Shown here: one piece after another, positions 1 to 44,189 of the stretch
How positions within the stretch are numbered: position 1 is the first letter of the stretch
How the letters are laid out: each line of letters starts with the position of its first letter
Origin: a bacterium
GTDB taxonomy: Bacteria; Patescibacteriota; Saccharimonadia; Saccharimonadales; Saccharimonadaceae
Length of the DNA: 44,189 nt
Direction of reading: 5' to 3'
Assembly: GCA_030429975.1 (NCBI GenBank)
Contig: JAUIGB010000001.1
Span: 1-44,189 of the forward strand
The notes under the pieces: model-generated
The model's database searches: none
What the model was told of the DNA's origin: nothing
Seen by the model: the letters and a program-made list of their open reading frames with translations, nothing else
Position numbers and translations under genes: made by a program

Positions 1-201
1 GTTTACCTTCTTCGCCTGTCACCAGACGACGCTGTGGGCTCTTACCCCACTCGTTTCACCTTTTCTCTAAAAATTATAGAGTAGTTTTGTTTCTGTGGCA
101 CTTTCCCTAGGGTTGCCCCCGGTTGCCGTTAACAACTGTCATGTCCTATGCTGCCCGGACTTTCCTCCCCGATAAATTGGGGCGACTGTCTAACGAACTG
201 C
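1..201 (-). ncRNA. rnpB: RNase P RNA, 5' part (runs off the left edge)
   Basis: This is the catalytic RNA of ribonuclease P, which removes 5' leaders from tRNA precursors. On the minus strand it shows hallmark bacterial class A segments: the AGACAGTCGCC 5' region, then GAGGAAAGTCCGGGC, a central ACAGAAA, a GGTGAAACG followed by GGTAAGAGCCCACAG, and GGCGAAGAAGGTAAAC at the window edge. The 3' part lies outside the window. The 5' end is placed at 201, six bases after a perfect TATAAT box. Identification is secure; the exact 5' end is inferred from the promoter. Confidence 0.95.
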
Positions 202-207
202 ATAAAC

Positions 208-236
208 ATTATACCATTATTTAGTGTCTTTGTCAT
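208..236 (-). promoter_or_regulatory. rnpB promoter inside the end of the Nudix-RNase H gene
   Basis: Reading the minus strand, ATGACA (231-236) and TATAAT (208-213) are separated by 17 bases, and the RNase P RNA begins about 7 bases later. The -35 box lies within the last codons of the upstream coding region, so that gene ends inside the rnpB promoter. Confidence 0.7.
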
Positions 237-1092
237 GTGCATCAAGGTTTCTATTTACCTCACCGTCTGCCAGCTGGTTCATATCCCTAGGGACATGATG
301 GTATGACACATGATCGAATTTTGACATTAGGTCTCTAATTCTCTCATTTATTGGCCAAAGGTCCCTGTTCTTAATCGTGTAGACACCATTCATTTGATTT
401 ACTACCAACATACTGTCTAAACGAAAATCCACACTTTTTAGCCCCATCTCCAATGCCTTTTCCAGCCCCAGGCGAACCCCGTGGTACTCAGCCTGATTAT
501 TGGTAGTTATCCCTAGGTATTCTCCACCCCTGGCAAGCACGTTATTCTCACTGTCCATAATAACAAAACCAGAGGCAGAGGGTCCGGGATTGCCCCTAGA
601 TCCGCCATCCGCAAATATAACTACATCTGCTAGTCCTGTGTCAACGTGCTCTTTTTTTATACTCTTGATGCTTTTGTCGGTTATGTCTTCCTGATGCATG
701 ATCCCCAGTATTAACTGAGTAAGATCGGTAACGGACGATGATTGCACCTCGTCTATGGACTGCCAAACGGATTCGCTGTAGTTCTCGCTCAATTTCAAAT
801 CATGATGACCCCCTGCTATCGAGGCCTGAAATACAATCACAGCATACTGTATATCCCTGTCATCATGATCGATATATGTGACCACATCAAAAAGCGTAGA
901 CTTATCTATATGTAGGCCCACGTCGTCATGTAGATACCTCCTAAGGGCATCTTCGGGCTGCTCCCCGTAATCTACCCTGCCGCCGGGTATCTCGAAAAGT
1001 CCCAGTATAGACTCCCTACCGGTTAACCGCTTTAACAATAAGGTCTTATCGTCCCTACTTACCAGTGCTCTAACGGATATACGTTGATTCAT
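217..1092 (-). CDS. Nudix-like domain fused to RNase HI
   Basis: A 291-residue two-domain protein. Residues about 1-125 form a Nudix-like fold; residues about 155-285 are RNase HI, which cuts the RNA strand of RNA:DNA hybrids. The RNase H part has all four acidic positions: FADGGSRGNPGP, NNQAEYHG, RLDSM and LADGEVN. The Nudix box starts correctly (GGRVDYGE) but the usual REVxEE core reads RYLHDD, so metal binding and hydrolysis are doubtful. The start is the ATG at 1092; an in-frame extension would run into tRNA-Pro. Only nine bases (AGAGTAATT) separate the tRNA CCA end from this ATG, so the gene is probably read from the tRNA transcript. Confidence 0.85.
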   Translation of the reverse strand: MNQRISVRALVSRDDKTLLLKRLTGRESILGLFEIPGGRVDYGEQPEDALRRYLHDDVGLHIDKSTLFDVVTYIDHDDRDIQYAVIVFQASIAGGHHDLKLSENYSESVWQSIDEVQSSSVTDLTQLILGIMHQEDITDKSIKSIKKEHVDTGLADVVIFADGGSRGNPGPSASGFVIMDSENNVLARGGEYLGITTNNQAEYHGVRLGLEKALEMGLKSVDFRLDSMLVVNQMNGVYTIKNRDLWPINERIRDLMSKFDHVSYHHVPRDMNQLADGEVNRNLDAHDKDTK

Positions 1093-1101
1093 AATTACTC
1101 T

Positions 1102-1178
1102 TGGTCGGGATGACTGGACTTGAACCAGCGACCTCACGGCCCCCAGCCGTGCGCGCTACCAGACTGCGCCACATCCCG
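1102..1178 (-). tRNA. tRNA-Pro (GGG)
   Basis: A 77-nt cloverleaf on the minus strand. The acceptor CGGGATG pairs with CATCCCG, the discriminator is A and CCA is encoded. The anticodon stem CACGG/CCGTG holds the loop CTGGGGG, giving anticodon GGG. The T-arm contains GGTTCAAGTCC. It lies between a structured RNA upstream and the Nudix-RNase H start nine bases downstream. Confidence 0.97.
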
Positions 1179-1189
1179 ACGTGCGGTCT

Positions 1190-1333
1190 GTGCCCCATAG
1201 AACCACGATACTTCGATATTCCCCGCTTTTGCGCAAGGTGGGTCTCCTCAAACTACTTCCTCGAAAGTAGATCATTTGGAGTCCCAATATGTATGATGTA
1301 GGAAAATCATACGTACCGCGGTTTTTATGGGAC
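1190..1333 (-). ncRNA. Structured RNA of unrecognised class upstream of tRNA-Pro
   Basis: Read on the minus strand, almost every base is in a helix. P1 pairs 1313-1333 with 1190-1211 (about 20 pairs, including an 11-pair block with two G-U). Inside P1 are hairpin A (1291-1312, GTATGAT/ATCATAC) and helix P2 (1286-1290 with 1216-1220). P2 encloses hairpin B (1240-1285, GGGACTCC/GGAGACCC extended by CTACTT/AAGTAG) and hairpin C (1221-1238). The helices abut with almost no linker, giving two nested three-way junctions. A TATAAT box at 1340-1345 lies exactly six bases before P1. I see no terminator before tRNA-Pro at 1178, so it may be processed from a shared transcript. SRP, 6S, 5S, tmRNA and common riboswitch signatures were looked for and not seen. 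Confidence 0.65.
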
Positions 1334-1351
1334 TCTTTTATTATAACTCAA

Positions 1352-1999
1352 TCAAACCATATAGATTGCGTAGAATACTTCTAGTAGCCAATTTATTACT
1401 GCAAACATGAATTGTCCAATCACCGAACTGGCAAGAATGACTAGCAGAAATACGAGCATTATGCCGTATTGCTCAACGATCTCCATACCTCTTCTAACAA
1501 AGTCAGGTGCAAATGCATACATCACACGAGAACCATCTAGGGGCGGAATCGGAATCATATTAAAGACAAAGAACCCGAGATTAACAATGACCCCGTAAAA
1601 GAATATTAATTCCACTACACTACCGGTTGCACCAGCCGTTATACCCGTTACCACACCCACTCCGAATAAGAGAAACGCTATAACTAAATTAGTCATGGGA
1701 CCAGATATGGCAACTAAGGCGGCTCCCCATTCGTCATATCTAACCCTGGCTGGATTAAAAGGCACCGGTTTCGCACCTCCAAATATTGGTCCGCCTACTA
1801 CGTACAGTACTACGGGTAGTAAAATAGTTAGGAATGGATCGATGTGTTTTACAGGATTCAGGGTTAGCCGACCCTGTAGCTTTGCAGTGTCGTCTCCCAA
1901 TAAATAGGCTACAAACCCGTGCATCACCTCATGCAAAGTCATAGAAAATAGAACTACGCCTATTATTACTACTACATTCAGAATAACTTCCTCTGCCAT
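1352..1999 (-). CDS. Site-2-protease-like M50 membrane metalloprotease
   Basis: A 215-residue polytopic protein of the rhomboid-sized M50 family without a PDZ domain, expected to cleave substrates within the membrane. The zinc motif HEVMH (about residue 23) lies in the first membrane segment, and the third ligand region reads NMIPIPPLDGSR (about residue 149). Four to five hydrophobic segments are visible. A TATAAT box at 2006-2011 sits six bases from the ATG, so the message is probably leaderless. It diverges from rpmB. The physiological substrate cannot be read from the sequence. Confidence 0.9.
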   Translation of the reverse strand: MAEEVILNVVVIIGVVLFSMTLHEVMHGFVAYLLGDDTAKLQGRLTLNPVKHIDPFLTILLPVVLYVVGGPIFGGAKPVPFNPARVRYDEWGAALVAISGPMTNLVIAFLLFGVGVVTGITAGATGSVVELIFFYGVIVNLGFFVFNMIPIPPLDGSRVMYAFAPDFVRRGMEIVEQYGIMLVFLLVILASSVIGQFMFAVINWLLEVFYAIYMV

Positions 2000-2035
2000 G
2001 TAACTATTATAACACCAGTTTTATCTGTAAGAGCA

Positions 2036-2064
2036 TTGACAGATACCAGAAAATAGCGTAAACT
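2036..2064 (+). promoter_or_regulatory. rpmB promoter
   Basis: A perfect TTGACA (2036-2041), a 17-base spacer and TAAACT (2059-2064). Transcription should start near 2071, leaving a short leader with a GGAG Shine-Dalgarno sequence before the ATG at 2088. Confidence 0.75.
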
Positions 2065-2087
2065 GGTACAGATTACGGAGAAAAATT

Positions 2088-2291
2088 ATGGCATCAAAAT
2101 GTGATTTGACCGGTAAAGGGAAACAGTTCGGCCACAATGTGAGCTTCTCTTTGCGACGCACAAAACGCGTATTCAAACCAAACCTGCAAAAGAAAACATT
2201 CGTTGTAAATGGCCAAAAGGTCACTATGACTCTTAGCACGCAAGCTATACGCACACTAAAGAAAAAGGGCGTACTAAACCCGTCTAAATAG
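2088..2291 (+). CDS. rpmB: 50S ribosomal protein bL28
   Basis: A 67-residue basic protein of the large ribosomal subunit. The N-terminus KCDLTGKGKQFGHNVS followed by RTKRVFKPNLQ is characteristic of bL28. It is monocistronic, with its own TTGACA/TAAACT promoter, a GGAG site and a strong terminator directly after the stop. Length and motif match the family. Confidence 0.95.
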   Translation: MASKCDLTGKGKQFGHNVSFSLRRTKRVFKPNLQKKTFVVNGQKVTMTLSTQAIRTLKKKGVLNPSK

Positions 2292-2303
2292 ACGACTGCT
2301 GAT

Positions 2304-2335
2304 AAAAACACCCCCAATAATTCGGGGGTGTTTTT
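2304..2335. terminator. Bidirectional terminator between rpmB and the MBL-fold gene
   Basis: The stem CACCCCC/GGGGGTG is flanked by AAAAA on the left and TTTTT on the right, so it can end transcription from both converging genes. Confidence 0.9.
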
Positions 2336-2350
2336 CTGTATTTATATATT

Positions 2351-2989
2351 CTAGCTTCTGTCTATTGTGACTACGGTGAGGGTCTGAGGGATAGAAGACG
2401 ATGATTTGATTTTATACTTTAATCCCGCATCTTCAACTGGGGCCGCGATCTCCTTTACAAATATACCCACCTCGTCCTGTGGCACCTCGTACTTTATGCC
2501 ACTGACAGCAAAATGCACCGGTATGACGACTTTAGGGTCAATCTGTCTCGCTATGGTTGAGGCACTGACAGAATCAAGAGTATAGCCATTGCCGCCAACT
2601 GGAACAACCAGTATGTCCACGACACCTATGCTTTCTAGCTGCTCATCACTTAATTTAGGAGCTATGTTACCTAATACTGCAATTCTAACATCAGCTATCT
2701 CTAAACGATAGATCGTACTAAGAGGTTCAGCCTCGGGAGAATCAAGATGCCTCAAAGCCCGCGTACCCCTAATTGAAACCTCTGCAACTTCATACTCACC
2801 AGGACCGTTTATAAGTAATTTTGATGCATCATCTTGTACCGAAAACCTCTCCTCCGTGACTAGCTCCACTGCTTCCTTTACAGAAACATCCTTCAGACCA
2901 AACATCGATAGTTTTGGATCAAATACAAAATCTACTTTTTTTGTGCTAATTTTTACACTGTTTCCGCCTTTATACTCTATGTCAAACAT
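2351..2989 (-). CDS. MBL-fold protein lacking the HxHxDH metal motif
   Basis: A 212-residue protein resembling small COG2220-type metallo-beta-lactamase-fold proteins: an opening strand with FDPKL, the pattern INGPGEYE, VLGN..., a VVPVGG segment and the late VIPVHF histidine. The HxHxDH loop that binds zinc in active enzymes is absent, so it may bind one metal, use other ligands or be non-catalytic. Its ATG at 2989 follows the stop of the winged-helix gene by one base, indicating translational coupling. Function unknown. Confidence 0.7.
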   Translation of the reverse strand: MFDIEYKGGNSVKISTKKVDFVFDPKLSMFGLKDVSVKEAVELVTEERFSVQDDASKLLINGPGEYEVAEVSIRGTRALRHLDSPEAEPLSTIYRLEIADVRIAVLGNIAPKLSDEQLESIGVVDILVVPVGGNGYTLDSVSASTIARQIDPKVVIPVHFAVSGIKYEVPQDEVGIFVKEIAAPVEDAGLKYKIKSSSSIPQTLTVVTIDRS

Positions 2990-2990
2990 A

Positions 2991-3626
2991 TTATCCTTTC
3001 AGCATATTATCGGTATCCACCACTACCATGTGTGTGTTATTTATAATGTCTGTAATAAATTTATCACGAATGCTCAATCTATAATAGAACTCATCATACG
3101 GTAGTATACTATAGTTCAAATCACGACCTTCGCTCTTTTCAATTTGCTGTAGTGATTTACGCGTGGCGGAGGTGTCCCCGTCAACAGCAATCAGTAAATC
3201 AACCTTGGATCCTGAGCCATTGACTAGGGATCCAGAGGCTATAGCAACCCTGACACCTGATACACCTGCCACGGATGATTTCCATGCGGCACTCTCTCTA
3301 GACCCAGCAACCGACTTTTTGGATGTTTTTCTTTGCTTTTCATTGTTGGGCAGACCAGTAGCTACGAACTCTTCGTCCGTAAAGATTGCCCTTAACGCTT
3401 TATAGTGTTCATACTTTTGATCAACCTCGTAGTACAGCTTGTGGTCAGCACTGTCGCTGGTAATTATTCCTATGTTCAGCATATTTGAAAGTTCACGCCT
3501 CACAGAATTAATTTGTTCGCCCACTAGACGCGTAATCTCGCGAACATAAAAAGACTTACCAGGGCTACTCAGGAATAGGTATAACAATTTTACTCTAGTT
3601 TTTGAACCAAATAACGCGTCAATCAT
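2991..3626 (-). CDS. Winged-helix protein with a possible nucleotidyltransferase-like C-terminal domain
   Basis: 211 residues. The first 75 or so form an ArsR/MarR-like winged helix (TRVKLLYLFLSSPGKSFYVREITRLVG, then a recognition helix around SVRRELSNMLNIGII). A basic Ser/Lys linker follows. The C-terminal half has the pattern ASGSLVNGSGSKVDLLIAVDGD, reminiscent of the GS...DLLI core of minimal nucleotidyltransferases, but the second acidic residue is not clear. A leader with AGAGAGG/GGAG precedes the ATG, and TATAGT near 3650 may be its -10 box. It is coupled to the downstream MBL-fold gene. Target unknown. Confidence 0.6.
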   Translation of the reverse strand: MIDALFGSKTRVKLLYLFLSSPGKSFYVREITRLVGEQINSVRRELSNMLNIGIITSDSADHKLYYEVDQKYEHYKALRAIFTDEEFVATGLPNNEKQRKTSKKSVAGSRESAAWKSSVAGVSGVRVAIASGSLVNGSGSKVDLLIAVDGDTSATRKSLQQIEKSEGRDLNYSILPYDEFYYRLSIRDKFITDIINNTHMVVVDTDNMLKG

Positions 3627-3665
3627 GCTCCAAACCTCTCTCTTGTAACCACTATACCACGATTA

Positions 3666-4532
3666 TTATTCAGATTTGAATAACGATAAAATATATTGTT
3701 CTGCATCATCAAGCGTGAACCAATTAATGTATTCGTTACGCTTTAGCCATGTAATCTGACGTTTGGCTAGTCGCCAATCTAGTGTTCTAAACTTTTCCTT
3801 TATATAATCCAGAGACACAGCTCCATCTATATATAAACGACACAGTGGGTATATATTACCGGTCATAGCTTCATGGTCCCAGCCATATTCACTAGCCAAC
3901 CTCCGCGACTCCTCTATCACTCCCTGATCAAATATTTTAGTCGAACGCCTACCAATCCTTTCAAGTAATACTTCTTTTTCCGTAGTTATTCCTACAATGT
4001 AGCAATTTTTAATTGGTTTAGATCGTCTCTTATTGTTTACGCTTTTTTGCTCAATTGCCCGTATAACGTATCTTTTATTTTTGATATTCTCAGGTAAATT
4101 TATGTTGTTTTCATAACAATAGTTTTGTAACTCATTAATTGTCATGTTTTCTAACTTATCCCGCACATGCTCGTCAGACTTCGGTCCTAACTCGTAATCA
4201 AAAACTACTGCATCGACATATAGTCCGGTACCGCCCACTATTATAGGGCAGAGCCCTCTCTCGCGGATATCCTGTATTTTACGCTTTGCATAATCTTGGA
4301 AATCGGCAACCGTAAAGCGCTGATTTGGATGAACAAGGTCTAAACCCCAATGCCTCACCTCTTCCCGCTCCTTTGATGTAGGCTTAGCTGTACCTATATC
4401 CATGCCCTTGTATACCGTTCTGCTATCTGCGCATATAATTTCACCGCCTATTCTTTTCGCGACGTTAATAGCCAGTTCTGTTTTACCGCTGGCCGTTGGA
4501 CCAACGATAACTATTAAAGGTTGGGTAGCCAT
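3666..4532 (-). CDS. miaA: tRNA dimethylallyltransferase
   Basis: Transfers a dimethylallyl group to A37 of tRNAs that read UNN codons. The 288-residue protein has the P-loop GPTASGKTELA (residues 11-21), the DSRTVYKGMDIGTAKPT block that places the prenyl donor and tRNA, and GGTGLYVDAV. It is slightly shorter than the E. coli enzyme. The start is the ATG with a strong GGAGGTG site. That site and 19 bases of the gene overlap the 3' end of the alkyltransferase-like gene, so the two are translationally coupled. Confidence 0.95.
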   Translation of the reverse strand: MATQPLIVIVGPTASGKTELAINVAKRIGGEIICADSRTVYKGMDIGTAKPTSKEREEVRHWGLDLVHPNQRFTVADFQDYAKRKIQDIRERGLCPIIVGGTGLYVDAVVFDYELGPKSDEHVRDKLENMTINELQNYCYENNINLPENIKNKRYVIRAIEQKSVNNKRRSKPIKNCYIVGITTEKEVLLERIGRRSTKIFDQGVIEESRRLASEYGWDHEAMTGNIYPLCRLYIDGAVSLDYIKEKFRTLDWRLAKRQITWLKRNEYINWFTLDDAEQYILSLFKSE

Positions 4533-4825
4533 CTCACCTCCTCAAAGTTATCTACGACATAGTCCGTGCAGCTAATTCCTTCGTTTTTTAGTAACTGTTC
4601 TTGTACGCGTCGTCCGCCATGAAATCCGCTAGCTAACCCTCCAAACCTATTTACCAACCTATGCCAAGGAAGTTCGCTATCACCAAAGTGCGCGACACCA
4701 CCGACCATTCGACTCGCGCGTGGTCTACCGATCATGGCAGCAAGGTCGCCATATGTAGTCACCCGGCCCTTGGGCACTTTTGCTATCAAGGTCTCTATTT
4801 GTTTACGAAAATCAACTTCTGGCAA
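4514..4825 (-). CDS. Alkyltransferase-like (ATL) DNA-repair protein
   Basis: A 103-residue relative of the O6-methylguanine-DNA methyltransferase catalytic domain. The active-site PCHR is replaced by PWHR, the signature of ATL proteins, which bind alkylated guanines and hand them to nucleotide excision repair rather than removing the alkyl group. The helix-turn-helix region VPKGRVTTYGDLAAMIG and the Arg finger (GRPRASRMVG) are present. The start is probably TTG at 4825, overlapping the nucleotidase gene by 14 bases; there is no ATG in a suitable place. Confidence 0.88.
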   Translation of the reverse strand: MPEVDFRKQIETLIAKVPKGRVTTYGDLAAMIGRPRASRMVGGVAHFGDSELPWHRLVNRFGGLASGFHGGRRVQEQLLKNEGISCTDYVVDNFEEVRWLPNL

Positions 4826-5429
4826 TTTTTTGTATCTCTTCCCTTACCACCCATAGATTAGCGCATCTGATAATCTTTGGATGCAGGGTCCTGTCTCTAT
4901 TCCACGGTTCATCCAGCAACAACGCCACCTCTACTTCACCCTCTTCCACGGCAGATTCGCAATGCAGAAGACCATCATCGACCAACACATCCGCGGATTC
5001 TTCTAGACAAACCGAGCCCTTCGTGCGACTAATATGCTCGTCAAAATGATTGGTATGTATGATTTTATAGAATTTATCCGCGAAATGCGTATCCACCATT
5101 TCATTCGTCATTGGCTGCATAAAGTCAGACCTACCAGTAATTATAAACTGCCTGTGAACTCTTGATAGACTATGTACCACCTCTACAGCGTCAGGATTTG
5201 GATTGATAAAATCTTGGGGACTATTCACGATTTTATCTCTCATATAAACCTGAACCCTTCCTGCGGCTATACTAAGATCATCGACACCCCAGTGCTCGGG
5301 GCCATCGTAAAAGTGCGCAACATCTACGTCTGCATTGTATGTTAGATTGTAATGCTCAACTGCCGGATAGATAAATGGAATCAACACGTCATCGCAATCC
5401 CAGCCAATAGAAAGGCTTCTCTCGCTCAT
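4812..5429 (-). CDS. HAD-family 5'(3')-deoxyribonucleotidase-like phosphatase
   Basis: 205 residues with the HAD nucleophile motif near the N-terminus (WDCDDVLIP), the second motif IITGRS (about residue 97), and a late acidic motif VLVDDGLLH. The layout resembles 5'(3')-deoxyribonucleotidases, which would trim nucleotide pools, but the substrate is inferred. The ATG overlaps the thrS stop in TAATG, so expression is coupled to thrS and presumably follows its T-box control. Confidence 0.75.
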   Translation of the reverse strand: MSERSLSIGWDCDDVLIPFIYPAVEHYNLTYNADVDVAHFYDGPEHWGVDDLSIAAGRVQVYMRDKIVNSPQDFINPNPDAVEVVHSLSRVHRQFIITGRSDFMQPMTNEMVDTHFADKFYKIIHTNHFDEHISRTKGSVCLEESADVLVDDGLLHCESAVEEGEVEVALLLDEPWNRDRTLHPKIIRCANLWVVREEIQKIARS

Positions 5430-7249
5430 TACATTCCCTTCAAGAACTCACCGAGTTGACTAATAGAAACTTTTTCTTCACCATTCTGCGTACGGACGCT
5501 CACCTCGCTATTCTCTTTATCTCGGGGGCCAACAATCAGCTGTACAGGAATCTTCATTGCCGTTGCTTCTTTTATCTTCTTACCTAGTGATTCATTGCGT
5601 GCATCTCTGCTAAATCGAATCTCGTTGTACTTGACCGGTGCCATTAGCACGGTAGCATTTAGGACCTTTTCAATTTCCTCTACATAGTCCAGGACGGTGT
5701 CATTAATAGTAAGGATGCGTACCTGCTCGGGAGCTAACCAAAACGGGAACCAGCCTCCTGTTTGTTCTATCAAAAATCCCATAAACCGCTCAAACGCACC
5801 CATGATGGACTTGTGGATGACTATAGGAAATTGCTTGTTGCCCTCGGCATCTACATAGGTGATGCCCATTCTTTCAGGCACCAGAATATCGATCTGTACA
5901 GTCGCGATGGAGTCTTCTTTACCGTGCACATTCTTTATCTGTACATCCAATTTTGGACCATAGAATGCGGCCTCATCCTCCACTGCTACATAAGGTTCGC
6001 CTGAACTCTCTAGACACTCCCTGATTGCCTCTGAGGCATGTTTCCATTTTTCCCTATCACCAGCATATTTACCCTTATCAAAATCAGGTAATGACAGCCT
6101 GTACCAGTAGTCCGCGACTCCGCAAATTTTATAAATATACTTAAAGAAATCTAGTAGTTTAGTAAACTCGTCCGTCACTTGATCATCCGTCATATACATG
6201 TGTGAATCGTTCTGTGTTATTGGACCGCGCATACGAATTAAGCCAGTCAACGTGCCCGATAGCTCATATCTATATAGACCAGCATGTTCAGACAGTCGCA
6301 AAGGTAGGTCTTTGTATGAAGGCATCAGTCTTTCAAACACCATATGGTGGTGTGGGCAGTTCATCGGTTTTATATAAAACTTGTTTCCCTCTTCATCGGG
6401 CGCAGTGGAGTACATATTCTCTAAATAATAATCTGCATGACCGGATCGCTTGTACAATTCTTCTTGGGTCAGGACGGGGGTGGCAATATATGTATATCCA
6501 CGCGCCTCTTCCTCCTGTCTCATTAGTGTCATCAGTGTATGTTTCACCTTCTCTCCTCTGGGTAGTAGCAGCGGCAAGCCCTTGCCCACGCTTTCAGAGA
6601 TGAAAAATAGATCTAAATCCTGCCCTAACTTCCGGTGATCACGCTCTTTTGCCAATTCTATTTGCTCCAAATATTGATCCAGCTCTTCTTTGCTAGCGAA
6701 GGCAGCTCCATACAATCTCTGCATTTGCGGATTTTTTTCGCTACCGCGCCAATAGGCGCCAGCCACTCGCATCAATTTATAGACACCTATATCACCCGTA
6801 TTCGCAACATGTGGACCCCTACACAAGTCAACGAAGTCACCATTCTTATAAAACGAGACTGTGTCCATAGCGGCATCGCCCTCGGCTATCGTACCCATTT
6901 CGTCGGCATCTAGATCTTTAGCAACAGTCGTACCGCTCCTTTTCAAATCATTCAAGAGCTCTTCCTTGTATGGCTGTCCATTTTCACGAGCCCAGGATAT
7001 TGCCTCATCTATAGGCATGTCAAAATGCTCAAAATCTTGACACTCGTCTATGATTTTCTGCATCTCATTTTCAATTCTCTCAAAATCGTCAACCGATATC
7101 TTGTGTGGACCAAGATCGATGTCATAATAGTACCCATTCTCCACAACTGGACCCACGCCAAATTTGGCATCTGGCCATAACCGATTGACGGCCGATGCCG
7201 TGATGTGCGCCAAACTGTGTCTCATTGCATGGATATTCTCTTCGTTCAT
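5429..7249 (-). CDS. thrS: Threonyl-tRNA synthetase without TGS domain
   Basis: Charges tRNA-Thr. The 606-residue protein starts directly in the editing domain (HSLAHITASAV at about residue 11, later DLCRGPH). A class II catalytic core (RSGHADYY, YIKPMNCPHHH, motif 2 around RYELSGTLTGLIRMRG) and a C-terminal anticodon-binding domain (WLAPEQVRIL onward) follow. The N-terminal TGS domain of the 642-residue E. coli enzyme is missing; editing residues appear intact. The start has a GAGGTG site six to seven bases upstream. The leader is a T-box, and the HAD gene follows with a stop-start overlap. Confidence 0.97.
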   Translation of the reverse strand: MNEENIHAMRHSLAHITASAVNRLWPDAKFGVGPVVENGYYYDIDLGPHKISVDDFERIENEMQKIIDECQDFEHFDMPIDEAISWARENGQPYKEELLNDLKRSGTTVAKDLDADEMGTIAEGDAAMDTVSFYKNGDFVDLCRGPHVANTGDIGVYKLMRVAGAYWRGSEKNPQMQRLYGAAFASKEELDQYLEQIELAKERDHRKLGQDLDLFFISESVGKGLPLLLPRGEKVKHTLMTLMRQEEEARGYTYIATPVLTQEELYKRSGHADYYLENMYSTAPDEEGNKFYIKPMNCPHHHMVFERLMPSYKDLPLRLSEHAGLYRYELSGTLTGLIRMRGPITQNDSHMYMTDDQVTDEFTKLLDFFKYIYKICGVADYWYRLSLPDFDKGKYAGDREKWKHASEAIRECLESSGEPYVAVEDEAAFYGPKLDVQIKNVHGKEDSIATVQIDILVPERMGITYVDAEGNKQFPIVIHKSIMGAFERFMGFLIEQTGGWFPFWLAPEQVRILTINDTVLDYVEEIEKVLNATVLMAPVKYNEIRFSRDARNESLGKKIKEATAMKIPVQLIVGPRDKENSEVSVRTQNGEEKVSISQLGEFLKGM

Positions 7250-7269
7250 GTTTCACCTCTGTTATTTTA

Positions 7270-7324
7270 TATATAAAAACATGCGATATATAGATTCAAT
7301 TCATTAAATCTACTCATCGCATGT
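7270..7324 (-). terminator. Attenuator terminator of the thrS T-box leader
   Basis: On the minus strand, ACATGCGAT (7316-7324) pairs perfectly with ATCGCATGT (7279-7287), with further pairing of TAGATT/AATCTA inside the loop, followed by TTTTTA. It touches the 3' edge of the antiterminator by two bases, as expected for an attenuator that forms when the antiterminator does not. Confidence 0.8.
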
Positions 7325-7449
7325 CTCGGGTCCACTTAGTTGCGGACGGTTCCACCGGACTTCCTCTTTTACGAGGCACTTGTGAGGAACGTTACGTACG
7401 TTTCCACTCCCACGAAGCTCCGCGGGTAGTTACGCCGCTTCTACGCTCA
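7323..7449 (-). promoter_or_regulatory. T-box riboswitch of thrS, ultrashort Stem I type
   Basis: The antiterminator is explicit. Helix A1 is GTCCGG (7355-7360) with CCG-A-GAC (7323-7329). The T-box bulge is TGGAACC (7348-7354). Helix A2 is GTCCGC/GTGGAC with loop AACTAA. Upstream come Stem III (CCTC/GAGG, 7363-7376), Stem II (7382-7413, core GGAA-A-CGT/ACGTTCC) and a very short Stem I (7414-7441, GAAGC/GCTTC) whose loop contains the Thr triplet ACT (7428-7430). The TGGA of the bulge is complementary to UCCA, the 3' end of the tRNA-Thr at 9951-10026. Uncharged tRNA-Thr should stabilise the antiterminator and turn thrS on. Confidence 0.85.
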
Positions 7450-7454
7450 TAACA

Positions 7455-7507
7455 ATAATACAGTACATATCCCCGTTATTGCAACACCTCTCCGTATCTG
7501 TTAAAAT
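7455..7507. promoter_or_regulatory. Divergent thrS and tRNA-Val promoters sharing one -35 box
   Basis: The palindrome TTGCAA (7479-7484) reads the same on both strands. Rightward it lies 17 bases from TAAAAT (7502-7507), which precedes tRNA-Val. Leftward it lies 18 bases from TATTAT (7455-7460), which precedes the T-box leader of thrS. Only one polymerase could occupy it at a time. Confidence 0.65.
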
Positions 7508-7518
7508 ACACTAGTCAT

Positions 7519-7595
7519 GGGCGATTAGCTCAGCTGGCTAGAGCGTCTCATTGACGTTGAGAAGGTCGGGGATTCGAATTCCTCATCGCCCACCA
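7519..7595 (+). tRNA. tRNA-Val (GAC)
   Basis: 77 nt. Acceptor GGGCGAT/ATCGCCC, discriminator A and encoded CCA. The anticodon stem TCTCA/TGAGA holds the loop TTGACGT, anticodon GAC. A terminator follows. Confidence 0.97.
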
Positions 7596-7605
7596 TGAAT
7601 TTATA

Positions 7606-7634
7606 AACAGACCCACGTCAGGGGTCTGTTTTTA
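7606..7634 (+). terminator. tRNA-Val terminator
   Basis: AACAGACCC/GGGTCTGTT stem with a seven-base loop, followed by a T-run. Confidence 0.85.
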
Positions 7635-7716
7635 TTCACCACTTTTCCACATAAATATAAATCAAAAAATAAATAATTTATGCATTTCGTGATATACGCG
7701 GGCCTCTATGCGTACA

Positions 7717-7745
7717 TTGACATATTATTACGCTTGTGCTATAAT
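7717..7745 (+). promoter_or_regulatory. Perfect consensus promoter of the 50-codon gene
   Basis: TTGACA (7717-7722), exactly 17 bases, TATAAT (7740-7745): both hexamers match the sigma-70 consensus. The ATG at 7752 is where transcription should begin. Confidence 0.85.
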
Positions 7746-7751
7746 GGAATT

Positions 7752-7904
7752 ATGGCTAAGAAGTCAGATACAAAAACCCGAACAAACACCGTTGACAGCA
7801 ACGGCAAATCAGAACTAGCCAAATTCCATCTGTCCTTTGAGTACAATCATACTTGGACGGAAGCAAAACGGAACGGCCAAGGCAAGCCTACTAAAAGCAG
7901 GTAA
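7752..7904 (+). CDS. Small basic protein of unknown function, leaderless
   Basis: A 50-residue hydrophilic, lysine-rich protein: MAKKSDTKTRT at the N-terminus, a more ordered middle (ELAKFHLSFEYNHTWTEA), and a basic KPTKSR tail. No domain recognised. The frame is open upstream, but the ATG at 7752 is preferred because a perfect TTGACA-17-TATAAT promoter ends six bases before it, which fits a leaderless message. A weak terminator overlaps the stop. The very strong promoter suggests abundant expression. A small nucleic-acid-binding protein is possible but unproven. Confidence 0.65.
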   Translation: MAKKSDTKTRTNTVDSNGKSELAKFHLSFEYNHTWTEAKRNGQGKPTKSR

Positions 7905-7921
7905 CCCTTTAGGTTCTGCTT
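7896..7921. terminator. Weak terminator between the 50-codon gene and the GT2 gene
   Basis: AGCAG...CTGCT with inner AACC/GGTT. It is followed by TTTAT on the plus strand and TTTTA on the minus strand, so it may serve both converging genes. Confidence 0.5.
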
Positions 7922-7929
7922 TATCAGGG

Positions 7930-9564
7930 CTATTTCGCCTGTTTCTCGTCGTGCGAGACAGTCGCCTTCTCTGTTAAATCAAACTTGTCGAAGTATTTTC
8001 CTAGTAACAGTGCTGTCTGTGACGTAAAAGCGGACGCAGAACTGTAGATAATAGCCGTAAACGGCATTAATACCCACTGTGCCAACATCCAAAAATTTCT
8101 ACGCTTCTTGTACCTTTCGGGACGAGGAGGCAATATTTTAAACGCAAAGAAAATCGTAATAAATAACCCTATAAGGGCGAACTGTTGTATTCGACTAATA
8201 ATTTCCGGTAATTGTTGAGCCGCTATACTCTGAGATGCTTCTATGCTGACAAATAATGGTATCCATCCCCCTATTGCGATCAGTATTGCGATGCAAGCAA
8301 GGGTGACGTGACCGTCCAATAGTCTGATTAATCTCGCCAGTCCCGGGCCCAGAGGTACTGTACGTTTTTTTGTGAATAGTCTGGTCGCAACGTACGGCAC
8401 GTCAGATGCCCCATATGCCCATCTACGTAGTTGTATAAACTGGGCTTTTAACGTTCGCCAATACGTAGATGATAGTACGGCATCCTGGTAGATAGGTACA
8501 AAAATAGGAACCACCCCATATTCACCATTGAAATGAAAGTAACTTCGCCAGTACTGGTGGCCGTCTTCCACGACTGTTCTTGTACTCCAAAAATTCATTT
8601 CCACCAATGCATCCATGGGTTGAGAATGTGACGCAAAATTACGCAATACATGGGGTCTCATGGAACTAATGATGTTCCAGAATGAATTACCCGTAGCCAC
8701 CACCCGCATAGGTGCAGGTACGTCCCATATATTGTTTAAAAACAGACTAACTGGCTGGTAAGATAAGTGCTTTCGATCGGGATGCACAATATACTCGTAT
8801 GCGACATAATCAAAATATGTTCTATGTGGACGATTATCACAGTCTAACGTGGTTACCATGACGTTCTTATACGCAATTTTTTTACTGTCTAGCCAACTCT
8901 TCAGATATTTCCCTGCGTACGTTATGTTTCCACCCTTACCACGCACTTCATTAGGCAGTCCGTCTGGGTGCTTTACTATCTCGAAAGCCCCGAATTGACC
9001 TGCGAACTCCTTTTGTATTCGTTTAGCTGTCTTTTCCGCCTCGGGACCACCCCTCTCTTCGTAGCCCAGTATGACTATCATTTGATCCTTGTTATAGTCA
9101 GTGTCCACCAGACATTGCATCGTTGGCTGTAACACCTCGTATGATTCGTTATACATGACCGTAATCACAGCGTTATACAACTGAGACGGTTTTGGGTACC
9201 TGTCTGGCTCTTCGACAATATCGTGTAGGTTTTCCAAGTGCTCACCAGGACGAAAAGATTTTTTTCCATCACTAAAATCCAAATGCTCCTTTGGGTTTTC
9301 TAGGTGTCCAAGCCTAGTATGCCAATCCGTTCTCTGTGCTTTCTCAATCTCGTTCCTACCCCTGGTAGTGTGATAGGCTATTCCTATAGCCTTTACTAGT
9401 GTTGTTATAATTATTATCAATAAATATATGGCCGCCAAAGATGGGTTAAATATAGAAAGAGCCACTAACAACAAAATGGCGCCGTAACTGAAAACGGCAG
9501 GAACCATTTCAAAAAAGCGATACATAGGCGTACGCTTTCCCATTGGTATTTCTATATCTCGCAT
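7930..9564 (-). CDS. Membrane GT2 glycosyltransferase (cellulose-synthase-like)
   Basis: A 544-residue processive-type family 2 glycosyltransferase. Two N-terminal membrane segments (about 22-62) are followed by a cytosolic GT-A domain with DCD (241-243), the general-base motif VVEDG (331-335) and QLRRW (378-382), then four or so C-terminal membrane segments (about 410-520). These D, DxD, ED and QxxRW features are typical of enzymes that polymerise or transfer sugars at the inner face of the membrane, so a surface glycan is the likely product. It follows the small membrane protein gene by one base and is probably cotranscribed. Sugar specificity cannot be read. Confidence 0.88.
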   Translation of the reverse strand: MRDIEIPMGKRTPMYRFFEMVPAVFSYGAILLLVALSIFNPSLAAIYLLIIIITTLVKAIGIAYHTTRGRNEIEKAQRTDWHTRLGHLENPKEHLDFSDGKKSFRPGEHLENLHDIVEEPDRYPKPSQLYNAVITVMYNESYEVLQPTMQCLVDTDYNKDQMIVILGYEERGGPEAEKTAKRIQKEFAGQFGAFEIVKHPDGLPNEVRGKGGNITYAGKYLKSWLDSKKIAYKNVMVTTLDCDNRPHRTYFDYVAYEYIVHPDRKHLSYQPVSLFLNNIWDVPAPMRVVATGNSFWNIISSMRPHVLRNFASHSQPMDALVEMNFWSTRTVVEDGHQYWRSYFHFNGEYGVVPIFVPIYQDAVLSSTYWRTLKAQFIQLRRWAYGASDVPYVATRLFTKKRTVPLGPGLARLIRLLDGHVTLACIAILIAIGGWIPLFVSIEASQSIAAQQLPEIISRIQQFALIGLFITIFFAFKILPPRPERYKKRRNFWMLAQWVLMPFTAIIYSSASAFTSQTALLLGKYFDKFDLTEKATVSHDEKQAK

Positions 9565-9565
9565 A

Positions 9566-9943
9566 TCAGATAATCGACGCTATCTTTATAATTTGAACCA
9601 GGAATCCTACAGCAATAACCGCCATTATCACGCCCAGCCATGAAAATGCGATTGCAAACTCCCTGCCCTTTTCTCGCAACATTTTATAGGTCAAGAGACA
9701 GTGAACTATTGCCATAACCACGACAAAGCCAGCAAAACTTATCAGATAATACCACTTGTCTCTGTAAAAGTTCGTTGTACCAAAACTAGTGTAATGCACG
9801 GCTATCTGACGTTCACTCGGTGAAATACTTAATGCCAAAAAGACCAAAATACCAACACAGATAACGAGAAAAAGCGCCAAAGCTATGAGCAGTGGCTTGT
9901 CATTCGCAATCTCCTGAAATTGATTTAGTACTCTATTCTTCAT
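9566..9943 (-). CDS. Small membrane protein, unknown function
   Basis: 125 residues with three hydrophobic helices (about 17-40, 66-86 and 98-121) and an exposed loop between the first two. No catalytic motif is visible. The ATG lies seven bases (AGGTATT) after the CCA of tRNA-Thr; the AAGG across that junction is the only Shine-Dalgarno candidate. It directly precedes the GT2 gene, so a role as accessory subunit or lipid-side partner of that enzyme is a guess based on context. Confidence 0.7.
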   Translation of the reverse strand: MKNRVLNQFQEIANDKPLLIALALFLVICVGILVFLALSISPSERQIAVHYTSFGTTNFYRDKWYYLISFAGFVVVMAIVHCLLTYKMLREKGREFAIAFSWLGVIMAVIAVGFLVQIIKIASII

Positions 9944-9950
9944 AATACCT

Positions 9951-10026
9951 TGGAGCCGCTGTCCGGATTTGAACCGGAGACCTACGCTTTACGAAAGCGC
10001 CGCTCTACCAGCTGAGCTACAGCGGC
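9951..10026 (-). tRNA. tRNA-Thr (CGT)
   Basis: 76 nt on the minus strand. Acceptor GCCGCTG/CAGCGGC, discriminator T, CCA encoded. The anticodon stem GCGCT/AGCGT holds the loop TTCGTAA, anticodon CGT. Its UCCA end is complementary to the TGGA bulge of the thrS T-box. A promoter (TTTAAT at 10076-10081, 17 bases, TATAAT at 10053-10058) lies upstream. No terminator separates it from the membrane-protein gene. Confidence 0.97.
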
Positions 10027-10096
10027 AAGCCCCAGCCCACGTCCGTACTATGATTATAGCATTTACCGCAATCATATTAAACGTATGATTTTTACC

Positions 10097-10125
10097 TTGC
10101 ATCAGAGGTGAAAAGCTGGTATGAT
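10097..10125 (+). promoter_or_regulatory. tRNA-Asp promoter
   Basis: TTGCAT (10097-10102), 17 bases, TATGAT (10120-10125), starting transcription shortly before the tRNA at 10145. A 7-bp inverted repeat (AATCATA/TATGATT, 10070-10090) lies between this promoter and the divergent tRNA-Thr promoter. Confidence 0.7.
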
Positions 10126-10144
10126 ACCTGAAGTCAGCACACAC

Positions 10145-10222
10145 GGGCCCGTAGTGAAGCTGGCCTATCACGTCTCCCTGTCACGGAGAAGATCGCCGGT
10201 TCGAATCCGGTCGGGCCCGCCA
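10145..10222 (+). tRNA. tRNA-Asp (GTC)
   Basis: 78 nt. Acceptor GGGCCCG/CGGGCCC, discriminator G and encoded CCA. The anticodon stem TCTCC/GGAGA holds the loop CTGTCAC, anticodon GTC. The discriminator G is as expected for Asp. Confidence 0.97.
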
Positions 10223-10223
10223 C

Positions 10224-10260
10224 AAAAAACACCCCATCCTCTTAGATGGGGCATTTTTTG
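10224..10260. terminator. Terminator after tRNA-Asp, usable in both directions
   Basis: The stem CCCCATC/GATGGGG is bordered by AAAAAA on the left and TTTTTT on the right. It ends the tRNA-Asp transcript and could also end any minus-strand RNA from the hairpin cluster to its right. Confidence 0.88.
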
Positions 10261-10276
10261 TGGAAGAGTTTCAACT

Positions 10277-10389
10277 CGTGATTCGAACCACGCACGTTCG
10301 TATCCTGCCAAATCTGTGATTTGTACAGGATATAGCCGATGTTCACGCTAGAATAGCGTGAACATCGAAACGTCATCCGGTCGGATACG
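10277..10389. other. Cluster of four hairpins with alternative pairing; possible ncRNA
   Basis: Consecutive hairpins: H1 10277-10292 (CGTG/CACG, loop ATTCGAAC), H2 10301-10332 (TATCCTG/CAGGATA plus AAATC/GATTT), H3 10337-10367 (14 perfect pairs, three-base loop) and H4 10371-10389 (CGT-ATCC/GGAT-ACG). CGTATCC (10299-10305) can also pair perfectly with GGATACG (10383-10389), which would break H2 and H4 and enclose H3. The strand is unclear. On the minus strand a TATAAT (10424-10429) lies upstream and the bidirectional terminator at 10224-10260 downstream, which would bound an RNA of about 190 nt. No protein reading frame fits. Confidence 0.5.
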
Positions 10390-10396
10390 CAAAGGA

Positions 10397-10425
10397 TTGA
10401 TTTTTTATTATTTTTATGCTATAAT
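10397..10425 (+). promoter_or_regulatory. Promoter of the GC-rich orphan gene
   Basis: TTGATT (10397-10402), 17 bases, TATAAT (10420-10425). The -10 region is the palindrome TATAATTATA, so it offers a -10 box on both strands. Confidence 0.65.
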
Positions 10426-10444
10426 TATACTATCTTGACAAAAG

Positions 10445-10472
10445 AGGTGTTACCTCGGTCGAGGTGGCACCT
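10445..10472 (+). promoter_or_regulatory. Leader hairpin before the GC-rich orphan gene
   Basis: AGGTG/CACCT and ACCTC/GAGGT form a ten-pair hairpin with small internal loops in a leader of about 60 nt. It stands about 10 nt before the GAAGGG ribosome-binding site, so it could shape translation or stabilise the message. Confidence 0.5.
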
Positions 10473-10495
10473 GTTCAACAACGAAGGGCATGAGT

Positions 10496-10858
10496 ATGCT
10501 AGCATTAAGCTTGATTATCGCTGCTGGAATATGCATCATATGGCAGTCCACGCCCCGAGAGCGTGCACGACGAGCCTACTACAAAGCAAAGCACAAGACT
10601 GTCGGGAGTTATTCCGACTGGTTTGATTCGACGTTCTCTTTGTTTCCTACGGCGGCACTCAGACGGGACTTCAATCAGTTCGTTGACGGAGCTGTAGAGG
10701 TAATCCGCTTCAGAAAGGGCGACGAATCACGCACCTACGAGGTTGTTGTCGCGGTAATGCGCAATACGCCCGAGGCGGCGTGCCAGAATCCCTGGTCCGC
10801 GTTGCACGCGGCCAAGAACAACTCGGGATTGCTGGACGACCAGCTCATGCCCGTATGA
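10496..10858 (+). CDS. Orphan protein with N-terminal membrane helix, GC-rich gene
   Basis: About 120 residues. An N-terminal hydrophobic segment (LALSLIIAAGICIIW) is followed by a basic stretch (RERARRAYYKAKHK) and a mixed soluble domain ending GLLDDQLMPV. No family recognised. An ATG at 10490 is also in frame, but GAAGGG (10483-10488) is spaced correctly only for 10496. By eye its GC content is clearly above that of its neighbours and its codons end more often in G or C, which suggests transfer from a GC-richer genome. It has its own promoter, a leader hairpin and a strong hairpin after the stop, so it is an independent unit. Confidence 0.6.
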   Translation: MLALSLIIAAGICIIWQSTPRERARRAYYKAKHKTVGSYSDWFDSTFSLFPTAALRRDFNQFVDGAVEVIRFRKGDESRTYEVVVAVMRNTPEAACQNPWSALHAAKNNSGLLDDQLMPV

Positions 10859-10867
10859 ACTGCCCAT

Positions 10868-10904
10868 CCCCTGGGACGCACTCCTGTCGAGTGTGCCCCA
10901 GGGG
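10868..10904 (+). other. Strong stem-loop after the orphan gene
   Basis: CCCCTGGG/CCCAGGGG encloses a second stem (ACTC/GAGT with flanking GC pairs). No T-run follows, so it is not a standard terminator; it may protect the 3' end of the message. It matches the raised GC content of the gene. Confidence 0.55.
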
Positions 10905-10960
10905 GGAACCGCATACATAGCAACAGACTTTGTCGGCAATATATACCGATACAATTTATC

Positions 10961-10986
10961 AATCACCCGGCCTGGGTGATTTTAGT
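10961..10986 (+). terminator. Terminator before the surface-protein gene
   Basis: ATCACCC/GGGTGAT with a short loop followed by TTTAGTTT. It probably ends the orphan-gene transcript. Confidence 0.7.
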
Positions 10987-11069
10987 TTGAACAGGGGTAA
11001 AATAATTGACCACCATCCGTTAGCGTGATAATCTATATATGGGAATATCCTACAAAAACAAAAAAAATT

Positions 11070-12602
11070 ATGCAAAACAAAGTTCGAAAAAGTTTTTTGT
11101 ACGGGCTGATCTTTGTTACAGCCCTGTTTCCTAGTCAACCAGCGTTCGCGGCATCTAATCAGCTTCTGGTTACACCAAGCACATCACAGATGTCAAAAGG
11201 CACGACATTTTGCCTAGATATAAAAAGCTACGCAGACAACGATGTCAACCCGGGAACAGCAGTTGGAGCAATTACCTACCCAGCCAGTAAATTATCGGTA
11301 GTATCAGGATCGATCAAAACCGGATCAAACAGTTGTAACGGTAGCGCCAGCAATAGTTATGGCACGCACTCTGTAACAAAAAGTTCGGGAAAACTGAGCT
11401 TCAACGCCTCGAAAGCCGACATGGATGGTGGGATTGCCCAAGTATTCACGGTTAAATTCAAGGCCATCGCAGGCGGCACGGCGCAAATCAAGTTCACAGG
11501 TACAAGCAAGGTCAATGGCCAATCGACGGCATATAATCACGGTAGTTATACTATCACCGATAATTCACCCAAGCCCTCATCGTCACCGCCCCCCGCCCCT
11601 ACGGTGTCTTCAAAACCAGCTCCGGTAAATTCTGACGAGGAAGAAAAGGTTGAAGAGGTAGAGGATCCGTCCGGTTATGTTACAGATGTAACGGTTGACT
11701 CGAGTTACAAGACGGCAACGTTGACATGGAAGGTCAATTTGAAATCCAGTAAAGCCACCATTAAATATGGTCAGGACTCCTCCGATCTGTCTAGCACAAC
11801 GAAAGCGACAAAGAAAAACGGTGTTTTTACTGCCGATATAAAGGATCTGATCCCCGGATCGAGATACTATTTCACGATAACGGGTAGCGGTGATGGAAAA
11901 GAGGGAGAATACAGCAGCGCAATCTACACCCTGGGATATCCGGTCGTACTAAACATAACAGAGAATGGCATCGCGGTAAAGGGCGCAACTGTTCAAATCG
12001 GCAACATCAATAATCTAACAGATACCAACGGAAAACTAGCCCTAGCGCTCGCGGCAGGTGATTATTCCGGTACGATTACCACGACAACATCAACCCTAAG
12101 CATTAACTTCACCGTTCAAAGTAGCGACATACCTCCGGGTGATGCTCCGCCAGAGACACAGACATATCCCTTCGACCTAGAAAGTTCCATCCTTGACCAG
12201 GGCCCTGGTTCGGGCGGATCACTACTAACATTCATTGGCATTATGGCGGTTGGCGCGGTCATGCTTGGCGTAGGTTTCGTTATTTTCGTCACTATACGCA
12301 GAAAAAGATTTGAAATGGATAGCGCGCCAGTGTCACGTGTTCAGTCGGTCGTAGTTGATGATGGATTTAATTGGAAGGATCAGGCGCCAGCCGAAAAACC
12401 TAGCCAAACACAATCAACGCCTACACCTCCAACCCATAAACATGACTTACCCCTACCGCCGCCATCCAACAGTAGCTCCGTACATCTCGACGAGGAGGAG
12501 CCTGTGGATATGTTTGATTTCGATAAAAAGCCACCGGCCGATGAGCCACTAGAAACAAAGGAGAAAGAGAATGAAGGGCCCCGGATAAATATATCTCATT
12601 GA
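11070..12602 (+). CDS. Membrane-anchored surface protein with cohesin-like and FnIII domains
   Basis: About 510 residues. A Sec signal peptide (basic KVRK, hydrophobic core, cleavage after AFA) leads to a cohesin-like beta domain (about 30-160) and a Pro/Ser linker. A fibronectin-III-like domain (about 200-290, GYVTDVTVDSSYKTATLTW) and a carboxypeptidase-regulatory-like repeat follow (about 290-355, VKGATVQIGN...TDTNGKLAL). A membrane helix (about 390-412, then RRKR) precedes a Pro/acidic cytoplasmic tail. This suits an adhesin or scaffold facing outward. The start at 11070 is preferred because the signal peptide begins there, although only an A-rich stretch precedes it. TTGACC (11006-11011) and TAATCT (11029-11034) may form the promoter. 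Confidence 0.75.
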   Translation: MQNKVRKSFLYGLIFVTALFPSQPAFAASNQLLVTPSTSQMSKGTTFCLDIKSYADNDVNPGTAVGAITYPASKLSVVSGSIKTGSNSCNGSASNSYGTHSVTKSSGKLSFNASKADMDGGIAQVFTVKFKAIAGGTAQIKFTGTSKVNGQSTAYNHGSYTITDNSPKPSSSPPPAPTVSSKPAPVNSDEEEKVEEVEDPSGYVTDVTVDSSYKTATLTWKVNLKSSKATIKYGQDSSDLSSTTKATKKNGVFTADIKDLIPGSRYYFTITGSGDGKEGEYSSAIYTLGYPVVLNITENGIAVKGATVQIGNINNLTDTNGKLALALAAGDYSGTITTTTSTLSINFTVQSSDIPPGDAPPETQTYPFDLESSILDQGPGSGGSLLTFIGIMAVGAVMLGVGFVIFVTIRRKRFEMDSAPVSRVQSVVVDDGFNWKDQAPAEKPSQTQSTPTPPTHKHDLPLPPPSNSSSVHLDEEEPVDMFDFDKKPPADEPLETKEKENEGPRINISH

Positions 12603-12610
12603 TATTCGGA

Positions 12611-13201
12611 TTAATGCATGCGTGACTGAACAAAATTCCAGTTCACCACGTTCCACCAGGCATTAATATAGTCATCACGCTTGTTCTTGTAGTCAAGGTA
12701 GTAGGCATGCTCCCACACGTCTAGGCCTAGAAGTGGCTCGGGCATACCTAACATTAGCGGTGTATCCTGATTTGGTGTTGTAATAATGCTACCGTCAGGC
12801 TGTAACCACACCCATCCGCTACCAAAAACGCCTAGTGCTTTTTGCGTAAATTCATCGACAAAGTTCTGAAAACTACCATATCGGCTGTCTATTATTTCAG
12901 CCAGTTCTCCATTTGGCTGTCCGCCTCCATCGGGTGACATCCACTGCCAAAACAAGGTGTGGTTATAATGACCGCCACCGTTATTACGGACCACTGTCTT
13001 TATATCTTCGGGTAGCGCATCGAGATTCGTCAGTAGTTCGTTGACGGGCCTTTCTTTTACGTTAACGTGTTTGTCTAGCGCTGCGTTCAACTTATCTACG
13101 TAGGTCTGGTGATGCTTGCTGTGATGCAAAGTCATTATGTCTTTGCTGATATATTTTCCCAGAGCATCATATCCATACCCTAGATCTGGAAGTTTGTGCA
13201 T
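12611..13201 (-). CDS. sodA: Superoxide dismutase, Fe/Mn family
   Basis: Converts superoxide to peroxide and oxygen in the cytoplasm. The 196-residue protein has the four metal ligands in family context: HSKHHQTYV (His in helix 1), NNGGGHYNHTLFW (second His), and DVWEHAYYLDYKN (Asp and His). A perfect AAGGAGG site precedes the ATG. It is the last gene of the cluster foldase-sodA and ends eight bases from the convergent surface-protein gene. Fe versus Mn cannot be decided here. Confidence 0.96.
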   Translation of the reverse strand: MHKLPDLGYGYDALGKYISKDIMTLHHSKHHQTYVDKLNAALDKHVNVKERPVNELLTNLDALPEDIKTVVRNNGGGHYNHTLFWQWMSPDGGGQPNGELAEIIDSRYGSFQNFVDEFTQKALGVFGSGWVWLQPDGSIITTPNQDTPLMLGMPEPLLGLDVWEHAYYLDYKNKRDDYINAWWNVVNWNFVQSRMH

Positions 13202-13210
13202 GTATCCTCC

Positions 13211-14272
13211 TTAGCTGTTATTAGGTGTTGTGTCCGGTAATGGCACCGATATATATTCTGTAATCAAACCGTTTTGTCGAAGATCTACTAACCTTTTTGA
13301 GAACTCCGTCAGTGGAATCTTGATAAATTCATAGCTTACCTGATTTTTATCGTCTTTTTCCAATAGTTTAACAAAATAATACCCGTCACCCGTAGTGGAC
13401 TTTATGGGCTTTGATATTTGATCTATAGATAATCGTGACGCCGCCTCCGCCAGTCCACCGTCTTGATTATTGGCGGGAACCAAAGGAGTAGTGCCTGACG
13501 CAACATCCACACCGCCACTCGACTTCAAGGACTTCGCAATATCACCAAAACTACTATCGCTATTGACTAGCGATTGTGCACGCTTGACCAGTTTGTTCGC
13601 AGTTTCGTCTATTCTATACGCGACTTCTTGTCGTAACAATCTAGCCGCGGTCACTTCACGTGCCTCAGCCGGGGACCAGTTGAAGTGATCTAAAACAATG
13701 GCGTCATATGTCTCCTTGGAGGTTACTCCGTCTCTAGATTCTCTCTGCCTATCCAATGCGGCATCTATATCCGCATCACTGACGGATATCCCCATCTCCC
13801 GCGCTAGTTTAGCAGCATAGGCGTCAGCTATGGCGTCCTCGAGTGCTTGTCTTTTAATAAAATCCCTCTGGGAGCGGTATTGATCAGTATTTAAGTTTAC
13901 GCCTTCCTTATTCTGCAAGTAATGTTCCTGAGAACGGAAACCTACTAGATAACTGCTATACGGCACAGGCTCACCATCTACAACCGCAACAGGTAATGGC
14001 AAAACACGCGTAACCCTATAAAAGAATGTGCTCGTGTTTTGTGCAGGATATAGTTGCCAATAAAGCGTACCCGCCAGAACAATAAGCGCTAGCACACCTA
14101 TTATAGATGCGTTTATGACCAATTTATGTCTGGCGTATTGAACAGGATATTTGAACCTCCTGCCTCCCGCTAGAACACGTTCACGGTGTTCCGCAACGGT
14201 CTCGTTTGTGATGCGTTTATGTTCAGACTCGTTAGTCTTTCTTCTGCGCAATTTATTCGTCAATTTCTTCAT
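13211..14272 (-). CDS. Membrane-anchored SurA/PrsA-like peptidyl-prolyl isomerase
   Basis: A 353-residue extracytoplasmic foldase. A basic cytoplasmic N-terminus and one membrane helix (about 53-72) are followed by a SurA-N-like helical chaperone region (VAVVDGEPVPYSSYLVGFRS; DFIKRQALEDAIADAYAAKLA) and a parvulin-type rotamase-like end (FGDIAKSLKSSG, then GGLAEAA, DGYYFVKLLEK). The parvulin part is short and diverged, so it may act mainly as a holdase. The start at 14272 is chosen because it overlaps the PH-domain gene by 20 bases and fits the domain layout; upstream in-frame ATGs lie inside that gene. Confidence 0.8.
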   Translation of the reverse strand: MKKLTNKLRRRKTNESEHKRITNETVAEHRERVLAGGRRFKYPVQYARHKLVINASIIGVLALIVLAGTLYWQLYPAQNTSTFFYRVTRVLPLPVAVVDGEPVPYSSYLVGFRSQEHYLQNKEGVNLNTDQYRSQRDFIKRQALEDAIADAYAAKLAREMGISVSDADIDAALDRQRESRDGVTSKETYDAIVLDHFNWSPAEAREVTAARLLRQEVAYRIDETANKLVKRAQSLVNSDSSFGDIAKSLKSSGGVDVASGTTPLVPANNQDGGLAEAASRLSIDQISKPIKSTTGDGYYFVKLLEKDDKNQVSYEFIKIPLTEFSKRLVDLRQNGLITEYISVPLPDTTPNNS

Positions 14273-14783
14273 TCTTGTCCCGTTTATCCTCTGCAGCGGA
14301 TACTGCATCCTGCAGCTTGTTATATATCTTTTCTGGATGTTCAACCTTGTTAATTACCAAATCACCCACATATGTTTGAACTATTATTGTACCAAAACCT
14401 AACACTTCTCCGCTAAATCCAGGGATCTTATAGCTGATGCTCTGCACCTTCGTAAGGCCTAAATCTATTACGTCTTTCCCGAAGAATCCCTTTTGCGTGA
14501 TTTGTCTAATACGCTGATCGGTAACTATGTATATAGTGAAGTACCACATAAGAAAGTGATACATAAACAGAATACCGCCTAGCACAAAGCCTGACAGGGA
14601 TATTAAATAGACCACACCAAGGGTTGGCCATATAAAAACCGGTATGGATGCCACTAAAAACGGCAGAGTCAACAACCAAAAACCTTTTCGCATTGCAACT
14701 ATATGTCTACGAAAAACAAACAATAGATTCTCGCCATCCCTTTGACCCTCAAAGTCTCGGACCACCCTCTTCTTCTCTGCCAT
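14253..14783 (-). CDS. Membrane protein with bacterial PH domain
   Basis: 176 residues. A short N-terminal segment is followed by two membrane helices (about 35-52 and 55-80) and a bacterial PH-like domain (YIVTDQRIRQITQKGFFGKDVIDLGLTKVQSI). It belongs to the YdbS/DUF304 type of unknown biochemical role. TAAAAT (14790-14795) is six bases from the ATG, so translation is probably leaderless. It heads a three-gene unit with the foldase and superoxide dismutase. Confidence 0.82.
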   Translation of the reverse strand: MAEKKRVVRDFEGQRDGENLLFVFRRHIVAMRKGFWLLTLPFLVASIPVFIWPTLGVVYLISLSGFVLGGILFMYHFLMWYFTIYIVTDQRIRQITQKGFFGKDVIDLGLTKVQSISYKIPGFSGEVLGFGTIIVQTYVGDLVINKVEHPEKIYNKLQDAVSAAEDKRDKNEEIDE

Positions 14784-14817
14784 GATTATATTTTATCATG
14801 CATCAGGGGTAAAACAT

Positions 14818-14840
14818 AAAACAGCCAGCAAGCTGGCCGT
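14818..14840 (-). terminator. tRNA-Arg terminator
   Basis: On the minus strand GCCAG-CTTG-CTGGC is followed by TGTTTTATGTTTT. It separates tRNA-Arg from the PH-domain gene. Confidence 0.7.
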
Positions 14841-14847
14841 ATTATTC

Positions 14848-14924
14848 TGGTACCCCGGGCAGGAGTCGAACCTGCAACCTTATCCTTAGGACGGATCTGC
14901 TCTATCCAATTGAGCTACCGAGGC
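14848..14924 (-). tRNA. tRNA-Arg (CCT)
   Basis: 77 nt on the minus strand. Acceptor GCCTCGG/CCGGGGT with two G-U pairs, discriminator A and encoded CCA. The loop GTCCTAA gives anticodon CCT. A TATAAT box lies at 14961-14966. Confidence 0.95.
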
Positions 14925-14976
14925 ACATGCAAGGTACAAGCACCTCGCAAGTTCTCCTCTATTATACAAGACAATC

Positions 14977-15483
14977 CTATCTGGTAAATTTTTCGTGCGC
15001 CGTCAGGTATTCGTAGAGCTCGTCGTCAGAAAACCAATGAGATATCTCTTTTTCGGCATCTGCTTCATCACCACTCGCGTGAATCAGATTAGGAATGCCC
15101 TTGTCTGCAGAGTCTGCATAGCCAAAACTCATATGCGAATAGTCGCCCCTTATTGTGCCCGGTGCCGATGATTTTGGCTCGGTTGACCCCACTAGCTTTC
15201 GTACTAATGCAATTGCCTCAACACCCTCAAAGACCATGGCGATGACAGGACCTTCAATCATCATCTTCAGTGTTACGTCAAACGCATGCTCACCGCGGCG
15301 TGTAATCATTTGACCAATTTCTTCATAGTGCTTATGGTAATGTGCCTCGTCAGGCGCTATCATCTTTGTAGCGACAATCTTCAAGCCAACTCTTTCAAAC
15401 CTAGAAAGAATTTCACCGACTAAACCTCGCTGTACCGTATCTGGTTTAAACAATACTAATGTTTTTTGAATGTTTTCTGACAT
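14977..15483 (-). CDS. ndk: Nucleoside diphosphate kinase
   Basis: Moves the gamma-phosphate between nucleoside di- and triphosphates. 168 residues with KPDTVQRGLVGEILSRFE, the loop GSTEPKSSAPGTIRGDY, and the phospho-histidine in NLIHASGD. It is about 25 residues longer than the E. coli enzyme, the extra length being an inserted loop after MKMMIEG and a longer C-terminus. AAGGAG precedes the ATG. It follows uppP by 22 bases and is probably cotranscribed. In an organism with few nucleotide pathways it supports salvage together with the thymidine kinase at 31.7 kb. Confidence 0.96.
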   Translation of the reverse strand: MSENIQKTLVLFKPDTVQRGLVGEILSRFERVGLKIVATKMIAPDEAHYHKHYEEIGQMITRRGEHAFDVTLKMMIEGPVIAMVFEGVEAIALVRKLVGSTEPKSSAPGTIRGDYSHMSFGYADSADKGIPNLIHASGDEADAEKEISHWFSDDELYEYLTAHEKFTR

Positions 15484-15505
15484 AAATCTCCTTATTTACC
15501 GAATG

Positions 15506-16294
15506 TCATTGTAACAAAAGAATACACACAATAACAGAGGCAAGGGCTAGCCTATACCAGCCAAACAACGCGAGCGTATGGTTTGATAAATAATTCATTA
15601 AAAAGCCCACGGCGATTAATCCTGATATAAATGCCGCCAAGTTACCCACCAAAAGCGGTCCTAGATTATTTATCAGATAGGTCTGATCATGCAGAAACAC
15701 CTTTACGGTAACTCCTGCCATGATAGGCAAAGAAGCCAAAAAACTATATTCTGCAGCCTCTTTCGCGCTAAGGCCCAGTAGCCGTCCGGCTATTATTGTA
15801 GAGCCCGAGCGCGAAGTGCCCGGTATAAGCGCGATCATTTGTGCAATGCCTATAGCGATAGCCCTTGGTATGGTCAGGGCTTCGCCGTTTTTCATTTCGC
15901 TAGCACGCGGTAGTTTCTCTAGTACAATCATTACCACGCCAACAACGGCTAACATTACAGCAACAACGGTCATACTTCCGAAAAATGAACTACCTTCTAT
16001 AAAATCCGCGGCCAAATAGCCTACGATACCTGCAGGTATTGATGTAAGTAGTATATTGCGTGCTAATCTATATCTTTTGTTTTTTGTTATGTCCACTAGT
16101 ATTTTTATAATTTTACGCCAGAAATAAACTACCAAGGCCAACATAGTGCCAATATTAATCCACTCTAGGAATAAATGATTCGAGGCTCCGGATAGAAAGT
16201 TCTGCGCAACCACTAAGTGGCCCGAGCTACTGATAGGTATGAACTCCGTAAGTCCTTGTATTAACCCCAAAATTATATTGTCCAAAAAGCTCAT
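15506..16294 (-). CDS. uppP: Undecaprenyl-diphosphatase
   Basis: Recycles the lipid carrier of peptidoglycan and glycan synthesis by removing one phosphate from undecaprenyl diphosphate. The 262-residue membrane protein has both BacA/UppP motifs: the N-terminal GLTEFIPISSSGHL and the central ALIPGTSRSGSTI, with about eight hydrophobic helices. TAGAAT (16302-16307) lies seven bases from the ATG, so it is probably leaderless. Only 47 bases separate its ATG from that of the divergent Xer gene. Confidence 0.96.
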   Translation of the reverse strand: MSFLDNIILGLIQGLTEFIPISSSGHLVVAQNFLSGASNHLFLEWINIGTMLALVVYFWRKIIKILVDITKNKRYRLARNILLTSIPAGIVGYLAADFIEGSSFFGSMTVVAVMLAVVGVVMIVLEKLPRASEMKNGEALTIPRAIAIGIAQMIALIPGTSRSGSTIIAGRLLGLSAKEAAEYSFLASLPIMAGVTVKVFLHDQTYLINNLGPLLVGNLAAFISGLIAVGFLMNYLSNHTLALFGWYRLALASVIVCILLLQ

Positions 16295-16341
16295 TGTTAT
16301 TATTCTACCGGTTTTCGTCTGACTACGCTATATTTGATAGT

Positions 16342-17259
16342 ATGTACACATCCGAGTTACTGGTAGACTTTGTCGAGCACCTAGAGGTGGAGGGAGGTCG
16401 ATCATCAAAGACCGCCGAAAACTACAGGTTGTATATAGAAAGATTCGTGGAATTCACAGACGACATCGAAGTAGAAAAAATTACTACCGAAACAATCCGA
16501 AAATATCGTCTATGGCTAAACAGATACAAAAACCATAGCGGAGACGAACTCTCTACCATTACCCAAAGCTACCACTTAATCGCACTAAGGGGGTTTTTAC
16601 ACTACCTATCATCACGCGATATTCCAAGTCTGGCTCCAAACAAGATAATTCTCCCTAAGGTAGCCCGCAAACAAGTTACCTTTTTGTATGATGACGAAAT
16701 AAGACGATTGCTAGACGGTATAGACGCTTCAACTGAACAAGGTTTGCGAGACAGAGCAATCATAGAGTTACTATATTCAAGTGGGCTGCGTGTGTCTGAA
16801 CTCGTTTCGCTAGATCGTGACCAAATTAACACAAAGCGTCGAGAATTCATGGTTCGCGGAAAAGGACAGAAAGATCGACCAATATTTATCAGCGAGTCCG
16901 CAGCATCGCACATAAACGAATACCTTGAAAAACGGAGTGACAGTCTGCCCCCTCTCTTTCTCAACTATAGTCGCAACGCACAATCCACAACCAGTGGTGA
17001 TTTCAGGCGCCTAACAAGTCGCAGCATTCAAAGATTGCTTAGCAAGTACGCTAGGCTCGCGGGAATAACAAAAAACGTTAGTCCACATACGCTCAGACAC
17101 AGTTATGCAACCGACTTACTAATGAATGGCGCTGATATACGATCAGTTCAATCTATGCTAGGACACAGTAATATTAGTACTACTCAAATATATACACATG
17201 TCACGGACGAACATTTAAGAGAGGTCTTTGAGAAATTCCATAGTGAGACCAACGACTAG
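16342..17259 (+). CDS. Tyrosine recombinase of the XerC/XerD type
   Basis: A 305-residue site-specific recombinase, most likely the chromosome-dimer resolvase. It has the N-terminal SAM-like core-binding domain (about 1-90) and the catalytic domain with all active residues: Arg in SGLRVSEL, Lys in RGKGQKDR, HTLRH, the second His in LGHSN and Tyr in IYTHV. The start at 16342 is preferred over an upstream ATG: TATATT (16329-16334) ends seven bases before it, and the domain begins there. XerC and XerD cannot be told apart; CPR genomes often carry only one. It ends tail-to-tail with the GspK-like gene. Confidence 0.9.
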   Translation: MYTSELLVDFVEHLEVEGGRSSKTAENYRLYIERFVEFTDDIEVEKITTETIRKYRLWLNRYKNHSGDELSTITQSYHLIALRGFLHYLSSRDIPSLAPNKIILPKVARKQVTFLYDDEIRRLLDGIDASTEQGLRDRAIIELLYSSGLRVSELVSLDRDQINTKRREFMVRGKGQKDRPIFISESAASHINEYLEKRSDSLPPLFLNYSRNAQSTTSGDFRRLTSRSIQRLLSKYARLAGITKNVSPHTLRHSYATDLLMNGADIRSVQSMLGHSNISTTQIYTHVTDEHLREVFEKFHSETND

Positions 17260-18452
17260 TTTGAACAAGTACTTGGAGTGTAATCATCCTCGTCATCAGT
17301 AACGAAAAATGCCTTGCATAGACTGCCCGATATATCTACCGCGGCCTGCACAGGGGGAATACTACTAGTTTCCACCTCTACCCTACTACGGATTCGACGG
17401 AATAGATCGTTGGCCCTGCCTGTCGAATCAACTATGGGTTGAACGCTACTGAATGAAACTACGTTAGGGCCATCCATCATGCTGACACTAAATGTAGTAT
17501 CGGTACTGTATATTTGATCAATCATCAGATACGCCGTTCTATTCTCGTAATTATCTGGACCTATCGGATCAGGGAGTAATATCACGGCCCTGCAAGCGAA
17601 TTGACTGCCCGGGCTAGTAGTCGAGAACTCGTCATTACACTGCACCCGGCGTAATACATCTGTATTTTTTGAACGCCGAACCTTATCGTCTAGATTGATT
17701 GTACCGTCAGGATCTTCGGATATGGTGCTAGGCATCAGGAACAGCGTACCGTTGTTTACCTTATCACCAGAGTTATTGTTAAAATCAGACAATCTAAAGC
17801 TATCGCCAAATTGAATTAACTGAAACCTGACTATTGAAGGTCTGTTGGCCGGCCAGTCATTCTCTTTTGGCAACTGTTCATTATCGGTCAAATTAATATT
17901 ATCACCCGTACCGCCAGACAATGCGTTCTGCAAGTCTTTTTGTGAAAACCACTCTATAACCACTCTATCCACATCGCCTGTGGCTCTTAGTGGTATCAGT
18001 CTAGTGTCATTCGTGGATAAGGTGCCGACAAAATCGGGAGTATCCAGCTTAATCTTGACGCATGTATAGGCCTGATTTAACAGCTCATCACCCTCATTCT
18101 GTCGAACCAGGACTTCATCATCACCGGGTGAACCGGCAATTCCGCTCTCCTGTATAGTATTGCATCCCTGACTCTTGATAGCCCTGTCTAGATTCTCGCA
18201 TTCGGTGGTTACGATCAACTCACCATCTGTATCGAGGCAATTTGATCTGTATATGACTATCGCGCGCTTTGCGTCCTCTACGCCTGCGAAGGCAGAATCT
18301 AATGCACTTTTAGATAAATCTATGGTAGTAGCTTGCTGTTGGTTCTGAACCATAATCCTAACGAAGGCCACCGTAATAGTAGTTATCAATAGCGCTGAAA
18401 ATATTACAATAAATAGGGCTACGGCACCCCTTTCACCATTCACGCGACGCAT
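17256..18452 (-). CDS. GspK/PilX-like minor pilin
   Basis: 398 residues. A short basic leader and hydrophobic N-terminal helix (GERGAVALFIVIFSALLITT) resemble a class III pilin, but the residue five after the Gly is Phe, not Glu. Loss of Glu5 and the large size are what one expects of GspK/PilX proteins that cap the pilus tip. The rest is a cysteine-containing globular domain with no recognised motif. It is fourth in the cluster, matching the K position of GspH-I-J-K. Its TAG stop overlaps the Xer stop on the opposite strand in CTAG. Confidence 0.75.
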   Translation of the reverse strand: MRRVNGERGAVALFIVIFSALLITTITVAFVRIMVQNQQQATTIDLSKSALDSAFAGVEDAKRAIVIYRSNCLDTDGELIVTTECENLDRAIKSQGCNTIQESGIAGSPGDDEVLVRQNEGDELLNQAYTCVKIKLDTPDFVGTLSTNDTRLIPLRATGDVDRVVIEWFSQKDLQNALSGGTGDNINLTDNEQLPKENDWPANRPSIVRFQLIQFGDSFRLSDFNNNSGDKVNNGTLFLMPSTISEDPDGTINLDDKVRRSKNTDVLRRVQCNDEFSTTSPGSQFACRAVILLPDPIGPDNYENRTAYLMIDQIYSTDTTFSVSMMDGPNVVSFSSVQPIVDSTGRANDLFRRIRSRVEVETSSIPPVQAAVDISGSLCKAFFVTDDEDDYTPSTCSN

Positions 18453-18455
18453 AAT

Positions 18456-19187
18456 TTACAGACCCCCCTTGCTACCGGCCAGTGCGGTAAAGTCGAACTT
18501 ATTAACTGCACAAAAATCCAGATTCGAATCATCATCGCTCGGTGGCTTACAAGAAGTGTCGATAGAATTTAATGTAACATCCTGATTGATAGCATCTTGG
18601 TCATTAGTTCCTATCTCTAGCACTATTCTGTAAAGTGCCTGGCCAACATTGAACGTACTAGGTATTTCTTCTATAGACAAACTTTGGATAGCCAAGTTAA
18701 CGTCACCTCCTGACAGTAGTTCTACTGCATCATCCTTAATTATTGGCTCTGTGGCGTTTGCCAATAGACAATACACGCCCCCATTATCTTTTACGCGCGC
18801 CAGCCTTATTTCTTCCTCGCCATTATCGTATACATTTACAGGAGAACCCGCCGCAATTGCTTTCCCGATATTCCACACATACGTATAGGTACCCGTACAT
18901 AACCTGCCCCCATCGGGTTCACTCAACTCACTATCTGGATTTTTTTGTGATAAATAGTTATTCTCCAAACTAAATGGCTGACTTTGATTGATAGTACGCC
19001 TTATATCTGCCGTTATTACTCTGCCTGACTGGTCAACACTTCGCAATGTGAGACCCCTGTTATACATATTGCCTATCTGAATAACTGTAATTGCGATTAC
19101 TAATAGTAGAATGGCGACGAACGTCATAGCCAGCAATAGTTCGACTATAGTGAATCCTGAGGCTTTATTATTAACCGCGCGGTTCAT
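18456..19187 (-). CDS. GspJ/PilW-like minor pilin
   Basis: 243 residues with a canonical prepilin site, ASG|FTIVELLLAMTFVAILL, and Glu5 present. The helix is followed by a globular part with several cysteines. It is third in the minor-pilin cluster and overlaps the upstream PilV-like gene by 17 bases, so translation is coupled. Predicted to be cleaved by the PilD at 20.5-21.4 kb. Confidence 0.85.
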   Translation of the reverse strand: MNRAVNNKASGFTIVELLLAMTFVAILLLVIAITVIQIGNMYNRGLTLRSVDQSGRVITADIRRTINQSQPFSLENNYLSQKNPDSELSEPDGGRLCTGTYTYVWNIGKAIAAGSPVNVYDNGEEEIRLARVKDNGGVYCLLANATEPIIKDDAVELLSGGDVNLAIQSLSIEEIPSTFNVGQALYRIVLEIGTNDQDAINQDVTLNSIDTSCKPPSDDDSNLDFCAVNKFDFTALAGSKGGL

Positions 19188-19779
19188 ACAACCTCACAAT
19201 CGTTCCTAGTGTTACGGGCCTGGCCTGACCTGGCGTGTACCAACACGCACGAATATGGAAATCATAAAATCCTGGTCTATCATTATCCGTCCTAGAACGA
19301 ACTGCCTGGATCCAAATTCCTTCTGCCACGGGCGAAGGACCATCGTATCTTATCTTTGCATATGTAGCCGTGTCGTTTGTTGGTATCAGTATAGGATCGG
19401 TGTCTAGTCGTTTAATGTTTAATGCGAAGGCACCATTTGCTGCACTAGGTATGTTACATTCGCCCGTCGATTGCGAAACAATTTCATCAAATCTCTCAGC
19501 GCCACCTTCCGCATTATTATTTTCTACCACCTCTTTCCATAAATCAGTCGCCTCGCCATCATTACCATAGTCATTAGAATATGCCGCGCTCAAAAAACGC
19601 AACGCGTCTGCTTGTGAGTCTATTTGTTGCCTCACTAAACCAATCTCTAACGCCTGTTGCGCCAAAGCGGCGCCCCTATTCATCAGCGTCATACCTCCTA
19701 TGGCGATAAGGCTAAAGACGGTGATTGCGAATAGTACCTCAATAACAGTGTCACCTCTACTACGAGAACGTATTAACAT
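19171..19779 (-). CDS. GspI/PilV-like minor pilin
   Basis: 202 residues with the N-terminus SRG|DTVIEVLFAITVFSLIAIGG: Glu5 is present, though the residue after the cleavage Gly is Asp instead of Phe. A long helix is followed by a small globular domain with two cysteines. It is second in the cluster, overlapping the GspH-like gene by seven bases. Confidence 0.85.
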   Translation of the reverse strand: MLIRSRSRGDTVIEVLFAITVFSLIAIGGMTLMNRGAALAQQALEIGLVRQQIDSQADALRFLSAAYSNDYGNDGEATDLWKEVVENNNAEGGAERFDEIVSQSTGECNIPSAANGAFALNIKRLDTDPILIPTNDTATYAKIRYDGPSPVAEGIWIQAVRSRTDNDRPGFYDFHIRACWYTPGQARPVTLGTIVRLYEPRG

Positions 19780-20504
19780 ACCAAATTCCCTTCACCATCC
19801 AAGCCTTCCTGTACAACAATTCCGTCAGGACCGGCGATGCTAGGATTAACTGCCAAGGAATACCTTGGTAGTGTGCCTCTGTCACCATCAATACACACCG
19901 ACACATCATTGGTGGAAGCTGCATTAATCATGGTAGACAAATCACTGGGTAACGGGTTCTCGGATGCAAATACACGTAATAATCCACTAGCAGGTGATCT
20001 CAGTATCAACATAGATAGCGTTGAAGGCCTGTTATCCTCTCCTTTTAGCGAAACGCCCCAATCTAGGTAGTCGTCAGTCTCACTAAACGTCGAAAGCTTT
20101 GGATTATGCTCATTTAGCACGCCTATATCGCTAGATTCATCAGGGTCGCTTGGTTCAACGCCTATGACCGACAGTGTTCGAATCTTGGTACCGTCCTCAT
20201 ATATCTCAACTGCCCTACCCAGCAACACGCATTCAGATGTACCCCTAGCCTCTCCGCTGGTTGAATCTTCAGCAACATTACCATCAACACAGCGCCAGTT
20301 CTCATCACGTTCATTACGGGTATTATCGACCTCATTGTACTGATCCTGTAGATCAGTAGATAGGTTAAACACGCTCTCTCGGTATCGCTGCTGATTAATA
20401 TTGGAATTCACCCCTACCATCAGTCCTATGAACAAGACGCTAGTTATACCCAAAAAGAGCATTAGCTCAATAACTGTAAACCCTCTTATGGATGCCCTTC
20501 TCAT
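19773..20504 (-). CDS. GspH/FimT-like minor pilin
   Basis: 243 residues with the prepilin site IRG|FTVIELMLFLGITSVLF. It is the first gene of the minor-pilin cluster, so the order H-I-J-K is complete. A TATAAT box ends eight bases before the ATG, suggesting that the cluster has its own nearly leaderless promoter in the 23-base gap after pilD. The globular part contains four cysteines. Confidence 0.85.
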   Translation of the reverse strand: MRRASIRGFTVIELMLFLGITSVLFIGLMVGVNSNINQQRYRESVFNLSTDLQDQYNEVDNTRNERDENWRCVDGNVAEDSTSGEARGTSECVLLGRAVEIYEDGTKIRTLSVIGVEPSDPDESSDIGVLNEHNPKLSTFSETDDYLDWGVSLKGEDNRPSTLSMLILRSPASGLLRVFASENPLPSDLSTMINAASTNDVSVCIDGDRGTLPRYSLAVNPSIAGPDGIVVQEGLDGEGNLVC

Positions 20505-20527
20505 TTGGTTAAATTATAGCACAAGCT

Positions 20528-21415
20528 TTATGTCGAGCCCAGAGTAAACAACAGATACCAATCAATAATTTGCGCACCGAACAGACCTGATAGTAGCCAC
20601 CCGGCAATTAGAAACGGCCCGAATGGTACGTGAGCCCCTCGTTTAAGCTTACCGCTTAACATCATAGGCAACATCACTAATGTGCCTACTAAATTGGCCA
20701 GAAACAGCGCCAATAGCGCTAGGCGCCAATCTGCTAATAGCAACGCTAACACCAAGCCCAACTTTACATCACCAAATCCTACCCATTGATGGCGTGAAAA
20801 TACATAGATTAGATAGTAGAGACCGCTTAGCACAATAACGGCCATACCAATATTCATCAGTTGTGGCAGAGGATTTTCCAAACCATCTAGGGTGGTTAGG
20901 CTAAATAATGCCGCCAATCCAACCAGAACAAACATCACTCTATCGGGTAGCAGGAACCACTTACTGTCATAAACGAATAGAATAGCCAGGCCAACGCCGG
21001 CAACCATCCACAAAGCTAGCTGTAAGATAGCAATAGTTGAGTCCAGAGGATAAGGCCAAAATATATACGATACCACGAAGAACGTCGAAACCGACAACTC
21101 CAACAGCGGCTCGGTCCACCCTATTGCCTTATGGCAATATCTACACTTACCACCCAACTGAAGCCAGCTAATAATCGGTATCAAGTCAAACCATGCAAGT
21201 CTATGGCCGCATTTTAGGCATACAGATCTGTCGTCTGTCAGCTTTGTTCTCTTTATATGCCTTACTTGCGTAGACTCTGCTTTGGTAACAGGTTCACCGG
21301 CACCTCTATCTTCTCGAAGTTGTAATGCCCGCAGGCGCCATACCATGGCGCCTGCGAAACTACCGAAAAACAGACCCAAGAAACCTAGTACTAGCGCGAA
21401 TGATAACATGCTCAT
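20528..21415 (-). CDS. pilD: Prepilin peptidase
   Basis: Cleaves the leader of prepilins and usually methylates the new N-terminus. The 295-residue membrane protein has the zinc-binding CLKCG...CRYCH, the first catalytic Asp in FVYDSKWFLLPD, and the second in GFGDVKLG. The N-terminal domain carries a 30-residue hydrophilic insertion before the zinc site. TACAAT precedes the ATG by nine bases, so the leader is two or three bases at most. Confidence 0.95.
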   Translation of the reverse strand: MSMLSFALVLGFLGLFFGSFAGAMVWRLRALQLREDRGAGEPVTKAESTQVRHIKRTKLTDDRSVCLKCGHRLAWFDLIPIISWLQLGGKCRYCHKAIGWTEPLLELSVSTFFVVSYIFWPYPLDSTIAILQLALWMVAGVGLAILFVYDSKWFLLPDRVMFVLVGLAALFSLTTLDGLENPLPQLMNIGMAVIVLSGLYYLIYVFSRHQWVGFGDVKLGLVLALLLADWRLALLALFLANLVGTLVMLPMMLSGKLKRGAHVPFGPFLIAGWLLSGLFGAQIIDWYLLFTLGST

Positions 21416-21451
21416 GCTAGTCTAATTGTATCAAATATATACACTAATCTG

Positions 21452-21964
21452 CTAAGACTTATTGTCGATACAGAAAGGCGCTGTTTGATTTTCAAGCTTT
21501 ATAGTAAACGAGTACTGTCGATTTGAGCTAGTTTGCACGACACCTTCGTCTGCAGAGACATCGCATTCATGACGTGGCCAATATCCTATCTGACCATCGG
21601 CAAGATTTGATGGTTCAAACTGAACCACGTAATTGCCCTCTACCGGGTCGACGTATTCGTCACCTGCCGTATTGGCATTGGCCTGATCATTCTGCACACC
21701 GCCATCAAGAAATCCTGATATGAACGTCCTTAGTTGTGTCGCATTAGTAGGTATCTGACCGTTAGAGGAGGATGAGTACTGCGTCAGCTGTACCGAAACC
21801 CTAGTAAGATCCGACTTCCTCTGTGCGTCTCTTTGTCCGCGCTGTAAGGCAGGTAGGGCTACGAAGACCATCAAAAAGATAAGCCCTGCAATAGCCAACA
21901 CAAGTACGACTTCGATAATCGTAAATCCATCTTTTGTGCCATCTTTGTTATATTTTTTGTTCAT
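21452..21964 (-). CDS. pilA: Major type IV pilin
   Basis: About 170 residues with the prepilin site KDG|FTIIEVVLVLAIAGLIFL and Glu5, then a C-terminal domain with two cysteines (HECDVS...PFCIDNKS) that could form the D-loop disulfide. The start is the ATG at 21964, which has AAAGGTGGG in front; the longer frame starts upstream of that site. It lies between pilC and pilD after an 88-base gap. Calling it the major pilin rests on its single-gene position next to pilC; the two pilins at 39-40 kb are alternatives. Confidence 0.85.
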   Translation of the reverse strand: MNKKYNKDGTKDGFTIIEVVLVLAIAGLIFLMVFVALPALQRGQRDAQRKSDLTRVSVQLTQYSSSSNGQIPTNATQLRTFISGFLDGGVQNDQANANTAGDEYVDPVEGNYVVQFEPSNLADGQIGYWPRHECDVSADEGVVQTSSNRQYSFTIKLENQTAPFCIDNKS

Positions 21965-22052
21965 TAGATTCCCACCTTTCCGATGAACGATGTTGGTTGA
22001 TTTTTTGATACTTCTCATGCTTATCCTACACAAATATTTTACAATTGTCCAG

Positions 22053-23264
22053 CTATACCTGCAACGTATTTACTAGGCTATATATAGGCAACAGAATAGC
22101 CGCTACCATACCTCCAGCAACTAACGCCAGAACGACCATCAAAACAGGCTCTATAGCGGTGGACAGTGAATTTATCTCCTCATCCAATTCGTTCTCGTAG
22201 ATATTCGCTGTTTTACCCATCATTTCGTCTACTCGACCAGACTTCTCGCCTACACGTATCATCTGAGGTACTAGTTGGGGTACATGCGCCTCTACCGATA
22301 ACGCGGCGGACAAATCCTTGCCACCTTTTACCTTCTCTGCGGCTCTGTCTATTTCAGCGGCAATTATACTGTTGTTTACGGCCTCGCTAGATATTGCCAG
22401 CATGTCTAGCATGCTTACGCCCGTGTTCAGAAGAGTCTGTCCTGTACGTGCGAATCGCGCCATATACAGCCTTTGGAATAGATTTTTAAAGACAGGGGCA
22501 GACAATTTAAGCGAGTCCATCGATCTTTGCCCAGGCACAGTCTTTATGTATTGGGCCAACAGGTAAGCACCGATCAAGAGCACCCCTACTACCACCCACC
22601 AAAATTGTGTCAAAAACTGAGAGATAGATACAATTATCTGCGTAACCAGCGGAAGTTCTTGCTTTAGGTCTACATATAATTTCTCCACCTGAGGTACAAC
22701 GGTGAAGAGCATGAATGCCATTACTCCAATAATGACTACCATGACAATAACCGGATATGTCATGGCGCCCTTGATTTTGGACGTAATAGCAGCATCCTTT
22801 TCTTGCTGAGTAGCCACTCGCTGCAATGCTTCGTCCAATGTACCGGATGCCTCTCCCGCCGCAACTAGGGCAAGGAATAGCTTGTCGAATACGTCAGGGT
22901 GTTTAGCAAAAGAGTCATGCAAGGATTTACCACCCTCAATAGAGGCAATAAGCTCCTGTATGACACCTTTGAGGCGCCTGTTCTGCGTCTGATCAACTAG
23001 CGTACGCAGGCTCTGTGATAAAGGCAAACCAGCAGCAATTAGCGTAGAGAGCTGACGAGTAAAGATGACTTTATCTTTTGTAGTGACCCTGCTCGTGAAA
23101 CGACTCCACGCATTGTCATCAGAATCGGCTTCCTTAATATTGAGGGGAGTAAAGCCCTGCGCCACTAATAGCTTGGCCGCTTCGTTCTCGGACTCTGCTT
23201 GAACGGTGGCCTTCACTACTTTGCTTGTAGTGTTATCTTTGGCCTCATAATTAAACTTACGCAT
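22053..23264 (-). CDS. pilC: Type IV pilus inner-membrane platform protein
   Basis: 403 residues with two T2SS-F domains (about 68-190 and 270-390), each followed by membrane helices (near 170, 215 and 375). It links the assembly and retraction motors to the growing pilus. The N-terminal YEAKDNTTSKVVKATVQAESENEA segment and the FTRQLSTLIAAGLPLSQSL pattern are diagnostic. Eight bases separate it from pilT upstream. Confidence 0.96.
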   Translation of the reverse strand: MRKFNYEAKDNTTSKVVKATVQAESENEAAKLLVAQGFTPLNIKEADSDDNAWSRFTSRVTTKDKVIFTRQLSTLIAAGLPLSQSLRTLVDQTQNRRLKGVIQELIASIEGGKSLHDSFAKHPDVFDKLFLALVAAGEASGTLDEALQRVATQQEKDAAITSKIKGAMTYPVIVMVVIIGVMAFMLFTVVPQVEKLYVDLKQELPLVTQIIVSISQFLTQFWWVVVGVLLIGAYLLAQYIKTVPGQRSMDSLKLSAPVFKNLFQRLYMARFARTGQTLLNTGVSMLDMLAISSEAVNNSIIAAEIDRAAEKVKGGKDLSAALSVEAHVPQLVPQMIRVGEKSGRVDEMMGKTANIYENELDEEINSLSTAIEPVLMVVLALVAGGMVAAILLPIYSLVNTLQV

Positions 23265-23271
23265 CTATTAC

Positions 23272-24345
23272 CTAGCCCCGCATTAGCCTTTCAAATTCAG
23301 ACAGGTCAACGGCGAAGCTTCGTGCTTCATCGTACGTGATAACGCCACTTTGAACCAACCCGACCAACGTTCTATCCATTGTCTGCATACCACTATCCGC
23401 TCCAGTTTGAATGACGGCATCGAGTTGATGGCTTTTACCTTCTCGTATAATATTGCGAACTGCCGGATTTGCCACTAGCACCTCTGCCGCGACCACCCTT
23501 CCACCACCAATTGCAGGAACGAGTCGTTGCGAACATATTGCCATTAATATATTTGCTAGCTGGGCTCGTATTTGTGACTGTTGGTGAGGCGGAAACACGT
23601 CTATCATACGATCGATAGATTGAGCGGCACTATTCGTGTGCAATGACGCTAATACTAAGTGGCCGGTTTCGGCGATGGTAATCGCGGCGCTTATGGTCTC
23701 TAGGTCGCGCATCTCACCGATTAACACGACATCTGGATCCTGACGAAGACTAGATCGTAACGCAGCCGAGAAACTATATGTATCGTAATGAACCTCACGC
23801 TGTACAACTACAGACTTTTTAGACTTATGAGTAAATTCTATAGGATCTTCGATAGTTATGATATGCTGTGATGTTTCTGTGTTCAACTTGTCCACCAAAG
23901 CAGCTAGTGTAGTTGATTTACCACTACCAGTCGGTCCAGTAACTAAAACCAGGCCTCTTGGGTAGGCGGCGAAATTCAAAACAATCGGTGGCAATCCCAA
24001 TTCAGTGACAGACTTAATCTCATTAGGTATTAATCGTAGTGCCGCGGCCAAATTGCCACGTTCATGATACGCGTTTACTCGAAAACGTCCAAGAGTGCCA
24101 AATGCAAAGCTAAAATCAAACTCTTTGTCCTTTTCCAAAATCTGTTGTTGATCGGCATCTAATATCGCAAAGATTAGCCCCTCGACGGCGGGCTCGTCCA
24201 ATGGATTAAAACCGGCTATAGGAACTAGCGATCCATCCACTCGTAGCATTGGTGGCAACCCTACTTGCAAATGCAAGTCTGAGGCACGACGACGAACAAC
24301 CTCTTCCAAGAGGATTTCGATTCTAAGTTCTTGACCTTGTTGCAT
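23272..24345 (-). CDS. pilT: Pilus retraction ATPase
   Basis: 357-residue hexameric ATPase that disassembles the pilus to power retraction and twitching. Walker A GPTGSGKSTT is near residue 136, followed by an Asp box (ITIEDPIEF), Walker B (DVVLIGEMRD) and His box (LVLASLHTNSA). The AIRNLIRE motif characteristic of PilT appears as AVRNIIREG. Its presence implies retractable pili. It sits 16 bases after pilB in the same operon. Confidence 0.96.
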   Translation of the reverse strand: MQQGQELRIEILLEEVVRRRASDLHLQVGLPPMLRVDGSLVPIAGFNPLDEPAVEGLIFAILDADQQQILEKDKEFDFSFAFGTLGRFRVNAYHERGNLAAALRLIPNEIKSVTELGLPPIVLNFAAYPRGLVLVTGPTGSGKSTTLAALVDKLNTETSQHIITIEDPIEFTHKSKKSVVVQREVHYDTYSFSAALRSSLRQDPDVVLIGEMRDLETISAAITIAETGHLVLASLHTNSAAQSIDRMIDVFPPHQQSQIRAQLANILMAICSQRLVPAIGGGRVVAAEVLVANPAVRNIIREGKSHQLDAVIQTGADSGMQTMDRTLVGLVQSGVITYDEARSFAVDLSEFERLMRG

Positions 24346-24361
24346 ATCTTTTCTCGTCCCC

Positions 24362-26125
24362 TTACGCGGTATCCGCCGTTACCCGATTTACTTCCTCTAG
24401 GGTAGTAATACCCTGTAACGCCTTTAGATATCCATCTTGACGCATGGTAATCATACCTTCCGCAACTGCCTGTTTTTGAATCTGGCCACTAGTCACGCGG
24501 TTGACGATAAGTCGCTGGATGTTTTCACTAACATCCATCACTTCGTAAAGGCCCGCCCGACCACTGTAACCCCGAGGAGTTGCAGGGGTATCTTTACCCT
24601 TAACTAAAGTATAAGCGTTTTGACCCGCAAGTGGCAAGTCTTTATAGCCTAAATCTGCAGAAACTTGCGCCACTTCTGCTTGCGACTTGGGGAGAAGGTG
24701 CCCAACAGTCGCCAAAATATTCTGTGTTTCTATAGGACTTGATTGGTAGGTATCGCGTTTTTGAGCGACCCTACGCACCAAACGCTGACCAATAATCGTG
24801 TTCACGGTACTAGCAATCAGAAAAGGCTCTATCTTCATATCCAACAATCGTGGCAATACGCCCGCAGCGCTATTCGTGTGAAGCGTGCTGAACACCAAGT
24901 GACCCGTCAATGCGGCCTGCACCGCCAAGCTAGCCGTCTCTTCGTCACGAATCTCACCTACCATCACAACATCCGGATCTTGGCGCAGGATAGACCGTAA
25001 ACCACTTGCAAAAGTAAGCCCTACGTCGCTATTTACCTGAATTTGATTTACGCCTCCGATTTTATACTCTACCGGATCCTCGAGAGTTACTATATTTACG
25101 GTGTCATCCTTAATCTCTTGGATTAGTGCATATAGACTAGTAGATTTACCACTACCCGTGGGGCCAGATGTCAGAATCATACCGTTTGGCCTATGAATAC
25201 CCTTGCGAATAGCCCTGAGTGCACGTCCAGCATAGCCCATTTCCTCAATATTAAATGAGGAACCGCTCTTATCGAGTAGACGTACGACTACTTGTTCACC
25301 CCAGACTACAGGACTGATAGCTATACGTAAATCCACTTCTTTATTCGCAACTTTAACCGCGAACTGTCCGTCTTGGGGAACTCTGTGTTCGTCTATTTTT
25401 AGATTGGACAAAATTTTTATTCGACTAACTAAGGCAGGTTCTATAGCCTTTGGCAGTTGCATGATTTCACGCAACACCCCATCTACCCTACAACGAATCT
25501 TTAATGCCGTTTCTAAAGGTTCTATATGAATATCACTGGCTCTACTCTTTACTGCATATTCCAAAATCGTGCTAAGAGCTCGACTTATGGGCGAGTCCTG
25601 AACGATAGTCTTGATGTTCGCCTTTTCTTCCTTGGCCGCCTCCTCCGTAGATTCTTTGGCAGCGGCATCAACGGACGACAAGTCGGTTTTATACTGATCC
25701 AAAACATGTCTCACGCCAGCTTCTGAGGCCATAAACACCTTCAAGGGCCTGCTGACCTTGTTGGACAGATAGTCCACTGCTTGAACGTTGCTAGCATCCA
25801 CCATTGCTACGGCCAAACGATTCTGAACATCAGCCAATGGGACGGCCATGAAGCGCTCTGCAACGTCCTCAGGAATCAAATCTAACACCTTTTGATTAAT
25901 CAAACTATTGGTCAAGTTAACGTATGGTACGCCAGATATCTGCGCTATCGCATGAGTCAACATCTCGTCATCAACTATATTCTTCTCTGTGAGCATCGCG
26001 AAAAGAGGTTGCTTACTCTGTTTTGACTCGGCAACGGCCGCGTCTAGGACACTTTTCTGAACTAGCCCTTCCTCACTCAACAGAGCTATCAGCTTGTCCT
26101 GCATGTCAGTGGTTAGAAGTGCCAC
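24362..26125 (-). CDS. pilB: Pilus assembly ATPase without zinc-binding cysteines
   Basis: 587 residues. N-terminal MshEN/GspE-N domain (about 1-150), a Glu/Ala/Lys linker, then the ATPase: Walker A GPTGSGKSTS (321-330), Asp box TLEDPVEY, Walker B DVVMVGEIRD and His box VFSTLHTNSA. Most PilB/GspE proteins have a four-cysteine zinc module after the His box; here that region (about 450-540) has no cysteine. The start is GTG at 26125 with GGAGG eight bases upstream. Confidence 0.96.
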   Translation of the reverse strand: MALLTTDMQDKLIALLSEEGLVQKSVLDAAVAESKQSKQPLFAMLTEKNIVDDEMLTHAIAQISGVPYVNLTNSLINQKVLDLIPEDVAERFMAVPLADVQNRLAVAMVDASNVQAVDYLSNKVSRPLKVFMASEAGVRHVLDQYKTDLSSVDAAAKESTEEAAKEEKANIKTIVQDSPISRALSTILEYAVKSRASDIHIEPLETALKIRCRVDGVLREIMQLPKAIEPALVSRIKILSNLKIDEHRVPQDGQFAVKVANKEVDLRIAISPVVWGEQVVVRLLDKSGSSFNIEEMGYAGRALRAIRKGIHRPNGMILTSGPTGSGKSTSLYALIQEIKDDTVNIVTLEDPVEYKIGGVNQIQVNSDVGLTFASGLRSILRQDPDVVMVGEIRDEETASLAVQAALTGHLVFSTLHTNSAAGVLPRLLDMKIEPFLIASTVNTIIGQRLVRRVAQKRDTYQSSPIETQNILATVGHLLPKSQAEVAQVSADLGYKDLPLAGQNAYTLVKGKDTPATPRGYSGRAGLYEVMDVSENIQRLIVNRVTSGQIQKQAVAEGMITMRQDGYLKALQGITTLEEVNRVTADTA

Positions 26126-26136
26126 GACAAAACCTC

Positions 26137-26361
26137 CTACAACTTACTGTCGCCGATAAAGACTTCAACTGTTGGATTTATTGCATCTTCATTAAAGATT
26201 GACGAATCTGGCTCTTCTACCTCGGCACTTATCTCTGACAATGTCTTTACGGTGGTTGTATCTTCGCCAGGATTACCGATAAAGGCACCCGCGACAAAAT
26301 ACGCGATAATAACACTGATAGATGCCACGAATATCAACGCTGCTATGTCGCTCTTTTTCAT
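26137..26361 (-). CDS. Small single-pass membrane protein of the pilus operon
   Basis: 74 residues. One membrane helix (about 7-30) is followed by an acidic tail ending NPTVEVFIGDSKL. It overlaps pilO by four bases (ATGA) and precedes pilB by 11, so it is firmly embedded in the assembly operon. The position matches where pilP occurs in other systems, but it has no lipobox and is far too short for PilP. A small partner of PilN/PilO is the best guess from context. Confidence 0.75.
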   Translation of the reverse strand: MKKSDIAALIFVASISVIIAYFVAGAFIGNPGEDTTTVKTLSEISAEVEEPDSSIFNEDAINPTVEVFIGDSKL

Positions 26362-27056
26362 TGTTCTACCACCTTGTCAGTTAGCTGAACCTTTTGAGCT
26401 GGCTCGTAATATCCCAATCCTGTAGCTGAAAGAAATATTCTACTACCCTGGCTCTCTATCGTTAGCGTACTAATGTTAAATGGACGGATAGACTTCTCTA
26501 TCTGCTGTAATACTTTTCGAAGACCATCTTGTCGACTGTTATTGGCACTGATACTGAACGAGAATCCAATAGCATTCTCGGCCGGATCGCTACTGGAATT
26601 GATGCTAGTATTTGTACTATCTACTTCCAATCCACTAACCGGCTCCACCTTCAGTGACTCGATTGTTACGCCTGGAACCCCTGTAAGGAGCCGAGTTTGA
26701 AGCGATGATGCCATCGACGTAGAGTTAGCATCTGCCGGCAGCGCGTCAAGTATTACTTGTAACGCCGAATGGTTGGCATCTAGACGCGACGACATTAAAG
26801 CCTCGTTTGTATTCAGCAAACGAACATTATCCTGCAAGTCTGGCACTACCTCAAGGTTTTTATTCAAAACAGATATAGTGTTTTCTTTCTCCCTGATTAC
26901 CGACTCACCGAACCAAATTCGTTGAGCCAAAAATACAATTAGAACAACCGAAAATCCAACGACTGCCGATACGGCTATAATCCACAAAAACATCATTTGA
27001 TTAGACTTGGCTATCTGCTGTCTCTTTCTTAGTCCACCGCCGTTAGGTTTGTCCAT
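26358..27056 (-). CDS. pilO: PilO-like alignment protein
   Basis: 232 residues. A short cytoplasmic N-terminus, a membrane helix (about 22-48), a coiled-coil segment (ESVIREKENTISVLNKNLEV) and a ferredoxin-like periplasmic domain. Similarity is mostly in architecture and gene order (pilM-N-O). It overlaps pilN by one base. With PilM and PilN it would form the ring that couples the motors to the extracellular fibre. Confidence 0.8.
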   Translation of the reverse strand: MDKPNGGGLRKRQQIAKSNQMMFLWIIAVSAVVGFSVVLIVFLAQRIWFGESVIREKENTISVLNKNLEVVPDLQDNVRLLNTNEALMSSRLDANHSALQVILDALPADANSTSMASSLQTRLLTGVPGVTIESLKVEPVSGLEVDSTNTSINSSSDPAENAIGFSFSISANNSRQDGLRKVLQQIEKSIRPFNISTLTIESQGSRIFLSATGLGYYEPAQKVQLTDKVVEQ

Positions 27057-27787
27057 TACTGGTCACCCCCTTCCTGATCTACTGCCCTGTCCTCGAACAA
27101 GCTCTTTGGTAATCGATTATCCGAGTCTGTAGCATTTTGGTAATTAGGCCTGATGATAATCGCGTTCGTTGAAGTTCTAGAGAAAAACGCAGGTTCATAC
27201 AAGAAAGTCATCGTAAATCGAAGCACTTTCTTTCCAGCCGCGTCTTCTCCATAACTCAATTCAGAAGTAGACACATGATCCGTTAGCTTACTCTCCCTCG
27301 CCTCTCCGCTAGAGTCGTTATAGCTAATAGACGTCTCGAGTATAGTCTTTTTCAACACATCTGCCGCTATGTAACCGTTAGCGGCCTGTCCTTCTAGTCT
27401 AACTAGGCCAGTCTCCTGATCAAATCGCGCGAGCGAAAAGGAAACATTATTCGGAGCCACCGGATTGATAGCTACTAGTAAATCAAAGAATCTAGAGGTC
27501 ATGTTCTTTTGGTCATGTAGTTCATTTAGTTTAGTCAGCTGATGCTGGATAGTCAGAGTGTTCTCTATATCACTAATCCCGGCCAACTCTTTACTCTTGC
27601 TAGTTATTTCGCCGTCCGCGATTGTAGATCGAACAGTTTGCACACCAAACAGGTAAAGGGCCATCAAGACCACTATTCCGACCGATACTATACCTACTAG
27701 TATCGCACCGCTAACGACCAGCGCGCGTACGCTTCGCGCCTTTATGTATTCTTGCTTTACATCTGGAACTAGGTTGATTTCAATCAT
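27056..27787 (-). CDS. pilN: PilN-like inner-membrane protein
   Basis: 243 residues. It begins with MIEINLVPDVKQEY, the short cytoplasmic segment by which PilN binds the PilM groove. A membrane helix (about 22-48), a coiled coil and a small globular domain follow. It overlaps pilM by four bases and pilO by one, indicating coupled translation. Confidence 0.87.
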   Translation of the reverse strand: MIEINLVPDVKQEYIKARSVRALVVSGAILVGIVSVGIVVLMALYLFGVQTVRSTIADGEITSKSKELAGISDIENTLTIQHQLTKLNELHDQKNMTSRFFDLLVAINPVAPNNVSFSLARFDQETGLVRLEGQAANGYIAADVLKKTILETSISYNDSSGEARESKLTDHVSTSELSYGEDAAGKKVLRFTMTFLYEPAFFSRTSTNAIIIRPNYQNATDSDNRLPKSLFEDRAVDQEGGDQ

Positions 27788-28827
27788 GACCTATTCTCCC
27801 TCTGCGCCAATCCTAAAGCGACGGCAAATTCTGGCCCTACAGCGGCTAATTGCTGATCATTAGGCGTGGAAACCATCTGCCACGGATTTGCGGACATAGC
27901 CGGGATTCCAATCTTGTTCGCAAAGTATTGGTCCAACTGCGGAATCGTACTGGCATAACCCACCAATAATACGTTGCCGACATTGATAGACGGATATCGG
28001 GTCTGAAAGAATTTTACGGATTTCGATAGCTCAGACGCAAAGCCGTCCAGAGTGCTCTCCAAGGCATGGATGACCTGACCTTCGAGCTTATCACCTGCTA
28101 GGCCGAACTTTGTAATAAACTGTCGAGCCTGATCTTCTTGGATATTCAGATTTTGCACTGCCGCATGAACCAGAGTACCTAATCCATTTGGAATCGTGCG
28201 TACCAATCTAGGCAAGTCACCGTAGGTAATTGCAACATTTATAGAATCTTCACCTAGATCTACGATAACTTGTGCGTCCTTGGCACCAGGCGCCATCACG
28301 GATCGAATCATAGCAATAGGATCCGGTTCGGCGGCGACTACGTCAAACCCTAAACCTTCGACTAGTTCTAGTCTATCCTCTGCATATGTAACAGGGGTAC
28401 TTGCGATTAACACTTCCTGTTGTGATGGATCGTGCAGGGATTGGCCCAAAATAGCCCAATCTATCTTGGCCTCGTCCATAGGAATGGGAATATACTGATC
28501 TAACTGGTATTTTATAGCTTCGCGTTGTTTGGCATCATTCGAAATGGCCATGTCCACGACAGTTATAAAAGATTTACTGGCAGGCAAGCCAATAGCAACG
28601 TTCTTTGTCTTTATACCACTCTGGCCTACGACGGTCATAATAACCTCTCCCAGGCGCCGTTTAGCCTCGGCAGAATCGGCCATGGACGTCTTTAAGTCTA
28701 TCGGAGCATATCCGTAATTACGTAGGTTCCAACGACCCTGTCCAGCTGGCGCTAGTTGAACAACTCTGACGGCCGATGTGCCAATATCAAGACCAAAGAA
28801 GTCGCCCACGCCTTTTATCATTGCCAT
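27784..28827 (-). CDS. pilM: PilM, actin-like cytoplasmic ATPase of the pilus
   Basis: 347 residues of the FtsA/actin fold: phosphate-1 loop FFGLDIGTSAVRVVQL, phosphate-2 region VIVDLGEDSINVAI, and adenosine motif NVLLVGYASTIP. It anchors PilN at the inner face of the membrane. TATAAT ends ten bases before the ATG, so it is likely the first gene of a transcript; a 6-bp inverted repeat (CATAAG/CTTATG) overlaps this promoter. Confidence 0.95.
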   Translation of the reverse strand: MAMIKGVGDFFGLDIGTSAVRVVQLAPAGQGRWNLRNYGYAPIDLKTSMADSAEAKRRLGEVIMTVVGQSGIKTKNVAIGLPASKSFITVVDMAISNDAKQREAIKYQLDQYIPIPMDEAKIDWAILGQSLHDPSQQEVLIASTPVTYAEDRLELVEGLGFDVVAAEPDPIAMIRSVMAPGAKDAQVIVDLGEDSINVAITYGDLPRLVRTIPNGLGTLVHAAVQNLNIQEDQARQFITKFGLAGDKLEGQVIHALESTLDGFASELSKSVKFFQTRYPSINVGNVLLVGYASTIPQLDQYFANKIGIPAMSANPWQMVSTPNDQQLAAVGPEFAVALGLAQRENRS

Positions 28828-28875
28828 AATGTCTTATATTATACATAAGCGTTTTAACTTATGGAACCCTTTTTT

Positions 28876-31023
28876 CTAAAAGTATGGCGGAAGTTCCGTA
28901 GTGTACGTGGTCTGAATACGCAGATCACTTCGTCCCTCTGTGTGAGACCAAAGATAGGTATTGGCTGGCAAGTTAATAATCTCAGCCGGATCACCAGCAG
29001 CACCACCCGCTCCCGCGCCACCAGTCCTCAACAGGTCTAGCGTCTTCGCCATGACTGGACCATTGATACGTAGCAGACTATTACAGACTTCACTAGTGAG
29101 AGGACCGCCTACGTTGCAGGTATTTATATTACCAGTGTCTTCGCCTCCGCCCTCGTCATATGCGATTAACCAGGCATCAACCCTTGTGACATCCTCTTCT
29201 ATCTCTATATTTTGCGCGATTATCACCAGTTGCGGTATATCACGAATATCCGTGTATGGGCCATCGTTATACTCAATATTACCTGCAATAGTGACAGTGC
29301 CTTTTTCCACATAAACCACAAGGGACTTATTCTGAGCAATCGTTATTCTATTCTGAGGGGTTCCATTGCCTCTAATAGTTAAGTCTCCATCCGTCTTTCG
29401 GTACACACCATTGGCAACGTTCCCATTTAGGTCAAGAGGTGGGTCCCCCTCACCTATATCAGCAGCATCTGGTGCGCCGGACAATATCGCGTCTACAACG
29501 TCGGGTACGCTACCCAATGTTCCCGCTTCCTCGGTAAACAATCCGTACTCTCCCTCCGTATTCGCAAAAGTCAGCGAACTCCACAGTTCCTGGGCTGTAG
29601 GTTGCGTGGAAGAGTAACCGCCATTCAAGCCTGCCATGGTCGCGAATCCAGACACCACGCCGGGGGTAAAGACCGCATATTCGGCCCAGCTTCCATATAT
29701 ATTACCATCCGATTTCGCTATGGTATTACCCACCACGTCAAAACGCAAACTATCATCTACGGGATTATCGAGGAAATACCTGCCTACCTTCAAATCGCCA
29801 CCCCATATTTGTACCAATGGACGCTTACCTACGGTGGTACATGCCGCGCTACTATATCTATCCACGGGATTGCTTTGATGCGTTGGCCGATCTACGGTCA
29901 GTACAAAGCACAGCTTGGTTCCTACCGGCCAAGAGTCGTCCATAACCACGTTTGCCGCATTGCCCACATCCAGAGTCATATCGTTTGCACCCGGTCCAAA
30001 CACTCGTGAGCCACTAGTCACGTCGGTGCAAGTTCCGTTGTTATTTACCAGTGCCTCTAGTTGCGCACAACTATACCCATCTCTGTACGGAGGACTACTG
30101 TATATAAGCGGTTCTACCGACTGGCCTCGCGGAACCATAACTCTTTTTATTGACCAGTCCGTATCAAAGCTAGAGCTCGTGTCACTACTGTTGTTTACGC
30201 TGTACCGAAAGGACACGCTACCCGTACCCGACGAAATCCTATCATCTGTTCCTACCCGTGGCGTCAACGAATATTCACGACCATCGGGAGGTATTAACTC
30301 TGAACACTTTTGTTGGATGATTGTATCTAGAATTTCATAAAGCTGATCGAAATTATCAACCTTGAATGTATTCGTGGAGTTACCGTTACTACCATTTATA
30401 ACGAAGTTCAAACTGGCTGGATTTGCGTCGCCAATGATACCACCGACGATGGATTTTCCATTTGCTTTATGTATCAGAACAGCATCTCGCGCGGCCTGTC
30501 TAGCCCGACTATTATTGTCGCCAACGCCTGGAGTATTCGGCTCACCATCCGTCATAAACACAATGATATCTGCCTGATCCACTATCGAATCAATGTTGTC
30601 GTAGGTATTAGGTATACCCCTGTCAAATGCAAAACCTTGCTCGTAATTGGTGCCGCCTTTCGAAACAATCGCGTTCAATTGCGTCATAAACCCAGGATGT
30701 ACCCCGCGAGAGCTAACAAACCCATGGAACGGTGCGTCGTAATTGGACGTCCTATTCGTCGTGGAAGAAAACGACCAAAATGCCAGTCGAATCAAATCGT
30801 CATATAGTCCACCTGGTTCAAAAAGCCGACGTATCTGATCCCTGATAACTATCAGGTTATTAGTTCCTACGGATGCAGATCGATCTATTACTAGAGCCGT
30901 GTGGCATTCCAACTGCACTTGTTGCTGGGCCCTCGACACGTTTGTGCTGACTATACCAAACACGACCACGGCGAACATGCCCGCTACTACTGCCCATGGT
31001 GCCCACCCCCGCAATACCTGCAT
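28876..31023 (-). CDS. von Willebrand A domain protein of the pilus locus
   Basis: 715 residues. An N-terminal membrane helix (about 9-27) is followed by a vWA domain with a complete metal-ion adhesion site: DRSAS (47-51), Thr125 in GGTNYEQG and Asp159 in FMTDGEPN. A large extracytoplasmic region follows, containing many cysteines and beta-rich segments, and the end is Gly-rich (GGAGAGGAAGD). It lies upstream of pilM and is coupled to the TPR gene by TAATG. By analogy with PilY1-type proteins it could be a pilus-tip or surface adhesin, but no beta-propeller is visible; that role is inferred. Confidence 0.75.
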   Translation of the reverse strand: MQVLRGWAPWAVVAGMFAVVVFGIVSTNVSRAQQQVQLECHTALVIDRSASVGTNNLIVIRDQIRRLFEPGGLYDDLIRLAFWSFSSTTNRTSNYDAPFHGFVSSRGVHPGFMTQLNAIVSKGGTNYEQGFAFDRGIPNTYDNIDSIVDQADIIVFMTDGEPNTPGVGDNNSRARQAARDAVLIHKANGKSIVGGIIGDANPASLNFVINGSNGNSTNTFKVDNFDQLYEILDTIIQQKCSELIPPDGREYSLTPRVGTDDRISSGTGSVSFRYSVNNSSDTSSSFDTDWSIKRVMVPRGQSVEPLIYSSPPYRDGYSCAQLEALVNNNGTCTDVTSGSRVFGPGANDMTLDVGNAANVVMDDSWPVGTKLCFVLTVDRPTHQSNPVDRYSSAACTTVGKRPLVQIWGGDLKVGRYFLDNPVDDSLRFDVVGNTIAKSDGNIYGSWAEYAVFTPGVVSGFATMAGLNGGYSSTQPTAQELWSSLTFANTEGEYGLFTEEAGTLGSVPDVVDAILSGAPDAADIGEGDPPLDLNGNVANGVYRKTDGDLTIRGNGTPQNRITIAQNKSLVVYVEKGTVTIAGNIEYNDGPYTDIRDIPQLVIIAQNIEIEEDVTRVDAWLIAYDEGGGEDTGNINTCNVGGPLTSEVCNSLLRINGPVMAKTLDLLRTGGAGAGGAAGDPAEIINLPANTYLWSHTEGRSDLRIQTTYTTELPPYF

Positions 31024-31619
31024 TAGTCTTTCCTCAGCTTGGCGACCCTGTCAGCCTGTTTTTCTAGATATTCTTTGCTGATTTTGGCAGTGTTGGTATC
31101 GCTATCAGCCCATTCAGCGGCTAGTCTATAATATTTCTCGGCCTGTTTATAGTTCTTTTGATCTTCGTACAGCCTAGAAAGCCAGTCAGCAACTATAAAT
31201 TTATCTTCGGACAACTTGTCCGCTTCCTTCATTATGTCTATGGCCTGCTGAAACTTGCCATTGTTATACAACACTTGAGATTGATCTTTATATAGTAATA
31301 TCTTTCTAACGGCATCTTCCTCTGACTCTATAGCCTCCTCGTATACCTTGTCGGCACCACTCGTGTCACCTTTATCAAGAGCGTCATTAGCGCTATCAAT
31401 CAAAGCTCCATAGCGCTCAGACTCAGCCTTTCGAGCATCCCTATCCTCTATCTCTTGCTGTGTATATACAGACCCGTCTTCGCTGTTATTTTGTGACAAG
31501 AGCGCGGCGACTGTTACTAAAATACCGAAAACAACCAAAGCAACAACCCCTATCAATACAGGTTTTTTGTATTGGTTTACAAACCCTCGTAACTTTCTAT
31601 ACCGCCGTTTTTTACTCAT
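31023..31619 (-). CDS. TPR protein with N-terminal membrane anchor
   Basis: About 198 residues. A basic cytoplasmic N-terminus (SKKRRYRKLR), a membrane helix (about 22-42) and a helical region with tetratricopeptide-like repeats (GKFQQAIDIMKEAD; KNYKQAEKYYRLAAEWA). The start at 31619 gives the membrane topology directly; an upstream in-frame start would add a hydrophobic stretch that reads like intergenic DNA. It overlaps the vWA gene by one base and may hold or deliver it. Confidence 0.75.
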   Translation of the reverse strand: MSKKRRYRKLRGFVNQYKKPVLIGVVALVVFGILVTVAALLSQNNSEDGSVYTQQEIEDRDARKAESERYGALIDSANDALDKGDTSGADKVYEEAIESEEDAVRKILLYKDQSQVLYNNGKFQQAIDIMKEADKLSEDKFIVADWLSRLYEDQKNYKQAEKYYRLAAEWADSDTNTAKISKEYLEKQADRVAKLRKD

Positions 31620-31722
31620 ACCAAAATGCTCTTGCTTTCCTATGGTCAGTATACCCTGTGGCGCAAATTTGAACAAGAAAAACACAACATTATTCAACGT
31701 AAACATTTGCTATGATTATTAA

Positions 31723-32277
31723 ATGTTTACGTTGATAACGGGACCAATGAAGAGCGGAAAATCTGCTGAATTCCTAGCCCAAACACAGCCTTTTGAACAC
31801 GCGAACAAAGACGTTCTGTTCATACACCCGGACAAAAATACTCGCGAGGAGGGTATAAAATCACGTCTGGGCATAGAGGTAGCCGCGATAACCGTCGGTT
31901 CCCTCAAGGAAGTGAATCAACCTTTCGACGTGATTGGCGTCGACGAGATACACATGCTGCCAGAAGACGACGCGGACATGATTGAACAGTGGCGACGCCA
32001 AGAAAAACATATTGTCATCAGCGGTCTAGATATCGACTATCGCCGTCAGATGTTTCCCATCGTACGTCGCCTGCTAGAACTAAAACCAGACAAGCATATA
32101 GAAATGACTGCGTTTTGCGATGTTTGTCACGACGATTCTCGCAACGCTCAATTCACGCAGATGTTAGACTTGAATGGAAACTTGGTGCTAGGTGGTCTAG
32201 ATTCTATCACTATTGATGATGGTGGCGTAGAATACCAAGCACGATGTTTTGATTGCTATAAAACAGAGGAGGAATAA
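31723..32277 (+). CDS. tdk: Thymidine kinase
   Basis: Phosphorylates thymidine for nucleotide salvage. The 184-residue type II enzyme has P-loop GPMKSGKS (residues 7-14), the DEIHML equivalent of the DEAQF motif, and a zinc ribbon with CDVC and CFDC. TATGAT (31711-31716) is six bases before the ATG, so it is probably leaderless. FKBP starts directly after its stop. Confidence 0.95.
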   Translation: MFTLITGPMKSGKSAEFLAQTQPFEHANKDVLFIHPDKNTREEGIKSRLGIEVAAITVGSLKEVNQPFDVIGVDEIHMLPEDDADMIEQWRRQEKHIVISGLDIDYRRQMFPIVRRLLELKPDKHIEMTAFCDVCHDDSRNAQFTQMLDLNGNLVLGGLDSITIDDGGVEYQARCFDCYKTEEE

Positions 32278-32649
32278 ATGGCATACGAAGGAACGAAACT
32301 ACAAGACTTTACACCAGTAGAATCGGTAACCGAGCTACAGAAAACCGACGTATTTGAAGGGACAGGAGAAGAGTGTCCGGTCGGTGCTACAATCACCGCG
32401 CACTATACAGGTGCGCTATGCAAAAACGGAATTATATTCCAATCCAGCCACGACATAGGCCAGGCAATTACATTCCCGCTCAGTGGCGTGATAGCAGGCT
32501 GGACACAGGGCGTGCCCGGTATGAAGGTTGGCGGCATGCGTCGATTAGTGATCCCGGCCGAAATGGCCTATGGCAGTGGCAGCCCTGCCCCGAACATCCC
32601 GCCAAATAGTGATTTAGTTTTTGATATAGAACTAGTAGAAATTAAATAA
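32278..32649 (+). CDS. FKBP-type peptidyl-prolyl isomerase
   Basis: 123-residue single-domain FKBP. Typical stretches are GATITAHYTGAL, FPLSGVIAGWTQGVPGMKVGG, RRLVIPAEMAYGS and FDIELVEIK, which include the ligand-pocket Trp and Tyr. No signal peptide, so it is cytoplasmic. Its ATG follows the tdk TAA directly and uses GAGGA inside the end of tdk. Confidence 0.95.
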   Translation: MAYEGTKLQDFTPVESVTELQKTDVFEGTGEECPVGATITAHYTGALCKNGIIFQSSHDIGQAITFPLSGVIAGWTQGVPGMKVGGMRRLVIPAEMAYGSGSPAPNIPPNSDLVFDIELVEIK

Positions 32650-32678
32650 TAATCAAACTTATAAAAGTTGTTGTAAGT

Positions 32679-32724
32679 AAAAGTATTATATAACTTTTTA
32701 TATAATAAGTTATATAATACTTTT
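32679..32724 (+). terminator. AT-rich hairpin after tdk-FKBP
   Basis: Eighteen perfect pairs (AAAAGTATTATATAACTT with its complement) around a ten-base AT loop. The stem is almost all A-T and the trailing T-run is part of it. It probably ends or stabilises the tdk-FKBP message, though it is unlike the GC-rich terminators elsewhere in the window. Confidence 0.6.
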
Positions 32725-32773
32725 CATCTCTACAAACACCGCGATAGGTATTTTACAAAATTTCTACCTCTGT

Positions 32774-32850
32774 TAGAATAGTATGAGTATGAGTATGAGT
32801 TTAAGTATCGGAACGCGGATGTTTTAACCCAATTTCCATTTGGGCCTAGA
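32774..32850 (+). other. Micropeptide element A (leaderless 12-14-codon ORF)
   Basis: TAGAAT (32774-32779) is followed by ATGAGT repeated three times and a frame ending at TAA (32825-32827). The peptide is MSMSMSLSIGTRMF from 32783, or two residues shorter from the ATG at 32789, which is better placed for leaderless initiation. A conserved tract follows the stop (ACCCAATT...TTTGGGCCTAGA), with a CCCAA/TTGGG hairpin. It is clearly related to element B at 36155-36228. No gene follows in this direction; the MarR gene converges from the right. Confidence 0.55.
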
Positions 32851-32936
32851 TGACAGACACTATTACAAACCCAAGAAGCGTAAGCATTCCGATAATGTGC
32901 TATAAACCTGTAGAAATTATAGTGGCTTAATATTAC

Positions 32937-33374
32937 CTAGCTATCTTCTAATTGCTTGTACGCTGCATTAACATGAGCTCTAAAAAATCTCAGAACTATT
33001 TCCTTTTCAGTATCACTAAACTCATTGAGCGCATCTTTTAGGGGCTGTGTCGATTTCTTGATATGCTCACCAATTAATTTACGGCTCTTGTTTGTTAATA
33101 CGACGTGGACAACACGCCGGTCTTGCTTGTCATGTTGCCGTACAAGTAAACCGATACCTTCTAGCCGATCAACTGTAACACTAGCACTTGGGAGAGATAC
33201 GTCTATAGTTGACGCTACTTCGCGCATTGTTAAAGGAGATTCTGCAAAAAAGAGATGCCCCATCAGTCGCACATTGGCTATCGTCAAATTATCATAACCA
33301 GCGTCAAGCTTCTCTTTTCGAGCTAAATCCACCAATTCGTTAACGAGTCGGGCGATTTCTTGGTTTACGTCCAT
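32937..33374 (-). CDS. MarR-family transcriptional regulator
   Basis: 145-residue winged-helix dimer. The core reads NVRLMGHLFFAESPLTMREVASTIDVSLPSASVTVDRLEGIGLLVRQHDKQDRRVVHVVLT, the MarR recognition helix plus beta wing. The start is ATG at 33374; a GTG lies one codon upstream. It is cotranscribed behind the MMPL transporter (11-base gap), the usual layout for a regulator that represses its own efflux pump. The likely operator is the palindrome at 35587-35599. The inducing ligand is unknown. Confidence 0.92.
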   Translation of the reverse strand: MDVNQEIARLVNELVDLARKEKLDAGYDNLTIANVRLMGHLFFAESPLTMREVASTIDVSLPSASVTVDRLEGIGLLVRQHDKQDRRVVHVVLTNKSRKLIGEHIKKSTQPLKDALNEFSDTEKEIVLRFFRAHVNAAYKQLEDS

Positions 33375-33385
33375 CACTGACTAAC

Positions 33386-35539
33386 CTACCTTCGTTCTTT
33401 CTTTACCTTGCTTGGCCACCATACCCACCGACCAAGTACTGTTGAAACAGCCGGTATCAGTATGAGCGATATCACGAACGCACCAAGTGATATGCCAAAC
33501 GCCACACTAAAGCCCATCTGTGTAAGCAAACTGAGGCCCGCTAGCATAAGCGACGCGAACGTGCCCGCCAATATGACTCCGGCCGAGATAAGTGTCGGAG
33601 CTGTATGCTCAATCGCATTCTTCGTCGCAATCTCCGGGTGCTTACCTTCTTTGTGGATCTCCTCACGAAGCCTAGTAATCATCAAGATATTGTAATCAGT
33701 ACCTACCGCCACGACAAACAGGTATAGCAATATAGGCAGCATGAATATCAGCCCGCCACCATCGCCCAAACCGACGAATAGCAGTGATGTTGCGCCAAGC
33801 GTCGCGACAACTCCTATGCCCACAGATATTAACAAGTAAATAGGTGCGACCAGGCTTCGTAATAGCACTGCCAATATAACGAATATGATACCTGCCGCTA
33901 TCGGCACGATGGTTAGGATATCCTGGGTCGTTGCCTCCTGCAAATCGGCGTAACTGGCCGTCTCGCCACCTACGGCAATCTGCGCATCAAGACCGGTACT
34001 ATGAGCCGCATCGCGTATCGGACCAGACACGTCTTCCATTGCCTGGGTAGACGTAGGATCTTCATCTAATATAAGCGAGATCGTCGCGGCTTTGCCATCT
34101 GGCGACAACTGAGCCGGTTGTGGCATGGCGCTAGAGCCCGGATCTGACGTACGGACGGGCAGTATATTCGCCACACCCTTTGCCTCAGACAACGCCGTAG
34201 CAAGTGGTAACAGTGACTCCTGCGTCAGTTTGCTGTCACTCTTTACATATACCGTCGTGGGACTAGAGGTACCGGCCGGAAACGCGCTCGTCATTTCCTT
34301 GAATCCTTTGCTCGATTCTGTATCAGGTGGCAGCTGGCTAATGAGATCAAATGTTGTTTTGTACTGAGTCATACCAGCCATCAGCCCACCTAGCGCAAGA
34401 AGTACAATTGCAGAGACCTTGATAGGATTATTAGCTACGAGCGAACCTAACCTGCCGGACAAATCCCCCTTTTGCGCAGTTTGCCATTTTTTGGAAGGCC
34501 AAAAAATCTTGTCGCCGATTATTGCAAGTAGCGCTGGTACAAGTGTCAGTACTGCCACAAGCATCAAAAGAACCGATATAACAAGTCCCGGTGCAAGCGA
34601 ACTAAAGAAACCAAGGGAGGCAGCAAACATAGCAGTAAATGCAGCCGCAACAACTAAGGCGGCCGACAATATGGCTTCACCCGCTCTAGTTAGCGCGAAA
34701 CTAACCGCGCCTCGTGTGTGATCGCCGCTACGGAGCCGTTCGCGGTAACGAAACAGTAAAAACAAGATATAGTCTGTGCCTATTCCAAATAGTACAACTA
34801 TCAGCAATGCAGTCAATTGCCCGTTGACATTAAAGTCAAATATCTGTGCCGTCAACGCCAACAACGACGTGGACATCACGTATACAATACCTACCGATAC
34901 TAACGACAATATACCGGCAAATGGACTGCGGAAAACTATAGTAGGTAGTAATAGGATGAGTAGTACCGTGACAAGGCCAACGATCATTTCAGCATCACCT
35001 GTTGACTCTTGGGTGTCCAACGATATTGCTAAACTACCCGTAACTGCATACGTCAGATCAGTACCGTCAGTCTGTTCACTCAATTCCAAGCGCAGCTCTT
35101 TGATCGATTCAAGCACAGCCTCGTCTTGTGGACCCGTACCTAAACCAGCATCAATTTGTGCTGTCACTAACTGGATTTTTCCATTTTCCGACACTAATTG
35201 CGACGCCGTCACCACAGACGTCACTTTATCTATATTTGCGTTGTTAAGTTCCTGGGTGACAGCTAGAACCTCCTGCTTGTCCGCAGGCGTCAACTGCTTA
35301 CCGTCGGATCTCTTGAGTAGGATTAACGCGGGCTGACCCTCCTCTTGAGGGAATGCTTCACTCGCTATATCCTGCGCCACAGCAGATTCATATTCACTGG
35401 GCAAAAAGCTCGCCTGGTCATTAGATGTTGAGTCGGATAGTTGTGGAGAAAACGTAACAACCAGCGCGGCCGCGACAATCCAAAATCCAACCACATACCA
35501 TCTCTTTTCCGTAACAAAATTAGCAATTTTCTGCAACAT
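33386..35539 (-). CDS. MMPL/RND-superfamily exporter
   Basis: 717 residues with the 12-helix MMPL layout: helix 1 near residue 15, an extracytoplasmic domain (about 35-170), a five-helix bundle with GIGTDYILFLLFRYRE, a second external domain (about 395-540) and a second bundle with AVGTDYNILMITRLREE. The twin GTDY motifs hold the proton-relay aspartates typical of MmpL transporters. Substrates may be lipids, drugs or peptides; the MarR partner suggests induction by a toxic compound. A GGGGGAAG site precedes the ATG. Confidence 0.93.
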   Translation of the reverse strand: MLQKIANFVTEKRWYVVGFWIVAAALVVTFSPQLSDSTSNDQASFLPSEYESAVAQDIASEAFPQEEGQPALILLKRSDGKQLTPADKQEVLAVTQELNNANIDKVTSVVTASQLVSENGKIQLVTAQIDAGLGTGPQDEAVLESIKELRLELSEQTDGTDLTYAVTGSLAISLDTQESTGDAEMIVGLVTVLLILLLPTIVFRSPFAGILSLVSVGIVYVMSTSLLALTAQIFDFNVNGQLTALLIVVLFGIGTDYILFLLFRYRERLRSGDHTRGAVSFALTRAGEAILSAALVVAAAFTAMFAASLGFFSSLAPGLVISVLLMLVAVLTLVPALLAIIGDKIFWPSKKWQTAQKGDLSGRLGSLVANNPIKVSAIVLLALGGLMAGMTQYKTTFDLISQLPPDTESSKGFKEMTSAFPAGTSSPTTVYVKSDSKLTQESLLPLATALSEAKGVANILPVRTSDPGSSAMPQPAQLSPDGKAATISLILDEDPTSTQAMEDVSGPIRDAAHSTGLDAQIAVGGETASYADLQEATTQDILTIVPIAAGIIFVILAVLLRSLVAPIYLLISVGIGVVATLGATSLLFVGLGDGGGLIFMLPILLYLFVVAVGTDYNILMITRLREEIHKEGKHPEIATKNAIEHTAPTLISAGVILAGTFASLMLAGLSLLTQMGFSVAFGISLGAFVISLILIPAVSTVLGRWVWWPSKVKKERR

Positions 35540-35579
35540 TCTTCCCCCGAACCTATAAATTAAATCTATTCTGATAGTT

Positions 35580-35608
35580 AGTCTACATTAAATATTAATA
35601 TGTGTAAA
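35580..35608 (-). promoter_or_regulatory. MMPL-marR promoter with MarR-type operator
   Basis: On the minus strand TTTACA (35603-35608), 17 bases, TAGACT (35580-35585). The spacer holds the palindrome ATTAA-TAT-TTAAT (35587-35599); a MarR dimer bound there would block polymerase. Confidence 0.55.
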
Positions 35609-35637
35609 CTTTCTGGATGCGTAGACGGTTTTGTTGT

Positions 35638-36006
35638 CTATCTCTTCTTCATAAACGGCCGGGTAACCCGCTCAATTTCCACATGATATTTATCTAGCAA
35701 TACCGCCAAACTGAAAAACGCCAGAGTCAGCACACCAACCACATACCAAAGCGCCACTTCACCCCGCAGATTAATAACTGAGAAGATACCGAACAGTACG
35801 CTTGTCAGTACAATGAATGAGACGAATGATAATCCGTACGCCTTGGGTCGGGTATCGATATTGATCGGCATCTCTTTGACAGGATTTTTGTCTATGTACG
35901 CACGAAGTCTGGCAACCTTTCGACGCACGTTACCCGTTTCCATAATATTATGCAACAGCTCAGCGGTCACAAGAGCAAGTACAAGATTTAGTAAAAACTG
36001 ATCCAT
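35638..36006 (-). CDS. Small membrane protein, unknown function
   Basis: About 122 residues. It has an N-terminal hydrophobic segment, a basic helical stretch (VRRKVARLRAYIDKN), and two membrane helices (about 63-80 and 85-104), ending in a basic tail (RPFMKKR). No motif recognised. The ATG at 36006 is preferred because a GGAG site lies eight bases upstream, overlapping the alternative first ATG at 36018. It precedes the MMPL-marR unit but has a 98-base gap with a separate promoter. Confidence 0.65.
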   Translation of the reverse strand: MDQFLLNLVLALVTAELLHNIMETGNVRRKVARLRAYIDKNPVKEMPINIDTRPKAYGLSFVSFIVLTSVLFGIFSVINLRGEVALWYVVGVLTLAFFSLAVLLDKYHVEIERVTRPFMKKR

Positions 36007-36154
36007 GATATTCTCCATTCACTTATATATAGATATAGACTAATGGTACCGTAAGGGCGAAAATATTGCTATACATTCTATATCATTCCGCAAACGCAAC
36101 AGTAAAAGATGGTTCCGCGGAATAACAAATGTTTGGTAAATCATCCATCTCTGT

Positions 36155-36228
36155 TAAAATAGAATTGTATGAGTTCGCTTCAAATCGGAACGCTGACGTT
36201 TTAACCCAATTACCCTTTGAGCTAGAAC
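36155..36228 (+). other. Micropeptide element B (leaderless 11-codon ORF)
   Basis: TAAAAT (36155-36160), then eight bases and ATG (36169), reading MSSLQIGTLTF to TAA (36202-36204). It shares with element A the promoter style (CTCTGTTA-AAATAG), the peptide ending S-L-x-I-G-T-x-x-F, and the tract ACCCAATT...TTTGAGCTAGA after the stop. The Leu codon differs (TTA in A, CTT here) but is synonymous, which hints at selection on the peptide. The element runs into the 3' end of the convergent ankyrin gene. Confidence 0.55.
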
Positions 36229-36249
36229 TAAAGATACCTAGATAATGGA

Positions 36250-36744
36250 TTACTGGCTCTGCCCTTCAGCAAGGCGTTCAGCCTGTATTTCTCGACCAGA
36301 TTTTGCACCGTTATCAAGTAGTAGTTGCTCTAAAGCCTTTCGATTAGTCTGACGGGCTGCGTCCAATGCGCTCATTGGAATCCTGCCTTGATACATGTTT
36401 ATATGATTCAAATCAGCACCATGAGCAACTAGCCACTCTACGGCTTCCGCATGACCCCGTGCCGTCATCATCATAACCGCCGTTCTGTCTTCGAAATCAA
36501 CATCGTTTACGCCAATTTCACCCTCATCAATTTGCTTAATCAGGTCATCCGGAGAACCAAAGAATGCTCTTTCTACCTTTTTCATATGCTCAATATGTGG
36601 ATTAGTTCGAGACTCTATGGCCGCATCAACACCTACGCCGCCAAGCTCAGCAACAGCTTGGTTTTCAATCGGCTCATGGTTCGCTCCTGCATCTTCTGTT
36701 TCGTCTACTGGAACGACCGTTATGTTGGGTATGTTGTGATTCAT
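36250..36744 (-). CDS. Ankyrin-repeat protein
   Basis: 164 residues. An acidic, disordered N-terminus (about 1-50) is followed by two to three ankyrin repeats: FEDRTAVMMMTARGHAEAVEWLVAHGADLNH and MSALDAARQTNRKALEQLLLDNGAKS. No signal peptide or membrane segment. Ankyrin repeats bind proteins; whether the target is its own or a host protein is unknown. Element B points at its 3' end. Confidence 0.8.
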   Translation of the reverse strand: MNHNIPNITVVPVDETEDAGANHEPIENQAVAELGGVGVDAAIESRTNPHIEHMKKVERAFFGSPDDLIKQIDEGEIGVNDVDFEDRTAVMMMTARGHAEAVEWLVAHGADLNHINMYQGRIPMSALDAARQTNRKALEQLLLDNGAKSGREIQAERLAEGQSQ

Positions 36745-36806
36745 TTTTTTTGTTTTTTAACCTTATATCTATATAAGCAAATTTCTTATGTTTTGTCAAT
36801 GGTAAC

Positions 36807-36835
36807 TTTACTATCCACCCCTGTTATGGTAAAAT
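36807..36835 (+). promoter_or_regulatory. ychF promoter
   Basis: TTTACT (36807-36812), 17 bases, TAAAAT (36830-36835). The ATG at 36842 lies six bases after the -10 box, so the message is leaderless. Confidence 0.7.
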
Positions 36836-36841
36836 AGCTCC

Positions 36842-37915
36842 ATGTCTATCTCATGCGGAATCGTCGGCCTGCCAAACGTCGGCAAATCAACATTGTTCAA
36901 CGCCCTGACCGGTGGTGATATTTTGGCTGCCAACTACCCTTTTGCTACTATCGAACCAAATACAGGAATAGTACCTGTTCCGGATGACAGGCTGGCTGAG
37001 CTACAAAAGATGTATTCAGCGGAAAAGGTCATTCCGGCCACCGTGACATTCGTAGATATCGCCGGATTGGTCGCTGGTGCATCTGCTGGCGAGGGCCTAG
37101 GCAACGCTTTTCTGGCAAACATCCGCGAATGTAGCGCAATCGTACATGTCGTGCGTGCCTTCGAGGGCGATGTCGTTCACGTGGCTGATCAAGTAGACCC
37201 AAAGGCCGATATCGAGATTATAAATACCGAGCTAATTCTAGCCGATATCCAGACTATAGAAAAACACCTGCCAAAAGTGCAAAAAGAAGCCAAAGCTCTA
37301 CCTGCGAAGCGCGAAGAGGCAAATTATCTAGAAAGCCTAATGCGCCACCTACAGGAAGGTGCGCCCCTGTCTGCATTGCCTTCATTAGACAGTGAAAAAC
37401 TATTTGGACTCAACTTATTGACTGCAAAACCCGTAATCTATGCCTACAACGTCGACGAGAACACCCTGACGGATGACAATAAAAAGAAAGAACTGGCCGA
37501 TATAGTCGCCCCTGCAAAATGTGTGTACATCTGCGCGAAATTAGAAGAAGAAATCAAGGATCTATCGCCCGTAGAAGCCCAGGAACTACTATCAAGCTAT
37601 GGTGTTGAGCAAACAGGCCTGCAACAATTAATTCACAGCGCCTACGACACCTTAGGACTGCAAAGCTACCTGACTGCTGGGCCCAAAGAAGTTCGCGCTT
37701 GGACCATTCACCAAGGCGACACCGCACCGCAGGCCGCAGGCGTCATACACACCGATTTCGAACGAGGATTCATAGCCGCGCAGATCGTTGACTACGACGA
37801 TCTGATATCCGCGGGTAGCGAACAGGCGGCTAAATCTGCCGGAAAGGTCCGGACCGAAGGCAAAACCTACGTCATGCGGCCCGGAGATGTAGTCGAATTC
37901 CGGTTTAACGTCTAA
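36842..37915 (+). CDS. ychF: Ribosome-binding ATPase/GTPase YchF (OLA1)
   Basis: 357-residue TRAFAC P-loop enzyme that binds the ribosome and prefers ATP. G1 GLPNVGKST (residues 8-16), G3 DIAGLV, the PFATIEPN switch, a central coiled coil, the altered G4 (YNVDEN) of the family and the C-terminal TGS domain (EVRAWTIHQGDTAPQAAGVIHTDFERGFI). Full length and typical. It ends overlapping the stop of the convergent 344-residue orphan in CTAA. Confidence 0.97.
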   Translation: MSISCGIVGLPNVGKSTLFNALTGGDILAANYPFATIEPNTGIVPVPDDRLAELQKMYSAEKVIPATVTFVDIAGLVAGASAGEGLGNAFLANIRECSAIVHVVRAFEGDVVHVADQVDPKADIEIINTELILADIQTIEKHLPKVQKEAKALPAKREEANYLESLMRHLQEGAPLSALPSLDSEKLFGLNLLTAKPVIYAYNVDENTLTDDNKKKELADIVAPAKCVYICAKLEEEIKDLSPVEAQELLSSYGVEQTGLQQLIHSAYDTLGLQSYLTAGPKEVRAWTIHQGDTAPQAAGVIHTDFERGFIAAQIVDYDDLISAGSEQAAKSAGKVRTEGKTYVMRPGDVVEFRFNV

Positions 37916-38946
37916 CCTATCGCGACTTTGGCATTATGATTCCGCTGGTTCGCGTACACAAAACCTAGAAACGGTCTGCCCCCAGTATCGATACCGGACG
38001 ATGGTACGACATTGCGACGCTTTGCACCATTCCACGGAGTATATGTACTTGTTGTGCCATGATCAAAATGCTGAATCTGCCCCGATGGCAGCGTCCGCCC
38101 TTCTGCCTGTGCTCGTAGTGCATACCAGCCAACAACCGAATCCATCATACTGGGCACGCGTGGATTTAATTCAGCTTGCTTGCTCTTCATTCTTTCAAGC
38201 CATTGGTTGAGCCCGCGCTCATAACCATACCGTCCATGGCTCTGTGGAATGAGACCCCAGCGTATATCGCCCGCCCGATCGTCATATCCCGACCAAAGTT
38301 GCTCATGGATATCGAACGGCCTATAAATGTCACGGCCGTCTATCACTAATTTGCTACCCAGTACTTTGCCAAATTTACGAGCCAAATCAACGATTTCTGC
38401 TGGAGTCGCCTTTATATTTGGCGTTGCCAACAATTCATATAGGACACCGTCTTGTAAGAATTGGTTGACGATATGATTGTATACCCCTCCATGTTTCCAC
38501 TCCACGTCTTTAATGTCGAAACTAGCCTCGGAATCCGCTGCCGAAATGGCCTTGATACCCAGTTGTTTGCTGGCAGTACGATAACCATCGTATGCCCCGC
38601 GTAATTGCTCGCGCACCGTGTCGGGTATAATATCGGCCAGCTGATCGCGGTCTCTTTCGCCACGAATATCTCTGATACTGAAATCTCTTCCCAGTTCACC
38701 GTATATATCGATTGGACTGGTAGTTATAGCGTACATGGCGCAAATTTCTTCGTTATTGAGATTCGCAGCCGCACGACGCGCAATTTTCCTGCCAGCAGAA
38801 CTAATAAGTTTGCGATTGTCACGCTGTATGTCCAGTAAACCCGATAGGTATTCTCTGTCGCCATCGGTTTCTTCACGGCTATACCGCCCCCAATTCACCG
38901 AAGCATCATGATAGAAACGCTTCTCTATAGTAGTCGAATGGCTCAT
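37912..38946 (-). CDS. Unrecognised 344-residue soluble protein
   Basis: No family recognised. The sequence is rich in Arg, Asp and Tyr, has no membrane segment or signal peptide, and looks well folded (many aromatics, few low-complexity stretches). Stretches that may matter: NWGRYSREETDGDREYLSGLL, RKIARRAAANLNNEEICAMY, and a C-terminal HFDHGTTSTYTPWNGAKRR. A leader with AGGAG and a TATAAT box (about 38989) precede it. It has its own promoter and terminates tail-to-tail with ychF. Confidence 0.7.
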   Translation of the reverse strand: MSHSTTIEKRFYHDASVNWGRYSREETDGDREYLSGLLDIQRDNRKLISSAGRKIARRAAANLNNEEICAMYAITTSPIDIYGELGRDFSIRDIRGERDRDQLADIIPDTVREQLRGAYDGYRTASKQLGIKAISAADSEASFDIKDVEWKHGGVYNHIVNQFLQDGVLYELLATPNIKATPAEIVDLARKFGKVLGSKLVIDGRDIYRPFDIHEQLWSGYDDRAGDIRWGLIPQSHGRYGYERGLNQWLERMKSKQAELNPRVPSMMDSVVGWYALRAQAEGRTLPSGQIQHFDHGTTSTYTPWNGAKRRNVVPSSGIDTGGRPFLGFVYANQRNHNAKVAIG

Positions 38947-39027
38947 CGTATTACTCCTAATCTAAACCACCCGTTGTTAGTAAAAAATTATAGCACGAAA
39001 CCCGAAGTCGTAATAATAGCCAACCGC

Positions 39028-39594
39028 TTAGTTGCCACCGAGACAGCGTTGGTTATATGCCCCGCTGGTGTTTAGCCACTGGGCATTACTACCAGAATAG
39101 GTATCCGCGCAATATTCCGGATTTTGCCCTAGTTCATATGCATTCGAATAGTATCCGCCATCATTTGCGCCACCGTTGCCTTCTAGATAGACCATCAGCC
39201 CATACGTCTGATATCCATCATCGGACTGGCTATCATAGGAATAGTAATAGCTGCCATTCGTAGCGCTAGAATAATCCTCTGGTGAGCCGACTTCCGCGTA
39301 CGGAGTCAATAAATTAATCAAGGTATTCCACCTATCGCAATGTCCCCAGTTCTCTGTCTGCGATCCACACGATGTCTCATCGCCACGGCCATGTGCGATA
39401 GTAGGATACTGTTCATGATCAGCATAATATAGCTCGATTGCAGACTCCAGTTGTTTTAGAGTAGCTATTCTGGCAGAGTCACGTGCATCACGACTAACGT
39501 TGTCATAGGCAACATACGCGATAAGAGCCAACACAACAATAACTACAACCACTATCATTATCTCAACCAGCGTAAAACCTGCATTTTTTTTCAT
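39028..39594 (-). CDS. Type IV pilin-like protein (second locus)
   Basis: 188 residues with NAG|FTLVEIMIVVVVIVVLALIAY, Glu5, a long helix and a C-terminal domain rich in Tyr, Ser and Gly (YYYSYDSQSDDGYQTYG). Four cysteines, two near the end (EYCADTYSG...RCLGG), suggest a D-region disulfide. The start at 39594 has GGAGG upstream; its ATG follows the stop of the first pilin directly. Confidence 0.88.
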   Translation of the reverse strand: MKKNAGFTLVEIMIVVVVIVVLALIAYVAYDNVSRDARDSARIATLKQLESAIELYYADHEQYPTIAHGRGDETSCGSQTENWGHCDRWNTLINLLTPYAEVGSPEDYSSATNGSYYYSYDSQSDDGYQTYGLMVYLEGNGGANDGGYYSNAYELGQNPEYCADTYSGSNAQWLNTSGAYNQRCLGGN

Positions 39595-39596
39595 TT

Positions 39597-40148
39597 TTAT
39601 GGCCTCCATAATTCTAGATATACATCATCGCTCGCGGCCACCGTACAAGCACCCGAAGTCGCACTGGTTGGATAGTTAGTCGCGCCGTTCTCGCCCATAG
39701 AGATTGCCGCGGCAATCAACTGTGCCGTACCACTTTCGCAAAGAAAATAGTCCAAATCAATTCTGTAGCCCCTATCCCATGGATCCAAGGTATTAGGCAT
39801 GTACGGACCATCCCAGCTGGCAACGGCTCCCGCGCTCCAAGTACAGGATTCATTGATAAATCCAGAGGTGGGAACACTAACCAGTCCCGTATTCACTGCG
39901 TTGGAAGTACCTTCGGGACCATACGTTGATCCGTTACCCGGACAACCAAATACCGTCGCGCCAACGTCTAACTCTAGTCTAAAGATGGCCTGTTTTATAT
40001 TCTTTAAATCGGAAGCTATCTTGGCTTCCTGCGCCGCACTAGTAATACCTGAATAGGCAACAATGACTATTGCGGCCAAAACGCCTATTACGACAACGAC
40101 TATCAATAGTTCTACAATCGTAAAACCTGACTTTTTGGTGATGCCCAT
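39597..40148 (-). CDS. Type IV pilin-like protein (second locus, first gene)
   Basis: 183 residues with KSG|FTIVELLIVVVVIGVLAAIVI, Glu5 and a globular domain with four cysteines. It heads a two-pilin unit far from the main pilus operon. TTTAAT lies six bases before the ATG, suggesting a leaderless start. Processing by the single PilD at 20.5 kb is expected. These could be alternative major subunits or belong to a DNA-uptake pilus. Confidence 0.88.
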   Translation of the reverse strand: MGITKKSGFTIVELLIVVVVIGVLAAIVIVAYSGITSAAQEAKIASDLKNIKQAIFRLELDVGATVFGCPGNGSTYGPEGTSNAVNTGLVSVPTSGFINESCTWSAGAVASWDGPYMPNTLDPWDRGYRIDLDYFLCESGTAQLIAAAISMGENGATNYPTSATSGACTVAASDDVYLELWRP

Positions 40149-40197
40149 AAATCAATTAAAGCATAAAAACATTGCGACAAGAAATAGTGATAGCTGA

Positions 40198-40914
40198 CTA
40201 CCCTAATGACTTTAATAGATAAAAACGCTCCCTATTGCCCCTACTACCCGTAACTTCGCTGTCGTGTTTGTCGATTATTATGAATAGCGACTTTGCCCAT
40301 ACCTCAAAATCTCGTAGTATCTGACGACGTACCGAATCATTTTTTATCACACCTTTGTGGGCCTGGTTACGCCCAGCTTCAAACTGCGGTTTTACCATGG
40401 CAACTATTTGGGCATCCGGCGCCAGTCTAGCGACACTGGGTAGTATATCTCGCAGACTCACGAAGCTAACATCAGCAACGACCACGTCAAAATTAGTATT
40501 TGTTTCAAAATCGCGTATATCTGTCTTTTCGTGTAGTTCAATACGTTCGTCATCGCGCAAACTAGGATGCAGCTGATCGGTTCCAACGTCCACGGCAACT
40601 ACTTTTGTGGCACCGTGTTGCAAGGCATAATCCGTAAATCCACCAGTGCTACTTCCGACATCCAGAACTGTTTTACCTGCGAATTCTATGCCTAGCAAAT
40701 TCGCCACGCTGGCAAGTTTGAGCCCCGCACGACTAACATACTTCTCGTCCGCGGTGAGTTTAATATTTGCGTCATCCCTCACGAACTGTCCCGACTTCGT
40801 CGCGACCTTGCCATCAACCAACACTTTTCCCAAACCAATCCAACTCTCTGCCTGAGAGCGCGAAGCAACCAGACCTTTTTGAGCCAACAATTGGTCTAGT
40901 CGCATCTTTGTCAT
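40198..40914 (-). CDS. tlyA: TlyA-family rRNA 2'-O-methyltransferase
   Basis: 238 residues. An N-terminal S4 RNA-binding domain (about 3-62, RLDQLLAQKGLVASRSQAESWIGLGKVLVDG) is followed by an FtsJ/Rossmann methyltransferase domain with VLDVGSSTGGFTDYAL (SAM site) and VVADVSFVSLRDILP. TlyA enzymes methylate 16S and sometimes 23S rRNA at 2'-OH positions. The ATG follows the efp stop by one base, so translation is coupled. Confidence 0.93.
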   Translation of the reverse strand: MTKMRLDQLLAQKGLVASRSQAESWIGLGKVLVDGKVATKSGQFVRDDANIKLTADEKYVSRAGLKLASVANLLGIEFAGKTVLDVGSSTGGFTDYALQHGATKVVAVDVGTDQLHPSLRDDERIELHEKTDIRDFETNTNFDVVVADVSFVSLRDILPSVARLAPDAQIVAMVKPQFEAGRNQAHKGVIKNDSVRRQILRDFEVWAKSLFIIIDKHDSEVTGSRGNRERFYLLKSLG

Positions 40915-40915
40915 G

Positions 40916-41476
40916 CTATTTCTTTCGTTCGCGATACTCGCCAGTGGACGTATCTACAGACACTACATCACCAGTCTTTATAAATGCCGGCACCTTAATC
41001 ACCTTGCCGGTCTCGAGGGTCGCATCTTTTAGAACACTGCTGGTCGTATCGCCTTTTACTACGTCCTCCGTATAGGTTACCTCTAGGAAAAGGTTCTTTG
41101 GCAGTTCTACGTTTATCACTGTACCGTCAAAAAACTGCAGATTTAGCTCGTCGCCTTCCTTAAGGTAGTCAGAAGCGGTGTCTACCATATCGGCGTTCAA
41201 CTGGAATTGTTCAAAAGTAGAGGGATCCATGAAATGAAAGTCATCGCCGTCTGAATACAAATATTGTACAGGTCGGCTAGACACCTCTGCTCGCTCTATC
41301 TTGTCCTGACCCTTGAAGGTCTTTGGAATCACGCTTCCGTCCACCAGGTTCTTTAGTCGGACATTGACGATACTACCACCTCGTCCCATTACTTTTTGCG
41401 CATATTCAATCACGCGGTACGGCTTTCCATCTATCTGGCAAACTGTCCCTTTTTTCAAATCTGTTGGTTGATACAT
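40916..41476 (-). CDS. efp: Elongation factor P with Arg32 at the loop tip
   Basis: 186-residue three-domain EF-P that relieves ribosome stalling at polyproline. The loop that reaches the peptidyl-transferase centre reads VMGRGGSIV: the tip is Arg32, not the usual Lys34 (PGKG). Arg32 is the residue rhamnosylated by EarP in Pseudomonas-type EF-P; no EarP gene is in this window. OB-domain stretches (FKGQDKIERAEVSSRPVQYLY) and the C-terminal IKVPAFIKTGDVVSVDTSTGEYRER are typical. Confidence 0.95.
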   Translation of the reverse strand: MYQPTDLKKGTVCQIDGKPYRVIEYAQKVMGRGGSIVNVRLKNLVDGSVIPKTFKGQDKIERAEVSSRPVQYLYSDGDDFHFMDPSTFEQFQLNADMVDTASDYLKEGDELNLQFFDGTVINVELPKNLFLEVTYTEDVVKGDTTSSVLKDATLETGKVIKVPAFIKTGDVVSVDTSTGEYRERKK

Positions 41477-41482
41477 AGCTAT

Positions 41483-42109
41483 TTATTTATTCCTTCCTCT
41501 TATCTTGAATCCAAAACCTTGTTCCGTCAATTCATCGCTAATTTGTTTTACCAGTGGTTGTTTCTCGAGTATTTCCGTGGGGGCCTCGCCATCGAAATAC
41601 CTCATCTCGTCAAAAAGGTCAAAGAAATCCAAATTGTCATAATTCTCAGACCATGCATCGTGGCCGAATTTTTCTACGACATATTGCTTCATTAACGCCT
41701 TGACCCTAGTAGCACTCACTGGATGATCATCGATATGCTGATCTATCATTTCACCACCGCTATACGGTCCGTCAAAAGTGGCAAGCATGTAAAGCGAAAG
41801 TAGTCGTGCCTTTTCATCCAAATCGTCTATTATTGGCTGGCCACGCAGATTATATAGGTAGTCTGCTGCCGTATAAAGCATACTGTCCGGTTTAACAATT
41901 TTGCCATCCTCGCGCTCAAGCAACAAAACTTCATCGAATTCATCGATGATATCGATCATCCGTTGCATTCTAGCTAGCTCTTGCTCTTCTGCCTGTTTAC
42001 GCTCAATGAACCGCCCCATGACAGACTTTACCTCTTCCGGCGCAATAATGCCGTCAAAAGCTTCCGCTATATCATCGATACTCCATCCGGATTGCTCGAT
42101 GTGTTTCAT
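41483..42109 (-). CDS. Unrecognised acidic protein in the ribosomal operon
   Basis: 208 residues, strongly acidic and helical, no membrane segment. It opens with a possible short HTH-like helix pair (SGWSIDDIAEAFDGIIAPEEVKSVMGRFIERK) and ends with a basic KIRGRNK. No family recognised. GAGGAT precedes the ATG, six bases after rpsR and seven before efp, so it is cotranscribed with translation genes. A role in translation or ribosome assembly is suggested by position only. Confidence 0.7.
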   Translation of the reverse strand: MKHIEQSGWSIDDIAEAFDGIIAPEEVKSVMGRFIERKQAEEQELARMQRMIDIIDEFDEVLLLEREDGKIVKPDSMLYTAADYLYNLRGQPIIDDLDEKARLLSLYMLATFDGPYSGGEMIDQHIDDHPVSATRVKALMKQYVVEKFGHDAWSENYDNLDFFDLFDEMRYFDGEAPTEILEKQPLVKQISDELTEQGFGFKIRGRNK

Positions 42110-42115
42110 TAGGTA

Positions 42116-42313
42116 TTATCCTCGTGATACGAAAGGTAATAGGCCTAGGTGTCGCGCGCGCTTGATAGCAGTAGCCAACTGACGTTGCTGTTTGGCAGGC
42201 AAGCCGGTTTTTGCTATTGGTTCAATTTGACCATATGAATTGATGTATCGCATCAAAACCTTTGGGTCTTTGTAGTCAAAATACGCTGGTACGTCTTTTT
42301 TAAATCTCTTCAC
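42116..42313 (-). CDS. rpsR: 30S ribosomal protein bS18
   Basis: 65-residue basic protein with [18 protein letters not shown]...[26 protein letters not shown], the bS18 signature. The start is GTG at 42313, with GGAG spaced six bases. Slightly shorter than in E. coli. The order rpsF-ssb-rpsR is conserved widely; bS18 binds bS6 in the platform of the small subunit. Confidence 0.96.
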
Positions 42314-42322
42314 TTTGTTCTC

Positions 42323-42763
42323 CTAAAATGGAATTTCACTTAAATCAATTGGTTTGTCATCTATGTCTTCGACTACTACGTCGTCAGACTTTTTGCTATT
42401 AGATTTAGCAGGAGCAGATGAACCACCCCCGTTGTTGTCACCGCCAGGTCCATCTAGGAACGTTACGTCGGTCGCAACTACCTCTACCTTGCTTCGCTTT
42501 TTGCCGGTTTCTTTGTCGTCCCAGCTGTCTTGGCGTAGTCGGCCTTGCACTAGGCATCGTCGACCTTTGCTTAGGTATTGGTTTACTAGTTCGCCCAGTT
42601 TTTCCCAGGCAGTAATGTCAAAGAAATCTGCCTGATCGTCTTGAGTTTGTCGGTCTACAGCCAGGCTAAAGCTGGTTACAGTTTTGCCACTAGATGTCGA
42701 ACGCATATCTGGGTCACGAGTTAATCGGCCCATCAAGATTACTTGGTTGATACTCTTTGCCAT
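42323..42763 (-). CDS. ssb: Single-stranded DNA-binding protein
   Basis: 146 residues: OB-fold (about 1-105, INQVILMGRLTRDPDMRST, WEKLGELVNQYLSKGRRCLVQGRL) followed by a Gly/Asn/Ser linker and the acidic tip PIDLSEIPF, which recruits replication and repair partners. It lies between rpsF and rpsR as in most bacteria. Confidence 0.96.
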   Translation of the reverse strand: MAKSINQVILMGRLTRDPDMRSTSSGKTVTSFSLAVDRQTQDDQADFFDITAWEKLGELVNQYLSKGRRCLVQGRLRQDSWDDKETGKKRSKVEVVATDVTFLDGPGGDNNGGGSSAPAKSNSKKSDDVVVEDIDDKPIDLSEIPF

Positions 42764-42768
42764 TATCC

Positions 42769-43143
42769 CTATTCCTCCTTGGTGTCTTCTTTTGCTTCTT
42801 CGCTGTCTTCGCTAGAATCTGATTGACGCTTTTTATCCTCCGCTAGTAGCGCGCGACCTTTTTCGTCGACTGTTACCAACAGATATCGTAGTACCTCGTC
42901 GGTGATGTTCAGCGTGTTGCTGATTTTTAGAGGCGCGTCAGCTGGTAGTTTGACGTCCATGTATACATAAACGGCAAAATCCTCGCCTTTTATTCGATAA
43001 GCAAGCTTTTTCTTGCCCCAGTTGTCCTCGTTGACAATTTCGCCACCAGCATCTTTTACGAGTGCCTTGACCTTGTCTAGAGGTTTATCCAGATCTGCTT
43101 CTAGATCAGGATGAATCAATACGGTTAATTCGTATTCCTTCAC
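42769..43143 (-). CDS. rpsF: 30S ribosomal protein bS6
   Basis: About 124 residues with the ferredoxin-like fold: EYELTVLIHPDLE, the NEDNWGKKKLAYRIKGEDFAVYVYM core and an acidic C-terminal tail (EDSEEAKEDTKEE). The start is GTG at 43143, with GGGAG six bases upstream; a longer in-frame GTG at 43167 lies in the structured leader. It is the first gene of the rpsF-ssb-rpsR operon. Confidence 0.95.
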   Translation of the reverse strand: MKEYELTVLIHPDLEADLDKPLDKVKALVKDAGGEIVNEDNWGKKKLAYRIKGEDFAVYVYMDVKLPADAPLKISNTLNITDEVLRYLLVTVDEKGRALLAEDKKRQSDSSEDSEEAKEDTKEE

Positions 43144-43217
43144 AGATTTCTCCCTTCGGAATCCCACTGTCGCGGGATGTCTCGTCGCTCTGCACGAGAC
43201 TTGAGTTAATAACAGAT
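43144..43217 (-). promoter_or_regulatory. rpsF leader, likely S6:S18 autoregulatory RNA
   Basis: The leader holds hairpin GTCTCGT/ACGAGAC and hairpin ATCCC/GGGAT, followed by TTCCGAAGGGAG next to the start. A hairpin with an adjacent CCG close to the rpsF ribosome-binding site resembles the bacterial S6:S18 leader motif, where the S6-S18 complex represses translation. The match is by structure and position, not by a full consensus. Confidence 0.5.
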
Positions 43218-43220
43218 ATA

Positions 43221-43249
43221 ATTATACCTTATACCTCTGTAAATGTCTA
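43221..43249 (-). promoter_or_regulatory. rpsF operon promoter
   Basis: TAGACA (43244-43249), 17 bases, TATAAT (43221-43226) on the minus strand. Transcription should start near 43215. Confidence 0.75.
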
Positions 43250-43364
43250 GCCCCTCACTAGATATTTCAACGAGCTCTTTATTGGTTATTACAAGGCGAG
43301 CTTAGTGCGCAAAGTATAAGTACTGGCGGAGTGTGGTGTTTTGTTTGCAACTGCAGAATAGTAT

Positions 43365-43715
43365 CTATTCATCTTCGTGCTGACGAATACCTTGGACTCG
43401 CTGGACATCCTCTTTACATTCAGCTTTGACCTGGACCTCTGTTCTCTCTGGTATTGTGCGAGAAACTACATCTGGTCCACCGGGAGTTGTATCTGGAGGT
43501 TTTTGCTCCATGATGCCACCCTGTATGTCATCGCATACAGAGGGGTCCTTTTTCTTTATTGCCTCCCTTATGATTTCTAGATTTCTATCGCTTCTAGTCC
43601 TGTCATTGTGACTAATTAGAATAAGTAACAATGGTGTTATAACTGCAGCCATAACAATTAAAGTAACTATGGCTTTTGTCTTCACTTTTGCAATACTGCT
43701 AGATTTATCAACCAT
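43365..43715 (-). CDS. Small membrane-anchored protein, unknown function
   Basis: About 116 residues. One N-terminal membrane helix (about 14-37) follows a short basic stretch, and the rest is hydrophilic with two cysteines (SVCDDIQGG; KAECKEDV) that could form a disulfide. No family recognised. The ATG at 43715 is preferred over 43721 because TACTAT (43722-43727) ends six bases before it, the leaderless spacing seen in neighbouring genes. About 120 bases separate its stop from the rpsF promoter. Confidence 0.65.
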   Translation of the reverse strand: MVDKSSSIAKVKTKAIVTLIVMAAVITPLLLILISHNDRTRSDRNLEIIREAIKKKDPSVCDDIQGGIMEQKPPDTTPGGPDVVSRTIPERTEVQVKAECKEDVQRVQGIRQHEDE

Positions 43716-43730
43716 AAGCATATAGTAGCA

Positions 43731-43758
43731 AAGACATCTCCTAAAGCGAAGATGTCTT
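43731..43758. repeat. Inverted repeat upstream of the small membrane-protein gene
   Basis: AAGACATCT (43731-43739) and AGATGTCTT (43750-43758) form a 9-bp inverted repeat with a ten-base centre. It overlaps the -35 position of the gene to its left, so it could be an operator. No T-run is adjacent on either side, which argues against a terminator. Confidence 0.5.
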
Positions 43759-43843
43759 GAATACTCTAGCGCTTGAGCTTAATGGTCGTTCATAGTTAGA
43801 AATACGTCGACCAAATGAAGGAATCCGGTGTTAATATAGTGTC

Positions 43844-44189
43844 ATGCCAGTACCGGATCAACCCAGAAATCCCGACGAAATCACGATAGAAATGCGTCGC
43901 GACCGAACAATGGACGAAATTGTACAAAACATGTCCGGGGCAATCTTGCGCACCACTGTCTTTATGCGCCAAAACAGCGCCGAACAGGCCATCAAAAAAC
44001 TCCACTTTGCCGACACCGACGTACTGAACGACGATGGAACAACCGTGCGTATGCGGTACTACTCGCTATGGGATTCCAAATCCCTACGCCTGCTAACCAC
44101 CGGTCGCCTAGCCCGCCCGCTGGATATGCCAAACCGGGATGTGGAGGTCGATAGATCACAAATCGTACCAATCAACGAATCAGAAAATG
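43844..44189 (+). CDS. Unrecognised protein, N-terminal part (runs off the right edge)
   Basis: Open from the ATG at 43844 to the window end, 115 codons so far: MPVPDQPRNPDEITIEMRRD at the start, later MRQNSAEQAIKKLHFADTDVL and LTTGRLARPLDMPNRDVEVD. It is hydrophilic with no membrane segment. Many codons end in C, and the GC content looks somewhat above the window. TAATAT (43832-43837) lies six bases before the ATG, so a leaderless start fits. No family recognised from this part. Confidence 0.65.
   Translation, partial: MPVPDQPRNPDEITIEMRRDRTMDEIVQNMSGAILRTTVFMRQNSAEQAIKKLHFADTDVLNDDGTTVRMRYYSLWDSKSLRLLTTGRLARPLDMPNRDVEVDRSQIVPINESEN

Follow-up and report, generated by a model that had tools for sequence, protein, structure and literature searches.

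Gene order and fold of the RNA locus

On the minus strand of the window (that is, the whole stretch of 44,189 nucleotides analysed here), an RNA gene preceded by a TATAAT box lies directly downstream of a gene for an M50 site-2-type peptidase (1352-1999), and is followed by tRNA-Pro(GGG), by an open reading frame in which an N-terminal Nudix domain is fused to a C-terminal RNase H domain (217-1092), and by a class A RNase P RNA that is cut by the contig end (1-201) (Table 1). The place of the peptidase gene directly upstream of the RNA is kept across much of Patescibacteria, the Nudix/RNase H frame is conserved downstream of the RNA and tRNA-Pro, and in most related loci an RNase P RNA follows the RNA gene at a distance of no more than about 1.5 kb.

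The minus strand between 1186 and 1335 has a minimum free energy of -60.3 kcal/mol vs -34.7 +/- 3.65 kcal/mol for 200 dinucleotide shuffles, none of which (0/200) was equally good (z = -7.0), in agreement with the initial annotation, which had described a compact structured RNA whose pairing exceeds chance. The predicted helices are those described there: a closing stem (1313-1333/1190-1211), a hairpin (1291-1312), a long arm (1240-1285) and a second hairpin (1221-1238). The closing stem and the long arm covary strongly, whereas two of the proposed junction helices (1291-1312 and 1286-1290/1216-1220) fall, by comparison with homologues, in a central bubble. As had also been pointed out, six bases separate a TATAAT box (1345-1340) from the first paired base (1333); most of 40 homologues, among them ones without a downstream tRNA, have this box at an equal distance.

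Table 1 Features of the RNA gene and its flanks, in window coordinates.
Feature	Position	Strand	Basis
-10 promoter box TATAAT of the 6S gene	1340..1345	-	sequence; box and distance kept in most of 40 homologues
6S RNA gene (ssrS), mature RNA about 145 nt, predicted ends	1190..1334	-	fold, Rfam, R1 model
Closing stem, 5' arm	1313..1333	-	own-partner energy test (40 sequences); covariation in inner and outer helix
Closing stem, 3' arm	1190..1211	-	own-partner energy test; covariation
Central bubble, 5' strand	1286..1312	-	near-invariant GAUUUUCCU(A/G)A; hairpin (1291-1312) or pairing with 3' strand possible
Predicted pRNA GUAGGAAAAUCAUA, copied from 5' bubble strand, template +1 = 1298	1298..1311	+	published pRNA rules applied to 40 homologues
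Apical stem-loop (GGGA... / ...CCC)	1240..1285	-	strong compensatory change, two alignments
ACCCACCU, best-conserved block of the Rfam 6S consensus, with hardly any variation here	1236..1243	-	cmscan alignment and homologue alignments
Hairpin in 3' bubble strand, as in canonical 6S RNA	1221..1238	-	97% of cells paired, some compensatory change
GGGGAAUAUC in 3' bubble strand, complementary to GAUUUUCC of 5' strand	1215..1224	-	alignments
tRNA-Pro(GGG), about 11 nt past the closing stem	1102..1178	-	ARAGORN, Rfam, spacing in homologues

Relation to 6S RNA and to the adjoining tRNA

6S RNA is a small RNA that binds RNA polymerase and holds it in check. At gathering thresholds, Rfam returned RNase P RNA and tRNAs only for the window, with no match on the RNA at 1190-1333; in a permissive cmscan of 1080-1400, the 6S model (RF00013) was the sole non-tRNA family of meaningful score, matched over the full model with 22.1 bits (E = 0.011) and below the gathering cut-off of 46.4 bits, which is a curators' annotation threshold and not a biological feature. 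The initial annotation could not match the RNA to 6S; a covariance search against Rfam does return that family as a diverged match, yet at a sub-threshold score. The cmscan alignment matched the best-conserved part of the 6S consensus, GGGA...CCCACCU, to the nucleotides flanking the apical stem, and this motif is near-invariant in 40 homologues. On their own, the 22.1-bit match and the motif are only a lead. A search of the whole genome of the window species with RF00013 gave no match at E <= 10, as a weak score counts for less in a larger search space. Across 19 homologous loci, cmscan matched 6S in many, with a best score of 45.8 bits (orthologue L019), and no examined sequence of the window's own order reaches the gathering score.

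Homologues were found by several routes. Of 60 relatives searched with BLASTN, 17 contain clear homologues (E 2e-25 to 2e-4), and the Rfam 6S model alone, searched genome-wide in the relatives, gave two good matches (39.5 bits, E 5e-7; 32.4 bits, E 2.7e-5) that align with the BLASTN homologues and both adjoin RNase P RNA, one of them also tRNA-Pro. When named genomes were scanned for the conserved block of the 3' bubble strand, 26 records matched, almost all carrying the label Candidatus Saccharibacteria, Saccharimonadia or TM7 and one of them being the oral strain TM7 HOT 352; the window accordingly comes from Saccharibacteria. A clade-specific covariance model (R1), built from 20 Saccharibacteria sequences only, matched in 55 of 61 genomes (39 of the 40 that are at least 90% complete, with one copy each), although in a few genomes the match is weak (E 0.003 to 0.4).

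Phylum-wide, that is, across 287 genomes of Patescibacteria, R1 matched in 83 and RF00013 in 24, four of these above its cut-off. When R1 was run on the 24 loci found by RF00013, it recovered 23 at the same positions, including all four above the cut-off; unlike the window's order, loci elsewhere in Patescibacteria that R1 recognizes do pass that cut-off, with 55-60 bits. Given that R1 and RF00013 were built from different sequences, this concordance, which ties the RNA to accepted members of the family through an independent profile, is the main proof of 6S membership. Searched with R1, E. coli ssrS gave no match, so the link to classical 6S RNA runs through the Rfam model and the intermediate Patescibacteria. 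The neighbourhood agrees across the two sets of loci: the M50 peptidase gene precedes the RNA in the same orientation in 38 of 40 Saccharibacteria loci (one of the exceptions is truncated by the contig end) and lies upstream in 15 of the 24 Rfam-found loci, including three of the four above the cut-off. Downstream, the Nudix/RNase H gene is present in 34 of the 40 Saccharibacteria loci. The Patescibacteria 6S RNAs (L091-L114) score below the Rfam cut-off in 20 of 24 cases.

The RNA thus has the homology, architecture, covariation, conservation, synteny and promoter box of 6S RNA, and we consider it very probably a divergent, short 6S RNA of Candidatus Saccharibacteria (TM7). A new small RNA, as had been proposed initially, would have to form a class unrelated to 6S and similar in shape alone; although the members from the window's order all score below the Rfam gathering threshold and E. 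coli 6S goes unrecognized by R1, two models built independently of each other find the same loci throughout the phylum, and the M50 synteny and the GGGA/CCCACCU core are held in common. We regard such a class as very improbable, the reciprocal model matches having largely refuted it.

The initial annotation had also offered a domain of the tRNA-Pro precursor as the function of this RNA. In 19 of 40 loci, tRNA-Pro indeed follows 0-18 nt past the model end, with no space for a terminator or promoter, as would be expected of a leader or maturation domain of the tRNA. In the remaining loci (about half), however, no tRNA-Pro lies within 20 nt downstream, yet the same RNA, helices and TATAAT box are present. 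As RNA and promoter box are kept where tRNA-Pro is absent, the RNA is not a tRNA leader; in addition, the 6S RNA of Streptococcaceae is followed by tRNA-Lys in an arrangement read as an operon (PMC8414754), a precedent for 6S RNA beside a tRNA. We have accordingly rejected a leader function, which we judge the least probable of the readings considered. In the window species, 6S RNA and tRNA-Pro are probably carried on one primary transcript, and one shared precursor is likely wherever tRNA-Pro lies 0-18 nt downstream, a feature incidental to the identity of the RNA.

Covariation and the two folds of the central bubble

Comparison of the homologues supports a closing stem, a large central bubble and an apical stem, with covariation in the two stems. 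As the homologues differ in the length and sequence of the closing stem, this stem was tested in 40 sequences without aligning its arms: the mean duplex energy of each arm with its own partner is -27.8 kcal/mol, against -15.2 +/- 0.65 kcal/mol for permuted partners (0/10000 permutations), and both the inner and the outer helix show covariation. For the apical stem, an alignment not fitted to structure contains 148 double-change cells vs 41 when shuffled, with 95% of cells paired, and the GGGA...CCCACCU motif flanks this stem as in the 6S consensus. The hairpin in the 3' bubble strand (1221-1238) is paired in 97% of cells, with some compensatory change.

The bubble strands hardly vary between homologues (GAUUUUCCU(A/G)A in the 5' strand and GGGGAAUAUC in the 3' strand), and the bubble can, as judged from the sequence, fold in two ways: as separate hairpins, which is how the minimum-energy fold of the single sequence draws it, or by pairing from strand to strand. 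These pairings partly exclude each other, as the GGGGAAUAUC-GAUUUUCC strand pairing overlaps the 3' hairpin. The 5' hairpin (1291-1312) receives no covariation support on the model-fitted alignment (A2) and weak support on the free MAFFT alignment (A3); the model-fitted alignment favours strand-to-strand pairing, to which the free alignment gives little support. Because the answer varies with the alignment, covariation cannot choose between the folds. A check of compensatory change helix by helix, which had been put forward with the initial annotation, thus bears out the closing and apical stems strongly; the bubble pairings at 1291-1312 and 1286-1290/1216-1220 are near-invariant in sequence, and support for the 5' hairpin (1291-1312) depends on the alignment.

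Predicted product RNA, proposed mechanism and known systems

Published rules for the start of product RNA (pRNA; that is, an adenine next to the start and GG at positions 4/5 or 5/6; PMC8414754) fit a start at window 1298, giving the predicted pRNA GUAGGAAAAUCAUA. Among 40 homologues, 22 likewise have a pRNA-like start in which GG occupies 4/5 or 5/6, and 11 more have GG at 6/7, the start position being predicted in each case; in most homologues the predicted pRNA reads (G/A)UUAGGAAAAUCAU or AUUCAGGAAAAUCA.

These start features bear on a third alternative, an RNA resembling Ms1 that would bind the RNA polymerase core without sigma and yield no pRNA. Ms1 is structurally related to 6S RNA (PMC9130861), and binding to core or to holoenzyme is indistinguishable from sequence; however, Rfam scans gave no match to another polymerase-binding RNA family, in sequence the RNA resembles the 6S consensus, and pRNA-start features are present, so that we consider an Ms1-like activity very unlikely. 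As for the polymerase itself, the genome of the window species encodes one strong match to sigma-70 region 2 and three weaker ones. Three sigma-70 region-2 matches lie within 4.3 kb on one strand (C36:72417-76669 of this genome, outside the window), and a fourth match is at the edge of a contig; the genome measures 1 Mb.

For the 6S RNA proposed here, we infer holoenzyme binding, pRNA synthesis, release and processing as follows. The RNA would be transcribed from its own TATAAT promoter, and where tRNA-Pro adjoins it, cleavage by RNase P at the tRNA 5' end may free the tRNA and help to make or trim the 3' end of the 6S RNA. Closing stem, open central bubble and apical stem together could mimic an open promoter, by which, in analogy to the 6S RNAs of E. 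coli and Bacillus subtilis, the housekeeping sigma-70 holoenzyme would be bound and blocked under nutrient shortage. Once nucleotides are available again, the polymerase would copy the 5' bubble strand from about 1298 into a short pRNA beginning with GUAGGAAAAUCAUA, and this synthesis may open the closing stem, refold the bubble and free the enzyme. Release of the polymerase involves a new bubble hairpin in E. coli and a collapse helix between the bubble strands in B. subtilis (PMC12005410), and both alternatives (that is, the new hairpin and the inter-strand helix) can be drawn for the window RNA. A bolder conjecture, which we put forward tentatively and hold to be possible but rather doubtful, is that this lineage-specific 6S RNA, near-universal in Saccharibacteria and widespread in Patescibacteria, has two exclusive conserved bubble folds (GAUUUUCC-GGGGAAUAUC pairing vs separate hairpins) that act as a switch flipped by pRNA, together with a 3' end made by RNase P from a 6S-tRNA-Pro dicistron.

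Saccharibacteria and other Patescibacteria are host-dependent, with genomes of about 1 Mb and few known regulators, and Saccharibacteria are tiny epibionts. The near-universal retention of 6S RNA would make global braking of RNA polymerase part of the core equipment of Saccharibacteria and Patescibacteria, a plausible trait in an epibiont whose life switches between attached growth and starvation. In the open-access literature searched, we found no report joining 6S RNA with Saccharibacteria or the candidate phyla radiation, which is not proof of absence; the RNA belongs, as a divergent member, to a known family that this literature has not reported from the group. Annotation based on Rfam misses 6S RNA in most of these genomes, and throughout the phylum 6S RNA is probably under-annotated by the Rfam model. 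An improved model could start from the alignments and coordinates reported here.

Compared with known systems, the window RNA shares with 6S/SsrS RNA (RF00013) the closing stem, the central bubble with a 3' hairpin, the apical stem, GGGA...CCCACCU, a pRNA-like start in the 5' bubble strand, its own promoter and its single copy. It is shorter (about 145 nt vs about 180-200 nt) and scores below the threshold of that family, its bubble is highly conserved (GAUUUUCCUAA / GGGGAAUAUC) with a possible extra hairpin in the 5' strand, and it adjoins the M50 peptidase gene, tRNA-Pro and RNase P RNA. Relative to B. subtilis 6S-1, whose pRNA is 5'-GUUCGGUCAAAACUA (PMC12005410), the (G/A)UUAGGAAAAUCAU predicted for many homologues is similar in having GG at 5/6 and A-rich positions 7-10 (a comparison of the pRNAs alone), and the complementarity between the bubble strands recalls the collapse helix in the central bulge of 6S-1, although the tRNA-Pro neighbour sets the window RNA apart. 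Ms1 RNA of Actinobacteria, which also binds RNA polymerase, is likewise structured and of 6S-related shape; unlike the RNA described here, for which Rfam scans gave no sequence match to Ms1, it binds the core enzyme.
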